Part shown: positions 1 to 64,000 of the stretch, in pieces | Numbering within the stretch: the stretch's first letter is position 1 | Layout of the letters: each line of letters starts with the position of its first letter | NCBI RefSeq assembly: GCF_010537335.1 | Contig: NZ_AP019711.1 | Location: 1,612,001 to 1,676,000 of the forward strand | Direction: 5' to 3' | Origin: Amedibacterium intestinale | GTDB taxonomy: Bacteria; Bacillota_I; Bacilli_A; Erysipelotrichales; Erysipelotrichaceae | Length of the DNA: 64,000 nt | Translations under genes and position numbers: made by a program | The notes under the pieces: model-generated | The model's input: only the letters and a program-made list of their open reading frames with translations | Told to the model about the DNA's origin: nothing | Databases searched by the model: none

Positions 1-1165
1 TACCATCATCCTCAATTATTAATATCAATATGTTTCTTTCCTTCGCAATCGAAATATATATTTCTTTTGCTTTTCCATGACGAACTGCATTTGTCATTCC
101 TTCCTGTATGATTCGATAAATAACTTCTTCCTCATCATTATCAAATACAAGTTTTGGCAAATGACATACAAAATGAATAGATACATCTGTTACTTCATGA
201 AACTCTTGAATCATTTTATCCAATGCTTCCTTCAATGTATAATGTTCCAATGCATCCGGTCTTAGCTTATCTACAGAACGTCGAACATCCTTTAATCCTC
301 TTCTTGCTGTTTCACTTAATAAACGCAATTGTTTTTTCGTTGCTTCAAGATCTATATCACTTGTCACTACACAGGCATCTAACCCAACAGATAAGCCTGT
401 TAATGTGTGACCAAGGGTATCATGAATTTCCCTTGCCAGACGATTCCTCTCTCTTGTTTCCCCCATTTTTTCACGTATATCTGCATATTCTTTCAATTGC
501 TCATTCAAGTTCTTTAACTCATTATTCATTTCAATAAAATGTTTGTTTTCCTTCAATTTATCTTGTACTACAAAAATCATATGTACGATAAAGACAATGA
601 TATTCAAAGAAGAAAGCGTAGTTAATGCACTTGATAAGGCTGCACGCATAGAAGCATCATAGACAGAAATATATTCCATGAAAGATAGCATGGAAACATA
701 ACGACTCATCACCTCATAATTGCAAATCAAATACAATACAATCATGCAAAGCATATAAATCATTCGATTTACATTAGAAGTCAGATATAATAAAATATCT
801 GCCATCACAAATAATAAAATCGCATTGGTACTAAAGGATAATTCCTCCATAATTATCATACATAAGATAATTTCCGCAGCAAACCAAACACCAAGACGAA
901 CGGAGGTAATTTCCTGTTTTCTTCTTATCCACATCATCACAAGTAAGAAAAGAAAAGCTAGAATAGATATAAGCAATACGGAATAAGGATTTTTAGGTAA
1001 ATGAGAAATTCTGCTTAGAAAAATATAGGCACTATCCATATCACATACAGTTTGTATTGTGATTGCCATTACACTTCCAATAAAAATAATAATGATAAAA
1101 TTAATGAAGCTCATGAATAAAAATGTGAAATGAAGCTTATCTGTATTAGTAATTTTTGAAAACAT
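1..1165 (-). CDS. Sensor histidine kinase, NarL/LytS-like class, C-terminus beyond window
   Basis: My own translation of the minus strand is open from the ATG at 1165 to base 1, giving about 388 residues without a stop. The first ~200 residues hold five or six hydrophobic segments. A coiled-coil linker follows, then a HisKA_3-type dimerisation box with the phospho-acceptor in EIHDTLGHTLTG, and the start of the HATPase domain (N-box EGMTNAVRHG, then IEDDG at the window edge). It is a membrane sensor kinase that should phosphorylate a LuxR/NarL-type regulator, probably encoded just off the left edge. It starts 2 nt after the stop of the sugar-binding protein gene, so the two are cotranscribed. 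An in-frame ATG at 1177 is an alternative start. The family is clear; the signal sensed is unknown. Confidence 0.9.
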   Translation of the reverse strand, partial: MFSKITNTDKLHFTFLFMSFINFIIIIFIGSVMAITIQTVCDMDSAYIFLSRISHLPKNPYSVLLISILAFLFLLVMMWIRRKQEITSVRLGVWFAAEIILCMIIMEELSFSTNAILLFVMADILLYLTSNVNRMIYMLCMIVLYLICNYEVMSRYVSMLSFMEYISVYDASMRAALSSALTTLSSLNIIVFIVHMIFVVQDKLKENKHFIEMNNELKNLNEQLKEYADIREKMGETRERNRLAREIHDTLGHTLTGLSVGLDACVVTSDIDLEATKKQLRLLSETARRGLKDVRRSVDKLRPDALEHYTLKEALDKMIQEFHEVTDVSIHFVCHLPKLVFDNDEEEVIYRIIQEGMTNAVRHGKAKEIYISIAKERNILILIIEDDG

Positions 1166-1167
1166 AG

Positions 1168-2145
1168 TTATTCCCATCCTTCCAGAGAATGCTCATGAAT
1201 ATTTTCTTTCGTTATAAGTGTAACTTCTATTTTTTCGCTTTTCGCATACCCTTTTTTATTTAAAATACGATATAAGATTTCTGCAGTTTCTTTTCCCATT
1301 GTTTTTGGTGATTGAACAACTGTCCCTTCAATAAATCCATCTTTTATTAAATCTTTCACTTCTGGTGAACCATCAACTCCATATACAAGAACATCTTTTA
1401 AACGATTTTGTTCCTGCATAGCTGCTACTGCCCCTAAAATACTTGGATCGTTTAAACCCATGACAACATCAAAAGGAACATTCTTATTTAGGAATTGTTT
1501 CATTTTTGGCATAGCGACTTCCAGTTGTCCATTGCATTCTATATTTTCAACAATTCGATAATTAGGATTATCTTTTATTGTATCTACAAACCCCTGTATT
1601 CGCTGAAGTGCAGAATATGCTTTACTATGACGAAGAAGTACTATATCTGCATGACTTTTTTTCTTCATCATATCTTTTGCACATTCAACTCCTGCCTGAT
1701 AATTATCTGAAGTAATACTAAAAGATACGTAATCATTCTCAGGTATATCTGTATCGACTACAAGAATCGGTATACCTGCTTCACTTGCTTTTTTTAAAGA
1801 GGAGGTCAAACCATTAAAATCAACTGCTGTTAAAACAATTGCATCTACATCCTGCTCAATAAGATATTCCAATTGCTGCACCTGTCTTTCCAGGCTTAGC
1901 TGTGGATCTAAAGAAATTAAAATATCTCCATTCGCATTTACAACACTGCGAATTTCATTGTCTATAATTTGATAAAAAGGATTGTTTAATGTCATATACG
2001 TTGCCCCTATTTTTTTAGGTTCTTTATTTCGATATATAAAGTTTTCTTTACTTTCTCTATTAATAACGGTAATGACAGACATTAACAACGTTAAAACCAA
2101 GATTCCTGCCAATGTAATATTTATAATCTTTTTTAATTTTGACAT
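1168..2145 (-). CDS. Membrane-anchored sugar-binding protein (Peripla_BP_4 type)
   Basis: This protein of 325 residues has one N-terminal hydrophobic segment (about residues 8-28) with no lipobox. A periplasmic-binding-protein fold of the ribose/xylose type follows: an early NPFYQ motif, EYLIEQDVDAIVL, a VVDTDIP strand, and the typical late GVDGSPEVKDLI. I chose the ATG at 2145 because AAGGTG lies just upstream; eight further codons upstream are also open. With no transporter genes nearby and a sensor kinase 2 nt downstream, it probably acts as the ligand-sensing subunit of a three-component system, as described for XylFII-LytS-YesN of clostridia. The ligand cannot be read from the sequence; a sugar is most likely. 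Confidence 0.85.
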   Translation of the reverse strand: MSKLKKIINITLAGILVLTLLMSVITVINRESKENFIYRNKEPKKIGATYMTLNNPFYQIIDNEIRSVVNANGDILISLDPQLSLERQVQQLEYLIEQDVDAIVLTAVDFNGLTSSLKKASEAGIPILVVDTDIPENDYVSFSITSDNYQAGVECAKDMMKKKSHADIVLLRHSKAYSALQRIQGFVDTIKDNPNYRIVENIECNGQLEVAMPKMKQFLNKNVPFDVVMGLNDPSILGAVAAMQEQNRLKDVLVYGVDGSPEVKDLIKDGFIEGTVVQSPKTMGKETAEILYRILNKKGYAKSEKIEVTLITKENIHEHSLEGWE

Positions 2146-2191
2146 GACAATCACACCTTTTTTACACAAGTAATATTATAACATTGATTGT

Positions 2192-2221
2192 AAAAAAAAG
2201 AACAGCTTATAAAAGCTATTC
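2192..2221 (-). terminator. Rho-independent terminator after the thioredoxin-like lipoprotein gene
   Basis: On the minus strand a GAATAGCTT/AAGCTGTTC stem (one G-U pair) with a 4-nt loop is followed by a run of eight T. The stem begins within the stop codon region of the gene ending at 2216. Confidence 0.75.
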
Positions 2222-2665
2222 CTTTTTATCCAATTCATTCTTTTGAACCCAGCTATCAAATTTTTCTTCTGTGATTCCATCTTCTCCACTGACAAGCTTA
2301 CTTGCAATTTCTCCATCCTTAACATAATAAAGTGTTGGAGTTCCTGTCATATCCGTAAATGTTTTTTGAGAAATATCTACTGCTTCCTCACTGCTGTAAT
2401 CTGGATCCATATCCAGGATCAAATCATTTAAAATTACATGGTGATCTTCTAAATAAGTATCTAACATTGCCATCAAATCTTTACAATGTCCACACCAGCT
2501 TTGCGTAAAAACGATAGCAAAAGTCTCTTTATTTTCTAACTTTTTCTGCATCTCATTTACCGTTATCTTCTTTACTTCACCAGCACTTGTATCTCTTTCA
2601 TAAGATGAGCATCCACCTAATATTAACATCAGCATACAGCTAAATATACATATAAATTTTTTCAT
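2216..2665 (-). CDS. Thioredoxin-like lipoprotein with CGHC active site
   Basis: This 149-residue protein starts at the ATG at 2665, six nt after a perfect AGGAGG; the ATG two codons upstream abuts that site. It has a lipoprotein signal peptide ending in a LGGC lipobox (Cys about 18). The thioredoxin fold carries a WCGHCK active site near residue 60 and a cis-proline region, TGTPTLYY. It should act outside the membrane in thiol-disulfide exchange. It resembles the bacteriocin-transport-accessory/thioredoxin-like lipoproteins of Firmicutes. It is a single-gene unit with its own terminator. The redox partner is unknown. A second, less conventional family member lies at 49355-49789. Confidence 0.85.
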   Translation of the reverse strand: MKKFICIFSCMLMLILGGCSSYERDTSAGEVKKITVNEMQKKLENKETFAIVFTQSWCGHCKDLMAMLDTYLEDHHVILNDLILDMDPDYSSEEAVDISQKTFTDMTGTPTLYYVKDGEIASKLVSGEDGITEEKFDSWVQKNELDKKE

Positions 2666-2763
2666 GAACATCCTCCTATTCGATATTCTTTATAAAGTAT
2701 AACAATATCAAAGTAAAATGTAAAATGGAAAGTTTTTGAAAAACTCAAAAGAAAAGAAGAATA

Positions 2764-3033
2764 TTATTTGTGATACCACCCATAATATTCCTCATCTTTT
2801 TCTTTTGATATTTCAAACCCGCTATCTTTTGGTTCATACAAATAAAAGACTTCCTTTTCAAATAATTCCTGAAAATCTTCTATTGTAAGTACGTATGCTG
2901 CATTTTTGCTTTGTACCTGTATTTTTTCTTTTTTCATACAGTAGAGAACCTTGTTTCCCTTTTGAAAGGAAACAAGAATCTCCTGCTGTTTTAGATATTC
3001 CAACGCCAGAGAAAAAGATTGTATCTTTTCCAT
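2764..3033 (-). CDS. Hypothetical protein, 89 aa, coupled to M18 aminopeptidase
   Basis: I do not recognise this family. The protein is rich in Lys, Glu and aromatic residues, has no signal peptide or membrane segment, and ends in an acidic/aromatic tail (EEYYGWYHK). Its ATG lies 1 nt after the stop codon of the upstream aminopeptidase gene and has no clear Shine-Dalgarno site, so translation is probably coupled. The size and the alternation of beta-like and helical stretches suggest a small soluble alpha/beta protein, but no function is assigned. Confidence 0.6.
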   Translation of the reverse strand: MEKIQSFSLALEYLKQQEILVSFQKGNKVLYCMKKEKIQVQSKNAAYVLTIEDFQELFEKEVFYLYEPKDSGFEISKEKDEEYYGWYHK

Positions 3034-3034
3034 A

Positions 3035-4411
3035 TTAAGCGTGTTTTAAGAATGCAACATATCCTTTTGTTGCCTCAAAAATATCTGCTTTCGATGCAAT
3101 TTCCCAAGGTGCATGCATGTTATGTAATGCAATACCACAGTCAATCACCTGCATATCATACTGTGCAAGAATATAGGCAATGGTTCCTCCACCACCCTGA
3201 TCAACTTTTCCAAGTTCTGCAGTCTGGTATACTACATGTTCTTCATCCATAATTCTTCTAAGTTCTGCAATATATTCCGCATTGGCATCGTTACATCCGC
3301 CTTTTCCACGAGAACCAGTATATTTATTAAATACAACTCCTTTTCCCATGAATGCTGTATTTTTCATTTCATTGACAGATGCATAGTTTGGATCATAAGC
3401 TGCACTCACATCGCTGCTTAACATTTTTGAATTTTTCAAAGCACGACGTACTTTTAATTCAGAATATTCCTGCATACGATCCATCACTTCTGCCACTGTA
3501 TTTTCAAAGAATAAAGACTGCATACCAGTAGCACCGATGCTTCCAACTTCTTCTTTATCAACTAATAAGCAAACACTTGTTTTTTCTGTTTCTTCCATTT
3601 CCAGTAAAGCAACTAAAGATGTATATGCACAAATACGATCATCATGACCATATCCCATGACCATACTTCTATCTAAACCATAATCTCTTGCTTTTCCTGC
3701 AGGAACAACTTCAATTTCCGCAGAAACAAAATCATCTTCTTCTACATCATATTTTTCTTTTAAAATACGTAAGATATTTTTCTTAACTGCATCTTTTTCT
3801 TCTCCTTCTACAGGAATACTTCCAACAGTAACGTTTAAATCTTCTCCTTCAATTACTACATTTGCTTTTTTAGAAAGCTGATCTGCAGACAAGTGAACTA
3901 ATAAATCAGAAATACCTACAACAGGATCATTATCATCTTCACCAATGTTTACATTTACTACAGTTCCATCTTTTTTCGCAAATACACCATGCAGTGCCAA
4001 TGGAAGAGTTACCCACTGATATTTTTTAATACCTCCATAGTAATGCGTATCTAGTAATGCCAGTTCATTATCTTCATATAATGGATTTTGTTTAATATCC
4101 AAACGAGGACTGTCTACATGCGCCCCTAAAATATTCATTCCATTTTCTAATGGCTGTTTCCCAATTAAGAAAAACGCAACTGTTTTCCCCATATTGTTAG
4201 CATATACTTTATCACCAGCTTTTAAAGTTTCTCCATTCGCGATAACTTCTTCTAAATCACGATATCCTTTTGCTTTTGCCATTGCAATGCTTTCAATGAC
4301 GCATTCTCTTTCTGTTTTACAATCAGAAATAAATTTCTTATAGCCTTCACTTAATTCAAATACTTTTTTCATAGTTTCGCTATCATACGTTTTCCATGCA
4401 TTTTCTCTCAT
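3035..4411 (-). CDS. M18 family aminopeptidase
   Basis: This 458-residue protein matches the M18 (aspartyl aminopeptidase-like) zinc peptidases in length and motifs. GAHVDSPRLD carries the first metal ligand (His/Asp) near residue 96. HDDRICAY, DKEEVGSIGATG and the glycine-rich KVDQGGGGTIAYI follow, and the late IALHNMHAPWE supplies the last His ligand. It should remove N-terminal acidic or neutral residues from peptides in the cytosol. A GGAGG site lies seven to eight nt upstream of the ATG at 4411. The hypothetical gene at 2764-3033 follows with 1 nt spacing. The family is secure; the exact substrate preference is not. Confidence 0.93.
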   Translation of the reverse strand: MRENAWKTYDSETMKKVFELSEGYKKFISDCKTERECVIESIAMAKAKGYRDLEEVIANGETLKAGDKVYANNMGKTVAFFLIGKQPLENGMNILGAHVDSPRLDIKQNPLYEDNELALLDTHYYGGIKKYQWVTLPLALHGVFAKKDGTVVNVNIGEDDNDPVVGISDLLVHLSADQLSKKANVVIEGEDLNVTVGSIPVEGEEKDAVKKNILRILKEKYDVEEDDFVSAEIEVVPAGKARDYGLDRSMVMGYGHDDRICAYTSLVALLEMEETEKTSVCLLVDKEEVGSIGATGMQSLFFENTVAEVMDRMQEYSELKVRRALKNSKMLSSDVSAAYDPNYASVNEMKNTAFMGKGVVFNKYTGSRGKGGCNDANAEYIAELRRIMDEEHVVYQTAELGKVDQGGGGTIAYILAQYDMQVIDCGIALHNMHAPWEIASKADIFEATKGYVAFLKHA

Positions 4412-4463
4412 GTTTCTTTTCCTCCATTTCGTATTTATGTATTATAAAGTGTTTTTCAACATC

Positions 4464-5252
4464 TTATAATCCCAATGTACTTTCCAGCAGTTTTTGAGAA
4501 AGTGTCTTATAGTAAGGATCTTTTGAAGAATTAAAAATCTGTATGCTGCCTTGTTTCGTATCATCACAAAGTTCATTTTTTTCAGCTAGAAGCTCTTTTA
4601 CATGACGAATCGTTCCCGCATTGCCATCTACGATTTGTATTCGATCTCCACATAGTTTTCGAATTGTTTCTTTAAAGAAAATAAAATGGGTACAGCCAAG
4701 TACGATACTGTCAATCTCATCCATATCATAATGTGAAAAATACTCACGAAGTGTGTTTTCCACTTTATCCTGCTGATCAAGTTCATCATGTTCCACCAGT
4801 TCTACCAGCTCAGGGCAGGGCTGACGATAAATCACATGCTGCTTACTGTAACGCGATAACAGATTTTCAAACTTCTTTTCTTTTAATGTAAAGCGTGTTG
4901 CCATTACTAATACATTCTGGTTTTCTTTTCCATCCACTGCTACTTTGACAGCAGGTTCCATCCCTATAATAGGAAGATTAGGATACTCTTCTCTAAGTTC
5001 TTTAACACAAGCGCTTGTTGCCGTATTACATGCAATGACAATAGCCTTTACTCCCTGATGAATAAAAAAAGCACAGATTTCTTCACATCGCTTTGTTATT
5101 TCTTCTCTGGTTTTTTCCCCATAAGGAGCAAAAGAAGAATCTCCATAATACAGATAATGTTCATGCGGCATAAATCTTTTTAAATCTCTTAAAACACTAA
5201 TACCACCTAAACCAGAATCAAAAACTCCAATTGCTTTTTCTTTTGCGTTCAC
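4464..5252 (-). CDS. murI: Glutamate racemase
   Basis: This enzyme interconverts L- and D-glutamate to supply D-Glu for peptidoglycan. The 262-residue length is normal. Family motifs are present: VFDSGLGGISVLR at the N-terminus, the first catalytic cysteine in ACNTATSAC (Cys75) and the second in LGCTHF (Cys187). The start codon is GTG at 5252, fixed by a strong GGAGGAGG site seven to eight nt upstream. It lies upstream of the M18 gene with a 52-nt gap and could be cotranscribed with it. Confidence 0.95.
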   Translation of the reverse strand: MNAKEKAIGVFDSGLGGISVLRDLKRFMPHEHYLYYGDSSFAPYGEKTREEITKRCEEICAFFIHQGVKAIVIACNTATSACVKELREEYPNLPIIGMEPAVKVAVDGKENQNVLVMATRFTLKEKKFENLLSRYSKQHVIYRQPCPELVELVEHDELDQQDKVENTLREYFSHYDMDEIDSIVLGCTHFIFFKETIRKLCGDRIQIVDGNAGTIRHVKELLAEKNELCDDTKQGSIQIFNSSKDPYYKTLSQKLLESTLGL

Positions 5253-5347
5253 AAGATCCTCCTCCTTGTTTCACACGTATGTATTATACCCTTTTTCAAA
5301 ACTTCTTTCATCATTTTTACACAAGAAAACAAACTTTTTTCATTTAA

Positions 5348-5926
5348 TTACTTATGTTTTCTTACATATAGACACATTTCTTTATTTTCACGTGTATCAT
5401 CCAATAAAAATGATGCCCATTCTTTATAGTTTTCAATATCTTTTTCACATCTTTTTAATTCTTGATGATAATACTGTATTCTATCTTCTAATCTTTTCTT
5501 ATCTATTCCATACATTCGTACAAATGCGCTAAGTTCATACATCACAAAACCAATCGCATGTGTTTCGACATGAACACTGGCATATCCCTGCCCAAGTGCA
5601 TGACAATATGCTTCTAAAACAGGATCATTTGTTTCTTTCGCAATTGCATGTACCTCTAACAATGCTTTTTTAGCTGATTACATTTTACATTTTCCCTGTG
5701 CCCATTTCCAACACAGCTCTCTTGCGGTTTCTACTCTTGTATCTTCTTTGTCTCTATTTTTCACATAGCTTTCCGCATCCTTGCATATACGAAAAATCCA
5801 CAAAACCAAAGTCCTATGTTTTTGAAGACGAATTTCTTTCAACAACTCTTGTAGACATGCACTTTCTCTTGTAAATAATATTTTATTTTTCTTTTTTAAT
5901 TTTACCTCTACATCTTTAAACTCCAT
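5348..5926 (-). pseudogene. Immunity-like protein gene split by one in-frame TAA
   Basis: Two open stretches (5926-5678 and 5662-5348) lie in the same reading frame and are separated only by a TAA codon at 5678-5680 and five sense codons. Read through that codon, they give one protein of about 192 residues. It resembles the small helical 'putative immunity protein' family (Imm5-like): a WI-CKDAE region, then TRVETARELCWKWAQGK, then an AKKALLEVHAIAKE helix and YASVHVETHAIGF with the typical His pair. No frameshift is needed, so this is a single-base nonsense mutation, a sequencing error, or real readthrough. The family assignment is from memory and moderate. No toxin gene is nearby. Confidence 0.65.
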
Positions 5927-6010
5927 AAAACACCTCTTGCATATTATAACAGTTCTTTCTTCATGCTTTTCTAAAAAATCATGTTATTTTATTATTTTTG
6001 AAATACTCTA

Positions 6011-6039
6011 TTGATTTATATGTTAGTCTATGCTAACAT
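6011..6039 (+). promoter_or_regulatory. Candidate promoter of the flavodoxin/DUF3793 unit
   Basis: TTGATT (6011-6016) and TAACAT (6034-6039) are separated by 17 nt. The long palindrome at 6017-6042 covers the spacer and -10 element, so a bound repressor would block RNA polymerase. The assignment is by pattern only. Confidence 0.45.
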
Positions 6040-6042
6040 ATA
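6017..6042. promoter_or_regulatory. DtxR-type operator 1, palindrome with GTTAG-N6-CTAAC core
   Basis: This is a perfect inverted repeat with 10-bp arms (TATATGTTAG/CTAACATATA) around a 6-bp spacer. The inner TTAG-N6-CTAA layout equals that of DtxR/IdeR/SirR-type iron-repressor sites. The same core occurs at 6051-6068 and upstream of feoA at 10286-10301. Confidence 0.7.
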
Positions 6043-6050
6043 GGTACAAA

Positions 6051-6068
6051 AGTTAGATTAAACTAACT
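6051..6068. promoter_or_regulatory. DtxR-type operator 2
   Basis: The perfect inverted repeat AGTTAG-ATTAAA-CTAACT has the same core spacing as operator 1. It sits just upstream of the ribosome-binding site of the flavodoxin gene. Two operators in tandem suggest tight repression. Confidence 0.7.
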
Positions 6069-6084
6069 GAAAGGAGATATGATT

Positions 6085-6438
6085 ATGAAAATTGCATACG
6101 CATCTAGAACTGGAAACGTTGAATCTATAGTTCAGTCCCTTGGAATTTCTTCCGTATTTATTGAAAATGGAAATGAAACAATGGATACAGACTATGTTTT
6201 ATTTACCTATACGGATGGATATGGTGATGTTCCAGCTGAAGTGGAGACATTTTTGATATCGAATTCTTCACACCTTAAAGGAGTCATTGTTTCCGGAGAT
6301 CAAAGTTATGGTGAAGCTTACTGCCTTGCTGGTGATAAAATTGCTGAAACATATGATGTTCCATGTCTATACAAAGTAGAAAATAGTGGAACTGACAGTG
6401 ATGTAATTGCCATTAAAGAAATTCTTGAGAAATTATAA
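6085..6438 (+). CDS. NrdI-like flavodoxin
   Basis: This 117-residue protein has a flavodoxin-like N-terminus, AYASRTGNVESIV, matching the FMN phosphate-binding loop. TYTDGYGDVP and the VSGDQSYGEAYCLAGD segment are typical of the NrdI family. Classical NrdI reduces or oxygenates the manganese cofactor of class Ib ribonucleotide reductase. No nrdE, nrdF or nrdH lies here, so its partner may differ. I took the ATG at 6085, eight nt after AAGGAG, rather than the ATG at 6079. It is followed after 1 nt by a DUF3793 gene and preceded by two DtxR-type operators, so expression is probably induced by iron limitation. Confidence 0.8.
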   Translation: MKIAYASRTGNVESIVQSLGISSVFIENGNETMDTDYVLFTYTDGYGDVPAEVETFLISNSSHLKGVIVSGDQSYGEAYCLAGDKIAETYDVPCLYKVENSGTDSDVIAIKEILEKL

Positions 6439-6439
6439 A

Positions 6440-7003
6440 ATGTCTAAAGATGAGATGGAATTTGAGACATTACTTGCAATGTATTGTGCACCAATGTTAA
6501 TGTGCAAAAAAATTGCAAATATGTTTCATATTCGAAGCAAACAATTTAACAATTTAAATGAGTTAATAAAGAAATTTAAATGTAAACTCAATAATTTTGG
6601 AATTGAACTTTGCTTATTTCAAAGTGAAAACAAAATCATAACTGTTTTTGTGTATAGAAAAAAAGCATTATTGTTACACCTTAAAAATTCTGCTATTCAT
6701 TCTTTTTTAACACAACTTGGATATCCATCTGATGGTAATTTAAATCGTTCATTACATTATTTAAATAAGCGATTGGATGAGCAGAAGGAATACCCGCATG
6801 AAATCGGTGTATTTTTAGGTTATCCCTTAGAAGATATAGAAGGATTTATAGAAAACCGTCCATGTAATCTTACTGGGTACTGGAAAGTTTATGGCAATCC
6901 CGAAAAAGCAAAACAGTTATTTAATCAATATGATTTATGTCGTGATAAATTATTAAATGGCATTTACAACGGTAAAAGAATTGAAAATTTGATAGTATAC
7001 TAA
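6440..7003 (+). CDS. DUF3793 family protein
   Basis: This 187-residue cytosolic protein of unknown function is recognised by the family's central block EIGVFLGYPLEDIEGFIENR and the following GYWKVYG. An N-terminal CAPML motif resembles the CSPTL motif of relatives. The ATG at 6440 lies 1 nt after the stop of the flavodoxin gene, so translation is coupled and the two proteins probably work together. The shared iron-type operators place it in iron homeostasis or in the use of an iron-dependent redox step. That role is inference; no biochemical function is known to me. Confidence 0.85.
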   Translation: MSKDEMEFETLLAMYCAPMLMCKKIANMFHIRSKQFNNLNELIKKFKCKLNNFGIELCLFQSENKIITVFVYRKKALLLHLKNSAIHSFLTQLGYPSDGNLNRSLHYLNKRLDEQKEYPHEIGVFLGYPLEDIEGFIENRPCNLTGYWKVYGNPEKAKQLFNQYDLCRDKLLNGIYNGKRIENLIVY

Positions 7004-7111
7004 GCAAAGAACTTATTTAGTTATATTCCTTACAAATCCTTTTAATTCATTCCTCATAAACTTAATCATTTGCTTAGCTATATTTTTTGTATAAAGCCTA
7101 AAGAGGCGTTT

Positions 7112-7149
7112 CAGTCTGTTGATGAAAAAATTAACAGGCTGATTTTTTT
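7112..7149 (+). terminator. Terminator of the flavodoxin/DUF3793 unit
   Basis: The stem CAGTCTGTT/AACAGGCTG (9 bp with one U-G pair, 12-nt loop) is followed by seven T. Confidence 0.8.
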
Positions 7150-7623
7150 ATATTATTATCATATATTAGTTTATCTATAATGTTAAACATCTTATCAAGT
7201 TTTATATTTATGATCTATCTTTCTAAATCAATTCTAAGACAATTTGCCATCCCCAGTAGTCTAATTAACTCTATATCAATGAATGGGATTATATCTTATC
7301 TAAACCTTTTAATGGTCAACGTATAAAAGATTCAAAACTGCCTATAAAACAGGTAGTATACGCTTCCCCTATAAAGCTCGATGGTTATGCATGATCTTTT
7401 GAATCATTGAAATCTGATACAACTAGCACATAAATGGGTCGATAAATTTCTTCATCCTCATTTGATTTAAAATGTTTGTCTTCCTGCAATTTTGTTTAGA
7501 TATGTTCTCATATTATTTTGTTTTTTCCTTCTGTATCCATATAAAAGCCCTTTTCAAATATCAACAATATCCTCTTCTCTTTTAAGTATCCTAAATAAGA
7601 TGCTACATTGATTTTTTACACTA
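7150..7623. other. Gene-free spacer, possible coding remnant
   Basis: No intact gene was found on either strand. One plus-strand stretch at 7272-7394 reads as about 40 sense codons with protein-like composition (for example KPFNGQRIKDSKLP). It ends at a TGA and is followed by several more stops in the same frame. It may be a decayed gene fragment; I do not recognise it. Confidence 0.3.
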
Positions 7624-7661
7624 AAAAAAGGAGTCTGATAGCATGTTTAGCTATCAGCTCC
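7624..7661 (-). terminator. Terminator of the feo operon
   Basis: On the minus strand GGAG-CTGATAGC pairs with GCTATCAG-(bulged A)-CTCC around a 7-nt loop, then seven T follow. It lies about 150 nt beyond the last feo gene. Confidence 0.8.
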
Positions 7662-7808
7662 CAAGTTTGTATTTCAAATCGTTTTGGGTCATATACCACC
7701 CTTGAATAAAGATTTATTTCTGCTTATCTAACCATTCTTAAAGCATCTATAAATTTAATTTTTCACTGTTTCTTTAAAATCCTAATCTATGTTACAACCA
7801 TCAAAAAT

Positions 7809-7943
7809 CTATTTATTTTTTTTACAGTTACATGAATCAGGACATCCAATACATTTCTTTCCACTTTTCTTTGCTTTATAAATATAAGTGGATGATAATC
7901 CTACAATCAACAAAATAATACTTATGATTAGAATATTTGTCAT
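7809..7943 (-). CDS. FeoB-associated Cys-rich membrane protein
   Basis: This 44-residue protein has one N-terminal transmembrane helix (about residues 4-22) followed by a basic stretch. A cysteine cluster, CIGCPDSCNC, lies near the C-terminus. This is the layout of the small FeoB-associated proteins (PF12669 type) of Firmicutes, thought to act with FeoB in ferrous iron uptake. Its ATG overlaps the feoB stop codon as ATGA, so translation is coupled. The start and end come from my own translation, as the gene is short. Confidence 0.88.
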   Translation of the reverse strand: MTNILIISIILLIVGLSSTYIYKAKKSGKKCIGCPDSCNCKKNK

Positions 7944-9946
7944 TTTTTATCATCTCCATTCAAAGCATATTCTTTCGCAAGATTTTTATCTGTTCTTATA
8001 CATAAATAGACAATCACTGCTACAAAAATAACTACTGCGATTAAACCAGGCAAGAATCCAGCACCAACGGATCCAGTTGTTATAAGTGTTCCTATTTGGT
8101 AAACTAAATAACCAACAGTGTAACCCGTACCTAATTGTAATCCAATGCCACCCCAAAGCCATTTTGAGCTTCTCATTTCTGAATTCATAGCACCAATTGC
8201 CGCAAAACAAGGAGGAGTATAAAGATTAAACATCAGATATGCAAGGGCTGCGACTTTTGTAATGGCAATAATTCCTGAGATTTCAGCCCCCGTTCCTTCT
8301 ATCATAGCGAGCTCATCAACATTAATTAAATTTTCTAGTCCAACAAAGCAAACAGCTAATGTACCTACTACATTTTCTTTTGCGATAAATCCTGTAACTG
8401 CTGCTGCCGCTAATTGCCAGCTTAATACCCCAACAATAGGTACTAATAAATAAGCAAATGGTCCTGCGATAGAAGCTAAGATAGAACTATTTGCTGTTTC
8501 TGCAACTTGAAAGCTCCAATCAAATGTCTGCATAATCTGTACTGCAGTATTACATAACAAAATAATAGTAGCAGCTTTTACTATATACGCCCATCCACGT
8601 GCACACATTGCTTTAAAAGCAAACCATAAAGAAGGCACCTTGTATTCTGGAAGTTCTATAATAAAGAAAGATTTACGACTTTTATAACCTGCAATTTTAT
8701 TTACTAATAAAGCTCCAAAGAAAATCAACAAAATTCCTGTGAAATACATCAAGAAACTTACCCATCCTGCATCATCAAAGAATGCACCAGCAAACAATGC
8801 AATAACTGGTATTTTAGCACCACACGGCATAAAAGGTGTTAACATTGCTGTAGCACGACGTTCTCTTTCGTTTCTAATTGTTCTACTCGCCATAATACCA
8901 GGAATAGCACATCCTGTACCAATAACAAAAGGTATTACAGATTTTCCAGAAAGACCAACTTTCTTAAAAATAGGATCTAATACTACTGAAACACGAGACA
9001 TATATCCGCAATCTTCTAATAATGCAATTAAAAAATACATAATCATAACTAATGGCAGGAATCCAACAACTGCTCCAACACCACCAATAATACCATCTGC
9101 TAATAATGCTGTTAACAATGGATTTGCATCAGCTAGAAGCTCACTCACATAAGCCTGGAATGTTTCAATCCAAGCAACAAGACTATCCGCAATAAATGGT
9201 CCTACCCAAACTTGCGATATTTCAAAAACAAGATACATGACAACAGCGAAAATTGGAATTCCAATATATTTATTTGTTAATACAGCGTCAATCTTGTCAT
9301 TTGCGTTTCTTTCCTTTGTCAACACTTTTCTTTGTTCAACTTTTGCTACAAGCTGATTGACATATTCAAAACGTTTACGATCTGCTTCTTCTACTACATG
9401 TTTGTCTTTTAAATCTATATTCCCTTCTGTATAAGGAGCTTTTTGTTTTTTTCCATTAGAAGAAATAACAGCATCAATAACAGCTTTCAATCCTTCTGAT
9501 TCTGTTGAAACAGTTTCCACAACTGGACACCCTAGTTCTTTCGATAATTTTTCTACATGAATTATCGTTTGTTTTTTCTTATTAATATCACTTTTATTTA
9601 AAGCTACAACAACTGGAATCTCTAATTCCAAAAGCTGTGTTGTAAAAAATAAACTTCTACTAAGATTGGTTGCATCTACAATATTAATAATTACATCTGG
9701 ATGTTCATTCTTTACATAAGAACTTGTAATACTTTCCTCTGATGTAAAAGGTGACATCGAATAAGCCCCCGGTAAATCAACTGCAATCAATGTTTCTGTA
9801 CTGGTATTAAAACTTTTCTTAATAGAATGTTCTTTTCTTTCAACAGTTACACCTGCCCAGTTTCCCACTTTTTCGTTTCTTCCTGTTAAAGCATTAAACA
9901 TTGTTGTTTTTCCAGAGTTTGGGTTTCCTGTCAATGCTATACGCAT
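7940..9946 (-). CDS. feoB: Ferrous iron transporter B
   Basis: This 668-residue Fe2+ transporter of the cytoplasmic membrane has an N-terminal GTPase domain: G1 GNPNSGKTT (residues 7-15), DLPGAYS (G3) and NKSD (G4). A helical regulatory region and the Gate/core membrane domains follow, including the conserved GCAIPGIMASRTI and MPCGAKIPVI segments with the two pore-lining cysteines. I took the ATG at 9946, preceded by AAGGAGG, and not the seven codons upstream. It lies downstream of feoA (65-nt gap) and overlaps the small FeoB-associated gene. Control by the DtxR-like operator before feoA is likely. Confidence 0.97.
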   Translation of the reverse strand: MRIALTGNPNSGKTTMFNALTGRNEKVGNWAGVTVERKEHSIKKSFNTSTETLIAVDLPGAYSMSPFTSEESITSSYVKNEHPDVIINIVDATNLSRSLFFTTQLLELEIPVVVALNKSDINKKKQTIIHVEKLSKELGCPVVETVSTESEGLKAVIDAVISSNGKKQKAPYTEGNIDLKDKHVVEEADRKRFEYVNQLVAKVEQRKVLTKERNANDKIDAVLTNKYIGIPIFAVVMYLVFEISQVWVGPFIADSLVAWIETFQAYVSELLADANPLLTALLADGIIGGVGAVVGFLPLVMIMYFLIALLEDCGYMSRVSVVLDPIFKKVGLSGKSVIPFVIGTGCAIPGIMASRTIRNERERRATAMLTPFMPCGAKIPVIALFAGAFFDDAGWVSFLMYFTGILLIFFGALLVNKIAGYKSRKSFFIIELPEYKVPSLWFAFKAMCARGWAYIVKAATIILLCNTAVQIMQTFDWSFQVAETANSSILASIAGPFAYLLVPIVGVLSWQLAAAAVTGFIAKENVVGTLAVCFVGLENLINVDELAMIEGTGAEISGIIAITKVAALAYLMFNLYTPPCFAAIGAMNSEMRSSKWLWGGIGLQLGTGYTVGYLVYQIGTLITTGSVGAGFLPGLIAVVIFVAVIVYLCIRTDKNLAKEYALNGDDKK

Positions 9947-10011
9947 AAATTTTCTCCTCCTTCTCAAGCCACTTAGTAATGGTTATGATTGTTAATCATT
10001 AGAATCAAATA

Positions 10012-10224
10012 TTAAACATTGATGATACTGGCAAGAGCATTGTCAATATTGTATCGGCTATCCTTTATAGATACCACACAACCACCCTTCAAACGTGAAA
10101 TGATTGTAATGGGTTCTCCTTCATAGCAGCCTAAAGTAAATAAAAAAGATTTCATTTCTTCATCATCTGTATCAATCGTTTTTATAATGTATTCTTTATC
10201 TTCTAATCCATCGACTAACTTCAT
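10012..10224 (-). CDS. feoA: FeoA family ferrous iron transport protein
   Basis: This 70-residue SH3-like cytosolic protein is thought to assist FeoB. It shows the family pattern: an N-terminal strand, then LFTLGCYEGEPITIISR and a C-terminal IDNALASIINV (usual form: 'ALR..eA..I.V'). The ATG at 10224 follows an AAAGGGGG site. It is the first gene of the feo unit, 65 nt before feoB, with a promoter and DtxR-type operator upstream. Confidence 0.93.
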   Translation of the reverse strand: MKLVDGLEDKEYIIKTIDTDDEEMKSFLFTLGCYEGEPITIISRLKGGCVVSIKDSRYNIDNALASIINV

Positions 10225-10285
10225 AATCTTTACCCCCTTTCAACATATATTAGCTTCTACCAATAAAAATTTCAGCAGAATATAT

Positions 10286-10301
10286 GTTAGCTTAATCTAA
10301 C
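10286..10301. promoter_or_regulatory. DtxR-type operator 3, upstream of feoA
   Basis: GTTAG-CTTAAT-CTAAC is the same core and spacing as the two sites before the flavodoxin gene. It lies immediately downstream of the predicted -10 element, over the transcription start. Confidence 0.7.
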
Positions 10302-10308
10302 CAATCAT

Positions 10309-10337
10309 ATAGTAAACCTTAGTTAACTTTTAGTCAA
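10309..10337 (-). promoter_or_regulatory. Promoter of feoA-feoB
   Basis: On the minus strand TTGACT (10337-10332), a 17-nt spacer and TACTAT (10314-10309) form a sigma-70-like promoter. The DtxR-type operator overlaps the expected +1. Confidence 0.55.
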
Positions 10338-10433
10338 TACTTTTTGATATTTTTTTAACAAATTAATATAGTATTCTTTAAATTTAGGATTCATAAAAAT
10401 AACACCACAGATTTTGAATGCATTCTTATTAAA

Positions 10434-10464
10434 TAAAAAAATCCTCATCCAAGCGGAATGAGGA
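10434..10464 (-). terminator. Terminator after the marR-MATE operon
   Basis: On the minus strand the 7-bp stem TCCTCAT/ATGAGGA with a 9-nt loop is followed by seven T, then A/T-rich sequence. Confidence 0.75.
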
Positions 10465-10507
10465 CTATTTATAATAATCTAAGTTATTAATATAACATAA
10501 ACATGTT

Positions 10508-11929
10508 TTATGCTGTCATCGTATCGGAAAAAACACCTAATTCTTCTTCTGTTTCCATCGCAATCTGTTTATCTAATTTCTTCATTTCATGTGATATAAA
10601 ACAGAAAACAACGATACCGCTGGTAATATCTGCGATAGGCCCTGCGTATAGTATTCCATCAAGTCCCATAAACATCGGAAGAACAATAAGTAAAGGAATC
10701 AGTAAAATCAACTGTCGCATCATCGACAAGATACTAGCCTTTAAAGGTTGTCCAGTAGCCTGGAAATAACTAGTTGCGGTAATCTGGAAACCAGCACAGA
10801 AAATACCAAACATATATGTACGCATACATTTTATCGCAAATTCGGTAAAGACTGCATTTTCTTTTCCAAATAAACTTAAGATAACACTTGGAAAACTAAC
10901 ACATAAAATCCATCCGCCAATCGATGTTAATGTCGCAATCAGAGCTGCTCTTTTATATGTAGCTTTAATACGTTTTGGCTGTTTTGCGCCTTTATTAAAC
11001 CCTAAAATAGGCTGTGCTCCAATTCCTATACCCACACATACAGAAGTAATGATCATGCTTACTTTTAATACAATTCCCATCGCACTTAATGCCACATCTC
11101 CACCGGTTGTAGTCATATTCCCATAAATGACCAAGGAGTTATTCATTACAATTTGCATGATGGTTGCGGCTGTCTGTGTAATACAGCTGGAAATACCTAA
11201 ATTAAAAATAGTTAAACATAATTTTGGTTTTAATTTCATATGTTCTTTTTTTAATCTTAAATTTCCTTTTCTTGTAAAATAATACACAAGAATAACAGCA
11301 CCTATCACTTGAGATGTAACTGTGGCAATTGCTGCACCTTTTACTCCCCAATGCAAAACAAAAATATAAAATGGATCTAAGACTGTATTTAACACAGCAC
11401 CTACAAGCATACTATACATTGCTACATTTGGACTTCCATCGGTTCTTGCCATATTGCTTAAACCAATACCAAGAAGATTGAACGTTGTCCCAAACAAAAT
11501 AATACTTGCATACTGTTTCGAATAAGCCATATTTTGTGGTGTTGCTCCAAATAGATTTAAAATAGGTGTTAAAAATACATACCCAACTACCGTAATAAAG
11601 ATTCCAATGATAACTAGCATTAAGAATTGATTTCCTAATGTATTCTCTGCTTCATCTTCATCTTTTTCCCCAAGTTTGATAGCTGCATAAGCACTCCCCC
11701 CAGCCCCAAGCATCGTTCCTACTGCTAAGATAATTGTCATGAGTGGAAATACAACCGTAGTAGCTGCATTTCCCAAATACCCTACGCCCTGTCCTATAAA
11801 AATCTGATCGACAATATTATAAAGTGCATTTACCAGCATAGATACCACAGAGGGAATTGCAAACCTCATTAACAATCTTCCTATCGGCTGATATCCAAGT
11901 GGATTTTTTGTACGTATCGTTTCACTCAT
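10508..11929 (-). CDS. MATE family efflux transporter (with MarR regulator)
   Basis: This 473-residue membrane protein has the two bundled repeats of MATE exporters and about twelve hydrophobic helices. Family signatures are MRFAIPSVVSMLVNALYNIVDQIFIG at the N-terminus and GIGIGAQPILGFNKGA in the second half. MATE proteins expel cationic drugs or metabolites using Na+ or H+. I chose the ATG at 11929 because GGAGG lies nine nt upstream; 15 codons further upstream are open but lack a site. The gene starts 25 nt after the marR stop, so the regulator very likely controls this exporter. The substrate is unknown. Confidence 0.92.
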   Translation of the reverse strand: MSETIRTKNPLGYQPIGRLLMRFAIPSVVSMLVNALYNIVDQIFIGQGVGYLGNAATTVVFPLMTIILAVGTMLGAGGSAYAAIKLGEKDEDEAENTLGNQFLMLVIIGIFITVVGYVFLTPILNLFGATPQNMAYSKQYASIILFGTTFNLLGIGLSNMARTDGSPNVAMYSMLVGAVLNTVLDPFYIFVLHWGVKGAAIATVTSQVIGAVILVYYFTRKGNLRLKKEHMKLKPKLCLTIFNLGISSCITQTAATIMQIVMNNSLVIYGNMTTTGGDVALSAMGIVLKVSMIITSVCVGIGIGAQPILGFNKGAKQPKRIKATYKRAALIATLTSIGGWILCVSFPSVILSLFGKENAVFTEFAIKCMRTYMFGIFCAGFQITATSYFQATGQPLKASILSMMRQLILLIPLLIVLPMFMGLDGILYAGPIADITSGIVVFCFISHEMKKLDKQIAMETEEELGVFSDTMTA

Positions 11930-11954
11930 ATAAACTTTCCTCCAATCACTTTTG

Positions 11955-12374
11955 TTATCCATACTGCTGTGCATTGTGTGCTATTTTTTCCATCAATTTA
12001 GAAACAAGAGTCTTTTCCTCTTCCTCTAATCCTGCACTTAACATTTCATTCCATTGCTTGATTATTTTCTGAATCTTAAACACAAGAGCTTCTCCCTCTT
12101 TTGTTACATACAGCTTCATAAAACGACGATCTCTTTCATCACTTTTACGAAGAATATATCCTTCCTGCTCCAGTTTTTTAACAGCTCGTGCCGTTGTCCC
12201 TTTATCATAATGATCGATATGTGCCAATTCTTCCTGACTGATTCCAGGATGTTCATAAATATGTAAGAGAAAAAACTGCTGACCGCTTCCTATATGATTT
12301 TCTTCAAGGTGTTCATCAAAAAACATATGTCCAAATCGATAAACAATAGAAGCACATTTACTAATCGTTGGCAT
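11955..12374 (-). CDS. MarR family transcriptional regulator
   Basis: This 139-residue winged-helix protein has the MarR layout: an N-terminal helix, then the HTH (GISQEELAHIDHYDKGTTARAV) and the wing with the DERDRR signature. A C-terminal dimerisation helix follows. It should bind its own promoter, where a 24-bp perfect palindrome lies, and control itself and the MATE gene downstream. A GGAGGGG site precedes the ATG. The ligand is unknown, but an exported compound is likely. Confidence 0.93.
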   Translation of the reverse strand: MPTISKCASIVYRFGHMFFDEHLEENHIGSGQQFFLLHIYEHPGISQEELAHIDHYDKGTTARAVKKLEQEGYILRKSDERDRRFMKLYVTKEGEALVFKIQKIIKQWNEMLSAGLEEEEKTLVSKLMEKIAHNAQQYG

Positions 12375-12384
12375 AGTCCCCTCC

Positions 12385-12408
12385 TAATAGTTGCATAAAC
12401 AACTATTA
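12385..12408. promoter_or_regulatory. Probable MarR operator
   Basis: This is a perfect inverted repeat with 9-bp arms, TAATAGTTG and CAACTATTA, around a CATAAA spacer. It sits between a TATAAT-like -10 element (minus strand, about 12412-12417) and the marR ribosome-binding site, which suits autorepression. Confidence 0.7.
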
Positions 12409-12503
12409 TATTATAAGCACCTCTTTTATAATTTGCAATTATTTTTTACAAAATGTGTTTAAGAAGAAAATTATGCATCATACTGTAGACGAGGTGAACG
12501 AAC

Positions 12504-13982
12504 ATGAATGTTTCCTATTGGATGAAAAATAAAAAAAATACAATATCTTATCCTGCCTTAGAAAAGGAATGTGATTGTGATGTTTTGATTATTGGTGGAG
12601 GTATCAGCGGTGTTTCTACAGCCTATTATCTAGCAGAAACTGGCAATGATGTTATTTTGTTAGAAGCCGATTGCATAGGATATGGTGCAAGTGGAAGAAA
12701 CACTGGAAAAGTATCCGCACAACATGGAATTGTTTATCATGAACTCATAGAAAAACATGGTAAAGAAATGGCACAATTGTATTATGAAAGCCATCAAAAA
12801 GCGATTGATACGATTGAAAAATTGGTTGCTACGTACGATATTGATTGTGATTTCAAGCGATGTGACACTCTTTTATATACAGAAGAAAAACAGCAAGTTC
12901 CTCTTTATCAGAAAGAATATGAAGCATATGAAACCTTGCATATTCCTTCTTCCTATATAAGTTCTCATCAAGATTATCCACAACTTCAGGCAGGATTACA
13001 AATGATGCATCAAGCTGTCTTTGATCCTTATTCTTTTGTGGTACAGTTTTCCAAAGTTGTATCAGAAAAAGGCGTTTCTATTTATGAACATTCTCCTGTA
13101 AGTGAACTTTCTAAAACAGAGGATGGTCTTTATAAGGTAAGTGTAAATGGTACTTTTGTTCATGCCCGCTATGTTATTCTTGCAACACAATATCCTATTG
13201 TCGATTATGGAAATTTATATTTTTCCTATATGTACTGTGAACAGCAAACCTTATATACTGCAAAGCAGAAAAAAACAGATCGAATGGTTTCCTTATCTAC
13301 AGATACATATCCAATTTCTATTGGGAATCATCAAGATAAACATATCATTGCCTGTAAATCCCATCGAAACGGATATGAACCTAACTTTCGATTTCCTTCT
13401 TCTTTTCATACTATGATTCCTAATCAGCTGCAAACACCATGGACATCCAGCGACTTTGTAAGCATCGACCACCTTCCTCTTATTGGAAAACTAGAAAAAT
13501 ACAACGATCAATTATTATTTGCCTCCGGTTTTTCAAAATGGGGAAATACAACAGGTATAGTAGCAGGAAAGATTCTTGCTTCTTGTGTACAAAACAAGCC
13601 ATCTTCTTTACGTATGTTATTTTCTCCTCAACGAAAGAAAGGTACTTTTTCATGGAATTATGTAAAATTAAACTTACAAAATGCTGCTATGTTTTTTAGA
13701 AGCAGATGGATTCATATGGACGATGAAATGCCAGAAAAAGAAGAAGGAAAACCTGTATGGATCAATCATCATATTTATGGTGCCTATCGAGATGAAAATA
13801 ATGAATTATTTATCGTAGATATTACTTGTCCTCATGCTGGCTGTATTGCACAATTCAACAAAGAAGATAAATCCTGGGACTGTCCATGTCATGGCTCTCG
13901 ATTTACTTATAAAGGAGACATAATAAAAGGACCAGCAACTTGTTCACTATCCTCCATTCATGAAGATAAAAAGGTAATCTAA
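12504..13982 (+). CDS. FAD-dependent oxidoreductase with C-terminal Rieske domain (YhfW-like)
   Basis: This 492-residue protein fuses two domains. The N-terminal DAO-type flavin domain starts with the dinucleotide-binding motif VLIIGGGISGVSTAYYLAE, continues with YGASGRNTGKV, and has a late ASGFSKWGNTTG. The C-terminal Rieske [2Fe-2S] domain has CPHAGC and CPCHGSRF, the two Cys-His pairs. The layout matches YhfW of Bacillus. It should oxidise an unknown substrate and pass electrons to the Rieske centre. A GAGGTG site precedes the ATG. The stop codon lies at the very edge of the insertion element that follows, but the Rieske domain looks complete. Confidence 0.9.
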   Translation: MNVSYWMKNKKNTISYPALEKECDCDVLIIGGGISGVSTAYYLAETGNDVILLEADCIGYGASGRNTGKVSAQHGIVYHELIEKHGKEMAQLYYESHQKAIDTIEKLVATYDIDCDFKRCDTLLYTEEKQQVPLYQKEYEAYETLHIPSSYISSHQDYPQLQAGLQMMHQAVFDPYSFVVQFSKVVSEKGVSIYEHSPVSELSKTEDGLYKVSVNGTFVHARYVILATQYPIVDYGNLYFSYMYCEQQTLYTAKQKKTDRMVSLSTDTYPISIGNHQDKHIIACKSHRNGYEPNFRFPSSFHTMIPNQLQTPWTSSDFVSIDHLPLIGKLEKYNDQLLFASGFSKWGNTTGIVAGKILASCVQNKPSSLRMLFSPQRKKGTFSWNYVKLNLQNAAMFFRSRWIHMDDEMPEKEEGKPVWINHHIYGAYRDENNELFIVDITCPHAGCIAQFNKEDKSWDCPCHGSRFTYKGDIIKGPATCSLSSIHEDKKVI

Positions 13983-14055
13983 AATTACGTGGTGTTTGAA
14001 AGGACAACACTTTATGCTGTGGTCTTAGTGACTGCAGCTTTTTTCATGCTCTCAT

Positions 14056-14069
14056 CATCTTTGGGGTAC
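14056..14069 (+). repeat. Direct repeat near left end of the first ISL3-like element
   Basis: CATCTTTGGGGTAC is repeated exactly at 16404-16417 in the same orientation. A related inverted form, TACCCAAAG, lies at about 14179-14187. This could be a transposase binding site. Confidence 0.7.
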
Positions 14070-14139
14070 CTTTTCTGATATTTCCTCATTATTTCGATCA
14101 TCATTTATGTTATCATATCTTTAAATCAATATATAAAAA

Positions 14140-14179
14140 AAGTAAGAACCACAAAGTTTAGCGACCTAGGTTCTTACTT
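14140..14179. repeat. 11-bp inverted repeat before the DUF6431 gene
   Basis: AAGTAAGAACC and GGTTCTTACTT are separated by 18 nt. A run of A on the left side makes it a terminator for leftward transcription leaving the element. Confidence 0.65.
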
Positions 14180-14198
14180 ACCCAAAGTAGGCATCTTT

Positions 14199-14678
14199 AT
14201 GATAACATTTAATAACTTTTCTCTCAAGTACATATCTCAAAAATCTTATGACGACTATATTTCTAAGATCGAACTTTCTTCCATCACATGTCCATGCTGT
14301 TCTCATCTTGGATTTCATTTTCATGCTTATTATAAAAGATCTTTACTTACACATAATGGTATTATTACCTTAAAGATATGCAGGATTATTTGTCCTCACT
14401 GTCACAAGACTCACGCCATCCTTCCTGTTTCTTTAATTCCTTACACCAGACTCCTGGCTTCTGATGTAATAGAAATCATTCTCGATCACGATACTGATAA
14501 AGATCATTCTAACCTTTTTCTTGATCCAGTTTACTTTTACTCCATCTTTCATCGATATCATTCCTTTTTACTGAATATTTCCTATTTCCCTTCAATTACT
14601 GATTTTTTCGTCTTTCATATTCATAGATTTCATAGAAATTTTGCTCAGTTGCGCGGCTTTCTTTTCATTCCCACATAG
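14199..14678 (+). CDS. DUF6431 zinc-ribbon protein of ISL3-like element
   Basis: This 159-residue protein has an N-terminal zinc-ribbon-like set of cysteines, CPCC then CPHCHK about 45 residues later. It matches the protein encoded in the second element (31233-31688): CPRC then CKEC, followed by a similar helical tail. Such DUF6431 proteins often precede ISL3-type transposases in Erysipelotrichia and related Firmicutes. The role is unknown; DNA binding at the element ends is a reasonable guess from the zinc ribbon. No strong ribosome-binding site is seen. The C-terminal third has few conserved features. Confidence 0.75.
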   Translation: MITFNNFSLKYISQKSYDDYISKIELSSITCPCCSHLGFHFHAYYKRSLLTHNGIITLKICRIICPHCHKTHAILPVSLIPYTRLLASDVIEIILDHDTDKDHSNLFLDPVYFYSIFHRYHSFLLNISYFPSITDFFVFHIHRFHRNFAQLRGFLFIPT

Positions 14679-14796
14679 GATTCCTTTCCTGCCTTCCATT
14701 TTGCCTTCATAATGACACTGTAATGATCATTATAGACTGGAGGTTGATGAAAACATCCATTGTATTTTCAGTTCTTGATGTTTTCTTTTGATTTTT

Positions 14797-16197
14797 ATGA
14801 AAAACGATACTACTTCTGCGTCCATCAGTGACGACTATATCCTTCATCTCTTTCATCTCCAGAAAGAACAGATAGATTCTTTCCAGGTAAATCATCAGGA
14901 TGATGGTGTTCATGTAAGGATCAAGCTTACCCCAAAGACTACTTCATGTCCTGTCTGCGGCTTTCCCACTTCCAAGGTAAAAAGCTATGTACATAAACGC
15001 ATAACACATTCCATGCTGAATACGGAAGCCTGCTATATCGATTACCAGGCCAGACGCTATATCTGCCCTGCATGTAATAAGACTTTCTATGAGGACAATC
15101 CTTTTACTTTCAAGGGAATGAAGATCTCTTTATTGACCGTATATAATGTCCTTCGAGATCTGAAAAACCCTGCCGATACATTTAAAAGCGTTGCACAGAG
15201 AAATCATATATCCTCTACTTCTGCCATGTCCATCTTTGACAGGCATGTCCAGATATCCAGAAGAAAACTTCCTGAATATCTGAATATCGACGAAGTCTAC
15301 AGTTTCAAATCTGAAAACAGTTCCTATGTATGTGTCCTTCTGGATTTCAACTCCCAAAATGTCATCGATCTTCTTCCAGGCAGGAAAAAGTCCGAACTCA
15401 TCAATTACTTTTCTTTCATTCCCCGAGAAGAAAGATGTGCTGTAAAGGCCGTATCTATTGATTTATGGGAAACCTACAGGATCGTCGCAAAGATGATGTT
15501 CCCCAATGCCGCCATAGCTGCGGATAAATTCCATCTCATCCAGGAACTGAACAGAAGAGTAGACAAGGTGCGTCTGCGTACGATGAATCAGTTAAAGAAC
15601 TATAAGCTCATGGATCTGAAAAATGCAGATGCAGCTTCGATAGAAAAAGCTGAAAGAATGCGTAAACAGTATTACCTTTATAAAAAATTCAACTGGCTTC
15701 TCTTCACAAACGATCCTGCATATACAGATCCAAATAGAGAAAAGAAATATAATAAAGTACTTCAGGGATACTATAACTATAACGATATCCTGCATTATAT
15801 GTGTTTGTATAACCCTGAACTTGAAGAAGCCATGAATCTGAAAGACAGGATGATATATTTCTATAAGAACAGTGATCTTGATAATGCAAGAAAAGATATC
15901 AATGAACTGATCAGTGCTTTCAGGGATTGTAAAGTACCTGAAATATCATCCTTTGCGAATACGATGACCAGATGGAAGACTGAAATAATAAATTCTTTTA
16001 TCGTCACGAATGAACATGGAAGAAAGATAAACAGCGGGATCATAGAAAACAGAAACAGGACGATCAAATGTATCAAGCACAATTCCAATGGATATACCAA
16101 TTGGAAACGATTCCGAAACAGAGTGCTTTATGTACTGAATAAAGATACCACTTATCACTTATACCCTAAGGAAGGAGAAAATGAAAATGAACAATAA
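14797..16197 (+). CDS. ISL3 family transposase
   Basis: This 466-residue DDE transposase has an N-terminal zinc finger (CPVCGFPT then CPACNKTFYE), a helix-turn-helix region and the catalytic core. Candidate acidic residues are Asp in LNIDEVYSFK, Asp in VSIDLWETYR and Glu in INSGIIENRNR. AADKFHLIQELNRRVDKVR is typical of the ISL3 family. The ATG at 14797 is used; a TTG three codons upstream is possible. The end overlaps the small third ORF. It looks intact. Its relative at 29693-31138 differs across the whole length, so the two elements are not recent copies of each other. Confidence 0.93.
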   Translation: MKNDTTSASISDDYILHLFHLQKEQIDSFQVNHQDDGVHVRIKLTPKTTSCPVCGFPTSKVKSYVHKRITHSMLNTEACYIDYQARRYICPACNKTFYEDNPFTFKGMKISLLTVYNVLRDLKNPADTFKSVAQRNHISSTSAMSIFDRHVQISRRKLPEYLNIDEVYSFKSENSSYVCVLLDFNSQNVIDLLPGRKKSELINYFSFIPREERCAVKAVSIDLWETYRIVAKMMFPNAAIAADKFHLIQELNRRVDKVRLRTMNQLKNYKLMDLKNADAASIEKAERMRKQYYLYKKFNWLLFTNDPAYTDPNREKKYNKVLQGYYNYNDILHYMCLYNPELEEAMNLKDRMIYFYKNSDLDNARKDINELISAFRDCKVPEISSFANTMTRWKTEIINSFIVTNEHGRKINSGIIENRNRTIKCIKHNSNGYTNWKRFRNRVLYVLNKDTTYHLYPKEGENENEQ

Positions 16198-16345
16198 AAT
16201 TTATTACCAACGTAAAGAAAGATGGCTCAAAAGAGAACTTTACATTAAAAAGCAGCGCCTTATGATGCTGGAGCTGGAAGTAGAAAATCTACGATTGAAA
16301 CTTCTTTTGGAAAAAGAAAAAAACAAAAATATTCTTCCATTCTGA
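16181..16345 (+). CDS. Small coiled-coil protein of the IS element, 54 aa
   Basis: This very basic protein of 54 residues is predicted to be helical, with a leucine heptad-like stretch (MMLELEVENLRLKLLLEKEK). It starts at ATG 16181 (or 16187), eight or more nt after AAGGAG inside the end of the transposase gene, and overlaps it by 17 nt in another frame. The good ribosome-binding site supports expression. No family is recognised. It could be a transposase partner or an inhibitor, which is a guess from position only. Confidence 0.55.
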   Translation: MKMNNKIYYQRKERWLKRELYIKKQRLMMLELEVENLRLKLLLEKEKNKNILPF

Positions 16346-16355
16346 TATTAAAAAC

Positions 16356-16377
16356 GAGAGAGCTGATCAGCTCTCTC
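16356..16377. repeat. Perfect 22-bp palindrome at right side of the IS element
   Basis: GAGAGAGCTGA is followed by its exact reverse complement, then the element end. On the minus strand TTTTT follows the stem, so it acts as a terminator against leftward transcription entering the element. Confidence 0.7.
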
Positions 16378-16403
16378 ATCCTTTACATCTTGTTTTCAAT
16401 AAA

Positions 16404-16417
16404 CATCTTTGGGGTAC
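16404..16417 (+). repeat. Direct repeat near right end of the first ISL3-like element
   Basis: This is the exact second copy of CATCTTTGGGGTAC from 14056-14069, in the same rather than inverted orientation. Confidence 0.7.
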
Positions 16418-16550
16418 TGATGCCCACAAGTTATTTTATTGTCCTTTGTTAGTTTTACCACACGTAATTTTACAAAGCCGATAAAAACAAATGTGATCCT
16501 CATGTTATACGTTAAAAAGATTTATTCTTCTTTTTTATATGTGCATCATA

Positions 16551-17858
16551 TTATTTACTTAACTCTTCTGCTTTTTTAGAGAATTCTTTCATTTCTTTTT
16601 GTAATTGTTCACGAAGTATAGAAAGGTCTACTTTTAACTTTCTGTCTGAAACAACCTGCTTCCCATTTACAAACACATCTTTTACATCGCTGGCATTTGC
16701 GCTATAAACAAGAATAGAATACGGGTCATAAACTGGAAACATATGTGCAGATTCTAAAGAGATCAAAACTATATCTGCTTTTTTTCCAACTTCCAAAGAG
16801 CCAATCTGTTCATCAATTCTCAATGCTTTTGCACCTTCAATAGTCGCAATTCTCACAATTTCCTTTGCAGGGAATAAAGATCGATCATGATATTTTGTTT
16901 TTTGTGCTCCTGCAAACATCCGCATCTGTATGAATAAATCCAACGTATTCCCACTGCTCGCACCATCCGTTCCAAATCCCATAGCAACACCATTTTCCAT
17001 TATATCCTTTGCAGGTGCAATTCCTTTCCCTGCTTTTAAATTTGATACAGGGCAATGAGAAACCTTAACATCATGTTTCTTCATCAATTGTATATCAGCC
17101 TCATTTATATGAATACAATGAACTGCGAGAACATGTTGATTTAAACAAGAAATAGATTCTAACCATTCTATTGGTGTCATATTGTATTTATTTCTGAAAT
17201 ACGTCATTTCATAATCCATTTCTGCCACATGAGTCATCATCAAAGTATCATGTTTTTTAACAATTTCCATCGCTTTTCTAAAAATTTCCTCAGTATTTGT
17301 ATTTGTCGCATGAGGTGCTAACATAGGAGTAATAAGAGGATGATGCTTCCATTCCTCAATAAATTTTTCTCCTATTTTTAATGCTTCAACTGCATTTTTT
17401 GCATCACAGGTTGGCTGATCAATAATCGTTTCTCCTAGAACAGCACGTATTCCCATTTTTTCACAAGCAAGTGCTACTTTATCCATAAAATAATACATGT
17501 CAGCAAATGTTGTAATTCCTGATAAAAGCATTTCTCCTGTACCATAACAAGCCCCATAATAAGCTAAATCTTCATTCATACATGCATTTTCCAATGGAAA
17601 TAGAAAGCGCCGTAAACGATTAGGACAATCATCCTGTAAAGAACGAAAAGGAAGCATAGAAACATGACAATGTGTATTCACCATACCAGGAAGAACAAGA
17701 CAATTCTTCGCATCAACGATATTATCTATACTATCAAATTCTTTAGGTTTTCCAACATAAAGAATCTTATCATCTTCGATAACAATCTGACCATCTTTGT
17801 ATTCCTGCATTTTTTCATTCATCGTTAATATCCATGCATTTTTTATTAATGTTCTCAT
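16551..17858 (-). CDS. Amidohydrolase, MTA/SAH deaminase-like
   Basis: This 435-residue TIM-barrel metal hydrolase belongs to the COG0402 group. Metal and active-site motifs are NTHCH (His63, His65), MLAPHATN, MTHVAEMD, AVHCIHI, HCPVSNLKAG and GFGTDGASS. The closest named group by pattern is 5'-methylthioadenosine/S-adenosylhomocysteine deaminase, which turns adenosine-type compounds into inosine types. Other purine deaminases cannot be excluded. The start ATG overlaps the adenine deaminase stop as ATGA. As last gene of a guanine-riboswitch operon, it probably supports purine salvage. Confidence 0.85.
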   Translation of the reverse strand: MRTLIKNAWILTMNEKMQEYKDGQIVIEDDKILYVGKPKEFDSIDNIVDAKNCLVLPGMVNTHCHVSMLPFRSLQDDCPNRLRRFLFPLENACMNEDLAYYGACYGTGEMLLSGITTFADMYYFMDKVALACEKMGIRAVLGETIIDQPTCDAKNAVEALKIGEKFIEEWKHHPLITPMLAPHATNTNTEEIFRKAMEIVKKHDTLMMTHVAEMDYEMTYFRNKYNMTPIEWLESISCLNQHVLAVHCIHINEADIQLMKKHDVKVSHCPVSNLKAGKGIAPAKDIMENGVAMGFGTDGASSGNTLDLFIQMRMFAGAQKTKYHDRSLFPAKEIVRIATIEGAKALRIDEQIGSLEVGKKADIVLISLESAHMFPVYDPYSILVYSANASDVKDVFVNGKQVVSDRKLKVDLSILREQLQKEMKEFSKKAEELSK

Positions 17859-19534
17859 CGTATTTCCTCCACCATTTTGATTATTTTTTGTTTTGTCGTA
17901 TCTATCATTCCTTTATCACTTATTTTTAATTGTGGTGACACAAGTAAAGATAAAGTAGAAAAAGACATAATCTCATTATCATGTACATAACCTAAATCTT
18001 GCATTGCTTTACGAACATTATCAATATCTTCTCCTATTTCTTCAATGGTACGCTCACTTACGATTCCTCCAACTTCTAAAGCTGCAGAAGCAATTATTTT
18101 ATGTTCCTTAACAACGACATACCCACCTTGCATCTTTATAATTTCTTTTTGTGCCAACACCATATCATCTACATCATTCCCTAATACCATGACATTATGA
18201 TGATCATGAGCCCACGAAGTTGCGATAGCACCTTTTTTCTTTATTGTATTCCCTACAATACCATGTGAAATATTCCCATTCTTTCCATAACGTTCATACA
18301 CCGTAAGTAACGCATAATTTTCTAAATCCAAAAATCCATTCGTAACTGGAAGCCATTTTTGTATATGTTTTGTAAATGTTGAATGTGGTTCTATCTCCAT
18401 AATATTACATAAAGCAGATGTTCCTTTTAAGTTAATTTTAAAATCTTTTTTTTCAGCTTCACGACATTGAATAGATTGATAAAAATGTTCAGGAAATTGT
18501 TTCTTTGTTTCCTTTTTTGTTTTTATGACTTTTTTCCCGTTTTTATACACATCAGTAATATGAAACTTATAAATATCATCTAACATTATAAAATCTGCAA
18601 TTCTTCCCGGTGCTATTGTTCCTCGATCTTCTAAATGCATACGTCTTGCAGGAGTAAAAGTAGCGCAATAAATAGCCATTTCAGGCTTCATTCCCATTTC
18701 AATAGCTTTTTGTACCAATGTATTCAAATGTCCGTATCGCAAATGATCTGCCATGACATCATCTGTAACAAAACAAAAATATTCATAAAAATCATGTTCT
18801 ATTAAAGTCTCCAAAACTTCTTGTGTCATTGATTTTCCTTGAATTTCAAGGAACATTCCATTTGTAATCTTTTCTATAACACTTTCTTTTGTCTGATGTG
18901 TATGATCTGCACTAATACCTTTTGATATAAAATTTGATAATTCTCTACCTTTTATTTTAGGACAATGTCCTTCCAATGGCAATATAGGCCTTAATTTTTT
19001 ACAAATTCCAATGATTTTTGCGCTTAATGATTCTGGTTCATAACATACATCATAGAAATTCATAACCTCTCCCAAGCAAACGATTTTATTATTCATTAGT
19101 AATTCTTTTACTTCTTCTATTCCAATCGCACCACCTGTTGTTTCTAAGTTAGAATTTGTAGATGGAACACTAGATGGAATTCCGTAAAAAATATCTAAGA
19201 GCGTATCTTGAGATAAAAAGGAGAGTATTCCCTCTCTTCCAAAAACGTTTGCGATCTCATGAGGATCTGCTACAACGCTTGTAGTCCCATGCGCTAAAAC
19301 CGCATCAGAAAAACGAGAAGGAATACTCATTGAACTTTCTATATGCATATGAATATCCACTAAACCAGGTATCATATACTTTCCTTTACCATCCACGACA
19401 TATGTATTATCTAACATAATATTTTTTTCAATATGTGTAAATATACCATTTTTTACTGCTACATCTGTATACTCAAAAGACTTTGTAAAAGAATTATATA
19501 CCTTACAATTTTGAATAATCATATCATAATTCAT
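17855..19534 (-). CDS. ade: Adenine deaminase
   Basis: This 559-residue enzyme converts adenine to hypoxanthine and ammonia. Family motifs are HMHIESSMSIP (metal ligands His62 and His64), GTTSVVADPHEIANVFG, LEGHCPKIKG, SADHTHQT and the late SWAHDHHNVMVLGND. The length fits the bacterial Ade family (about 560-600). It lies 13 nt after the binding-protein gene and overlaps the next deaminase gene by 4 nt. It is controlled by the guanine-class riboswitch at 23392-23456, which would link adenine conversion to the guanine or hypoxanthine pool. Confidence 0.95.
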   Translation of the reverse strand: MNYDMIIQNCKVYNSFTKSFEYTDVAVKNGIFTHIEKNIMLDNTYVVDGKGKYMIPGLVDIHMHIESSMSIPSRFSDAVLAHGTTSVVADPHEIANVFGREGILSFLSQDTLLDIFYGIPSSVPSTNSNLETTGGAIGIEEVKELLMNNKIVCLGEVMNFYDVCYEPESLSAKIIGICKKLRPILPLEGHCPKIKGRELSNFISKGISADHTHQTKESVIEKITNGMFLEIQGKSMTQEVLETLIEHDFYEYFCFVTDDVMADHLRYGHLNTLVQKAIEMGMKPEMAIYCATFTPARRMHLEDRGTIAPGRIADFIMLDDIYKFHITDVYKNGKKVIKTKKETKKQFPEHFYQSIQCREAEKKDFKINLKGTSALCNIMEIEPHSTFTKHIQKWLPVTNGFLDLENYALLTVYERYGKNGNISHGIVGNTIKKKGAIATSWAHDHHNVMVLGNDVDDMVLAQKEIIKMQGGYVVVKEHKIIASAALEVGGIVSERTIEEIGEDIDNVRKAMQDLGYVHDNEIMSFSTLSLLVSPQLKISDKGMIDTTKQKIIKMVEEIR

Positions 19535-19547
19535 AAATTTGCCTCAA

Positions 19548-20597
19548 TTAACGATTTAAAATACGATTCCACTGATCTGTCCAATTTGCCAATAAAGGAT
19601 TTACAAATGTATAATCAATAGCTTTTGCATTCTCTGCAATTTCACCATATGTAAGTTTTTTTGCCTCATCTTCACTCAATTCAACTTTTGCATTTGTTGG
19701 ACCTTCATTTAATGACTTACTTGTTACTGACTGCAATTCCTGTGAAATTCGCCAATTAATATATTTATAAGCCATGTCCTTGTTTTTTGAATTAGCTACA
19801 ACATCAATGGTATTGAAATTTGCATAAGTACCACTTTTCGGCACTAGATATACAACATCCTGTGCTGCCTTTTGAATATTTGGTACGGCAAAATCTCCTA
19901 CAACTGCAGCTTTAATTTCGCCTGCAGCAAACATATTTGCTAAATCAGAAGATTTTGTATACGTTTTTACTACATTAGGTTTAATAGCTTCCAATGCTTT
20001 AAATGCAGCTTCACCATTATCCTTTTTAATATCAACTCCAGCATGATCACTTGCAATATGCACCATTGCTGGTCCAAAAGTAGTAGTAATATCAGGAAGG
20101 GCAATTGCACCTTTTAATTCTGCTTTCCACAAATCATCCCAAGAAGTGATTTCAAAACCTACAGCTTCTTTATCATAAACAATTCCTACACTTTGAATAA
20201 CATAAGCAGGACCATAGCCACTTTCAGATTGCATATTTTTAGCTGGGGTAATCAAATCCTTCAAGTTTTCAATTTTAGATGTATCCAGTTTATCAAATAA
20301 TCCTTCTTCATATCCTTTTGCTGCTGTAGACTGATTTAATTCTATTACATCGATCCCAGATTCTGGATTATTTTCCAATTTTGTAAAACGATCAGCTGAA
20401 TTTCCCAAATCTGTTACAACATCGCAATTGTATTTTTCCTCAAAAGGTTTAACTACATCATCATTTACAATATCCTCACTTAATTGGAATGTAGAAACTG
20501 TAAGTTTACATCCTTCTGTTTTCTCTGATTTAGATGAACAAGCACTAACAGATACTAGAAGAAAACCGCATAATAATAAACCACATAATTTTTTCAT
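19548..20597 (-). CDS. ABC transporter substrate-binding lipoprotein, PotD-like
   Basis: This protein of about 349 residues is of the spermidine/putrescine-binding type. It has a lipoprotein signal peptide with a lipobox Cys in VSVSACSS. The two-lobe binding fold has VIELNQSTAAKGYEEGLFD and the conserved YGPAYVIQSVGIVYD. The ATG at 20597 follows AAGGAGG; the upstream GTG-like start would overlap the ATPase gene end. The genome position between an ATPase gene and adenine deaminase suggests the ligand is a purine base, nucleoside or methylthioadenosine rather than a polyamine. This is inference. Confidence 0.85.
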   Translation of the reverse strand: MKKLCGLLLCGFLLVSVSACSSKSEKTEGCKLTVSTFQLSEDIVNDDVVKPFEEKYNCDVVTDLGNSADRFTKLENNPESGIDVIELNQSTAAKGYEEGLFDKLDTSKIENLKDLITPAKNMQSESGYGPAYVIQSVGIVYDKEAVGFEITSWDDLWKAELKGAIALPDITTTFGPAMVHIASDHAGVDIKKDNGEAAFKALEAIKPNVVKTYTKSSDLANMFAAGEIKAAVVGDFAVPNIQKAAQDVVYLVPKSGTYANFNTIDVVANSKNKDMAYKYINWRISQELQSVTSKSLNEGPTNAKVELSEDEAKKLTYGEIAENAKAIDYTFVNPLLANWTDQWNRILNR

Positions 20598-20620
20598 ATT
20601 CTTTTTATCCTCCTTAACCA

Positions 20621-21646
20621 CTAAACTAAAACAATTTTATGAGCAGGTAAATATAAATGCAATATACTTCCTGTTTCATACACTTTATTTCCATTAACTA
20701 AAAGTGTACCAAGCTTTGTAGAAACTTCATACTGATAACTTTTTCCAAGGAAAGTATGTACTTGGACAACACCCTCTAAACCATTTTCCAAAGCGGGATC
20801 ATCTACAATTTCAATATCATCAGGACGAATTGTAATCTTTGCATTTTCCTTTTCGCATCCTTCTTCTACATGAAACTGTTCTCCTTGTGCTACATAGATA
20901 TTCTTATTTTCACGTACAACATCAATGAAATTTTCAAATCCAATAAAACGTGCAACAAATTCTGTTTTTGGATGTGCATAGATGTTTTCCGGCGTATCAT
21001 ATTGTTCAATAACTCCACCATTCATAACTGCAACGCGGTCAGAAATAGAGAAACATTCCTCCTGATCATGTGTAACAAAAACTGTAGTTATACCTAACTT
21101 TTTCTGCAAACGTTTAATTTCCACCCTCATTTGAATACGTAATTTAGCATCTAAATTAGATAATGGTTCATCCAATAAAAGCAGTTTGGGTTCAATAACA
21201 AGTGCACGTGCCAAAGCGACACGTTGTCTCTGTCCACCAGACATTTGTTTTGGTAAACGATTAGCATATTCACTTAATCCACAAATTTCCAGCATTTCAT
21301 CCACTTTTTTTGTTATTTCTGCTTTATCCATTTTTCTCATTTTTAGTCCAAATGCAACATTTTCTCTAACAGTTAAATGTGGAAAAAGTGCATAGCTTTG
21401 AAATACGATACCAAAATTACGTTTATGTACAGGTATCTTTGTGAAATTTTCTCCATCTACCAAAAATTCTCCATTTTTTGTATCAATATAACCAGCAATA
21501 ACACGAAGCGTTGTTGTTTTTCCACATCCGCTGGGTCCTAATAAAGAAACAAGTTCTCCTTCCTGTATTTGCAAGTTCAAACCTTCTAATATGTTTGTTT
21601 TACCATCATAACTTACGCATATATTTTTTAAATCAACAAATGACAT
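20621..21646 (-). CDS. ABC transporter ATP-binding protein, PotA-like
   Basis: This 341-residue ATPase has Walker A GPSGCGKTTT (37-46), a Q-loop in GIVFQSYALFPHLTV, the signature MSGGQRQRVALARAL, Walker B LLLLDEPLSNLDAKL and the switch His in VTHDQEE. The C-terminal ~100 residues form a TOBE_2-like domain, typical of the PotA/FbpC class. It powers the permease pair encoded just upstream. An AAGGAGAAGG site precedes the ATG. It is the third gene of the riboswitch operon, with a 12-nt gap from the permease. Confidence 0.95.
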   Translation of the reverse strand: MSFVDLKNICVSYDGKTNILEGLNLQIQEGELVSLLGPSGCGKTTTLRVIAGYIDTKNGEFLVDGENFTKIPVHKRNFGIVFQSYALFPHLTVRENVAFGLKMRKMDKAEITKKVDEMLEICGLSEYANRLPKQMSGGQRQRVALARALVIEPKLLLLDEPLSNLDAKLRIQMRVEIKRLQKKLGITTVFVTHDQEECFSISDRVAVMNGGVIEQYDTPENIYAHPKTEFVARFIGFENFIDVVRENKNIYVAQGEQFHVEEGCEKENAKITIRPDDIEIVDDPALENGLEGVVQVHTFLGKSYQYEVSTKLGTLLVNGNKVYETGSILHLYLPAHKIVLV

Positions 21647-21658
21647 AACCTTCTCCTT

Positions 21659-22441
21659 TTACTTGGCAAGGGCAGAAATACCCAATGTTTTTTCTACAAT
21701 AAACATAATAAAAATTGTTGCCAACATAAGCAGTACAGATACCGCTGATACTGTTGGATCATAATTGTATTCGACATAGCTCATCAAAGATGCTGGTAAA
21801 GTCGTAATTCCTGGGCCACTTAAAAACATAGATACCGGTATATTGTTAAATGAATTAATAAATGCTAGTAAAAAACTAGATATGATTCCACTAGAAATAT
21901 TCGGTAATACCACTTTGAAAAATGCTTTAAATTTATTACATCCAAGGCTCCATGCAACTTCTTCAATAGAATAATCGAATTGTTCCAAAGAGCCACCTAC
22001 AACGCGAATAATGTAAGGCAGCACAACCAAAAAGTGTCCAAGTAAAAGGCCTTCATAAACAGGAAATTTCAACTTAATAATTACAAATTGAAATAAAGCG
22101 TAGCCAACCACAATTCCTGGAACTATCGTTGGTGATAAGAAAAAGCTTTTAATAATCTTTTTCCCTTTGATACTATAACGAGATAGTGCATAAGCAGCAG
22201 GAATTCCTACTATCAAAGCTAAAAGTGTTGCAATTAAAGCAATTTCCATACTTAATATAAACGCTTTTTGAAAAGATTCAGAATTGATTGCTTTTATAAA
22301 CCAGTCAAATGTAAAACCATGAATAGGAAAAGTAATTGTTGGCTCGCTTCCAAAAGCAGTTACTGCAATGATGAGCAATGGAATAAACAAAAATGCAAAT
22401 ACAAATATAGAAATAATACTTAATCCTTTATATCTACGCAT
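21659..22441 (-). CDS. ABC transporter permease, PotC-like
   Basis: This 260-residue membrane protein has six hydrophobic helices and the EAA loop for ATPase docking (EEVAWSLGCNKFKAFFKVVLPNI). It belongs to the PotC side of the spermidine/putrescine permease family, with a late VEYNYDPTVSAVS motif. It overlaps the preceding permease gene by 8 nt, a sign of coupled translation. Together with the PotB-like protein it forms the membrane channel. Confidence 0.93.
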   Translation of the reverse strand: MRRYKGLSIISIFVFAFLFIPLLIIAVTAFGSEPTITFPIHGFTFDWFIKAINSESFQKAFILSMEIALIATLLALIVGIPAAYALSRYSIKGKKIIKSFFLSPTIVPGIVVGYALFQFVIIKLKFPVYEGLLLGHFLVVLPYIIRVVGGSLEQFDYSIEEVAWSLGCNKFKAFFKVVLPNISSGIISSFLLAFINSFNNIPVSMFLSGPGITTLPASLMSYVEYNYDPTVSAVSVLLMLATIFIMFIVEKTLGISALAK

Positions 22442-23267
22442 TTATTTCACCTCTTTTGTCTAACTGCGCAGCTATTACATTCAACACTTTCATTACCACT
22501 AACGTGATAATTATCATTACAGCTGCAATCACTCCTGCACCAACCCAATCATTTAATGTCATAGCTCTTTGATAAATCAGCGTAGCAAGCACAAGAGATT
22601 TGTTTCCACCTAGCAATTGTGGCGTTGTATAGGCTGTTAGTGCCCCAGTAAACACAAGTACAGCACCAGTTAAAATTCCTGGAACGCTCATAGGAAGAAC
22701 CACTTTTATAAAAGCTTTTAGCTTGCTTGCCCCTAGACTCTCTGCAGCTTCCATCATATCATTATCAATATGATCCATAACCCCTACAAGTGTCATAATC
22801 ATAATAGGCAAAAACAAATAAATTGTTCCTATTAAAACCGAAAACTCTGTATAAAGCATACTAATTGGTTCATCAATTACACCAAGACTCATTAAAAGGT
22901 TATTAATTACTCCGTTCTTTCCCAAAATATTAATCCACGCAAATGAACGAACTACAGAATTTGTTAACATTGGAAAAATAGATATTGCGATTAAGATGCC
23001 TTTCCATTTAGCACTGCAGCGAGAAATAAAATACGCTGTTGGAACACCAAGCAGAATACAGACAAATGTTGCAATAAGTGCAATACGAATCGTTCTAATC
23101 AAAATTTCAATATAATATTCATCCTGAAAAAATGCCGTATAGGCCGATAATGAAAATCCATCTGGAAATATTGTTGGCCATAAAACAGATAGCAAAGGCA
23201 TCATCAGAAAGAAAATCAACAATACGATTCCTGGAAAAAGAAATACATAAGGAATTCTTTTTTTCAT
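22434..23267 (-). CDS. ABC transporter permease, PotB-like
   Basis: This protein of about 277 residues has six membrane helices and an EAA loop (MEAAESLGASKLKAFIKVVLP). It is the first gene of the riboswitch operon. Two starts are plausible: ATG 23267, six nt after a strong GAGGAGG, and ATG 23306, after AAGGAGAAGG. I prefer 23267 because the shorter N-terminus (MKKRIPYVFLFPG) is like other family members. The purine riboswitch terminator ends about 75-100 nt upstream. Confidence 0.92.
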   Translation of the reverse strand: MKKRIPYVFLFPGIVLLIFFLMMPLLSVLWPTIFPDGFSLSAYTAFFQDEYYIEILIRTIRIALIATFVCILLGVPTAYFISRCSAKWKGILIAISIFPMLTNSVVRSFAWINILGKNGVINNLLMSLGVIDEPISMLYTEFSVLIGTIYLFLPIMIMTLVGVMDHIDNDMMEAAESLGASKLKAFIKVVLPMSVPGILTGAVLVFTGALTAYTTPQLLGGNKSLVLATLIYQRAMTLNDWVGAGVIAAVMIIITLVVMKVLNVIAAQLDKRGEINA

Positions 23268-23342
23268 CGTTTTCCTCCTCGTCTTTATATTAGTTTTTAA
23301 AGTCATTATTCCTTCTCCTTGTCAAAGCTTTCTTTGAAAAGA

Positions 23343-23371
23343 TAAAAAAGCTTCTATATGATATAGAAGCT
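23343..23371 (-). terminator. Expression-platform terminator of the purine riboswitch
   Basis: On the minus strand the 10-bp stem AGCTTCTATA/TATAGAAGCT with a 3-nt loop is followed by six T. It lies 20 nt downstream of the aptamer, the layout of an OFF switch that ends transcription when ligand is bound. Confidence 0.85.
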
Positions 23372-23391
23372 AAAAGACATTTCTAATATCA

Positions 23392-23456
23392 TCATAGTCC
23401 GATAATTTACGGCTACCGGGTAGAAACTTAACGCACCATATTTGCGCCATATATGA
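23392..23456 (-). ncRNA. Purine riboswitch aptamer, guanine class
   Basis: Read on the minus strand, all conserved parts are present. P1 is TCATA/TATGA; P2 is CGCA/TGCG with loop AATATGG; J2/3 contains GTTTCTACC. P3 is CGGTAG/TTATCG-like with loop CCGTAAA, and J3/1 is GACTATG. The loop-loop kissing bases match the family. The specificity position in J3/1 is C (GAC, not GAU), which marks guanine or hypoxanthine binding rather than adenine. It precedes the PotBCAD-like transporter and adenine deaminase operon. Confidence 0.95.
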
Positions 23457-23474
23457 CTTATTAAAACCTTTTGT

Positions 23475-23503
23475 ATTATAACAAAAAACAATTTATTTGT
23501 ACA
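23475..23503 (-). promoter_or_regulatory. Promoter of the riboswitch operon
   Basis: On the minus strand the extended -10 TG-T-TATAAT (TATAAT at 23480-23475) lies 17 nt from a weak -35, TGTACA (23503-23498). It is placed about 18 nt upstream of the aptamer. Confidence 0.65.
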
Positions 23504-23586
23504 CAAAAATTACATAGTACACCCACAATTTATTATTATAAAGTTTACCTATATTCTTATTTTAATATTGTATTTTCAAGTAATCT

Positions 23587-24903
23587 TTAAGATAACCTTT
23601 TCTTGTAAAACAATAAAGCAAACAATACACCAAACGCTTCCGCAAACGCTACGGTAAACCAAATGGCATCAATGCCAAATAAAGATACAAGTAAAAATAA
23701 ACCAAGCAGAATAAACACAAAGCCTTTTAAAAATGCCAGTAAGGTTGCCACTTTTCCATATTCAATAGACTGAAAGAAATATAGAAACATCGTAATAAGT
23801 GCAGTAAATGGCAAACTCAAAAAATAAAACTGAATCCCTTTTGAAGCATTTTCTATTAAAGCTGCATCATTGTTTGCAAATAAAGCTGCCAGCTCTTTAG
23901 AGAAAATAAAACAAAGCAAATACGCAACAATAGAAAATATAAGACTTGTTTGAATCGATATAGAGAAAGCCTCTTTTACTCGTTTTGTATGCATCGCCCC
24001 ATAATTAGCGGAAATGATAGGCTGAGAGGCCTGCGCAAATCCATTCAACAATCCTTTTCCTACATAGGCAATGTTAGTGATGATGGCATAAGCTGCCAGA
24101 AACATAGCATCTGCCTTTTTTAATATTACATAATTAAAAATAACAATGACTGCACCTGCACTTATTTCTAAAATTCCACTTCCAAAGCCATTTGAAAAAA
24201 TACGTTTCCATATTTTGGTATCAAATATATCTTTTGTCAGATGAATGGTATTTTTCTTACGTATGAAATGAAGGCTCATAATACCAAGAGAGATTACTGG
24301 TCCGATTGCTGTCGCAACGGCAGCTCCAAAAATTCCCATATTAAATTGAATAACAAAGACATAATCTAAGAAGATGTTGGAAAAGTTTCCTGCCATGGTA
24401 GCTATCATTGCCAGGCGAGGGGCATGATCATTTCTTAAAATCACACTTCCTGCATAATTCACAATAAAAGCCATAGCCATTCCATTTACAGGAATCATAT
24501 ATGCTTTTACAAGTGGTAAAAGCTCTTCGCTGCTGCCAAGCAAATACGCAAAATCATCCACAAATAGATTTCCAAAAAAGGCAATGCATAAGCCAATACT
24601 TACCATTCCAAGCGCACCATATGTATAGGCTTTATTTCTTACTTTTGGCTGTTTTTCTCCTTCCGCAACAGACATAACAGTTGCAGCCCCTACACCAAAG
24701 GTTAACCCTATCGCAGAATATATGGTATATAAAGGTATCGCAATGTTCATTGCCGCTAAAGCTGTACTTCCAGCACCTTTTGAAACAAAATATACATCCG
24801 CTAAACAATACAAAGAATTGCTTGCCATTGCCAATAAGGTTGGAAGTAAATAATGTGCATATAAACTTGATACCTTCTTTTCAAATAAAGCCGTACTATG
24901 CAT
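23587..24903 (-). CDS. MATE family efflux transporter
   Basis: This 438-residue membrane protein has about twelve helices and the MATE repeat pattern: LYAHYLLPTLLAMASNSLYCLADVYFVS at the start and GFAQASQPIISANYGA in the second half. The ATG at 24903 follows GGAGG and overlaps the end of the U32 peptidase gene by 8 nt. Sixteen upstream codons are open but lack a site. Sequence differs clearly from the two other MATE proteins in the window (10508 and 61608), so these are separate subfamilies. The substrate is unknown. Confidence 0.9.
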   Translation of the reverse strand: MHSTALFEKKVSSLYAHYLLPTLLAMASNSLYCLADVYFVSKGAGSTALAAMNIAIPLYTIYSAIGLTFGVGAATVMSVAEGEKQPKVRNKAYTYGALGMVSIGLCIAFFGNLFVDDFAYLLGSSEELLPLVKAYMIPVNGMAMAFIVNYAGSVILRNDHAPRLAMIATMAGNFSNIFLDYVFVIQFNMGIFGAAVATAIGPVISLGIMSLHFIRKKNTIHLTKDIFDTKIWKRIFSNGFGSGILEISAGAVIVIFNYVILKKADAMFLAAYAIITNIAYVGKGLLNGFAQASQPIISANYGAMHTKRVKEAFSISIQTSLIFSIVAYLLCFIFSKELAALFANNDAALIENASKGIQFYFLSLPFTALITMFLYFFQSIEYGKVATLLAFLKGFVFILLGLFLLVSLFGIDAIWFTVAFAEAFGVLFALLFYKKRLS

Positions 24904-27181
24904 GATAAACCTCCAAAAGATCATGTAATACGTTTCTGCATTCTGTTTCATCTTCTATGGTAAATACACATAAGAAAGAAGTAATACCAAGCTGTTTATA
25001 TTTTGATATATCTTTATAATTTTTTATTGGTTCTTCACTCAATAAATGCATTCGACAATGGATATCGTTCATCAATGGATAACGATGTCCTTTTATATCT
25101 CTTAAGGAATAGCGGGTATTTCCTCTGCATAATGCACAGTTTTGCTTATTGTTATCTTTGATGCATGCATTGACAGGACAATATTCACTCAGCATCAATT
25201 CCACATGCCCATATACCTGCAAAGCAAAATTTCCTTTCTGATGGAAATGCTTTTCAAATCCATCACAAAGATTTTTTATACTATTTTCATCATGTTCGAT
25301 AGACAACGTTACAATATCCAACCCATGAGAAAATGCAAACCCGGCAGAAAGAGAATTCGTTATATTCAAAGAAGTATCTCCTATCCCATGTTTCATATGA
25401 TGCATACCACCATTTTCCTGAATCATCGTATAGGGTTCATAATCCTCTTTCATAACACGGGCTTCTCTTTTATAAACATGTTCATCGATTTGATGAAGTT
25501 GATGATATAAAGCTTCATTTTCCACATAAATATTTGTAATTCCCATTTCTTTACAGACTTCATACTGTTTTTGAGTCGAAACAACTACTAAAAGTTCTTG
25601 TCGATTTTGAACAGGCAAACATGTAAACTTAGGTGTCTGTACTCTTCTATTTCCATTTACATTCTTTCGAAGTTCTTCCAGCTTGTTTAAAGCATCTCTT
25701 CGCATTCGATTTAATTCACTGATTGGAAAAATCCCCTGTATATCCGTATCCAATGTAATATCTTTAAATATAAAGGGAGTATCGTTGGTCTTTCTTAACT
25801 GTGTTTGAATTCTATCTGGATCTAATGCTGTTTTTCTTGCCAATTCACAAACACATTCACTTGCAATTTCTACTTTATGTATGCCATCTTCTACTACAAG
25901 TAATGGATGCTGCCCAATATGCATAGAAAACTGACCTGTAATTTCCACTTTTCGTTTTCCTTTTTCAAAGCTTTGTCGAAGATTTTCTAACTGTACTACA
26001 TCGCTTGTTTTCAAGACCTTGCTGCCTTTTTCCACATAAGTATTTACATCCATCTGAATCCTGTCATTTGCATAGGCTTTGTTAACCAGCAAGCCATTTT
26101 TATAAATTCGGTTTGCACAAAAACCTGCATCTTCCTTCTTACTAAGAATGCGAATTCCATCTCCCTGTGCTAAATCGTGATGTAAACGAATCGTCATTTT
26201 TCCTTTATGTACATTTTCCACAATACCAATTTCTATTCCTATATGATTTGGTCTTACAGGATTCATTAATGCACTTCCCATCTGATGAAACAGATGTCCT
26301 TTTGTAAAGCCTCGATGGAAAATCTTTTGCATTTCTTCCTTCATTTCTTTATCTACATGAAACTCTTTTTTTTCATAATAGGCATCAATCGCTTTACGAT
26401 ACAAAGAAGTCATTAGAGCTACATATTCTGGTCGCTTCATTCTTCCTTCAATCTTAAAGGAAGCAATTCCCGCTTCAATCAGTCTTGGGACTTCCTCTAA
26501 TGTATTTAAATCTTTACAGGAAAGAAGATAGCTGCCTTTTGTAGAAACATCTTTTCGAATTCCATTTTCTTCTTTTTCCAAGGTATACTGCATACGACAG
26601 TTTTGTGCACATTCTCCTTGATTCCCACTTCTTTGCAAAGTCTGTGAACTCATCAAACACTGTCCAGAATAAGAAACACACAGTGCTCCCTGTACAAACA
26701 CTTCCAAATCCAATCCTAATTTTGCATATTCCCTTATTTCTTCAATTGTTGTTTCTCTAGGAACGACTACACGACTAGCCCCTTCTTCTTTCATCATTAA
26801 AATACCATCATGATTATGGATGTGCATCTGCGTAGAAGCATGAAGTTCCATATCTGGAAGCAACTCTTTCAACAACACAAAAGCTCCCATGTCCTGAACA
26901 ATCAAAGCATCTACATCGGCCTCCTGCAGTTTTATCGCATATTCTTTAAAAGTCTCTAACTCTTCCTCATATAAAAGTGTATTTACAGTTACAAATACAC
27001 GTACTCCATATATATGTGCATAAGCGACCGCTTTTTTTAGCTCTTCTTCATCAAAATTATTCGCAAATGCTCTTGCCCCAAACATCATTCCACCTAAGTA
27101 CACGGCATCACAGCCATTTTGTACTGCGGAGCGCAAAGCATCAAAAGAACCTGCCGGAGATAAAAGTTCTACTTTTTTCAT
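24896..27181 (-). CDS. U32 family peptidase with DUF3656-like domain
   Basis: This 761-residue protein starts with the U32 domain (ELLSPAGSFDALRSAVQNG, VYLGG, FARAFANNF-like) and the family signature region SSQTLQRSGNQGECAQNCR. The following IEGRMKRPEYVA is typical. A collagenase-like/DUF3656 domain follows, then a C-terminal part with extra cysteines. Members such as RlhA act in 23S rRNA hydroxylation; others are linked to tRNA modification or collagen breakdown. I expect an RNA-modification role with an iron-sulfur cluster, as inference. It overlaps the ThrE-type gene upstream (ATGA) and the MATE gene downstream. Confidence 0.9.
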   Translation of the reverse strand: MKKVELLSPAGSFDALRSAVQNGCDAVYLGGMMFGARAFANNFDEEELKKAVAYAHIYGVRVFVTVNTLLYEEELETFKEYAIKLQEADVDALIVQDMGAFVLLKELLPDMELHASTQMHIHNHDGILMMKEEGASRVVVPRETTIEEIREYAKLGLDLEVFVQGALCVSYSGQCLMSSQTLQRSGNQGECAQNCRMQYTLEKEENGIRKDVSTKGSYLLSCKDLNTLEEVPRLIEAGIASFKIEGRMKRPEYVALMTSLYRKAIDAYYEKKEFHVDKEMKEEMQKIFHRGFTKGHLFHQMGSALMNPVRPNHIGIEIGIVENVHKGKMTIRLHHDLAQGDGIRILSKKEDAGFCANRIYKNGLLVNKAYANDRIQMDVNTYVEKGSKVLKTSDVVQLENLRQSFEKGKRKVEITGQFSMHIGQHPLLVVEDGIHKVEIASECVCELARKTALDPDRIQTQLRKTNDTPFIFKDITLDTDIQGIFPISELNRMRRDALNKLEELRKNVNGNRRVQTPKFTCLPVQNRQELLVVVSTQKQYEVCKEMGITNIYVENEALYHQLHQIDEHVYKREARVMKEDYEPYTMIQENGGMHHMKHGIGDTSLNITNSLSAGFAFSHGLDIVTLSIEHDENSIKNLCDGFEKHFHQKGNFALQVYGHVELMLSEYCPVNACIKDNNKQNCALCRGNTRYSLRDIKGHRYPLMNDIHCRMHLLSEEPIKNYKDISKYKQLGITSFLCVFTIEDETECRNVLHDLLEVYHA

Positions 27182-27633
27182 ACTCTTGCCTTCCTTTCTT
27201 TCTGCATATGATAAAATGCACGCATAAGTGTTGATACAAGTAAGATTCCTAAAACAAGTACCCCTGCGATGCTAATCGTATTTAATCCTATTGCCAATGC
27301 CTTATCGATATTTCCTGCAATAGCCTGCTGCATTGTTCGATACATACCTCCACCAGGTACCAAAGGAATTAAGGCACAAATAATAAACGTTGTAACTGGT
27401 GTTTTACAAACACGAGCTAAAATTTCAGAATACAGCGAGAAGACAACAGATCCTGAAAACATAGCAATCATTTCACTGCCTCCAAGAAATAGCACAAGTT
27501 TATAAACCATTCCACCAATAGCTCCACCAATTCCAGCAAGAATCAAGTTTTTTCCTTTAATATTAAATAAAATACCAAAACCAAGACTTGCCAGAAAACT
27601 GCTAAATAAACCACTAAACATTATCTGCAGCAT
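27178..27633 (-). CDS. ThrE-type exporter, small subunit (threonine/serine exporter C-terminal half)
   Basis: This protein of about 151 residues has four to five hydrophobic helices and the pattern LVPGGGMYRTMQQ seen in the ThrE_2 family. It forms the second half of a threonine/serine-exporter-like system whose first half is encoded next to it. The ATG at 27633 lies eight nt after GGAGG inside the end of the previous gene; the annotated longer start (27648) would place the site within the coding region. Its stop overlaps the U32 gene start as ATGA. The exported substrate is likely an amino acid. Confidence 0.87.
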   Translation of the reverse strand: MLQIMFSGLFSSFLASLGFGILFNIKGKNLILAGIGGAIGGMVYKLVLFLGGSEMIAMFSGSVVFSLYSEILARVCKTPVTTFIICALIPLVPGGGMYRTMQQAIAGNIDKALAIGLNTISIAGVLVLGILLVSTLMRAFYHMQKERKARV

Positions 27634-27634
27634 A

Positions 27635-28399
27635 TCACATACCTCCAAGTCTTAACGAAATACTTAACACAAAGCCAACTCCTACCGCAATCGCAATCGC
27701 AACTAAAATAGCTTCTGTTGCACGAGCAACCCCAGATAAATAATCGCCTGCTACAGTATCACGTACTGCATTTGTAATCGCAAGACCAGGCACAAGCAAC
27801 ATAATACTGGAAATGATCATAATATCCATATCTGTATCTTGAAAACATAAATGAAGAAAAACAGCAATAAATGCCGCAACACCTGCAGAAACAGCATTCA
27901 CAAAAAAAGAATTCAGTTGTATTTTCTCTAGGCACCAGCAAACACATTTAATGAAAATTCCAATAATAAAGGCACAAATAGCTTCTTTCCATGTGCCATC
28001 AAAAAAAATAGCAAATCCTGCTGCCCCAATCGCTCCAAATAACATTGTCACTAGAAAAGAATAACGAGTTTGTTTCCTTATTTCATCAAGCTCTGTTTCC
28101 AATTCCTCTAAAGTATAAGGTGTAACACTTGCCTTGCGAGATAATGCATTAATTTTATCAATGCAATTTAAATCAACACTTCGACTATGCACCCTCATGA
28201 TCTTCGTAAAAGTTTGATCATTTACTGTTATAGAAAACATGATACCAGTAGGAGTAACAAAACTATCTGCATCTTGAACTTCTACAAAGCTCTTGCATAA
28301 ACGAACCATTGTTTCTTCTACTCGATATATTTCTGCACCACTTTGAATAAGCAGTTTCCCTGCAAAGCCAACCGTATTTAACAGTCTATTTGTATCCAT
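27635..28399 (-). CDS. ThrE-type exporter, large subunit (DUF1212)
   Basis: This 254-residue protein has an N-terminal soluble domain (GKLLIQSGAEIYRVEETMVRL, family motif GxxLlxsGaexyrvE) and five membrane helices with LLVPGLAITNAVRDTVAGDYLSG. It belongs to the ThrE_1/DUF1212 family, in which two separate genes replace the single ThrE of actinobacteria. It lies 1 nt from the small-subunit gene and probably forms a complex with it. An AAGGGG site precedes the ATG. Confidence 0.92.
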   Translation of the reverse strand: MDTNRLLNTVGFAGKLLIQSGAEIYRVEETMVRLCKSFVEVQDADSFVTPTGIMFSITVNDQTFTKIMRVHSRSVDLNCIDKINALSRKASVTPYTLEELETELDEIRKQTRYSFLVTMLFGAIGAAGFAIFFDGTWKEAICAFIIGIFIKCVCWCLEKIQLNSFFVNAVSAGVAAFIAVFLHLCFQDTDMDIMIISSIMLLVPGLAITNAVRDTVAGDYLSGVARATEAILVAIAIAVGVGFVLSISLRLGGM

Positions 28400-28555
28400 A
28401 ACAGCACCCCTTTATTTCCTTTATACAGTATAACGGACAGCCTAAAAAAAAGAAACTCTTTTTTATTAAATAGATAATGTTTAAAGAAGAAAATCATGGA
28501 AAGAACATGTTTTATGATATACTTAATAGTAGTTAGAAATACAAGGAGATCGTAT

Positions 28556-29602
28556 ATGACAAAAATTAATTATGGAGAAGTTATGCAGAATTTTCGAGAA
28601 GAAATCGAAGCTCTGTCAAAAAAAGATAAAAAGGAAATTGAACAAAAAGATTTTCCTCATCTTCTTTCTGCTTTACCATGCCTACTAGCAAATTATCCAG
28701 TCTTTTCTAATAAAATAGAGCGAGAAGATTTAGAGAAGTATGTTCATGAACGTTTTGGAATTCACGATGAAAAAAGTGCGGTAGAAAATATTCACAGCTT
28801 TGTCTTCAACAACACCCAGGCACAGTTTGAATATTGTCTGAAATATTGGCAAGGGCAAGCAAAAAATCTAGATGATGCGGATGAGAAAACCAAAGACTTC
28901 TTTAAAAAATGCCAGGCATTCGCAAAAGAACTATATCCAGAAGTATTAGATAGAGGGTTTTGTGGCTTTGATTTTGGAGAAGCTATTCGCATGGCAAAAG
29001 AATGTTATAGTGTTGGGTATTTAAGTGAAGAGGGATATCATTTTATGCTTAATGATATTGCAAATCGTGCTTTTTACACATTTGATAGCTGGGAAGATTA
29101 TGCTTTAAGTTATGTATGTGGAGGAACTTATTATTTATATTGTAAATCTGGAGGAAATGAAGAGTTTGCGAAAAAAATGTGTGAAACACTTATGGGTGGC
29201 ATACGTGAACTTTATAAAGAAAATGGTCTATGGGCAGAAAGTGCATGGCCAAAAGGTAAACGTTATTTTCGATTTTTAAAAGATGTTAAAAAAGTGATTG
29301 AAAGCAAGGAAGCAGGCCTTGTAAGTGATCGTATTAGTATTGATGGAGGAAACATTAACTATATGGTTCGTATCCAGCCAGTAGAAGGAACAACAGATAG
29401 TGGATGGCAATTCTTCCATGGAGATGAATCAAAAGAATATTTAGAAAATGTATCAAATACACAATTATTTCAATTAAATGTTATATGCAATATGGATTCA
29501 TCCATCATTCCTTTACTGGATTCCCCAGTAGGAACCGCTTATAGAAGAACAAAAGATGGTACATTTGTAAAAGTTGAAGTTAAAAAGGTGCTCCAAAAAT
29601 AG
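28556..29602 (+). CDS. DUF1266 and DUF2185 two-domain protein
   Basis: This 348-residue protein starts at ATG 28556 after AAGGAG; the first 20 upstream codons are probably not translated. The middle part (AIRMAKECYSVGYLSEEGYH ... FYTFDSWEDYALSYVCGG) matches DUF1266. The C-terminal ~110 residues (DSGWQFFHGDESKEYL ... IIPLLDSPVGTAYRR) match DUF2185/Imm33-like immunity domains. Both domains occur in polymorphic-toxin and T6/T7-type contexts, so an immunity or defence-linked role is possible. No toxin is nearby. The second ISL3-like element begins right after its stop codon. Confidence 0.8.
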   Translation: MTKINYGEVMQNFREEIEALSKKDKKEIEQKDFPHLLSALPCLLANYPVFSNKIEREDLEKYVHERFGIHDEKSAVENIHSFVFNNTQAQFEYCLKYWQGQAKNLDDADEKTKDFFKKCQAFAKELYPEVLDRGFCGFDFGEAIRMAKECYSVGYLSEEGYHFMLNDIANRAFYTFDSWEDYALSYVCGGTYYLYCKSGGNEEFAKKMCETLMGGIRELYKENGLWAESAWPKGKRYFRFLKDVKKVIESKEAGLVSDRISIDGGNINYMVRIQPVEGTTDSGWQFFHGDESKEYLENVSNTQLFQLNVICNMDSSIIPLLDSPVGTAYRRTKDGTFVKVEVKKVLQK

Positions 29603-29628
29603 TTGGGGTTAGCTGAATTTGATCTTCG

Positions 29629-29641
29629 AGATTACTTGGGG
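29629..29641 (+). repeat. Left terminal inverted repeat of the second element
   Basis: AGATTACTTGGGG is the exact reverse complement of 31841-31853. Confidence 0.75.
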
Positions 29642-29692
29642 GCGGCATATACCCTATTTCGTTGAGAGGGTCTAAAGGGCTCATCACCTGTC

Positions 29693-31138
29693 CTAGGTGG
29701 TGGGCTCCTTTTTTTCGACCATCTTTACGCTTTTGTCTTTCTCGTCGATCGCAAATTCTATGCCTTTTTCAAGGACCAACATGCATCGGTTACGGAATCG
29801 TTCCCAATTGGTATATCCGTTGGCTGCCTTGGTAATCAGCTTGACGGTTCCGTTGAGTCGTTCCATCAGTGCGTTGTTGAGCCTTTTATATCCGACAGTG
29901 ATTTGTCCTGTCTTTCTCGAGAGCTTGTATTCGGTTTTGGCTATGTAGAAAGAATTGATGATCTCGGTTTGCCAGTTGGCTAATGTGTAACTAAACTTGA
30001 CCATTTCTTCTACATTGCTTTCTCTGAAATCGGTAATGACTTTTTTCAAAGCAGCAGGTGCCGTTTCAAGTGTGTTCGAGACATAGAAATCCGTAAGTTC
30101 ATCCTTTAATTCCCAGGCCGTGTTTATATCCGGATGAATAGATACAAGCGCATTGGCATAATCGTATGGGTTCATATATCGTTTTAGAACCTTATTATAT
30201 TCTTTTGGTCTTAAAATATCGAAAAGTGGTTTTCCATCGGCGCCTTTAGATCTTGTAAAGTGCTTGAACAGGAGTCCGTTCTTGTGTTTTAACAGATAAT
30301 AGTTTTCTTCTTGTTCCTGGGTGCGTTTCGATGTGTTGATGCATCGCAGGGGGTTCATGATCCTTAAGCGAACCCTGTCCACTCTGCGGTGCAGTTCCTG
30401 TGAAACATGATAATGGTCGACCACATGAATCGCATTTTTGAAATGTTTTTTAATAATCCTGCGGTATGGTTCGTACATATCCGTAATCATGATATGGACC
30501 TGATCTATTTCATATTTTGGTATATTTGAGAAGTATTTATCTAAATATTCATATCGTCGACTAGGCAAGATATCGATTGGCTGCCCATTGGTCTGATCGA
30601 TCAAAAGACAGATGTACTTACTGTTTTGTGTTTTGGAATGAAAGGCATAGTTTTCATCTGTGCACATGATTTCTGGCAGTTTTGCCCTTGGAATCGAAAC
30701 AACCGAATCGAAGATCGATGAAACAGAAGTTGGAGAAATATGATATCTCTTAGCTGCGTGGGTAAAGGTTTCGCCAGGTTCTTGCAAGTCCTTGAGGATC
30801 TGAAGCATCAGATCTGAAGAAATCTTCATGTTCTGGAAGACGAAAGGATTGTATTCATAGAACGTTTTGTGGCATATTGGGCAGATATATCGCCTGGCAT
30901 GGTATTGAAGAACACATTTTTTATCGGCCAGTAACGAGTGCTGGATTGTCTTGGTCACATATCCCTTGATCTTCGTGATGGGATTTCCACATTCAGGACA
31001 AGCTGGTCGAGAATCTAAAAGCTTTACATCGATGATCGTCTGTTCATTTCGTCTAATACAGGAACAGGATTCTAAAATCGATGAATCCAGATTGAAGATT
31101 GTGCAAATAGAAGCTTCGCAATTGATAAAGTCTTGCAT
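29693..31138 (-). CDS. ISL3 family transposase
   Basis: This 481-residue transposase has the N-terminal zinc finger (CPECGNPITK then CPICHKTFYE), the central DENYAFHSK (first Asp), MITDMYEPYRR (second Asp), VVDHYHVSQELHRRVDRVR and the late NNALMERLNGTVK (Glu). It aligns along its length with the transposase at 14797-16197, but many residues differ. AGGAGG lies nine nt upstream of the ATG at 31138. The frame is intact, so the element may be active. Confidence 0.95.
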   Translation of the reverse strand: MQDFINCEASICTIFNLDSSILESCSCIRRNEQTIIDVKLLDSRPACPECGNPITKIKGYVTKTIQHSLLADKKCVLQYHARRYICPICHKTFYEYNPFVFQNMKISSDLMLQILKDLQEPGETFTHAAKRYHISPTSVSSIFDSVVSIPRAKLPEIMCTDENYAFHSKTQNSKYICLLIDQTNGQPIDILPSRRYEYLDKYFSNIPKYEIDQVHIMITDMYEPYRRIIKKHFKNAIHVVDHYHVSQELHRRVDRVRLRIMNPLRCINTSKRTQEQEENYYLLKHKNGLLFKHFTRSKGADGKPLFDILRPKEYNKVLKRYMNPYDYANALVSIHPDINTAWELKDELTDFYVSNTLETAPAALKKVITDFRESNVEEMVKFSYTLANWQTEIINSFYIAKTEYKLSRKTGQITVGYKRLNNALMERLNGTVKLITKAANGYTNWERFRNRCMLVLEKGIEFAIDEKDKSVKMVEKKEPTT

Positions 31139-31232
31139 ATTGTGTCACCTCCTGATAAAGCAAGTCTTCGTACACCTTAACTATAAGCGAAGCAGGCATA
31201 TCTGGATATACATATCGGGTTGGTCGCTGTTT

Positions 31233-31688
31233 TTATCGACTTAAAAATGCATAAGAACCGAATTTTCGAAAAAGCGAGCTCCGGCGTAAGAAGGCAAGAT
31301 AATCCGAATCTTCTGAAGATTTTGGAAAAGGTGGGAAAAAACTTTTGATGAATCTGTAGAAATAAGAATCTTCTAATGATCGGTCAGGCTCTTTATTCAA
31401 AACCTTTCGGATGGATAAATAGACATGATTGAATCCTGGAACTACAAAAGAAGGAAGAATGATATGAATAGCACCACATTCTTTACACCGACATCGCTGG
31501 GCATTGATCAAAACAGTGCGAGTCACAAAGATAAATTTACGAACACGATGTCCATAAAAAATCAAAGAACCCTTCGCATGACAACGAGGACATTCCATGG
31601 TATGGATCGTAATATTAAATTTATTGATTAAATTGTCATATGAGCGTTGATTAAATTGTTCATTGTGATTACAATATAGATGTAACAT
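31233..31688 (-). CDS. DUF6431 zinc-ribbon protein of ISL3-like element
   Basis: This 151-residue protein has CPRC (about residue 34) and CRCKECG (about 70), a probable zinc ribbon, then a basic helical tail. It is the counterpart of the 14199-14678 protein and shares the CxxC-x(n)-CxxC layout, the hydrophobic middle and the YSIF/YFYRFI-type segment. It precedes the transposase by 94 nt. The function within the element is unknown; end recognition or regulation is possible. Confidence 0.8.
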   Translation of the reverse strand: MLHLYCNHNEQFNQRSYDNLINKFNITIHTMECPRCHAKGSLIFYGHRVRKFIFVTRTVLINAQRCRCKECGAIHIILPSFVVPGFNHVYLSIRKVLNKEPDRSLEDSYFYRFIKSFFPPFPKSSEDSDYLAFLRRSSLFRKFGSYAFLSR

Positions 31689-31815
31689 GAGTGGTACCGA
31701 ACAGGGCCACAGAAAAGCGGTTGCCGGGGTGAGAAAATATGGTAACTGCTTTTTTTAATGCCTGTTATTATCCTTTCGATCATAGTATAATACGAAACCC
31801 CAAAAAGTTTGGAAC

Positions 31816-31843
31816 AAAAAAAGGGCAGGTAAGTTCCTTGCCC
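31816..31843 (-). terminator. Hairpin terminator inside the right end of the second element
   Basis: On the minus strand GGGCAAGG-AACTTA-CCTGCCC is followed by seven T. It would stop outside transcription before it reaches the transposase genes, a known feature of insertion sequences. Confidence 0.65.
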
Positions 31844-31853
31844 CAAGTAATCT
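31841..31853 (-). repeat. Right terminal inverted repeat of the second element
   Basis: CCCCAAGTAATCT is the exact reverse complement of 29629-29641. Confidence 0.75.
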
Positions 31854-31903
31854 TGGGTAAACCCCTAACCCTAACCATTCTTGGATAACCGTTAAAAAAG
31901 CAT

Positions 31904-31930
31904 AAAAGGAACCTTTTAAGGGTTCCTTTT
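31904..31930 (-). terminator. Terminator of the two-component operon
   Basis: The 10-bp stem AAAAGGAACC/GGTTCCTTTT with a 7-nt loop lies directly after, and partly in, the stop of the kinase gene. The minus strand continues with TTTTATGC and TTTTTT. Confidence 0.7.
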
Positions 31931-33311
31931 AATTACGTCCTTTTTTTGAACATTCCTTTTTATGAATCCTAAAGATGACTCCATAAGCTGTATTTTCACC
32001 ACAAACACTATATCCATTTGCCTGTACAACTTTTGATACAATACTTAAACCTAAACCGAACTTTCCACCTTTTCCCATCTCATATGGTTTAAACAAAGTT
32101 TTGATACGGTCTTCTTCAAGACAAGGTCCATCATTAGCAATTGTTAATCCTTCCTGCTCATTTAAATGGATATCAATCACAGTATTTGCATAACGCAATG
32201 CATTTTCAATTATATTTTCAACTGCAACACGCCATGGTTCATCCAATCCATCAAAATAAATTTCTTCTAAGTCTGTTTTAATTTCAATTTCTGGTTTTAT
32301 CAAACGTGTATTTTGTACAACGGTTTCTACTATATCTTTCATATTAGAGCGAATACCCTCACTATCTTGAGAAATTAAGTATTCTACACGATTCATAAAT
32401 AATAAAGAATGTACCTTCTGTTCCAATCGATCCGCATTCTCAATAATAACATCTACACTTTTTTCCAGTGTTCCATATGGATATATACCATCTTTTATAC
32501 TTTCACCATATGATTTAATTGTCGCAATTGGTGTTTTCAAATCATGAGAAATGTTATGAATCATTTCTTCTTTTGTCTTTTCCTGACGAAGAAGTTCTTC
32601 TCTCATACTAACAAGTGCATCTGCAAGTTCTCCTATTTCATCTTTACGGTTGACATGCAGTTCTGCATCTTTTCCAAGTTTTACTCTTTCTATATAATTT
32701 CGAATCTGATTTAATGGATGAATCAAAGTAACTACCCACATCATTAAAATGATAAAGAAGAAACCAACAACAATAATTGTTATATAAACAACACTATTGA
32801 TGAGCATATCTTCCATTTTTACAGTATTATCACTATATGTTTTTGTAAGTACAAGGCGATCCTCTTTAAATTTACGAATTACATAATAAGAATCTACACC
32901 TGTTTCTTTATTTTTATAAATACCGTGATATGGTTTTCCATCATTGTGATTATAACACTTTAAAACATCTTGACAAATCTGCTGCCACTCATTAGAATTC
33001 AAATCCGGCTTGTTTGAATAAGCATTGTTATAGGCCAAGACCAAGTTGTTTCCTTTCACAACAATTGTATAAGTGATAGTTTGGTCAGCTTCACTATAAA
33101 TAGAATCATCGCCAATCGCATTACTAGCTCCTAACAAAGCCAATTGTGTATTATCCAATGTTTCAAATACTTGTTCTTTAATAGCGTTATCCACACTATT
33201 ATTGATATATATAAAGAAAAAAGCAGAGAAAAAAGTAACAAAAAATGCAATGAGCGCAAACAGCTGCTGTGTCAGTGATAAACCTTTAATAAACTGATTA
33301 AACTGTTTCAT
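31929..33311 (-). CDS. Sensor histidine kinase (OmpR-type partner)
   Basis: This 460-residue kinase has two membrane helices (about 16-36 and 170-195) around a ~130-residue extracellular sensor domain. A HAMP linker (ELHVNRKDEIGELADAL), a HisKA box (MIHNISHDLKTPIATIKSY, phospho-acceptor His) and a HATPase_c domain with ENIIENALRYA and GLGLSIVSKV follow. It starts 1 nt after the stop of the response regulator gene and should phosphorylate it. The signal is unknown; the extracellular domain has no recognised fold. Confidence 0.95.
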   Translation of the reverse strand: MKQFNQFIKGLSLTQQLFALIAFFVTFFSAFFFIYINNSVDNAIKEQVFETLDNTQLALLGASNAIGDDSIYSEADQTITYTIVVKGNNLVLAYNNAYSNKPDLNSNEWQQICQDVLKCYNHNDGKPYHGIYKNKETGVDSYYVIRKFKEDRLVLTKTYSDNTVKMEDMLINSVVYITIIVVGFFFIILMMWVVTLIHPLNQIRNYIERVKLGKDAELHVNRKDEIGELADALVSMREELLRQEKTKEEMIHNISHDLKTPIATIKSYGESIKDGIYPYGTLEKSVDVIIENADRLEQKVHSLLFMNRVEYLISQDSEGIRSNMKDIVETVVQNTRLIKPEIEIKTDLEEIYFDGLDEPWRVAVENIIENALRYANTVIDIHLNEQEGLTIANDGPCLEEDRIKTLFKPYEMGKGGKFGLGLSIVSKVVQANGYSVCGENTAYGVIFRIHKKECSKKGRN

Positions 33312-33312
33312 A

Positions 33313-33972
33313 CTAACCTAATCGATATCCATATCCATAAATCGTATGAATATTTAAATTGGGAAGTTTTTTACGTAAACGACGAAGAGTATCATCTACC
33401 ACGCGATCACTTCCAAAATAGTTTTCTTCCCACACATTAGTAAGAATTTTATCCCTATTAAATGCCATCCCTTTATTTTTAATAAACATCATTAACAAGT
33501 CAAATTCCTTTGTTGTTAAGTCAATCTCTTTTCCACCATCAAATACTTTACGCTGTTCTTCATCTAATTCATATCCATCTACCATAATTCTGTTAGAATC
33601 ATTTTTATATACACGTTTTATTACATTATTTACACGAAGAACCAATTCTTTTGGAGAAAACGGTTTTGTAATATAGTCATCGCTTCCTTTTTCCAAACCA
33701 ATGATACGATCAAATTCTTTATCTCTTGCGGACATAAAGATAACAGGTATATCTTTTCCCTGCAGACGAATTTCTTCAATCAAATCAAAACCGCTCTTAT
33801 CATCCAGCATGATATCTAATATCCATAAATGCACATCATCATCACTTACATGTGCACTTGCTTCTTCATATGTATAATAAGAACGAACCTCATAGCCCTC
33901 TTTTTTCAAATATTGATTTACAAGGTCATTTATTGCCTTTTCATCTTCTACTACACAGATAACTTTTTTCAT
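33313..33972 (-). CDS. OmpR family response regulator
   Basis: This 219-residue DNA-binding regulator has a receiver domain with acidic pocket Glu9/Asp10, phospho-acceptor Asp53 (LWILDIMLDD) and a conserved Lys in SARDKEF. A winged-helix output domain follows (LTTKEFDLLMMFIKNKG ... VDDTLRRLRKKLP). ATG 33972 is chosen, eight nt after GAGG; the GTG three codons upstream would overlap that site. It is cotranscribed with the sensor kinase. Targets are not visible in the window. Confidence 0.95.
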   Translation of the reverse strand: MKKVICVVEDEKAINDLVNQYLKKEGYEVRSYYTYEEASAHVSDDDVHLWILDIMLDDKSGFDLIEEIRLQGKDIPVIFMSARDKEFDRIIGLEKGSDDYITKPFSPKELVLRVNNVIKRVYKNDSNRIMVDGYELDEEQRKVFDGGKEIDLTTKEFDLLMMFIKNKGMAFNRDKILTNVWEENYFGSDRVVDDTLRRLRKKLPNLNIHTIYGYGYRLG

Positions 33973-34121
33973 TTGATTCACCTCTTAACTCTTATTTTAG
34001 AACAAATTATGTGAAAAAAAAAGAGATTTTTCCCTTTCCTTTAATTTCCTTTCTGTTTTACATTTTTATCACATAATTTTTCAGTTTTATAAATTTTTAC
34101 ATTTCTTCCTATTAAAATGTT

Positions 34122-34155
34122 AAAAAGATGCTTTCATTTACGAAAACATCTTTTT
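34122..34155 (-). terminator. Terminator of the cdaA-cdaR-glmM operon
   Basis: The stem AAAAAGATG/CATCTTTTT extends imperfectly inward (TTTTC/GAAAG) and gives a T-run on the minus strand a few nt after the glmM stop. Confidence 0.75.
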
Positions 34156-34159
34156 ATAT

Positions 34160-35494
34160 CTACATACCTTTTTCTTTGATAAAATCAATAACTTTATTTA
34201 CATAGCAAGAACAAAGTTCATCTGTTTTTGCTTCCACCATAACGCGAACTAATGGCTCAGTACCACTTGGGCGTACCAGGATTCTTCCTTCATCCCCAAG
34301 TTCTTCTTCCACTTCTTTAATTACCGCAAGAAGTTCTTTATCTTCCAAAGCAGCATGTTTGTCTTTTACCGGTGTGTTAATCAATAACTGTGGATAAATG
34401 AATAAACCTTCACTTAATTGTTTTAAGGATTTCCCTGTTGATACCATAACTTCTAATAATTTTAAAGCTGTCAACAAACCATCTCCAGTATTTGCATGTT
34501 CATAGAAAATGATATGTCCACTCTGTTCTCCTCCTACAGAATAGTTATGCTCTCTCATGCATTCAAACACATATTTATCTCCAACAGCTGTCTGTTCATA
34601 ATCAATTCCATTCTCTTTTAATGCATGATATAATCCTAAATTGCTCATAACAGTTGTGACAACTACATTGCTGTTTAATTTTCCATGATCTTTCATATAT
34701 TTTCCACAAATATACATTGTATGATCACCATCAATAAGTTCTCCATCTTCATTAACCGCAATCAAACGATCTGCATCACCATCAAAGGCAAAACCAGCAT
34801 GGAAATCCCCATCTTTAACCATCTTCTGTAACTCTTCTGGATGTGTAGAACCACATTTTGTATTAATATTGATACCGTTTGGTGCAGAATGAATAACTTC
34901 TACAGTAGCACCTAAAGAACTTAAAGTTTCTGCAGCACAGCTTGTTGCACTGCCATTAGCTAAGTCAAGTGCAATTCTCATTCCGCTTAAATCCATATGA
35001 ACAATAGATTTTAACCAAGACTCATATAGTTCCAATCCTTCATTCCAGTTAATTACACTACCTATATGTTCTTCTTTAGCAACTTCAACACTTATCTCAC
35101 CATCAATATATTTTTCAATTTCTGCTTCCACTTCCGGATTCATCTTATATCCTTCATGGTTAAACAATTTGATTCCATTGTCGTGGAATGGATTATGTGA
35201 AGCACTTACCATAATCCCACAGTCAAAATTTTCTTTGCGAACCAGATAAGCCACTGCTGGAGTAGGACATACATCTAGCAAATATACATTTGCTCCACAT
35301 GATGCAGCTCCTGCAGCTAATCCCATTTCAAACATATCACTGGAAAGTCTTGTATCTTTTCCAATTAGGATCTTTGCATGTCGATTTTTGCCATAATGCC
35401 ACGCAACATACTGTCCAATTTTAATAGCCATATCAAGCGTAAGTGTATCATTTGCACGCCCTCTAGCACCATCTGTTCCAAAATATTTTCCCAT
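34160..35494 (-). CDS. glmM: Phosphoglucosamine mutase
   Basis: This 444-residue enzyme converts glucosamine-6-phosphate to glucosamine-1-phosphate for cell-wall precursor synthesis. Motifs: N-terminal YFGTDGARGRAN, catalytic phospho-serine loop SASHNP (Ser99), metal-binding FDGDADRL, and the substrate-phosphate loop RPSGTEPLVRVM. The GAGG-led ATG lies 17 nt after the cdaR stop. The cdaA-cdaR-glmM order is conserved in Firmicutes, where GlmM binds and restrains CdaA. Confidence 0.97.
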   Translation of the reverse strand: MGKYFGTDGARGRANDTLTLDMAIKIGQYVAWHYGKNRHAKILIGKDTRLSSDMFEMGLAAGAASCGANVYLLDVCPTPAVAYLVRKENFDCGIMVSASHNPFHDNGIKLFNHEGYKMNPEVEAEIEKYIDGEISVEVAKEEHIGSVINWNEGLELYESWLKSIVHMDLSGMRIALDLANGSATSCAAETLSSLGATVEVIHSAPNGININTKCGSTHPEELQKMVKDGDFHAGFAFDGDADRLIAVNEDGELIDGDHTMYICGKYMKDHGKLNSNVVVTTVMSNLGLYHALKENGIDYEQTAVGDKYVFECMREHNYSVGGEQSGHIIFYEHANTGDGLLTALKLLEVMVSTGKSLKQLSEGLFIYPQLLINTPVKDKHAALEDKELLAVIKEVEEELGDEGRILVRPSGTEPLVRVMVEAKTDELCSCYVNKVIDFIKEKGM

Positions 35495-35511
35495 GTCTTC
35501 TACCTCTTTCT

Positions 35512-36885
35512 TTATTTTTCCTCTACTTTAATCGTTACTTTTCCTTCTTTTGTCTTATAACTTGCAAGCTTATTCTTGCCTTCAACAAACAACTCTATTT
35601 CATAAGTACCTGGCTTATCAACCTTACTCATATCTGCATACACTTTAATATCTTCTTTTTTAATTTCTTTAATTACCTTTTCTGCCCCTATTACTGTAAC
35701 AGAAGTTGATTTATTTTCTTCATTTACAAAAGATGCGCTAAATCCATCCAGTGTATTTATAATATGAATTGGTATCCCACTTAATATAGTTTCTTTTGCA
35801 TCCGCCAGCTTAACTGAGATATTAACAAAGCTTTCACTTATTTTTGTTACACCATTTGGAGCAATCAATGGCATTGAAAACTCTCGATCGGAAGTCAATG
35901 TAGACGCCGGTATTGAGATTGGTAATTCAGTTATATTATCCAAAACACTTTGTTTCGCAAAAATGTCAACCTTAGGATGATTTAAAGTATAAGACTCTAT
36001 TGCCTTATTATTAGGAATTACTCCATTTGGTACTAAAGTAACAGGTACATTTTTAGATGGTTTTGTTACTTTTACCTTTGCCTTCATTTTTGATGGGATA
36101 ATATCTACGTCCATTTTATCTCCATTTTCATCATAGGCAGCAATGGTTGCCATTGTTTCAAAGTCTTTCGTATAATCCTCTTTCACACTAATCAACGCTT
36201 TCACATAAGAAATTTTATCTAATGTTTCATTAGACGCTCGAACATAGACTTCTCCCTGTTCAAGCTCTGGTTCACTCAAATCATAAATGCTGTCCATTTT
36301 GAAACGATTAACATAATCAAACCCCAAAGTAAAACTTCGTATTGATTTTTTCTTTATTGTAACTACCGCATTGCTTGGTTCCAAAACAACATCTACACCA
36401 CTTGGAGCACCTTCAGTCGTCAGTTTAACTTCATGCATTCCTTCTGTTAAATCTGTCATATTCGCAATAATTCTTAAATTTTTTTGCTGTTTCACATTTT
36501 TTATATCACTAATATCCCCAATGACTCGAACCTTAACCTGTTCTGGAAGTCCTGTAACTTCATAGGCTTCATCTGAAATGATTGCACTTACTGGATAATC
36601 TCCTAATGTTTCCGCATTTTTTAAACTTTTTTCAAAAATTGCATCACTGTCTGCATTTAAAATAACAAAAAACAATACCGCAAGAATTAAAGCCACAATT
36701 TTACCATGTTTCTGATTAAATAATAATTTATCTAACCATCCACTTATCCAGCGAAAAAACTTACTTACTTTTAACTCTACATTCTCATAATGTTTTGCGA
36801 AAGATTCACTTTTCTCCGCAATTGCCTTAGCCAGTTCTGTTTTCCCTTCAGAACTCATTTGTGTAGTTCTTTTCTTTTTTGCCAT
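35512..36885 (-). CDS. cdaR: CdaA regulatory protein, YbbR domains
   Basis: This 457-residue protein has one membrane helix near residues 62-82 (HGKIVALILAVLFFVIL) after a charged cytosolic stretch. About four YbbR-type beta repeats outside the membrane follow (recurring pattern VKVRVIGDISDI / VTLVPNG / ITVIGAEK-like). It adjusts CdaA diadenylate cyclase activity. It overlaps the cdaA stop codon by 1 nt (TAATG). The long cytosolic N-terminus of about 60 residues is more than some relatives have. Confidence 0.95.
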   Translation of the reverse strand: MAKKKRTTQMSSEGKTELAKAIAEKSESFAKHYENVELKVSKFFRWISGWLDKLLFNQKHGKIVALILAVLFFVILNADSDAIFEKSLKNAETLGDYPVSAIISDEAYEVTGLPEQVKVRVIGDISDIKNVKQQKNLRIIANMTDLTEGMHEVKLTTEGAPSGVDVVLEPSNAVVTIKKKSIRSFTLGFDYVNRFKMDSIYDLSEPELEQGEVYVRASNETLDKISYVKALISVKEDYTKDFETMATIAAYDENGDKMDVDIIPSKMKAKVKVTKPSKNVPVTLVPNGVIPNNKAIESYTLNHPKVDIFAKQSVLDNITELPISIPASTLTSDREFSMPLIAPNGVTKISESFVNISVKLADAKETILSGIPIHIINTLDGFSASFVNEENKSTSVTVIGAEKVIKEIKKEDIKVYADMSKVDKPGTYEIELFVEGKNKLASYKTKEGKVTIKVEEK

Positions 36886-38150
36886 TAGATACCACTCCTT
36901 TCTTCATCTTTATTTAAGGAGTCTTCCTCATCATCTTTTTCATAATGAAGAACAATCTTCTCAGGCTCTATCACATCATTAAACAAATCATTAGCCATAT
37001 TTGTAATATCATTAGAAACTTCTATTTTCTCTTTTTCTTTCTTCTCTTCTTTTTTTCTAGGTTTGCGCTTTGCTGCTTTTTTTTCTTTCTTTTCTTCTTT
37101 TTTATCCGTTTCCACTATATTTTCAAAAAGGTGATCAAATGGGGCTTGTTCTTCTTCTACCAAATTTGCAATTTCCATTTCCTTTCCTGTATCAAGTGTG
37201 ATTGTTTCACTTTCTACTTCATCAGGAAGTTGATCTTTCTTTTTCTTTGTATAGCGATTTTCCTTTTCTGTTTTTACTTTTTTATTTTTACCCTTAAAGT
37301 AATGGGCAAAAACTCCGCTATGTTTTGAAGTATTTTCTGTCTGCTCACTCTCTTTTTCAGATTCATCTTTTGATTTAGAGGAACTGCATATAACTTCCAT
37401 CAGGAATTCCTTTAATCCTGTTTCTGATATTACCGTTAGTTTTCCACCTTCCGCAATAGAAATATTTCCTGTTTCTTCACTAACAACAATGGTAATAGAA
37501 TCTGTAATTTCACTGATTCCAACTGCCGCACGATGTCGAGCTCCATAACTGGTTGGCAGTTCTCTTGTTGTAGGAGGGAAATACGCTGCTGCACAAGCAA
37601 TCTTTACTCCCTGTATAATAACAGCTCCATCATGCAGCGGGGTTCCATATTGAAAAATAGAACACAGCAATTCACTGGAAACAACAGAATTCATTGCTGT
37701 ACCTGTTTTAATAAAATCAGATAGGGAATGTCCTTGTTCTATTGAAATTAAAGCACCTGTTTTTGTTTTAGACATCTCAGAACATGCTTTTACAAGTTCT
37801 TCCACTAAATCTTCTTTTTCATTAATCGTAAGTGTATTGATATGTGAAAAAACATTCGTCTTTCCTATCTTCTCTAACATACTTCTAATTTCTGGCTGGA
37901 AAATAACAATCAGGGCAATTACTCCCCAAGACATAACAGAAGCCATAATACTTTCCATTGTATGAAGTCCAGATACAGAAGCAATTCCTTTGATAATGAT
38001 AATAAGAAGTATACCTTTGAAAATTTGAATTGTACGTGAATTATTTTTAACGATCTTTAAACAATAATATACAATTGCCCATAAGCAAAGGATATCTAAT
38101 AAAGATCTAAGCAGTGCCCATAGGTTGGATAAAGTTAGATAACTGAGCAT
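36885..38150 (-). CDS. cdaA: Diadenylate cyclase CdaA with long charged C-terminal extension
   Basis: This enzyme makes c-di-AMP from two ATP. Three membrane helices fill residues ~1-85. The DAC catalytic domain has the DGA motif (residues 174-176 in PLHDGAVIIQG) and RHR (205-207 in YGARHRAAVGIS). The domain ends near residue 255. The usual CdaA is about 270-280 residues, but this one continues to 421 with a low-complexity Lys/Glu-rich tail containing two hydrophobic/acidic islands. The tail seems real, as it stays in frame to the cdaR overlap. Its role is unknown. Confidence 0.95.
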   Translation of the reverse strand: MLSYLTLSNLWALLRSLLDILCLWAIVYYCLKIVKNNSRTIQIFKGILLIIIIKGIASVSGLHTMESIMASVMSWGVIALIVIFQPEIRSMLEKIGKTNVFSHINTLTINEKEDLVEELVKACSEMSKTKTGALISIEQGHSLSDFIKTGTAMNSVVSSELLCSIFQYGTPLHDGAVIIQGVKIACAAAYFPPTTRELPTSYGARHRAAVGISEITDSITIVVSEETGNISIAEGGKLTVISETGLKEFLMEVICSSSKSKDESEKESEQTENTSKHSGVFAHYFKGKNKKVKTEKENRYTKKKKDQLPDEVESETITLDTGKEMEIANLVEEEQAPFDHLFENIVETDKKEEKKEKKAAKRKPRKKEEKKEKEKIEVSNDITNMANDLFNDVIEPEKIVLHYEKDDEEDSLNKDEERSGI

Positions 38151-38253
38151 AGATAAACACTCCTCTCGTTTATTTATTATACCATATTCTATCTTCTGTA
38201 CCTATTCTTTTATAATCTATCAAAGCAAAAACGTATATTAGTTTCTTTATTAT

Positions 38254-39027
38254 TTATTGTAAAGACATTAACCAATCAATACATTCTTCTATATCCTTAC
38301 ATATTTTTTCTGCTTTTCCCTGTACAGCCTCTTTTGCATGTGCAACACTGACACCATGAAATTCTTCCAGCATTGGTACATCATTAAAAGAATCACCAAT
38401 TGTATAAATCGCATCATGATCATATCCAAATTCATCTTCTATATAATACAAAGCTTCTGCTTTCGATACACCTTCAGGTACAATATCTACGCAATTCACA
38501 TTCACATAAGCTATTGCATAACCACGAAAATTTGTGTTGATATGCTGAGCAATTTCCTCTGCTAAAGCATCATCATTCAAAGAAATTACAAGTTGTGCAA
38601 TTTTTCCTCTATCCAATACTTCTTCCTCATGTTCACTATGATCTTCCATATTCGCATATTTATGATCAACTTGTGACTTATCTACATCAAATTTAAAACG
38701 ATGATATCCATCATTAATAACATAAGATACACATTCTAGATTCTTAATATAACTAATGATATCCAGTGCTTTGTCAAAATCCATATAACGACATTCCAGC
38801 AAATTCCCATTTTTGTCAAAAATAACTCCTCCGTTATTTGTTATAATGAAATCGTATGTTAAATTATTGACTTCAATTTCTTTTTGTAAAGATTCCATAC
38901 TACGTCCTGTTACGATTCCAAAATGATTTCCATCCTTTTGAAACTTTACAATTGCATCTCTATCTTTTTTATCAACAAGAACTCCTGTGCGAAGAGTCCC
39001 ATCATAATCACTTGCTAATATTTTCAT
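38254..39027 (-). CDS. Cof-type HAD-IIB phosphatase
   Basis: This 257-residue HAD-superfamily hydrolase has the nucleophile motif ASDYDGTLR, motif II VTGRS, a C2B cap in the middle and motif IV TIGDSFNDVPML. It should remove phosphate from sugar phosphates or cofactors in the cytosol; the natural substrate is not predictable. ATG 39027 lies nine nt after AAAGG; the ATG three codons earlier abuts that site. Confidence 0.92.
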   Translation of the reverse strand: MKILASDYDGTLRTGVLVDKKDRDAIVKFQKDGNHFGIVTGRSMESLQKEIEVNNLTYDFIITNNGGVIFDKNGNLLECRYMDFDKALDIISYIKNLECVSYVINDGYHRFKFDVDKSQVDHKYANMEDHSEHEEEVLDRGKIAQLVISLNDDALAEEIAQHINTNFRGYAIAYVNVNCVDIVPEGVSKAEALYYIEDEFGYDHDAIYTIGDSFNDVPMLEEFHGVSVAHAKEAVQGKAEKICKDIEECIDWLMSLQ

Positions 39028-39127
39028 TTTGTTCATCCTTTCACTACTTTATCATTTTATCAATTTTTATTAAAAAAGTGAATAAGTTTTGATTGCAGCT
39101 TCATACTACTATCGGGAGGTGTTAAAA

Positions 39128-39292
39128 ATGGCACGAACAAAAAAATATCGTCCGGGAATGAACTGTGAAAAAACCGGAAAATACACTTGCTATGATGCAA
39201 ATGGCAAAGAAATGTATAAAGATGTAGATGTTGAAAAAGGTAGACGTTTTCCTCCATCTCAGGAAGAAGGATGCTACTACGAAGAACAGTAG
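39128..39292 (+). CDS. YjzC-like small protein, 54 aa
   Basis: This small protein has the YjzC-type layout: KKYRPGMNCEKTGKYTCYD, a glycine turn and a GRRFPPSQEEGCYYEE end. YjzC of Bacillus is a small stress-linked protein of unknown function. The ATG follows GGGAGG with normal spacing. It reads opposite to its neighbours and ends in a shared two-way terminator. Confidence 0.75.
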   Translation: MARTKKYRPGMNCEKTGKYTCYDANGKEMYKDVDVEKGRRFPPSQEEGCYYEEQ

Positions 39293-39310
39293 GATTTGTC
39301 TATAGACAAG

Positions 39311-39343
39311 AAAAAGCAGGAATTGCAATGATTCCTGCTTTTT
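39311..39343. terminator. Bidirectional terminator between yjzC-like gene and tsaD
   Basis: The 13-bp perfect stem AAAAAGCAGGAAT/ATTCCTGCTTTTT with a 7-nt loop gives a T-run in both directions. Confidence 0.9.
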
Positions 39344-39346
39344 CTA

Positions 39347-40363
39347 TTAAGATTCTTCTAAATCAATACCTGGATCCGCAGTTAAAGAATAATCTGCTCG
39401 AACCCCATGCTGATAAGCTATTGTTCCAGCAACCGCAATCATTGCTGCATTATCTGTACAACAGGAAAGTGGTGGAATAATAAATTCGACATCAGAATAT
39501 TCTTTTGCCAAGCCATCTGTAATTTTGCTTCTTAAACATGAATTAGCTGCTACACCACCCGCTAATACCATCTGTTTTGGATTATATTTCTCAATTGCGA
39601 TTTTAGCTCTGCTTAGTAAAGTTTCAAAAGCAGTTTCCTGATAGGATGCTGCCAAATCTTCAGGTCTAAATGTTTCATTTTTTCTTTTACATCGATCGAT
39701 AAACTGTAATACAGAACTTTTCAATCCACTAAAGGAAAAATCTAGTTCATTTTCTGTTTTTGGTTTAGCTAATGAATAGATTGGTTTACCATCTTTCGCA
39801 ATCTTATCCACATAAACACCACCAGGATATGGAAGTCCTAAAACACGTCCCACTTTATCGCCAGCTTCACCTATCGCATCATCCTGTGTTGTTCCAAGTA
39901 TTTCAAAACTCCATTCATCTTTCATATATACAAGTTCTGTATGTCCACCAGATACAACCAATGCTAATAAAGGAAACTTTAATTCTGTAATAAGTTGATT
40001 AGCATAAATATGTCCTGCAATATGATGTACTGGAACTAATGGTTTATTATATGCCCATGCAAGTGTCTTTGCAGCTTGTACCCCCACATGAAGGCTTCCT
40101 ACCAATCCAGGTCCCTGCGTAACAGCAATAGCATCTACATCTTCAACCTTCATATTTGCTTTATGCAATGTTTCTTCAATAACCATTGATATGTTTTCTA
40201 CATGTATACGACTGGCAACCTCGGGAATAACTCCTCCAAAGTCTTTATGTACATCAATCTGTGTCGCAACAACATTAGAAACAATTTCTTTAGCATTTTT
40301 TACAATGGATGCTGCTGTTTCATCACAGCTAGATTCAATTGCTAATATATAGGTATCTTTCAT
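39347..40363 (-). CDS. tsaD: tRNA threonylcarbamoyladenosine synthase subunit TsaD
   Basis: This 338-residue enzyme transfers the threonylcarbamoyl group onto A37 of ANN-decoding tRNAs, working with TsaB and TsaE. Motifs: LAIESSCDETAASIV at the start, the metal-binding HHIAGHIYAN, LVVSGGHTELV and GGVAANSCLR. Its ATG overlaps the rimI stop (ATGA). The full tsaE-tsaB-rimI-tsaD order is the standard Firmicute arrangement. Confidence 0.97.
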   Translation of the reverse strand: MKDTYILAIESSCDETAASIVKNAKEIVSNVVATQIDVHKDFGGVIPEVASRIHVENISMVIEETLHKANMKVEDVDAIAVTQGPGLVGSLHVGVQAAKTLAWAYNKPLVPVHHIAGHIYANQLITELKFPLLALVVSGGHTELVYMKDEWSFEILGTTQDDAIGEAGDKVGRVLGLPYPGGVYVDKIAKDGKPIYSLAKPKTENELDFSFSGLKSSVLQFIDRCKRKNETFRPEDLAASYQETAFETLLSRAKIAIEKYNPKQMVLAGGVAANSCLRSKITDGLAKEYSDVEFIIPPLSCCTDNAAMIAVAGTIAYQHGVRADYSLTADPGIDLEES

Positions 40364-40809
40364 TCACAATTCCCTCCTATCGCTTTTATAAGAAAATCTG
40401 CATCTTCTCCATTATCCTGATAATATTGTTTTCTAACATTTACTTTAATAAAATCATACGCCTCATATAATTTATGAGCAGCAGTATTTGAAACACGAAC
40501 TTCTAAAGATATAATTTCACAATTCTCCTGCTGTGCTCTTTCAATCATTTTATCCATAAGTAAATGTGCATAATGCTTTCCTCTATAAGAAGGCAACACA
40601 GCTATTTTAGCAAGCTGACAACTATCAAATGTAATCCAGAAATCAATAAATCCAATAATTTCATTATGATCTTCTAAAACATATAAATATGCAAATTCAT
40701 TTTCATTAAATTCACGTTTATATTGTTCTTCACTCCAAGGAACTGGAAAACATTGTGCATCTATTTGAGAAACAATAGAACAATCTTCTATTTTCATTTC
40801 ACGTATCAT
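40360..40809 (-). CDS. rimI: Ribosomal protein S18 alanine N-acetyltransferase (GNAT)
   Basis: This 149-residue GNAT acetyltransferase has the acetyl-CoA-binding motif LPSYRGKHYAHLLM, EVRVSNTAAHKLYEAYDF and a C-terminal YYQDNGEDADFLIK. RimI acetylates the N-terminus of ribosomal protein S18. It lies between tsaB (1-nt gap) and tsaD (4-nt overlap), the usual place. Confidence 0.93.
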   Translation of the reverse strand: MIREMKIEDCSIVSQIDAQCFPVPWSEEQYKREFNENEFAYLYVLEDHNEIIGFIDFWITFDSCQLAKIAVLPSYRGKHYAHLLMDKMIERAQQENCEIISLEVRVSNTAAHKLYEAYDFIKVNVRKQYYQDNGEDADFLIKAIGGNCE

Positions 40810-40810
40810 T

Positions 40811-41413
40811 TTATTTTACCTTATAAGAATCCTGATCTTTTAGATATCTAGGAACAAGTGTATGAATATTATCAATAGGACGAGCAAGTGGTATTAACTG
40901 CTTAAAGTTTTCAACTAAGTCAATTTCTGGTTTTTCAATTCCAAGTAACTCCGTATCTCCCAAAACTGTATATTGAGCATTTTCTGTTAACTGTTTAATT
41001 TCATCCAATGTCAAGATTTGCTCATCCATAGTAAAGTTCCCTTTATTTAAAGCTGCACAATAGGCTCTTTTACTTCTAGCATCTAATAAAACAAAAACAT
41101 TTTCTCTCATACCAGCATATAGCTGCAAAGAAGATATACATGATAAAGGAATTTGCTTACGTGTACATAAAACTTTCGCAACAGTCATTGCAATTCGCAC
41201 ACCAGTATAACTTCCTGGTCCATCTGTAATTATGACATGTTCGATATCATCGACTTCCCAATTTGCCTCTTCCATTAAAGATACAAGTGCAGGAAATAAT
41301 GTTTCACTTTGTTTTTTCCAGCATTCCTCACAAATAGAAGCTTTCACTTCTCCATCTTCAATTAATGCGATAAGCAAATTTTTATGTGCACTATCCATAC
41401 ATAATGTTTTCAT
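40811..41413 (-). CDS. tsaB: tRNA threonylcarbamoyladenosine synthesis protein TsaB
   Basis: This 200-residue, ASKHA-fold partner of TsaD is required for t6A37. The N-terminal MDSAHKNLLIALIEDGE and the mid motif ITDGPGSYTGVRIAMTVAK define the family. The ATG overlaps the tsaE stop by 1 nt (TAATG). At about 200 residues it is slightly short, as is common in Firmicutes. Confidence 0.95.
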   Translation of the reverse strand: MKTLCMDSAHKNLLIALIEDGEVKASICEECWKKQSETLFPALVSLMEEANWEVDDIEHVIITDGPGSYTGVRIAMTVAKVLCTRKQIPLSCISSLQLYAGMRENVFVLLDARSKRAYCAALNKGNFTMDEQILTLDEIKQLTENAQYTVLGDTELLGIEKPEIDLVENFKQLIPLARPIDNIHTLVPRYLKDQDSYKVK

Positions 41414-41853
41414 TATAATTCCCTCACAATCTTTTCATACACATCACCAATTGGATGAAATAAAAACAAACGTTCAAATTCTCCAATTCTTTTTATTTCA
41501 ATCTCCAATCGTTCATTCGGTAACTGATCCATAATATACGCAGGCCATTCGATAACACATACCCCATCATCGAATAGTTCTTCAAATCCTAAATCCTGAG
41601 TTATTCCTTCCAAACGATATGCATCAATATGATGCAAAGGCATTTTTCCATAATAAGTTTTCAATATTGTAAAAGTAGGAGAATTAATAACTTTTTTCAC
41701 ACCCAATGCTTTTCCAATTGATTTTGTAAAAGTTGTTTTTCCAGCACCTAGATCACCACATAGGGTAACTAAGGAGCCAGATTCTAGTAGTTTTCCAAGT
41801 TTCTCTCCTAAATTTGCTGTGTCCTGTAAAGAGGATACTTTTATTTCTCTCAT
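41413..41853 (-). CDS. tsaE: tRNA threonylcarbamoyladenosine synthesis ATPase TsaE
   Basis: This 146-residue P-loop ATPase has Walker A in CGDLGAGKTTFTK and the family motif INSPTFTILKTY, then HIDAYRLEG. It drives the TsaBD cycle. It is the first gene of the t6A unit, with AAGGAGG before the ATG and an extended -10 promoter close upstream. Confidence 0.97.
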   Translation of the reverse strand: MREIKVSSLQDTANLGEKLGKLLESGSLVTLCGDLGAGKTTFTKSIGKALGVKKVINSPTFTILKTYYGKMPLHHIDAYRLEGITQDLGFEELFDDGVCVIEWPAYIMDQLPNERLEIEIKRIGEFERLFLFHPIGDVYEKIVREL

Positions 41854-41884
41854 ATAAAGTGCCTCCTTTCATATAGGCCGCTAC

Positions 41885-41893
41885 ATTATAACA
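41885..41893 (-). promoter_or_regulatory. Extended -10 promoter of the tsaE operon
   Basis: TG-T-TATAAT reads on the minus strand (TATAAT at 41890-41885), about 32 nt before the ATG. No good -35 is needed with the extended -10. Confidence 0.6.
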
Positions 41894-41923
41894 TAGAAGT
41901 AGAGAAAAGGTAAAAGGATAAAC

Positions 41924-41945
41924 AAAAAAAAGAGCCTCAAGGCTC
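41924..41945 (-). terminator. Terminator of the rRNA operon
   Basis: On the minus strand GAGCCT-TG-AGGCTC is followed by eight T, just after the 5S gene. Confidence 0.85.
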
Positions 41946-41951
41946 AAAAGG

Positions 41952-42066
41952 AACTGGCGACGTGCTATCTTCACCAGAGCACGTCTGGATATTGTCGCCG
42001 CTGAAGTGCTTAACTTCTGTGTTCGGGATGAGAACAGGTGTGTCCACTTCGCCATCATCACCAGAT
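41952..42066 (-). rRNA. rrf: 5S ribosomal RNA
   Basis: About 115 nt, recognised by the minus-strand start TCTGGTGATGATGGCG, the internal CCCGAACACAGAAGTTAAG and the matching 3' end that pairs with the start. Ends are good to a few nt. A perfect 16-bp palindrome (42071-42086) lies in the spacer to 23S and may be a processing site. Confidence 0.93.
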
Positions 42067-42110
42067 CCCTGAAGGTTCGAACCTTCAAAACTGAACAACA
42101 GTCAACATTT

Positions 42111-45005
<2,895 letters not shown>

Positions 45006-45185
45006 CCATTAGCTTAGCTTTGAGTTTTCTGTTTGTTTAACTTCAACTCGTGAATTTCTTACAACTTTTCGTTATAGACCTTCTGTTATGTCTTCTGTTA
45101 TTCAGTTTTCAAAGATCGATTCGGAATGCTTCTCAGCCTTCCAAAACCAAACAGGAAATATCTTTCTCTACACTCTTTCTCCTTA

Positions 45186-46727
<1,542 letters not shown>

Positions 46728-46855
46728 ATTTTAGCTCAAAACGTTTTCTGCTAACGTTTTTTCTTTTGTTTTGTTATCTTTTTCATTGTTTGAAATTGAC
46801 GTTTCCTGTTTAGTTTTCAAAGACCGAGCCAAGCTCTCTCGCTTGGTGCTCGTAT

Positions 46856-46884
46856 ATATTACCACCCGCTCTTCCCTATGTCAA
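46856..46884 (-). promoter_or_regulatory. rRNA operon promoter
   Basis: On the minus strand a perfect TTGACA (46884-46879), a 17-nt spacer and TAATAT (46861-46856) form a near-consensus promoter about 130 nt upstream of 16S. A GC-containing discriminator, ACGAGC, follows. Only one such promoter is seen. Confidence 0.85.
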
Positions 46885-46921
46885 CATTTTTTTACTCTTT
46901 TTTTATATTTTTATTTTTAAA

Positions 46922-47479
46922 CTAGTTTTTACCTTCTTTACGTGATTGTTCCATCATATCTAAATACTTATCATATAAATGATAAATTTCCGTGTGATCA
47001 AATGGAGAATTTTTCAAACGAATATCTACCATTAACTTATCTAGTCCTTTATTAATAGCTTTATCAAGAGCACTGCTATATCCCATCTGCATCATATGTT
47101 CTCTATATTCATCTTCATCAAGAAGTGTAGTTTTCCCTACCGGATTTACCTTTACATCCAAATCATAATCTATATTCTTTATCGCTTCTCCATCATACAG
47201 AGAAGGAGATGCTAAATTACAATAATAATGTATACCTGTTTTTCGTATCATACAAATAACGTTATACCATTTATCAGGATAAAGAAAACAAATTGCCGGT
47301 TCCCTTGTAATCCACTTTCTGCCATCTGACTCACTAACTAAAGTATGATTCGTCACAACTACCGCTCTTTTTGCATTTGCTTCTATCACATATCCCATCG
47401 CCCATGTACGATGCAAAGAACCATCATGTTTAAAACTTTGTATATAAACATATTCTCCTTCTTTTAATTGTTCCAGCAT
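46922..47479 (-). CDS. DUF402 family nucleoside phosphatase (Ntdp/YgaC-like)
   Basis: This 185-residue protein belongs to DUF402. It has WAMGYVIEANAKRAVV, the core motif EPAICFLYPDKWYNVICMIR, then a YYCNLASPSLYD and IDYDLDVKV pattern with acidic metal ligands. The YgaC/SACOL1883 group hydrolyses nucleoside di- and triphosphates. The length is normal. GGAGG lies before the ATG. It follows the rRNA promoter region in opposite order and is a single-gene unit. Confidence 0.88.
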   Translation of the reverse strand: MLEQLKEGEYVYIQSFKHDGSLHRTWAMGYVIEANAKRAVVVTNHTLVSESDGRKWITREPAICFLYPDKWYNVICMIRKTGIHYYCNLASPSLYDGEAIKNIDYDLDVKVNPVGKTTLLDEDEYREHMMQMGYSSALDKAINKGLDKLMVDIRLKNSPFDHTEIYHLYDKYLDMMEQSRKEGKN

Positions 47480-47577
47480 ATGTAACCTCCCACAATATTT
47501 TTTTATTATATCAAAAACTTTTCATATTTCCTAGAATATATCCACAATGAATGGGAAAGCTAATAACAGAAAGGAGA

Positions 47578-47799
47578 ATGCATCAAATAGATGTAAGTGA
47601 TACTATGTTAACATCAAAAGATATTTTATATATGCAAGATTTATTAGATCAAACTTTTGTTTTATACAAACGCATTCAACATGAATCTACTCTTCTACAA
47701 ACAAAAGAAATCATTACCTGCTTTCAAAAGACAGAAAAACAACTTTGTAAAAATTACAAACAACTTGTTAGCATTTTGCAGGAGGAAGTAAAAAAATGA
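47578..47799 (+). CDS. CotF-like coat protein, first of a pair
   Basis: This small helical protein of about 73 residues has the pattern MLTSKDILYMQDLLDQTF, similar to the N-terminal part of CotF-type (spore coat F) proteins. It overlaps the next CotF-like gene as ATGA, so both are translated together. The start is uncertain: ATG 47578 has an AAGGAG site only 1-2 nt upstream, ATG 47551 has none, and ATG 47605 is another in-frame choice. A role in spore coat or similar structures is inferred from the family. Confidence 0.6.
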   Translation: MHQIDVSDTMLTSKDILYMQDLLDQTFVLYKRIQHESTLLQTKEIITCFQKTEKQLCKNYKQLVSILQEEVKK

Positions 47800-48071
47800 G
47801 TAAATCCAATTATACAGAAAAAGAGATTTCAACCAATCTTCTAATAAGCCTTAAACATATGAAAGCAGAATTTAACACATTTGCACAAGAAGCAGGAAGC
47901 GATACTCTTTACGATTCCATTATGAATTTATACACAAGCGTATCTACTTTACAGCGAGATGTTTTTAATATGATGTGCAATCAAAACTGGTATGTTATGA
48001 AACCAGATACCCCTGCTAATGTGTCAAAAGCTTATACAAAATTTGCAAATATGGAAAGCGAGCTCTCATAG
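47796..48071 (+). CDS. CotF family spore coat protein
   Basis: This 91-residue, all-helical protein has the coat-F motif near the C-terminus, DVFNMMCNQNWYVMKPD, where relatives have 'mqqkGWYk'. GGAGG lies seven to eight nt upstream of the ATG inside the previous gene. CotF-type proteins occur in spore coats and related small proteins. This supports a spore-forming host, although some members are not spore-specific. Confidence 0.75.
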   Translation: MSKSNYTEKEISTNLLISLKHMKAEFNTFAQEAGSDTLYDSIMNLYTSVSTLQRDVFNMMCNQNWYVMKPDTPANVSKAYTKFANMESELS

Positions 48072-48084
48072 TTCGCTTTTTTTG
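48055..48084 (+). terminator. Terminator after the CotF-like pair
   Basis: The stem AAAGCGA/TCGCTTT is followed by TTTT; it overlaps the stop region of the CotF-like gene. Confidence 0.75.
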
Positions 48085-48124
48085 TGTTACTATATTGGAT
48101 ATAAAATACGAAAGGAAGATTTTT

Positions 48125-48589
48125 ATGAATGATAAACAGAAGACATATAAACTTTTATTAGATCAATTAAAAGCTTTACTAGAAAATGAACATGATATGA
48201 TTGCAAATTTTTCGAATGCATCAGCACTTCTGTTCCACAATTTAGAAAACATAAACTGGGCTGGTTTTTATCTTTTAAAAAATAACGAGTTAATTTTAGG
48301 ACCATTTCAGGGAAAAGTTGCCTGTATGCATATTCCATTAGGAAAAGGTGTATGTGGAACATGTGCTTCAACTTTAAATGTTCAACGTGTTGATGATGTC
48401 CATAAATTCTCTGGGCATATTGCTTGTGACTGTGCCAGTAATTCAGAAATTGTAATTCCACTCATAAAAAAAGACACCCTTTTAGGCGTCCTTGATATTG
48501 ATTCCTATGAATTTTCAAATTTTGACGAAACAGATGAATACTATCTGATGCAATTTTGTGAAATTCTTATAAGCTCTCTAGACAGCTAA
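48125..48589 (+). CDS. msrC: Free methionine-(R)-sulfoxide reductase, GAF domain
   Basis: This 154-residue single-GAF enzyme reduces free Met-R-sulfoxide. The three catalytic cysteines have the family spacing: Cys67 (GKVACMHIPLG), Cys77 (GKGVCGTC) and Cys101 (HIACDCASNSEIV). ATG 48125 follows GGAAG; ten upstream codons are open but lack a site. The 3' end overlaps the convergent acetyltransferase gene by 23 nt. Confidence 0.93.
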   Translation: MNDKQKTYKLLLDQLKALLENEHDMIANFSNASALLFHNLENINWAGFYLLKNNELILGPFQGKVACMHIPLGKGVCGTCASTLNVQRVDDVHKFSGHIACDCASNSEIVIPLIKKDTLLGVLDIDSYEFSNFDETDEYYLMQFCEILISSLDS

Positions 48590-49385
48590 AGCTTAATACA
48601 GCTGCCTGCAGAGCTTCCCTGCAAGAAAAAAATCGACAACAACCTTTACCAAGAAAAGTAGTTCTTACTACTTTTTTTTCTTCCATATATTCCATTGCCT
48701 CTTTTATACCTTTTTTAGAATCATATGAAATATCTAGCAAGTCTTTCCATTCTTTTTTATTTCCACTTCGAATAGGTGCACTGATGATTCTAACTGGAAA
48801 TTGATCACCCTTATATTTTGCAAGTTGAAACATCACGCTTTTTTCATAAGAAGTTCCAAGCAATACAACAAATCCATTAAAATCCACCATTTTCCCTAAA
48901 GGAGAATCCTGATTCAAACCAAAATGCAAAGGATGTTTGTCACAAAAAATACGAGCATATTTTCCCCAGGCCGCAAAACTATAAATCGGATGGTAGGATC
49001 TTGCTACTCCATCATTTCTTAAAAACTGCTGTACTAAGGTATCTTCATCCATCTCCACACTAAGTCTTCGATCAAAAGGCTCTAATCCATTTCGAAAAGC
49101 TTTCCAATACTGCCGTTCCACCTTTTTTTTCTGTGAAGAAGGATCTAACAAACCAAAAGTAAAGGAAGGCATTACAATTGTCCCTTCAAATCCAACCGTT
49201 TCCATCAACGCTTCTATGACACTCTGTTCTCCTCCAACAACTGTGCCAAGTTGTTTCATATCCCCCTGCACCAGCAACGTCATACCTTTTTGAACACCCA
49301 AATACTTTAATTGTTCTATTATTTCCTCTTTTGTCAGTACAGATGCAGTTTCTTCTAATGTAATATATGTAAACTTTTCAGCCAT
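48567..49385 (-). CDS. AAC(3)/YokD-type N-acetyltransferase family protein
   Basis: This 272-residue protein is of the Antibiotic_NAT family: LVQGDMKQLGTVVGGEQSVIEAL, GTIVMPSFTF, the SYHPIYSFAAWGKYA block with the conserved His-Pro and Ala-x-Gly, and NQDSPLGKMVDFNG. Family members acetylate aminoglycosides or other amines with acetyl-CoA, or act in secondary metabolism. A chromosomal location with no mobile signs argues against acquired resistance. The start overlaps the thioredoxin-like gene by 31 nt, and its 3' end overlaps msrC. Confidence 0.85.
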   Translation of the reverse strand: MAEKFTYITLEETASVLTKEEIIEQLKYLGVQKGMTLLVQGDMKQLGTVVGGEQSVIEALMETVGFEGTIVMPSFTFGLLDPSSQKKKVERQYWKAFRNGLEPFDRRLSVEMDEDTLVQQFLRNDGVARSYHPIYSFAAWGKYARIFCDKHPLHFGLNQDSPLGKMVDFNGFVVLLGTSYEKSVMFQLAKYKGDQFPVRIISAPIRSGNKKEWKDLLDISYDSKKGIKEAMEYMEEKKVVRTTFLGKGCCRFFSCREALQAAVLSFSCLESL

Positions 49386-49789
49386 TCTCTTAATTCCTCT
49401 TTATTTAAGTATCCTAATTTACAGTTTTCCTTCAACAAATTCCCTTGATAAAAATAATATGTAGTAGGAAGTTCTTTAATATCCCCAATCGTCACATCCA
49501 ATTCTCTCATTGCCTGTAAAGTTGCTTCATCATTTTCTTCCAAATCAATTTTTAAATAATAGATTTCAAAAGGTTCTTCTTCCTCTAAATCTTCAATCAC
49601 TTTTTCATACTCTTCACAAGAATAACAATTATCGCTAGTCAAATATAGAAGAAAAGAGTCACTTTTTTCAGAGTTTAATTTTGTTAGCACTTCATTAACA
49701 CTTAATTCCTGCGGATGATCTATCACTTTTTCCTCAGAGCACCCACAAAGCAGAAAAATCATCCCTAATATTAATATAACCTTTCTCAC
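49355..49789 (-). CDS. Thioredoxin-like lipoprotein with CYSC motif
   Basis: This 144-residue protein starts with GTG 49789 after a strong GAGGAGG. It has a lipobox (FLLCGC; Cys about 17). A thioredoxin-like fold carries the active site DNCYSCEEY near residue 54, and ELPTTYYF provides the cis-Pro region. The CxxC dipeptide YS is unusual. It resembles the other lipoprotein thioredoxin at 2216-2665 in size and design but shares little sequence. It probably works on extracytoplasmic disulfides. It overlaps the acetyltransferase gene by 31 nt. Confidence 0.8.
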   Translation of the reverse strand: MRKVILILGMIFLLCGCSEEKVIDHPQELSVNEVLTKLNSEKSDSFLLYLTSDNCYSCEEYEKVIEDLEEEEPFEIYYLKIDLEENDEATLQAMRELDVTIGDIKELPTTYYFYQGNLLKENCKLGYLNKEELREWLKSLHILH

Positions 49790-49867
49790 GGCGACCTCCT
49801 CTTTATATACTATATATTATTATTTTATCACAGTTTTTTTATTTTATATACACATTCATACAAATAA

Positions 49868-49897
49868 CAAAAAAGGCTCATTTTTTATGCTAGCCTT
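49868..49897 (-). terminator. Terminator of the tRNA cluster
   Basis: On the minus strand AAGGCT pairs with AGCCTT around a 13-nt A-rich loop, then TTTT follows. Confidence 0.65.
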
Positions 49898-49933
49898 ATG
49901 CCAAACATTTAAATAAGCCTTTATTTATCAACC

Positions 49934-50007
49934 TGGAGCAGATGAGGGGAATCGAACCCCCGTATCAGCCTTGGCAAGGCTGTGTTCTACCATTGAACTA
50001 CATCTGC
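49934..50007 (-). tRNA. tRNA-Gly (GCC)
   Basis: The 74-nt cloverleaf on the minus strand starts GCAGATG and ends with the encoded CCA. Anticodon GCC sits in the loop CTTGCCAAG; the T-arm has GGTTCGATTC. Confidence 0.95.
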
Positions 50008-50017
50008 AAAATAAAAA

Positions 50018-50093
50018 TGGCGGTCCAGATGGGACTCGAACCCACGATCTCCTCCGTGACAGGGAGGCATGTTAACCACTACACCACTGGACC
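50018..50093 (-). tRNA. tRNA-Asp (GTC), copy 1
   Basis: The 76-nt cloverleaf starts GGTCCAG and ends with GCCA (encoded CCA). Anticodon GTC lies in CCTGTCACG and the T-arm has GGTTCGAGTC. The gene is identical to the copy at 50115-50190. Confidence 0.95.
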
Positions 50094-50114
50094 AAAATAT
50101 TAAATTTTATTAAA

Positions 50115-50190
50115 TGGCGGTCCAGATGGGACTCGAACCCACGATCTCCTCCGTGACAGGGAGGCATGTTAACCACTACACCACTGGACC
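50115..50190 (-). tRNA. tRNA-Asp (GTC), copy 2
   Basis: Identical over 76 nt to the copy at 50018-50093, separated by a 21-nt A/T-rich spacer. It is the first tRNA of the cluster, closest to the promoter. Confidence 0.95.
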
Positions 50191-50217
50191 ATTTATATTC
50201 TCGCTTAACGCTCGTAT

Positions 50218-50246
50218 ATAATATCAAATGATTTTACAAGTGTCAA
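50218..50246 (-). promoter_or_regulatory. Promoter of the tRNA cluster
   Basis: On the minus strand TTGACA (50246-50241), a 17-nt spacer and TATTAT (50223-50218) form a strong promoter. The start region ATACGAGCG...AAGCGAGA resembles that of the rRNA promoter. Confidence 0.8.
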
Positions 50247-50285
50247 TATTTTTTCCAAAAAAATTTATTTTTCTATTTTATCAAA

Positions 50286-50305
50286 GAAAAAAGGGCAATG
50301 CCCTT
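50286..50305 (-). terminator. Terminator after the mazF-like gene
   Basis: On the minus strand AAGGGC/GCCCTT with a 3-nt loop is followed by TTTTTTC. Confidence 0.85.
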
Positions 50306-50308
50306 ATC

Positions 50309-50641
50309 TTACAAAGAAAGACTTACCATAATTGCATGGTCTATTTTTTCCATTGTTTTCTTATCCAGCGTACAAATCCATTGTCCTAGTCTACTTTTAT
50401 CAATTGTACGAAGTTGTTCACATAAAATCATAGATACATAACTTAAAGCAGAATTGCTAAATATAACATGTGTAGGAATTGGAGGCTTTGACATTTTTTT
50501 AGAAATAGGTGCTACGATAATCGTTTTCGAATACCGATTCCCCTTATCATTCTGTACTACAACAACAGGTCGTATTCCCCCTTGTTCACTCCCTTTTACA
50601 CCAGCAAGATCTGCATAATACACATCTCCTCTTTTTATCAT
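50309..50641 (-). CDS. mazF: MazF/PemK-type endoribonuclease toxin
   Basis: This 110-residue protein has the MazF fold markers: N-terminal IKRGDVYYADL, GSEQGGIRPVVVVQND with the conserved Arg-Pro, TIIVAPIS and the late catalytic-type SYVSMILCEQLRTIDK. It should cleave mRNA at specific sites when active. ATG 50641 overlaps the stop of the upstream YdcC-like gene (TGATG), so translation is coupled. In Bacillus the toxin (NdoA/EndoA) is preceded by its antitoxin gene; none is seen here. Confidence 0.9.
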   Translation of the reverse strand: MIKRGDVYYADLAGVKGSEQGGIRPVVVVQNDKGNRYSKTIIVAPISKKMSKPPIPTHVIFSNSALSYVSMILCEQLRTIDKSRLGQWICTLDKKTMEKIDHAIMVSLSL

Positions 50642-51627
50642 CACTTCATCACTGCCACCTGCATACTGGAAATTACATCCATCATCTCTTCTGGTTCTAA
50701 ATCTTCAGAATACACACTAAACTCCACATTATCATACATAACACTCATATGACTTCCATCATAAAAACCTATCAACTCCATAGAATCCATCATATCCAAA
50801 GGCATAATTACGGTTTGTGTTTCATCACTTGCTTTCTTCTTTGTTTCAATGACTGTAAAATCCTTATCACCACTATATTCTAGAATATGTCGGGTTTCTC
50901 CCCCAGAGCTTACAACACTTGTGTTTTCTAGTTTTGAAGAAAATACCTGCACAGGATATAGTGGCAAATCTTCTTCTGCAATCGCAGAGGTTGATTTTTC
51001 TTTTTCTAATGTAGTCGGTGTTTTAAAGTAATCTTTTTCAAAGTTTGTATTATATTCTACTTTATTAAACACAATTTTCAATTCTACAACATTATCTTCA
51101 TTATAAATTTGCAGCCATTGAATTTTTCCATCTTTATCAAAATGCATATCTTCATGATGATAACTTTGACTAGATGGATAATTTACCTTGGCACTTATCA
51201 AATATCCTTCCTTTTCCTTTTTAATTTTCGTATCTTTTTGCTGAACAATATCATTCATCGTTTGTAATAAGTATGGCTTTGGCGTATTCAAAGGCCAATC
51301 CCCTTCAAATTTGAAAATCTGATTTAAACTTGGAGTAATCACAAAAACCCCGTCTTTGTTTTTTAAAATCTGCTGCTCCTGATTTAATTCTTTATCTGTC
51401 AAAGATACTTTAAACTGCTGTACATCCCCTTTATGATATCCTACCTCCAAAGCATATGTCTTTAAATTTTCTCCCTTGCTGATTTCCATATCACCTTTTA
51501 ATACATACCCATCCATCTTATCCACTTGCTTTTGAAGCGTTGATGTAAAAGATGCCGGACGAAGAACTACCAATAAAACTGCAATCAGCAATATTGCTCC
51601 TGCACCTGCAATGATTTTTGTTTTCAT
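50641..51627 (-). CDS. YdcC-like (LolA-type/DUF4367) sporulation-linked protein
   Basis: This 328-residue protein has one N-terminal hydrophobic segment (about 5-24) and a large extracytoplasmic beta-rich domain resembling LolA-like outer-membrane lipoprotein carriers. Repeated strands include YALEVGYHKGD and IQWLQIYNEDNVVELKI. In Bacillus YdcC is a mother-cell sporulation protein encoded near alr and the mazEF-type genes; its position directly before mazF here supports this identity. A GGAGG site precedes the ATG. The lipid or peptide partner is unknown. Confidence 0.8.
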   Translation of the reverse strand: MKTKIIAGAGAILLIAVLLVVLRPASFTSTLQKQVDKMDGYVLKGDMEISKGENLKTYALEVGYHKGDVQQFKVSLTDKELNQEQQILKNKDGVFVITPSLNQIFKFEGDWPLNTPKPYLLQTMNDIVQQKDTKIKKEKEGYLISAKVNYPSSQSYHHEDMHFDKDGKIQWLQIYNEDNVVELKIVFNKVEYNTNFEKDYFKTPTTLEKEKSTSAIAEEDLPLYPVQVFSSKLENTSVVSSGGETRHILEYSGDKDFTVIETKKKASDETQTVIMPLDMMDSMELIGFYDGSHMSVMYDNVEFSVYSEDLEPEEMMDVISSMQVAVMK

Positions 51628-51724
51628 ACTCTGTTTTCCTCCTGCTCATCCTAATTTATGCTTTCTTCTTGAGAATCATTCATAAAATCATTTACCTTTC
51701 ATAAAGTAGATACAGGTGATACAA

Positions 51725-51904
51725 ATGAAAACATATCAAAAACTAGCTTTATTATTTTCTATTCTATTTTGCATTGGATATGCATTACAAATAATCTTTT
51801 CTTTTTCTTTCCATCCCTTCTCTAATCATTCTTTTTTACAAAATGTATTTGCTTTACTCTTACTTTTAAGTGCATTTATCAATATGCTTTTATTTCAGAA
51901 ATAA
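51725..51904 (+). CDS. Small membrane protein, 59 aa
   Basis: This protein of about 59 residues has two hydrophobic helices (about 5-25 and 38-56) joined by a Ser/His/Phe-rich turn. ATG 51725 follows AGGTG with good spacing; three earlier codons are probably not translated. It is a single plus-strand gene between minus-strand genes and ends at a two-way terminator. No family is recognised. Confidence 0.55.
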   Translation: MKTYQKLALLFSILFCIGYALQIIFSFSFHPFSNHSFLQNVFALLLLLSAFINMLLFQK

Positions 51905-51908
51905 AAAG

Positions 51909-51970
51909 AAACCAGCTGCTGCAATAGAATACCTTTTGTACTTTAAGATATTCCAAAGACCAGCTGGTTT
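51909..51970. terminator. Bidirectional terminator between small membrane protein and HMA-like gene
   Basis: The outer stem AAACCAGCTG/CAGCTGGTTT with TTTTTT on the right also has an inner GAATA/TATTC stem. A-rich sequence on the left allows use in the minus direction. Confidence 0.7.
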
Positions 51971-51990
51971 TTTACATAAACAAAAAAATC

Positions 51991-52182
51991 TTAAAACATG
52001 ATATACCCTAAATCATTGATAACTTTTCTGGCTACAGCAACCATATCAGAATCTCCATCTACGATAACACATTGTTTTTCCAGATTTACTTCAAAATCCA
52101 CACGAGTTTCAGATAATGCAAGTTTTATTTGTTTTGCGCTCTCTTCATCTTTCAGATTTCTAACCATTAGAATACTCTTCAA
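51991..52182 (-). CDS. HMA-like small protein lacking the CxxC motif
   Basis: This 63-residue protein has the beta-alpha-beta-beta-alpha-beta pattern of heavy-metal-associated domains: ILMVRNL, SAKQIKLALSETRVDFEVNLEKQCVIVDGD, ARKVINDLGY. The metal-binding CxxC is replaced by KDEES. The start TTG 52182 is chosen because GAGGTG lies seven nt upstream; ATG 52167 is the alternative. It may bind another partner in place of a metal. The function is unknown. Confidence 0.65.
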   Translation of the reverse strand: MKSILMVRNLKDEESAKQIKLALSETRVDFEVNLEKQCVIVDGDSDMVAVARKVINDLGYIMF

Positions 52183-52237
52183 ACGAATCACCTCTACAAT
52201 TATTATAGCATATTTCCTGCACATTTCATTGTTTTTC

Positions 52238-52960
52238 TTAGGATGAAATTAAAGTACCCGCACCTTTTGAAAAAGTACCCTTTAAGTATATTTCAATATG
52301 GTGCTGTTTTGCATACTCTACACATCGATCATGTAAAACGCGTGATTTCATATTAAGCATTTCATCATAACTCAAATGATCATAGCGAAGGGCAAATTCA
52401 TGCAGTTTTGGATCTGAATCATATACACCATCTACATCCGTATATATTTCTACTTCTTTCAACTCAAGCATATCCGCAAATAAAACAGCACTAAAATCAC
52501 TGCCTCCTCTTCCCAGAGTTGTAATTCTTCCTTGTTTGCTTACCCCAAGAAATCCTGGAACGATTACTACATCATACTGTTTTAATCTTTTAATAATCGA
52601 TTCTTTATGCAATTCCAATACATTTGCATATTCATATTGTTCATCTGTAAGAATTCCTGTTTCCATAAAAGACATAGCATATGCACAAATTCCCATTTCC
52701 AATAATTCGCTGCATACTTTTAAACTTGCCACCTGCTCTCCAATGGAAACAAGTCTTGCTTTTTCCTCTTTACTCAAAGAATCACATGCCATAGAAAGAA
52801 GTGTATCCGTCGCATAAGCGTCTGGATATCTGCCCATCGCAGATACTACCATTACAACTTTTCCATATTTGCCTGCTTCTAATATATGACGATATGCATA
52901 TTTTCTCGTTACTTCACTTCGTAAAGAAGTTCCTCCAAATTTCATCACTCGTATATTCAT
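52238..52960 (-). CDS. Aspartate kinase, catalytic domain only
   Basis: This 240-residue protein has the amino-acid-kinase fold: VMKFGGTSLRSE, SIGEQVASLKV, the ATP-site TLGRGGSDFSAV and YTDVDGVYDSDPK. Typical aspartokinases have about 400 residues with two ACT domains for feedback control; this one stops at the end of the kinase domain. The reading frame ends in a clear stop with no ACT-like sequence in the downstream 70 nt. It should phosphorylate aspartate for lysine/threonine/methionine or diaminopimelate synthesis without allosteric control. Confidence 0.88.
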   Translation of the reverse strand: MNIRVMKFGGTSLRSEVTRKYAYRHILEAGKYGKVVMVVSAMGRYPDAYATDTLLSMACDSLSKEEKARLVSIGEQVASLKVCSELLEMGICAYAMSFMETGILTDEQYEYANVLELHKESIIKRLKQYDVVIVPGFLGVSKQGRITTLGRGGSDFSAVLFADMLELKEVEIYTDVDGVYDSDPKLHEFALRYDHLSYDEMLNMKSRVLHDRCVEYAKQHHIEIYLKGTFSKGAGTLISS

Positions 52961-53024
52961 AACTCTACCCTCACATTCCTTATACGATATGCAAAAACGA
53001 AGAGGACTGTGCAGGCTTTTTTAT

Positions 53025-53054
53025 AAAAAAAATAGAAGTTTCCTTCTATTTTTT
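53025..53054 (-). terminator. Terminator of nanE
   Basis: The 12-bp stem AAAAAATAGAAG/CTTCTATTTTTT with a 4-nt loop lies at the stop codon of nanE and gives a T-run on the minus strand. Confidence 0.8.
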
Positions 53055-53714
53055 CAACACCTCAACAAATCGTTCTGTAATTTGTTTTGGTCGAGTAATT
53101 GCACCACCTACTACAGCACTGTATACTCCAACTTCATATACCGCCTTTAAATCTTCTGGTGTATTAATTTTTCCTTCTGCCAAAACCGGAACCTTGCAAG
53201 ATTCACATAATTTCTTCAATAAAGGAAGATTTGGTCCATCAATTCCTTCAGAATATGGTGTATATCCGCATAAAGTTGTAGATACGCAGTCAAAACCTAT
53301 ACGTTCTGCATGCATACATTCTTCATAAGTTGAACAATCTGCCATAGCTAAAACACCATGTGCATGTATATAGGCAACTAAATCCTCCAGCTTTTCATTA
53401 TGAGGGCGTACTCTTTCTGTAGCATCTAAAGCAATCATCTCACAACCTGTTTCTAAAAGTTCATCTACCTCTTTTTTGGTTGGCGTGATGTATACTTCAC
53501 TATCAGGATAATTTCTTTTTACGATTCCAATAACAGGCAGATCCACATTCTTTTTAATTTCCACAATATCTTCTTTGCTTTGTGCACGAATTCCAACAGC
53601 ACCACCTTGTTTTGCCGCTAATGCCATTCTCCCCATAATAAAAGAAGAATGTAAAGGTTCATCCGGTAAAGCCTGACAAGAAACCACAAGTCCATGTTTA
53701 ATTTTTTCCAGCAT
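53046..53714 (-). CDS. nanE: N-acylglucosamine-6-phosphate 2-epimerase
   Basis: This 222-residue TIM-barrel enzyme turns N-acetylmannosamine-6-phosphate into N-acetylglucosamine-6-phosphate in sialic-acid use. Motifs: [43 protein letters not shown] and [15 protein letters not shown] 53714 follows GGAAGG; 11 upstream codons lack a site. No other sialic-acid genes are in the window. Confidence 0.95.
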
Positions 53715-53763
53715 ATAAGTTACCTTCCTTTTCTTTATTATCTTCATTATAGCACCATTTCTA

Positions 53764-54333
53764 TTAATGACCCAAAAGAAATATCTTTTCCATCAATTTC
53801 TTATAAACAGGTTTCATATCTTCTTCTTTTACCCAGAAAGCTATTTCATCAACTGGAATCCACTTAACCCCACTATTTTCATCCAGCTTAGGAGAAATCG
53901 TTTCTGTTTCTTTTGCCACACAGGCATATGTTACATTTAAATGAACATGTGAAGTAACATATTTCCCTTTTTTATAATGTGGTGGTACAGGAAGAATATC
54001 AATTGCTAAAATCTCAGGACTGAGAAGATGCAGATGCTTTAAACCGGTTTCTTCTTTGCCTTCTTGAAGTGCAACTTCCACACAATTTTCATTCCCATCA
54101 CAATGTCCTCCACACCATCCCCATGAACGATAAATTTTATGGTAAATCATCAACACCTTATCTTTTGTTTCATTGAGAATCCAAGGAGAACTTGTTATAT
54201 GCGCAAACTCATTTTCTCGATAAAAAATATCATCAAACGTTTCCAGATATTTTAAAAATACTTTCTTATCTTGCTCTTCCTGTTCATTAAAAGGTGAAAA
54301 CTGCTGTATTTCTTTATAAAAACTCTCATTCAT
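53764..54333 (-). CDS. NUDIX hydrolase
   Basis: This 189-residue protein has a NUDIX box at [20 protein letters not shown] followed by TGL; the usual Arg of the box is Gln here, while the catalytic Glu residues are kept. It should cleave a nucleoside diphosphate linked to another moiety. The substrate is unknown. ATG 54333 follows AAGGAG and overlaps the mutY stop by 8 nt, so the two genes form an operon. A DNA or nucleotide-pool cleaning role next to MutY is plausible. Confidence 0.88.
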
Positions 54334-55393
54334 AGGATTTCTCCTTCCACCATTCATATAGAGATTCTTTATATGTTTGAAAAGCAGAAGGAATGGCGTA
54401 CGTATGTTCTAATTCTTCTTTTGTACACCATACACCTTCTTCTATCGGTTCATCAACTTCTATTAAACAAGCTTTCATATGCCATTCAATATGAGAAAAA
54501 ACATGTTTTGCATCTTTTAGTTTCTTATAGGTTAACACATGTTTCGCTCCTATCCTATTTATAATATCCTTTTTCAAATAATGATCTTCTAGATTTTTAA
54601 ACTCGTACATCTTTGATAGAAGGCCTTTTTCCGGTCTTTGATACAACAGCACTTTATCTTTCCACACAACTACAAGAATTGTCCTTTTTTCGATTCTGCG
54701 CTGTTTCTTTGCTTTTTTAATCGGTAAAAAATGTGCTTTCCCGCTTTGATATCCAATGCAATCTTGTGCTAAAGGACAAATATTGCAGCGCGGGGCAGCA
54801 TTTGGGACACAGACCAAAGCCCCAATTTCCATCAAAGCCTGATTAAATGCATCACACCTTTCTTCTGGAATATAATCAAGAATAATTTTCTGAAATTTCT
54901 TTTTTGTACTTTCTTTCAAAATATCATCTTCGCTTACCAGCAATCGTGAAAAAACACGCAAAACATTTCCATCTACCGCAGCTGCTTTTTCTTTAAACGC
55001 AATGCTTGCAACCGCGCCTGCCGTATAACTTCCAATCCCTGGAAGCTGCAGCAGCTGTTCATAAGTTGAAGGAAGCTTTCCATCATAAAGCTCCATACAC
55101 ATTTGTGCACATTTTTTCATATTTTTTACACGATTATAATATCCAAGCCCTTCCCAAACTTTGCTAAGTTCATCATCTTTCGCATTGGCTAAAGAAGATA
55201 TTGAAGGAAATGCTTTTAAAAATCTTTCAAAATATGGTTTGACTGCTTCTACCCTTGTTTGCTGAAGCATGATTTCACTTACCCAAACTCGATAAGGTGT
55301 TGCTTCTTCTCTCCATGGAAGCACCCTTGCATGCTCATCATACCAATCCAATAAATTAATCACTAATCTTTTCTTATCATGTATTTTTTCCAT
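54326..55393 (-). CDS. mutY: A/G-specific adenine glycosylase
   Basis: This 355-residue DNA repair enzyme removes adenine opposite 8-oxoguanine. Motifs: WVSEIMLQQTRVEAV (catalytic Glu40), LPGIGSYTAGAV helix-hairpin-helix, VDGNVLRV (Asp141), and the iron-sulfur loop CVPNAAPRCNICPLAQDC. A C-terminal NUDIX-like domain follows (KVLLYQRPEKGLL). ATG 55393 has no Shine-Dalgarno and sits six nt downstream of a strong extended -10, so the transcript may be leaderless. Confidence 0.95.
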   Translation of the reverse strand: MEKIHDKKRLVINLLDWYDEHARVLPWREEATPYRVWVSEIMLQQTRVEAVKPYFERFLKAFPSISSLANAKDDELSKVWEGLGYYNRVKNMKKCAQMCMELYDGKLPSTYEQLLQLPGIGSYTAGAVASIAFKEKAAAVDGNVLRVFSRLLVSEDDILKESTKKKFQKIILDYIPEERCDAFNQALMEIGALVCVPNAAPRCNICPLAQDCIGYQSGKAHFLPIKKAKKQRRIEKRTILVVVWKDKVLLYQRPEKGLLSKMYEFKNLEDHYLKKDIINRIGAKHVLTYKKLKDAKHVFSHIEWHMKACLIEVDEPIEEGVWCTKEELEHTYAIPSAFQTYKESLYEWWKEKSYE

Positions 55394-55399
55394 GTGGAC

Positions 55400-55408
55400 A
55401 TTATAACA
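55400..55408 (-). promoter_or_regulatory. Extended -10 promoter of mutY
   Basis: TG-T-TATAAT reads on the minus strand, with TATAAT at 55405-55400. Its end is six nt before the ATG, so transcription would begin at or next to the A of the start codon. Confidence 0.6.
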
Positions 55409-55463
55409 TGCAATCATGTTCACATAAAGGAAAATACTTTTTATGCAATTTGCCCAAAAGAAA

Positions 55464-55500
55464 AGGAAATATAAAGTGTAAACCTAACCTTATATTTCCT
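55464..55500 (-). terminator. Terminator of fucO
   Basis: The 11-bp stem AGGAAATATAA/TTATATTTCCT with a 15-nt loop is followed on the minus strand by TTTTCTTTT. Confidence 0.75.
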
Positions 55501-55524
55501 ATCACTTCCATTTATAACACTTGA

Positions 55525-56676
55525 TTAAAATGCTGTTTTATATACTTCCAGTACAAGTTCATACGTACATGGACGTGGATTTCCACCTGTACATACATCT
55601 GCCATAGCTGCTTGTGCCAAAGCAGGAAGATCTTCTTCTTTTACCCCAATTTCTTTTAATGTCTGAGGAATATTTACATCTTTTGATAGTTGTCTTACAG
55701 CTTCAATAGCGGCATTGCGATATTCTTCCTGACTCATTTCATCAACACCTTCAACACCCATGACACGTGCAATTTCGCGATATTTTTCACCAGTGTAATC
55801 TTTATTGAATTCCATAACATAAGGAAGAAGCACTGCGTTTGCCACTCCATGAGGAGTATCATAGAAAGCACTTAATGGATGTGCCATTCCATGTACAACA
55901 CCAAGTCCTACATTAGAAAATGCCATACCTGTTACGTACTGTCCAAGTGCCATGTCTTCACGACCTTTTGGATCATTTTCTACCGCACTTCTTAAAGAGC
56001 GGGAAATCAATTCAATTGCTTTTAAATTTAAAGTATCTGCCAATTCCCAAGCACCTAGTGTTGTATAACCTTCAATTGCATGTGTTAATGCATCTAATCC
56101 AGTTGATGCTGTTAATCCTTTCGGCATAGAACTCATCATATCTGGATCTACAACTGCTACTACTGGAATGTCATGAGGGTCTACACAAACAAATTTACGG
56201 CGTTTTTCCTCATCTGTAATAACATAGTTAATTGTTGTTTCTGCCGCTGTTCCTGCAGTTGTCGCAACCGCAATCATTGGTACAGCTTTATTTTTTGTAG
56301 CAGCTGTTCCTTCCAAGGACACTACATCACTAAATTCTGGATTGTTAATGATAATTCCAATTCCTTTACCAGTGTCCTGTGGAGATCCTCCCCCAATCGC
56401 AATGATATAATCTGCACCAGCTTCTTTAAATGCCTCTACTCCATCTTTTACAACTTTTACACTAGGATTTGCTTTTACTTTATCATAAATAGCATATGGT
56501 AAATTTGCTTCATCAAGTAAATCTGTTACTTTTTTTACAACATTAAATTTTACTAAATCTGCATCTGTAACAATCAAACCCTTTTGAAATCCACGTGCTT
56601 TTACCTCCGTTACGATTTCTTTAATTGCTCCAGCTCCATGATAGCTGGTTTCATTCAAAATAAAACGATTTGCCAT
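55525..56676 (-). CDS. fucO: Lactaldehyde reductase / 1,2-propanediol oxidoreductase
   Basis: This 383-residue Fe-dependent alcohol dehydrogenase is very close to FucO along its length: MANRFILNETSYHG, GGGSPQDTGKGIGI, VITDEEKRRKFVCVDPHD. Iron ligands lie in GLDALTHAIEGY and HGMAHPLSAFYDTPHG, and DVCTGGNPR is near the end. It reduces lactaldehyde or hydroxyacetone to 1,2-propanediol, using NADH. AGGAGG precedes the ATG. A TetR regulator gene and palindrome lie upstream. With the aldolase and glycyl-radical genes next door it could dispose of a C3 product. Confidence 0.95.
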   Translation of the reverse strand: MANRFILNETSYHGAGAIKEIVTEVKARGFQKGLIVTDADLVKFNVVKKVTDLLDEANLPYAIYDKVKANPSVKVVKDGVEAFKEAGADYIIAIGGGSPQDTGKGIGIIINNPEFSDVVSLEGTAATKNKAVPMIAVATTAGTAAETTINYVITDEEKRRKFVCVDPHDIPVVAVVDPDMMSSMPKGLTASTGLDALTHAIEGYTTLGAWELADTLNLKAIELISRSLRSAVENDPKGREDMALGQYVTGMAFSNVGLGVVHGMAHPLSAFYDTPHGVANAVLLPYVMEFNKDYTGEKYREIARVMGVEGVDEMSQEEYRNAAIEAVRQLSKDVNIPQTLKEIGVKEEDLPALAQAAMADVCTGGNPRPCTYELVLEVYKTAF

Positions 56677-56755
56677 ATATCGATTCCTCCTGTCATATCT
56701 TTATTTATATTTTAGAATGAAACCGTTTTCCCTCAAAGTTACACAAAAGAAAAAA

Positions 56756-56771
56756 TGTAACATTTGTTACA
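56756..56771. promoter_or_regulatory. TGTAACA palindrome upstream of fucO, TetR operator or terminator
   Basis: TGTAACA-TT-TGTTACA is a perfect inverted repeat. A further TTTGTAACA lies at 56783-56790 and TTACAC on the other side. It is 80 nt upstream of fucO and just after the TetR gene stop. On the minus strand T-rich sequence follows, so a terminator role is also possible. Confidence 0.5.
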
Positions 56772-56791
56772 TCTTCTCACATTTGTAACAT

Positions 56792-57346
56792 TCACCCTTG
56801 CAGATCCAGCAACAAAGATTCTAATGGTTTAGGAAGTGCCTGAATTAACAATTCACTTATTTCCTCACAAGACATTCCCATTCCATTTCTTACCCATTCC
56901 ACCGTCATATAAATACTTCCTCTACAATACATACGCAATAGAAAAAACAGTTCTTCATCTATAGGACGTTGAAGTTTTTTCTCAATAATATCCTTATAAA
57001 ACTGTAAAATACATTCATAATCATAGTTAAACAACGAGTTTTGATTATCGTGCAGAAAAGCCTCTGTGAAAAACAGACGTTCTTCTTTAATAAAGGAAAA
57101 CTTTTTGATTAATCCTTCCTTTAACGTACAGCTTATCCCCATTTGTTTAAACGATTTTTGAGCGAGCACATCAAAATACCAATTTACCAAATCGTATTTA
57201 TCTTGAAAATTACGATAAAACGTTTGTCTTGTCATATCTGCTTCTTTCACAATGTCTTTTACTGTAATTTTATCAAGTGGTTCTTTTTTCATCACTTCAA
57301 GCATAGCATGTGCAAATCGATATTTTGTTTTATTGAATGATTGCAT
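56792..57346 (-). CDS. TetR family transcriptional regulator
   Basis: This 184-residue regulator has the N-terminal HTH (DKITVKDIVKEADMTRQTFYRNFQDKYDLVNWYFD), like the DhaS/TetR_C_7-type proteins. The ligand-binding part is helical. ATG 57346 follows AAGGGAG; nine upstream codons lack a better site. Position between fsa and fucO suggests it controls fucO and possibly the glycyl-radical locus, with a C3 compound such as hydroxyacetone as ligand; that is inference. Confidence 0.9.
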   Translation of the reverse strand: MQSFNKTKYRFAHAMLEVMKKEPLDKITVKDIVKEADMTRQTFYRNFQDKYDLVNWYFDVLAQKSFKQMGISCTLKEGLIKKFSFIKEERLFFTEAFLHDNQNSLFNYDYECILQFYKDIIEKKLQRPIDEELFFLLRMYCRGSIYMTVEWVRNGMGMSCEEISELLIQALPKPLESLLLDLQG

Positions 57347-57388
57347 GTCGACACTCCCTTCATACCGTTTCATAATACCATATTCATC

Positions 57389-57412
57389 TAAAAAAAACTC
57401 GATAAAATCGAG
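57389..57412 (-). terminator. Terminator of the fsa/glycyl-radical operon
   Basis: On the minus strand CTCGAT/ATCGAG with a 3-nt loop is followed by seven T. Confidence 0.85.
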
Positions 57413-57419
57413 CTTTCTT

Positions 57420-58085
57420 TTATCTTAATGTTGTTTTTCCGTATGCCTTTTTCCAGTTTTCACTAAATTCATCTACCGCAATTGCAGTTCCTGGATGATC
57501 AATCATATTGTATGCTACATCACATGGTATCGTAACTGCTTGAATTCCTGCTTTGATTAGCTCATGTACCTGTCTAGTATTTTTAAAACTTGCAGCTACG
57601 ACTTTCGCATTCATGTTATTTACTTTTAACATCGTAATTAAATCTTTTACATTTTCTACTCCATCACCGTAATTATCCATGCGATTGACATATGGTGCCA
57701 AATAATCAGCTCCATTCATTGCTGCTAAAAATGCCTGGTCTGCTGTATAAATTGCTGTTGCCAAAACACCAATCCCTAATTTCTTGCATTCTTTGATTGC
57801 TTTTAGCCCTTCATGTGTCACAGGAATTTTTACGTACATGTTTTTCTTGCGAAGAGAAGCGATGTATTTCGCTTCTTCTACAATTCCTGCCACATCTGTA
57901 GATACAGCTTGTATAAAAAGCATTTGTTCTTCATCCAAAACTGCAATTAAATCATTTACAACATCTTCAAAGCTTCTTCCACTTTTTGTAATGATTGTTG
58001 GATTTGTTGTTACTCCGCTTACATGAAGCAATTCATTTAAATCTTTAATCTGCTCAATATTTGATGAATCTAATATTAATTCCAT
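57420..58085 (-). CDS. fsa: Fructose-6-phosphate aldolase-like transaldolase
   Basis: This 221-residue member of the FSA/TalC subfamily has LDSSNIEQIKDLNEL, GVTTNPTIITKSG, the Schiff-base lysine in YVKIPVT, and ATAIYTADQAFLAAMNGADYLAPYVNR. It cleaves or forms aldol products such as fructose-6-phosphate to hydroxyacetone-type plus glyceraldehyde-3-phosphate. It lies 42 nt after the activase gene. The same gene trio, ybiW-ybiY-fsaA, is adjacent in E. coli, so the aldolase likely handles the product of the glycyl radical enzyme. Confidence 0.93.
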   Translation of the reverse strand: MELILDSSNIEQIKDLNELLHVSGVTTNPTIITKSGRSFEDVVNDLIAVLDEEQMLFIQAVSTDVAGIVEEAKYIASLRKKNMYVKIPVTHEGLKAIKECKKLGIGVLATAIYTADQAFLAAMNGADYLAPYVNRMDNYGDGVENVKDLITMLKVNNMNAKVVAASFKNTRQVHELIKAGIQAVTIPCDVAYNMIDHPGTAIAVDEFSENWKKAYGKTTLR

Positions 58086-58127
58086 ATTCCATTTCCTCCT
58101 ATTTTCATTGTATCTTTATTTTATAAT

Positions 58128-59036
58128 TCATACAATAATTAGATTTGTTATACCACCGTTTTTTGCCATTGTATAAAATTCTTCCATTTGTTTTGATGTA
58201 TATAATTCAGGATTTTCCTTAAAACAATACTGTTTCCCTGTTAGTGCGTATTTTGCTTTTGCTAAAGGATTATAATTTAGAAGCTCATATGCAGCATCTT
58301 TATAATTCGATGTTATAAACCTCGAAATTGCAGTAATATTTTCCTCTGTTGCACTCATTCCTGGAATCAATGGTGTACGTATGGTTACATCTTTTTTTCT
58401 ATCACTATGCAAAAGCCATGCTACATTATCTAATATTATATGATTGTCTACTCCAGTATATTGTTTATGTTTTTCTGCATCAAATAATTTTATATCTACA
58501 TATAAATGGTCAATATAAGGAAGTGCTTTTTCTAATATTTCTCTTTTCACAAACAAAGACGTTTCAATCGTTGTATGTATTCCTTTTTCTTTTAATTTCT
58601 GAAATACTTCTATCAGAAAATCACTTTGATAAAAGGGTTCTCCTCCACTGATGGTTACTCCTCCGCCATAGCGGAAAAACATTTTATCTTTTAAAGCTTC
58701 TTCTACCAGCGCATCACTCGTATATTCTTTTGTATCTAAACATAATGCTCCACTAGGGCAACTGCCTGCCAAATGTCTCCAGTCTTCCTTTCGATCTCGA
58801 AAGATTTGAAGATTTCCATGTTTTAATTCTACTCCATGAGCTTTGCTTTCTTTTACACATATTCCACAATGAATACATGTTTTTTCCATATATAAAACCT
58901 GTGCATCCCCTTCCAAACCTTCTGGATTTTGACACCATACACAACGCAAAGGACACCCCTTAAAAAAGATGGTTGTACGAATTCCCTGCCCATCATGTAT
59001 GGCAAAACGTTTCACATCAAATATATTCCCTTTCAT
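58128..59036 (-). CDS. Glycyl-radical enzyme activating protein (radical SAM)
   Basis: This 302-residue activase uses S-adenosylmethionine to form the glycyl radical on its partner. The radical SAM cluster motif is CPLRCVWC (CxxxCxxC). An inserted ferredoxin-like region has CIHCGICVKE and CPSGALCL, as in dehydratase-type activases. SGGEPF and the C-terminal LLNYNPLAKAKY follow. Its ATG overlaps the GRE stop by 1 nt (TAATG). It is of the YbiY/PflC class. Confidence 0.95.
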   Translation of the reverse strand: MKGNIFDVKRFAIHDGQGIRTTIFFKGCPLRCVWCQNPEGLEGDAQVLYMEKTCIHCGICVKESKAHGVELKHGNLQIFRDRKEDWRHLAGSCPSGALCLDTKEYTSDALVEEALKDKMFFRYGGGVTISGGEPFYQSDFLIEVFQKLKEKGIHTTIETSLFVKREILEKALPYIDHLYVDIKLFDAEKHKQYTGVDNHIILDNVAWLLHSDRKKDVTIRTPLIPGMSATEENITAISRFITSNYKDAAYELLNYNPLAKAKYALTGKQYCFKENPELYTSKQMEEFYTMAKNGGITNLIIV

Positions 59037-61387
59037 TAGACACCCTCATAACTTGTACGAGCTATGATTTCATTTTGCAGTTCTTGCGCCAATTCTACAA
59101 AGTAAGCTGTATAGCCCGCAACTCGAACAGTTAAAGAACGATACTGTTCCGGATTCTTTTGTGCTTCAAGCAAATCTTCTTTACGCACAACATTAAATTG
59201 AATATGAGGAATCTCTAAATCCACAAAGGTTCTTAAAAACATCGCAAATTTATCAATACCGCTTTCTGTTTTAAAGAATTCAGGTAAAAATTTCATATTC
59301 AGAAGTCCACCATTGGTTGTTAGAACATTATCCATTTTCGAAACGGATTTTAATACAGCTGTTGGTCCTTTTATATCTCTTCCATATACTGGTGACATTC
59401 CTCCATCTGCCAATGGACTTTTCGCATAACGCCCATCTGCACTAGCTCCAACATGTTCTCCCATAGGAACATGAGCAGATACGGTATACATTCCTGTATT
59501 ATAAGGTCCATTGCGATAGTTTTTATATTGTTTTAATCCCTGCTGGAAAAATCTCGCCCATTTTGCACCTATTTCATCAACCCAGCTTTCATCATTTCCA
59601 TATTTTGGACATTTATTTAACAGCATAGTACGAATAACTTGCTGATGTTCAAAATTATCTTCTAATGCAGACTCCAAATCCTTTGCTGAAATTCGATGTT
59701 CTTCATAAACAAGTTTCTTAATTGCAGCTAATGAGTCCGCTAGATTTGCAACCTGAATCATTTGAATACCACTTAAATTATAATGTGCTCCTCCCTGCGT
59801 AACATCCATTCCTTTTTCCATGCAATCATCAATAACACTAGATAGAAACGGAGAAGGAAGTGTATCAATGTGTGCTTTTTCAACCTGCTCACAAGCTTTT
59901 ACCATACGTTCCATAAAATGCTGAATTTGCTTTCCAAAAGCATCTTCCAATTCCTCATATGTTTTATAAGTAGATAAACTTCCTAAATCAAGTCCTAATT
60001 GTTTTCCTGTTAAAAGACATTTTCCATGATGAAGAGTAAGTTCCAATGCCTTGTTTAAATTAAACATTGCTGCATCGCTCCAGCCAAGATTATTTCCCTG
60101 GGTTGTTACCTCCACACATCCAACAATCGCATAATCTTTCGCATCTTCTTCACGAATACCACTTTTCATCAAAGCAGGAATAATACTTTCATCATTGAAA
60201 AACTGCGGCATACCACTTCCTTTTGCGACTACACGAATCGCATGTTTCAACAAATCATCATTTGTTTTTTTATGCAGACGTACAGAAAGATTAGGCTGTG
60301 GAAGTCCTAAATGTTCCTGTGCAGTTAAAAACAAATGTGATAAGGTATTAGAGTAATCATTTCCATGCGCATCCATTCCACCAATCGCAATATTAAAACC
60401 AATAGGGAAACCAGCAAAATATTTTGCACTGTTCTTATTTCTTAAATATACGATTTGATTAAATTTCAACCATAGACATTCAATCATTTCCAGTGCTTTT
60501 TGTTCATCTAAGATTCCTTTTTTTACATCTTTCTCATAATATGGAATTAAAATCTCATCCAATCTTCCTGGAGAAAAACTGCTGGCATTGCTTTCCATAT
60601 GTAAAACCGTAAATAAAAACCATACTGCCTGCAATGCTTCATGGAATGTTTGTGCAGGACGCTCACTTAAAGATTTACAAATGCGTGCTACTTCGATCAT
60701 ATTATCTTTCCATTCTGCATGCTCTTCTTTTTTTGATTCTTCCAGCAGCAAATCATGATAACGCATCATAAATGTGCATACACCAGACATGACAATTTGA
60801 ATAGCCTCATAAAAATCTTTAGCTTCATCATTGCAGGTTTTTAAATATTGCTGTGCCTCTTCCATGATTCCTTTAGGACCAAGTCTAAGCCATTTATTTA
60901 CATCTGGACAAATATGTCCCTGGGCATGATCTTTCTGATTAATTTTTACTACTTCCGCAATAGCTTTTATCTCATCGCCATAACGTTGTTTTAAAACATC
61001 CTCCATGCATTTCCCTTTCCAATATGGATAAATAACTTCTCTAAACGTCTGTATATCTTCTGGACGAACTAGAAAACGATCTTGAGGACGAGTTGGAAGT
61101 GTTTCTATTTCTTCCTCAATCCACGAACTTCCTGCTTCCGGAAATACAACCCCATAGCGTACCCCCTTGGTACGATTACCTACGATCATTTCTTCCGGTT
61201 CAATGCCAATCTCCAATTGTGTAAGTGCATTGTATAAAGATAAAGCACGTTTCAAAATAACCGGCTTATCTTCATTTTCTTTATATGTCTTTGTAATGAT
61301 CATCGCTTGTTCAATCGATGCATAACGCGGCTGTGCCAGCATTTTCTCTTTTAATGTTTTAATACGTTGTGTCTGTTGCAGTTTCAT
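59036..61387 (-). CDS. Glycyl radical enzyme, YbiW/PflD type
   Basis: This 783-residue enzyme has the active-site cysteine in AIVGCVEVTTQGNN (Cys424, with Glu426) and the radical glycine in VRVAGYTAYFVEL (Gly758). A single Cys followed by VE is the dehydratase/eliminase pattern; true pyruvate formate-lyase has two adjacent cysteines. The block GWSDAAMFNLNKALELTLHHG is close to E. coli YbiW. ATG 61387 follows AAAGGAGAG; 13 upstream codons lack it. It is the first gene of an operon with its activase and an FSA-like aldolase. From memory, this type has been linked to 1,5-anhydroglucitol-6-phosphate breakdown. Confidence 0.93.
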   Translation of the reverse strand: MKLQQTQRIKTLKEKMLAQPRYASIEQAMIITKTYKENEDKPVILKRALSLYNALTQLEIGIEPEEMIVGNRTKGVRYGVVFPEAGSSWIEEEIETLPTRPQDRFLVRPEDIQTFREVIYPYWKGKCMEDVLKQRYGDEIKAIAEVVKINQKDHAQGHICPDVNKWLRLGPKGIMEEAQQYLKTCNDEAKDFYEAIQIVMSGVCTFMMRYHDLLLEESKKEEHAEWKDNMIEVARICKSLSERPAQTFHEALQAVWFLFTVLHMESNASSFSPGRLDEILIPYYEKDVKKGILDEQKALEMIECLWLKFNQIVYLRNKNSAKYFAGFPIGFNIAIGGMDAHGNDYSNTLSHLFLTAQEHLGLPQPNLSVRLHKKTNDDLLKHAIRVVAKGSGMPQFFNDESIIPALMKSGIREEDAKDYAIVGCVEVTTQGNNLGWSDAAMFNLNKALELTLHHGKCLLTGKQLGLDLGSLSTYKTYEELEDAFGKQIQHFMERMVKACEQVEKAHIDTLPSPFLSSVIDDCMEKGMDVTQGGAHYNLSGIQMIQVANLADSLAAIKKLVYEEHRISAKDLESALEDNFEHQQVIRTMLLNKCPKYGNDESWVDEIGAKWARFFQQGLKQYKNYRNGPYNTGMYTVSAHVPMGEHVGASADGRYAKSPLADGGMSPVYGRDIKGPTAVLKSVSKMDNVLTTNGGLLNMKFLPEFFKTESGIDKFAMFLRTFVDLEIPHIQFNVVRKEDLLEAQKNPEQYRSLTVRVAGYTAYFVELAQELQNEIIARTSYEGV

Positions 61388-61414
61388 AGGTGCTCTCCTT
61401 TCTTTGTTAAATTT

Positions 61415-61443
61415 ATTATAGTACATCTCTTTATTGGTTTCAA
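61415..61443 (-). promoter_or_regulatory. Promoter of the glycyl-radical operon
   Basis: On the minus strand TTGAAA (61443-61438), a 17-nt spacer and TATAAT (61420-61415) lie 27 nt before the ATG. Upstream is a highly A/T-rich stretch with repeated TTATTGTTTTTTAT-like blocks, which may bind a regulator. Confidence 0.75.
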
Positions 61444-61607
61444 TTGTATTTTATTATTTTTTATTGATATTTATTGTTTTTTATCGTTTCTATTTTTATA
61501 TGAAAGTAACTTTATAAAAAAGTAAGAATATGAAAGAGAATTGGAAAATAAAGAAAATTTCATGTTAAAATAATGTCATAATATACATTATATAAGGGGA
61601 TGATTTG

Positions 61608-62951
61608 ATGGAACAAAGAGGAAAAAGCGGTTTAATGACAGAAGGTACCATTTGGAAACAACTTCTTCTATTTTCTGTACCTTTATTGTTAGGAAATCTT
61701 TTCCAGCAAATGTATAATGCTGTCGATTCTATCGTTGTAGGTAATTATATAGGGCCGCAAGCTTTGGCAGCTGTAGGTTCCAGTGCCCCAGTCATCAATT
61801 TGCTTGTCAGTATTTTTATGGGAATATCGGTTGGGGCCGGTGTTATTATTTCACGATATTTTGGCGCAAGAAACATAGAAAATTTACAAGACAGCATTCA
61901 CACATCTTTAGCTTTCAGTATTGCTGCAGGGATCATTATGACTATAGTAGGCGTTCTTCTTTCTCCTTTGATCCTTCAATGGATTGGAACGCCACAAGAT
62001 GTTATGGGAAATTCTGTATTATATCTTCGTATTTATTTTTGTGGAATCTTATCTGTTCTTGTCTATAATATGGGAAGTGGAATTTTACGTGCTGTAGGAG
62101 ATTCCAAAAACCCTTTATATTTTTTAATTGTATCTAGTATAACAAATATTATTCTAGATTTATTGTTTGTTGTCGTATTAAAAATGGGGATTGCCGGAGT
62201 TGGGTGGGCAACCCTGATATCACAAACCATCAGTGCTATTTTAACTCTTATCTTATTAATAAAAACAAAGCAGGAATATAAAGTAACACTTAAAAAGATA
62301 CGTTTCCATAAAGAACGCTTAATAGAAATTATTCGTTTAGGTTTACCTAGCGGTATTCAAAATGGTGTTGTTTCTTTTTCAAATGTCATTGTACAAAGCA
62401 ATATTAATGCTTTTGGTTCTGTTGCAATGGCAGGATGTGGAGCATATACAAAAATTGATGGTTTTGCGATTCTGCCTGTCATGAGCTTCTCCATGGCACT
62501 TACTACATTTACAGGACAAAATATGGGAGCTAACAAACTAGAACGTGTTCATCAAGGTGCGAAAACGGGTATTTTCATGAGTGTAGCTACAACCGTAGTT
62601 ATATCTATTCTATTGGAATTGTTTGGCCCTCAAGTTCTTTCTATCTTTACAGATAACCAGCAGGTTATTCATTATGGTTTGTATATGCTTCATATACTTG
62701 CTCCTTGTTATATTTTCCTTGCGATATCCCATGCATTTAGCGGTATTATTCGAGGGGCTGGTATTACTACCATTCCTATGATTGTTATGATTAGCTGCTG
62801 GTGTGTTCTTAGAATGGCATGGATTCTAACAAGTGTACCTATCTTTCATGATATTGGAGTTGTCTTCATGGGCTGGCCAATTACATGGTTTGCCAGTGCC
62901 TTATGGTTATTCTTATATTATAAAAAAGGTAACTGGATGAAACAAAATTAA
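61608..62951 (+). CDS. MATE family efflux transporter
   Basis: This 447-residue membrane protein has about twelve helices and MATE motifs: LLGNLFQQMYNAVDSIVVGN, NMGSGILRAVGDSKNP, and FTGQNMGANKLERVHQGAKTG. ATG 61608 follows AAGGGGATG. It is divergent from the glycyl-radical operon and may share its control region. It is closest to the type with the 'NAVDSIVVG' start, unlike the two others in this window. Confidence 0.92.
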   Translation: MEQRGKSGLMTEGTIWKQLLLFSVPLLLGNLFQQMYNAVDSIVVGNYIGPQALAAVGSSAPVINLLVSIFMGISVGAGVIISRYFGARNIENLQDSIHTSLAFSIAAGIIMTIVGVLLSPLILQWIGTPQDVMGNSVLYLRIYFCGILSVLVYNMGSGILRAVGDSKNPLYFLIVSSITNIILDLLFVVVLKMGIAGVGWATLISQTISAILTLILLIKTKQEYKVTLKKIRFHKERLIEIIRLGLPSGIQNGVVSFSNVIVQSNINAFGSVAMAGCGAYTKIDGFAILPVMSFSMALTTFTGQNMGANKLERVHQGAKTGIFMSVATTVVISILLELFGPQVLSIFTDNQQVIHYGLYMLHILAPCYIFLAISHAFSGIIRGAGITTIPMIVMISCWCVLRMAWILTSVPIFHDIGVVFMGWPITWFASALWLFLYYKKGNWMKQN

Positions 62952-62985
62952 ATAGAATTATGCTCATAGTTTATAAAAATTAAAA

Positions 62986-63044
62986 AGGCTATAAATTAAT
63001 AGAAGATCTTAATTAAACAGATCTATCTATTGGAGTTATAGCCT
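62986..63044 (+). terminator. Probable terminator of the plus-strand MATE gene
   Basis: The outer stem AGGCTATAA/TTATAGCCT with an inner AGATCT/AGATCT hairpin is followed by CTTTATTTTA, a weak T-run. Confidence 0.55.
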
Positions 63045-63114
63045 CTTTATTTTAACTGTAATCAAATACACTAGCAGTATTCTCTTACACCTAATATTCT
63101 ATATTTTTGAGTGT

Positions 63115-63156
63115 AAAAACGTAAGATTTTACAGAGTGGCTGTTGTAAATCTTACG
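63115..63156 (-). terminator. Terminator of ispD
   Basis: On the minus strand CGTAAGATTTACA pairs with TGTAAAATCTTACG (one bulge), followed by five T. It lies about 10 nt after the ispD stop. Confidence 0.8.
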
Positions 63157-63165
63157 CTTCTTTGT

Positions 63166-63813
63166 TTACTTTCCTTGTAAATCCTCTATGGTCGTTACTT
63201 TCTGATTTTCATAACTTCCTTCTACAACTTCTACTTTTTCTTTTCCACATAACTCCATGATTTGGGCATCATCTGTTGCCTCAATCCCTTTTTCAAATGC
63301 AACCTCAAACGCTTCTTTTATACATTCTGTTCGAAAAGCCTGTGGAGTCTGTGCCTGCCAAAGTGTACTTCTTTGTGGGGTATGTTTCACAATTCCATTT
63401 TCCACAACCTTGATTGTATCCTTTACCGGTACCATCAACAAACACGCATTGCACGTCTCTAATTTTTCCACAATTCGATCAATACAATCGATGCTAAGCC
63501 ATGGTCTTGCCCCATCATGAATCAAGACATGTGAGCAGTTTACTTTCTGCAGCCCATTCCATACGGATTCCTGACGAGTTGTTCCACCTTCTACTATACA
63601 TATATTTTTTTCATCACACACTTCATGAAATGTTTCCATATCCTGTGCACTTGCGACTACCACAATTTGATGACACCTTGCATCCTGTTGAAACACCTGT
63701 AACGTTTCCTCTAAAATGGTATTTCCATTCTGCAGTTTATATAACATTTTATTATAACCTAATCCAACACGACTTCCACTTCCTGCCGCTACAACTAATG
63801 CTGTATACTCCAT
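63166..63813 (-). CDS. ispD: 2-C-methyl-D-erythritol 4-phosphate cytidylyltransferase
   Basis: This 215-residue enzyme of the non-mevalonate isoprenoid route joins CTP to MEP. Motifs: VVAAGSGSRVGLGYNKML (CTP-binding), LIHDGARPWLS, VPVKDTIKVV and TPQAFR. The ATG follows a GGGGTG site. It is a single gene here. Related TarI/IspD cytidylyltransferases share motifs, but the N-terminal loop and length favour IspD. Confidence 0.92.
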   Translation of the reverse strand: MEYTALVVAAGSGSRVGLGYNKMLYKLQNGNTILEETLQVFQQDARCHQIVVVASAQDMETFHEVCDEKNICIVEGGTTRQESVWNGLQKVNCSHVLIHDGARPWLSIDCIDRIVEKLETCNACLLMVPVKDTIKVVENGIVKHTPQRSTLWQAQTPQAFRTECIKEAFEVAFEKGIEATDDAQIMELCGKEKVEVVEGSYENQKVTTIEDLQGK

Positions 63814-63887
63814 ATATTCACCCCTAACACTACTTGCATTATACCAGTAAATTATCGTATCGTCTATGCAAAGTAAGAGGGTATTGC

Positions 63888-63893
63888 TATAAT
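63888..63893 (+). promoter_or_regulatory. Extended -10 promoter of the Xaa-Pro aminopeptidase gene
   Basis: TG-C-TATAAT (TATAAT at 63888-63893) lies 26 nt before the ATG at 63920. No good -35 was found. Confidence 0.6.
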
Positions 63894-63919
63894 AGGAAGT
63901 AGTAAATGGAGGTATTTAT

Positions 63920-64000
63920 ATGTATCAAAAAAGAAGACAGCGCTTTATGGAAAAACTTCCAGACAACAGTATTGCTTTATTTTTCAGTGGAAAAGCACCC
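63920..64000 (+). CDS. Xaa-Pro aminopeptidase (M24B), N-terminal part, cut by window
   Basis: Only 27 codons are present, open to the window end. The start, YQKRRQRFMEKLP then SIALFFSGKAP, matches the AMP_N domain at the beginning of M24B Xaa-Pro aminopeptidases. GGAGG lies seven nt before the ATG. The catalytic metal-binding part is beyond the window, so the call rests on the short N-terminal match. Confidence 0.7.
   Translation, partial: MYQKRRQRFMEKLPDNSIALFFSGKAP

Follow-up and report, generated by a model that had tools for sequence, protein, structure and literature searches.

Introduction

The importer PotABCD, of the POPT family, is composed of two permeases with BPD_transp_1 domains, an ATPase carrying a TOBE domain, and a binding protein of the SBP_bac_8 type. 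The PotD-family fold of the binding protein accommodates many small ligands, including polyamines, opines, GABA, iron, and phosphates. Known ABC importers of purine nucleosides are those of the BMP/PnrA type and Nup; these fill the role that is proposed below for a Pot-type transporter, but their binding proteins belong to an unrelated family. A homologous transporter accompanied by adenine deaminase (Ade) is found in the S. meliloti-type cluster, which comprises genes for a LacI-type protein, a binding protein, two permeases, an ATPase, a nucleoside hydrolase, and Ade. Riboswitches of the Guanine-I class, as found in the leaders of xpt, purE, and pbuX, combine a transcription terminator with an aptamer whose guanine contacts are named U22, U51, and C74 (PMC9295807).

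A 2013 survey of riboswitch regulons (PMC3766115) includes a category for purine transporters, and PMC4052901 names AdeR as a regulator of nucleoside use. Database-level predictions such as AdeR may overlap with a purine-importer reading in rhizobia. In the open literature searched, no paper was found that ties a purine or guanine riboswitch, or purine uptake, to the PotABCD family.

The current study concerns a 64,000-nucleotide stretch of DNA from Amedibacterium intestinale, hereafter the window, in which a PotABCD-like operon lies behind a guanine-type riboswitch. The system shares the subunit make-up and the binding-protein fold of PotABCD, but differs from it in that the polyamine contacts are replaced, the binding protein falls into a separate clade, and both the regulation and the accompanying enzymes relate to purines. 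Its leader, unlike the Guanine-I leaders of biosynthetic operons or NCS2 permease genes, controls an ABC importer together with deaminases, and the riboswitch stands where the S. meliloti-type cluster has a LacI-type gene. The riboswitch class and the fold are known; the substrate branch is apparently unassigned.

Results

The operon consists of six genes on the minus strand (23306-16551), in the order potB, potC, potA, potD-like, ade, and MTA/SAH-deaminase-like; adjacent genes overlap, or are spaced apart, by at most about 25 nt. The genes and coordinates given in an earlier note on this DNA hold, apart from the start of potB, which orthologue lengths place more likely at 23267 (277 aa) than at 23306. 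The potB-like (22434..23306) and potC-like (21659..22441) permeases both carry PF00528 (BPD_transp_1); their best models were PotB at 186 bits (cut-off 348) and PotC at 132 bits (cut-off 326), respectively. The potA-like ATPase (20621..21646) contains ABC_tran and TOBE_2 domains, and the listed NCBIfam models scored below cut-off. The PotD-like lipoprotein (19548..20597; SBP_bac_8) is the proposed purine-binding protein. An ISL3-family transposase gene lies at 14788-16197, just past the 3′ end of the operon and on the opposite strand.

Adenine deaminase (17855..19534, minus strand) contains the Amidohydrolase domain, Adenine_deam_C (PF13382), and intact metal-site motifs, and reached 390 bits against TIGR01178, below the cut-off of 472.5. 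The last gene (16551..17858, minus strand) encodes a COG0402-type aminohydrolase (PF01979, Amidohydro_1), likewise with metal-site motifs, for which the nearest solved structure was the MTA/SAH deaminase 4f0r (246 bits). Because its NCBIfam scores fell below every cut-off shown (that for MTA/SAH deaminase included: NF012037, 232 versus 779 bits), the substrate of this MTAD-like enzyme is uncertain.

Upstream of potB, a purine riboswitch aptamer of the guanine class (23375..23476, minus strand) matched the RF00167 covariance model at 68.2 bits (cmscan, E 7e-10; gathering score 37). U22, U51, and C74 correspond to aptamer positions T26, T55, and C80, which were invariant in 29 aligned aptamers drawn from related loci and from the other purine leaders of the host genome. 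These contacts and a canonical J2/3 mark the aptamer as a member of Guanine-I; for the same reason, the Xanthine-II and 2′-dG variant classes were rejected. An intrinsic terminator at about 23344..23371 (minus strand) is formed by AGCUUCUAUA-UCA-UAUAGAAGCU and a U run, and the MFE fold of the leader comprised the aptamer and this terminator hairpin (z -2.5). A TATAAT sequence resembling a -10 box (23475..23480, minus strand) was recognized by direct reading just upstream of the aptamer. The guanine-type aptamer, with C at the specificity position, and the terminator that the earlier note had placed before the operon are therefore both present.

The 5′ side of the terminator can pair with the 3′ strand of P1 to form an antiterminator. 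When duplex energies were compared with those of shuffled sequences, this complementarity was well beyond the shuffles in L058, L063, L064, L066, L069, L071, and L072; the duplex of the window leader was modest (-9.7 kcal/mol, with about 15% of shuffles equally good). This comparison was taken as supporting only, since the window duplex was weak against shuffles and the terminator finder at times picked the antiterminator instead. Such pairing would correspond to the usual antiterminator layout of a ligand-OFF switch, the direction of switching being predicted from the layout.

Three further purine riboswitches were found in the host genome, and only purine genes lie behind them: purD, a purE-type AIR carboxylase gene, and a pbuX-like xanthine permease gene (L077). 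A skipping-rope RNA (RF02924, 51 bits; L075 9124-9205) lies just upstream of the purD riboswitch. The PotA-B-CD set that the same genome encodes at L117 retains the polyamine contacts, as does a second PotD at L116, and neither locus has a purine riboswitch. Among the PotD-like loci used as riboswitch-negative controls, flanks were mostly short, and wide flanks were available for L116, L117, and L118 only.

The binding protein was present in 19 of 148 genomes of the order. A recurring order of riboswitch, Pot genes, and ade in other Erysipelotrichia had been put forward in the earlier note as a check on its proposal, and such recurrence was found. Among 24 Erysipelotrichia/Bacilli-class relatives other than the window (order genomes with a readable 5′ end, GTDB contigs, and four wider-class genomes), the riboswitch directly preceded potB in 23, and the six-gene order was usually retained. 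Given that gene set and riboswitch are conserved across genera and classes, their arrangement is not due to chance. The riboswitch was absent at the locus of one close orthologue (L062) and also at L020. Ade was missing in L007/L059 and L092, where the MTAD-like gene was retained; the MTAD-like gene was missing in most of genus g23.

Four genomes of genus g23 have a potB leader in which one complete guanine-type riboswitch follows another (L070 12397-12620, L071 12846-13068, L072 13105-13328, and L073 6051-6275); C74 and a separate terminator-like U run are present in both copies. This doubling is unlike known Guanine-I leaders, and no guanine-guanine tandem was found in PMC5912903, a paper on guanine-PRPP tandems. 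Matches to the Listeria antisense RNA rli23 (Rfam) were also seen near the operon in g23 (L071 6255-6354 and L073 12761-12860). Two operons were interrupted by stops or frameshifts, one in the binding protein and ade (L073 8134-11665, genome G073) and the other in a permease, the binding protein, and ade (L074 7225-11832, genome G061); these are either decaying copies or sequencing errors. Downstream of the L066 operon, at a distance of a few genes, lies a xanthine phosphoribosyltransferase gene (14177-14755; 271 bits, above cut-off), and genes of similar size follow the operon in L065, L067, and L074.

The same six genes were found in 13 loci of Bacillaceae, 5 of which have the riboswitch. 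In the remaining 8, an inverted CGAA...TTCG pair, 34-35 nt from end to end, lies immediately upstream of a TTGCCA/TATAAT promoter and upstream of potB (L009, L013, L014, L017, L018, L019, L021, and L028, at about 5000-5160). Six of the eight pairs were found by pattern, which in shuffled sequence gave a mean of 1 match per 2 Mb, and those of L014 and L021 (one changed base) were seen by eye. According to PMC8789054, B. subtilis PurBoxes are 14-bp boxes with CGAA/TTCG cores, separated by a spacer of 16-17 bp and situated just upstream of the -35 element; the Bacillaceae pairs share this geometry, with the same 34-35 nt. Because the pairs match PurBox geometry exactly where the riboswitch is missing, another purine-linked control element, putatively a set of PurR boxes, appears to replace the riboswitch in these copies.

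The window binding protein scored 403 bits (57% identity) against 4edp, the structure of a binding protein from C. perfringens ATCC 13124, and 66 bits against E. coli PotD. When its AlphaFold2 model (pLDDT 86.6) was compared with solved structures, the rmsd was 1.2 A for 4edp and about 2.7-5 A for other cluster members; Foldseek matched the binding-protein fold to 8y5i, 1pot, and 4eqb. The window protein and 4edp thus belong to one group; no functional paper on 4EDP was found in the open literature searched. Against the NCBIfam PotD equivalog model, the window protein reached 70 bits (cut-off 582), a cut-off that PotD-like paralogues of the relatives, mostly at 145-212 bits, likewise did not reach.

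The polyamine contacts of PotD, which we take to be S83, Y85, D168, E171, W229, W255, D257, and Y293 (numbering verified on the 1pot alignment), were compared in an alignment of E. coli PotD, 16 PotD-like paralogues, the window protein, and 22 other operon-type proteins. At these eight positions, the residues of the window protein are, in order, N, S, I, T, G, N, N, and E. In 14 of the 16 paralogues, S, Y, D, Y, W, D, and Y occupy all positions but D168, the one contact exempt from conservation in this set. Among the 23 operon-type proteins, the E171 position is T (N in one), W is never found at W229 or W255, and the D257 position is N in 21. A maximum-likelihood tree grouped all 23 apart from PotD, divided from it by a branch with 100/100 support. 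With these replacements, the polyamine pocket of PotD is lost across the whole operon-type clade. Loss of these contacts is in itself no proof of purine binding, because the fold holds many small ligands.

Plasmid-borne homologues of the transporter (32-50% identity) were found in Lactiplantibacillus, Deinococcus, Sinorhizobium, and other alphaproteobacteria. Those of L. plantarum (pMK02) and Deinococcus adjoin genes for adenine deaminase and an inosine-uridine-type nucleoside hydrolase (PF01156 in pMK02). Near the Qingshengfaniella and S. meliloti homologues lie genes for adenine deaminase, nucleoside hydrolase, an amidohydrolase, and a PRTase, joined in S. meliloti by an NCS2 permease, and the A. 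vitis and Martelella homologues adjoin adenine deaminase. The MTA/SAH-deaminase-like gene was absent from most plasmid loci, with nucleoside hydrolase in its place in several. Around three alphaproteobacterial homologues (Azospirillum and two Rhizobiaceae plasmids), neither adenine deaminase nor nucleoside hydrolase was annotated. The Azospirillum homologue is divergent, one of the three (L089) lies on a very long branch, and at a Rhizobiaceae plasmid locus that has no annotated purine gene (L085), tblastn located Ade-like pieces just upstream.

Near-identical transporter copies in Weissella pMKC05 (L082) and L. plantarum pMK02 (L083) lie beside ISLpl1 (IS30). The leader seemingly was cut by the IS element, which suggests that these plasmid copies may have spread horizontally. 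For C. perfringens, the evidence consists of published gene numbers: PMC6958937 gives adeC (CPE1268) and potD (CPE1269) in the same table, which covers genes whose expression differed between growth in liquid and on a surface. The consecutive numbers suggest that the two genes probably form one operon like that of the window, and 4edp is presumably the product of CPE1269.

Discussion

We estimate at roughly 80% the probability that this operon is a product-repressed purine-salvage unit whose Pot-type transporter imports a purine. The proposal of the earlier note that the transporter carries purine bases or nucleosides gains support from three lines of evidence that agree, although any of them might have failed: regulation by riboswitches or PurBox-like pairs, the purine enzymes that adjoin the transporter even in distant phyla, and the loss of the polyamine pocket throughout the clade, in a genome whose separate PotD-type proteins retain it. 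When guanine and hypoxanthine are scarce, the 5′ leader would form the antiterminator and the operon would be transcribed. The PotD-like lipoprotein would then capture an external purine, presumably adenine, adenosine, or a related 6-aminopurine nucleoside, which PotB, PotC, and PotA would import with ATP. Deamination at C6 would follow, with Ade converting adenine to hypoxanthine and the MTAD-like enzyme probably converting an adenosine-type nucleoside to the inosine type. Hypoxanthine or guanine that builds up would bind the aptamer, stabilize P1, and free the terminator, so that the operon would be predicted to turn off.

It seems highly improbable that the operon instead encodes a genuine polyamine transporter under purine control, with the deaminases salvaging the methylthioadenosine that spermidine synthesis yields. 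The homology to PotABCD in subunits and fold, the MTA-deaminase-like gene, and the control of polyamine metabolism by E. coli PurR (stated in PMC4052901) would fit such a system. However, the polyamine contacts are replaced throughout the clade, which is distinct from PotD, and it is the host genome's PotA-B-CD set and other PotD that keep those contacts, both lacking a purine riboswitch; moreover, the partner genes in the distant relatives are those for adenine deaminase and nucleoside hydrolase, not polyamine genes.

If a purine is imported, its identity is less firmly indicated by the comparisons. An adenine- or adenosine-type substrate is most likely, since the substrates of the constant partners are adenine (Ade) or adenosine-like nucleosides; guanine, hypoxanthine, xanthine, and MTA are also possible. 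Import of guanine, hypoxanthine, or xanthine, sensed directly by the riboswitch with the deaminases as mere salvage neighbours, would accord with the pbuX-like permease gene under the same riboswitch class and with the xanthine phosphoribosyltransferase gene downstream of the L066 operon, but is rather unlikely given that the constant partners use 6-amino purines or nucleosides, not guanine or xanthine. Doubtful, too, is an importer of methylthioadenosine or 5′-deoxyadenosine. The earlier note had named methylthioadenosine as a possible ligand. In its favour, the second deaminase is nearest to 4f0r and persists in L007/L059 and L092, from which ade is missing; methylthioadenosine is possible but not favoured over adenine or adenosine, because the second deaminase is missing in most of g23 and from most plasmid loci, where nucleoside hydrolase is found instead in several, and its NCBIfam scores fall under every cut-off shown.

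Beyond the adenine- or adenosine-type importer proposed for the window, it is likely that the PotD-annotated clade across Bacillota, Deinococcota, and Alphaproteobacteria consists of ABC importers of purine bases or nucleosides with lineage-specific, purine-linked regulators: a guanine riboswitch, PurR-type boxes, or possibly a LacI regulator. The solved structure of the close relative 4edp makes a test of the ligand straightforward. If the proposal is true, a widespread annotation as 'polyamine transporter' would be corrected, the PotD/POPT fold would gain purines as ligands, and a defined route of purine uptake would be assigned to gut Erysipelotrichia, Bacillaceae, C. perfringens, and rhizobia.
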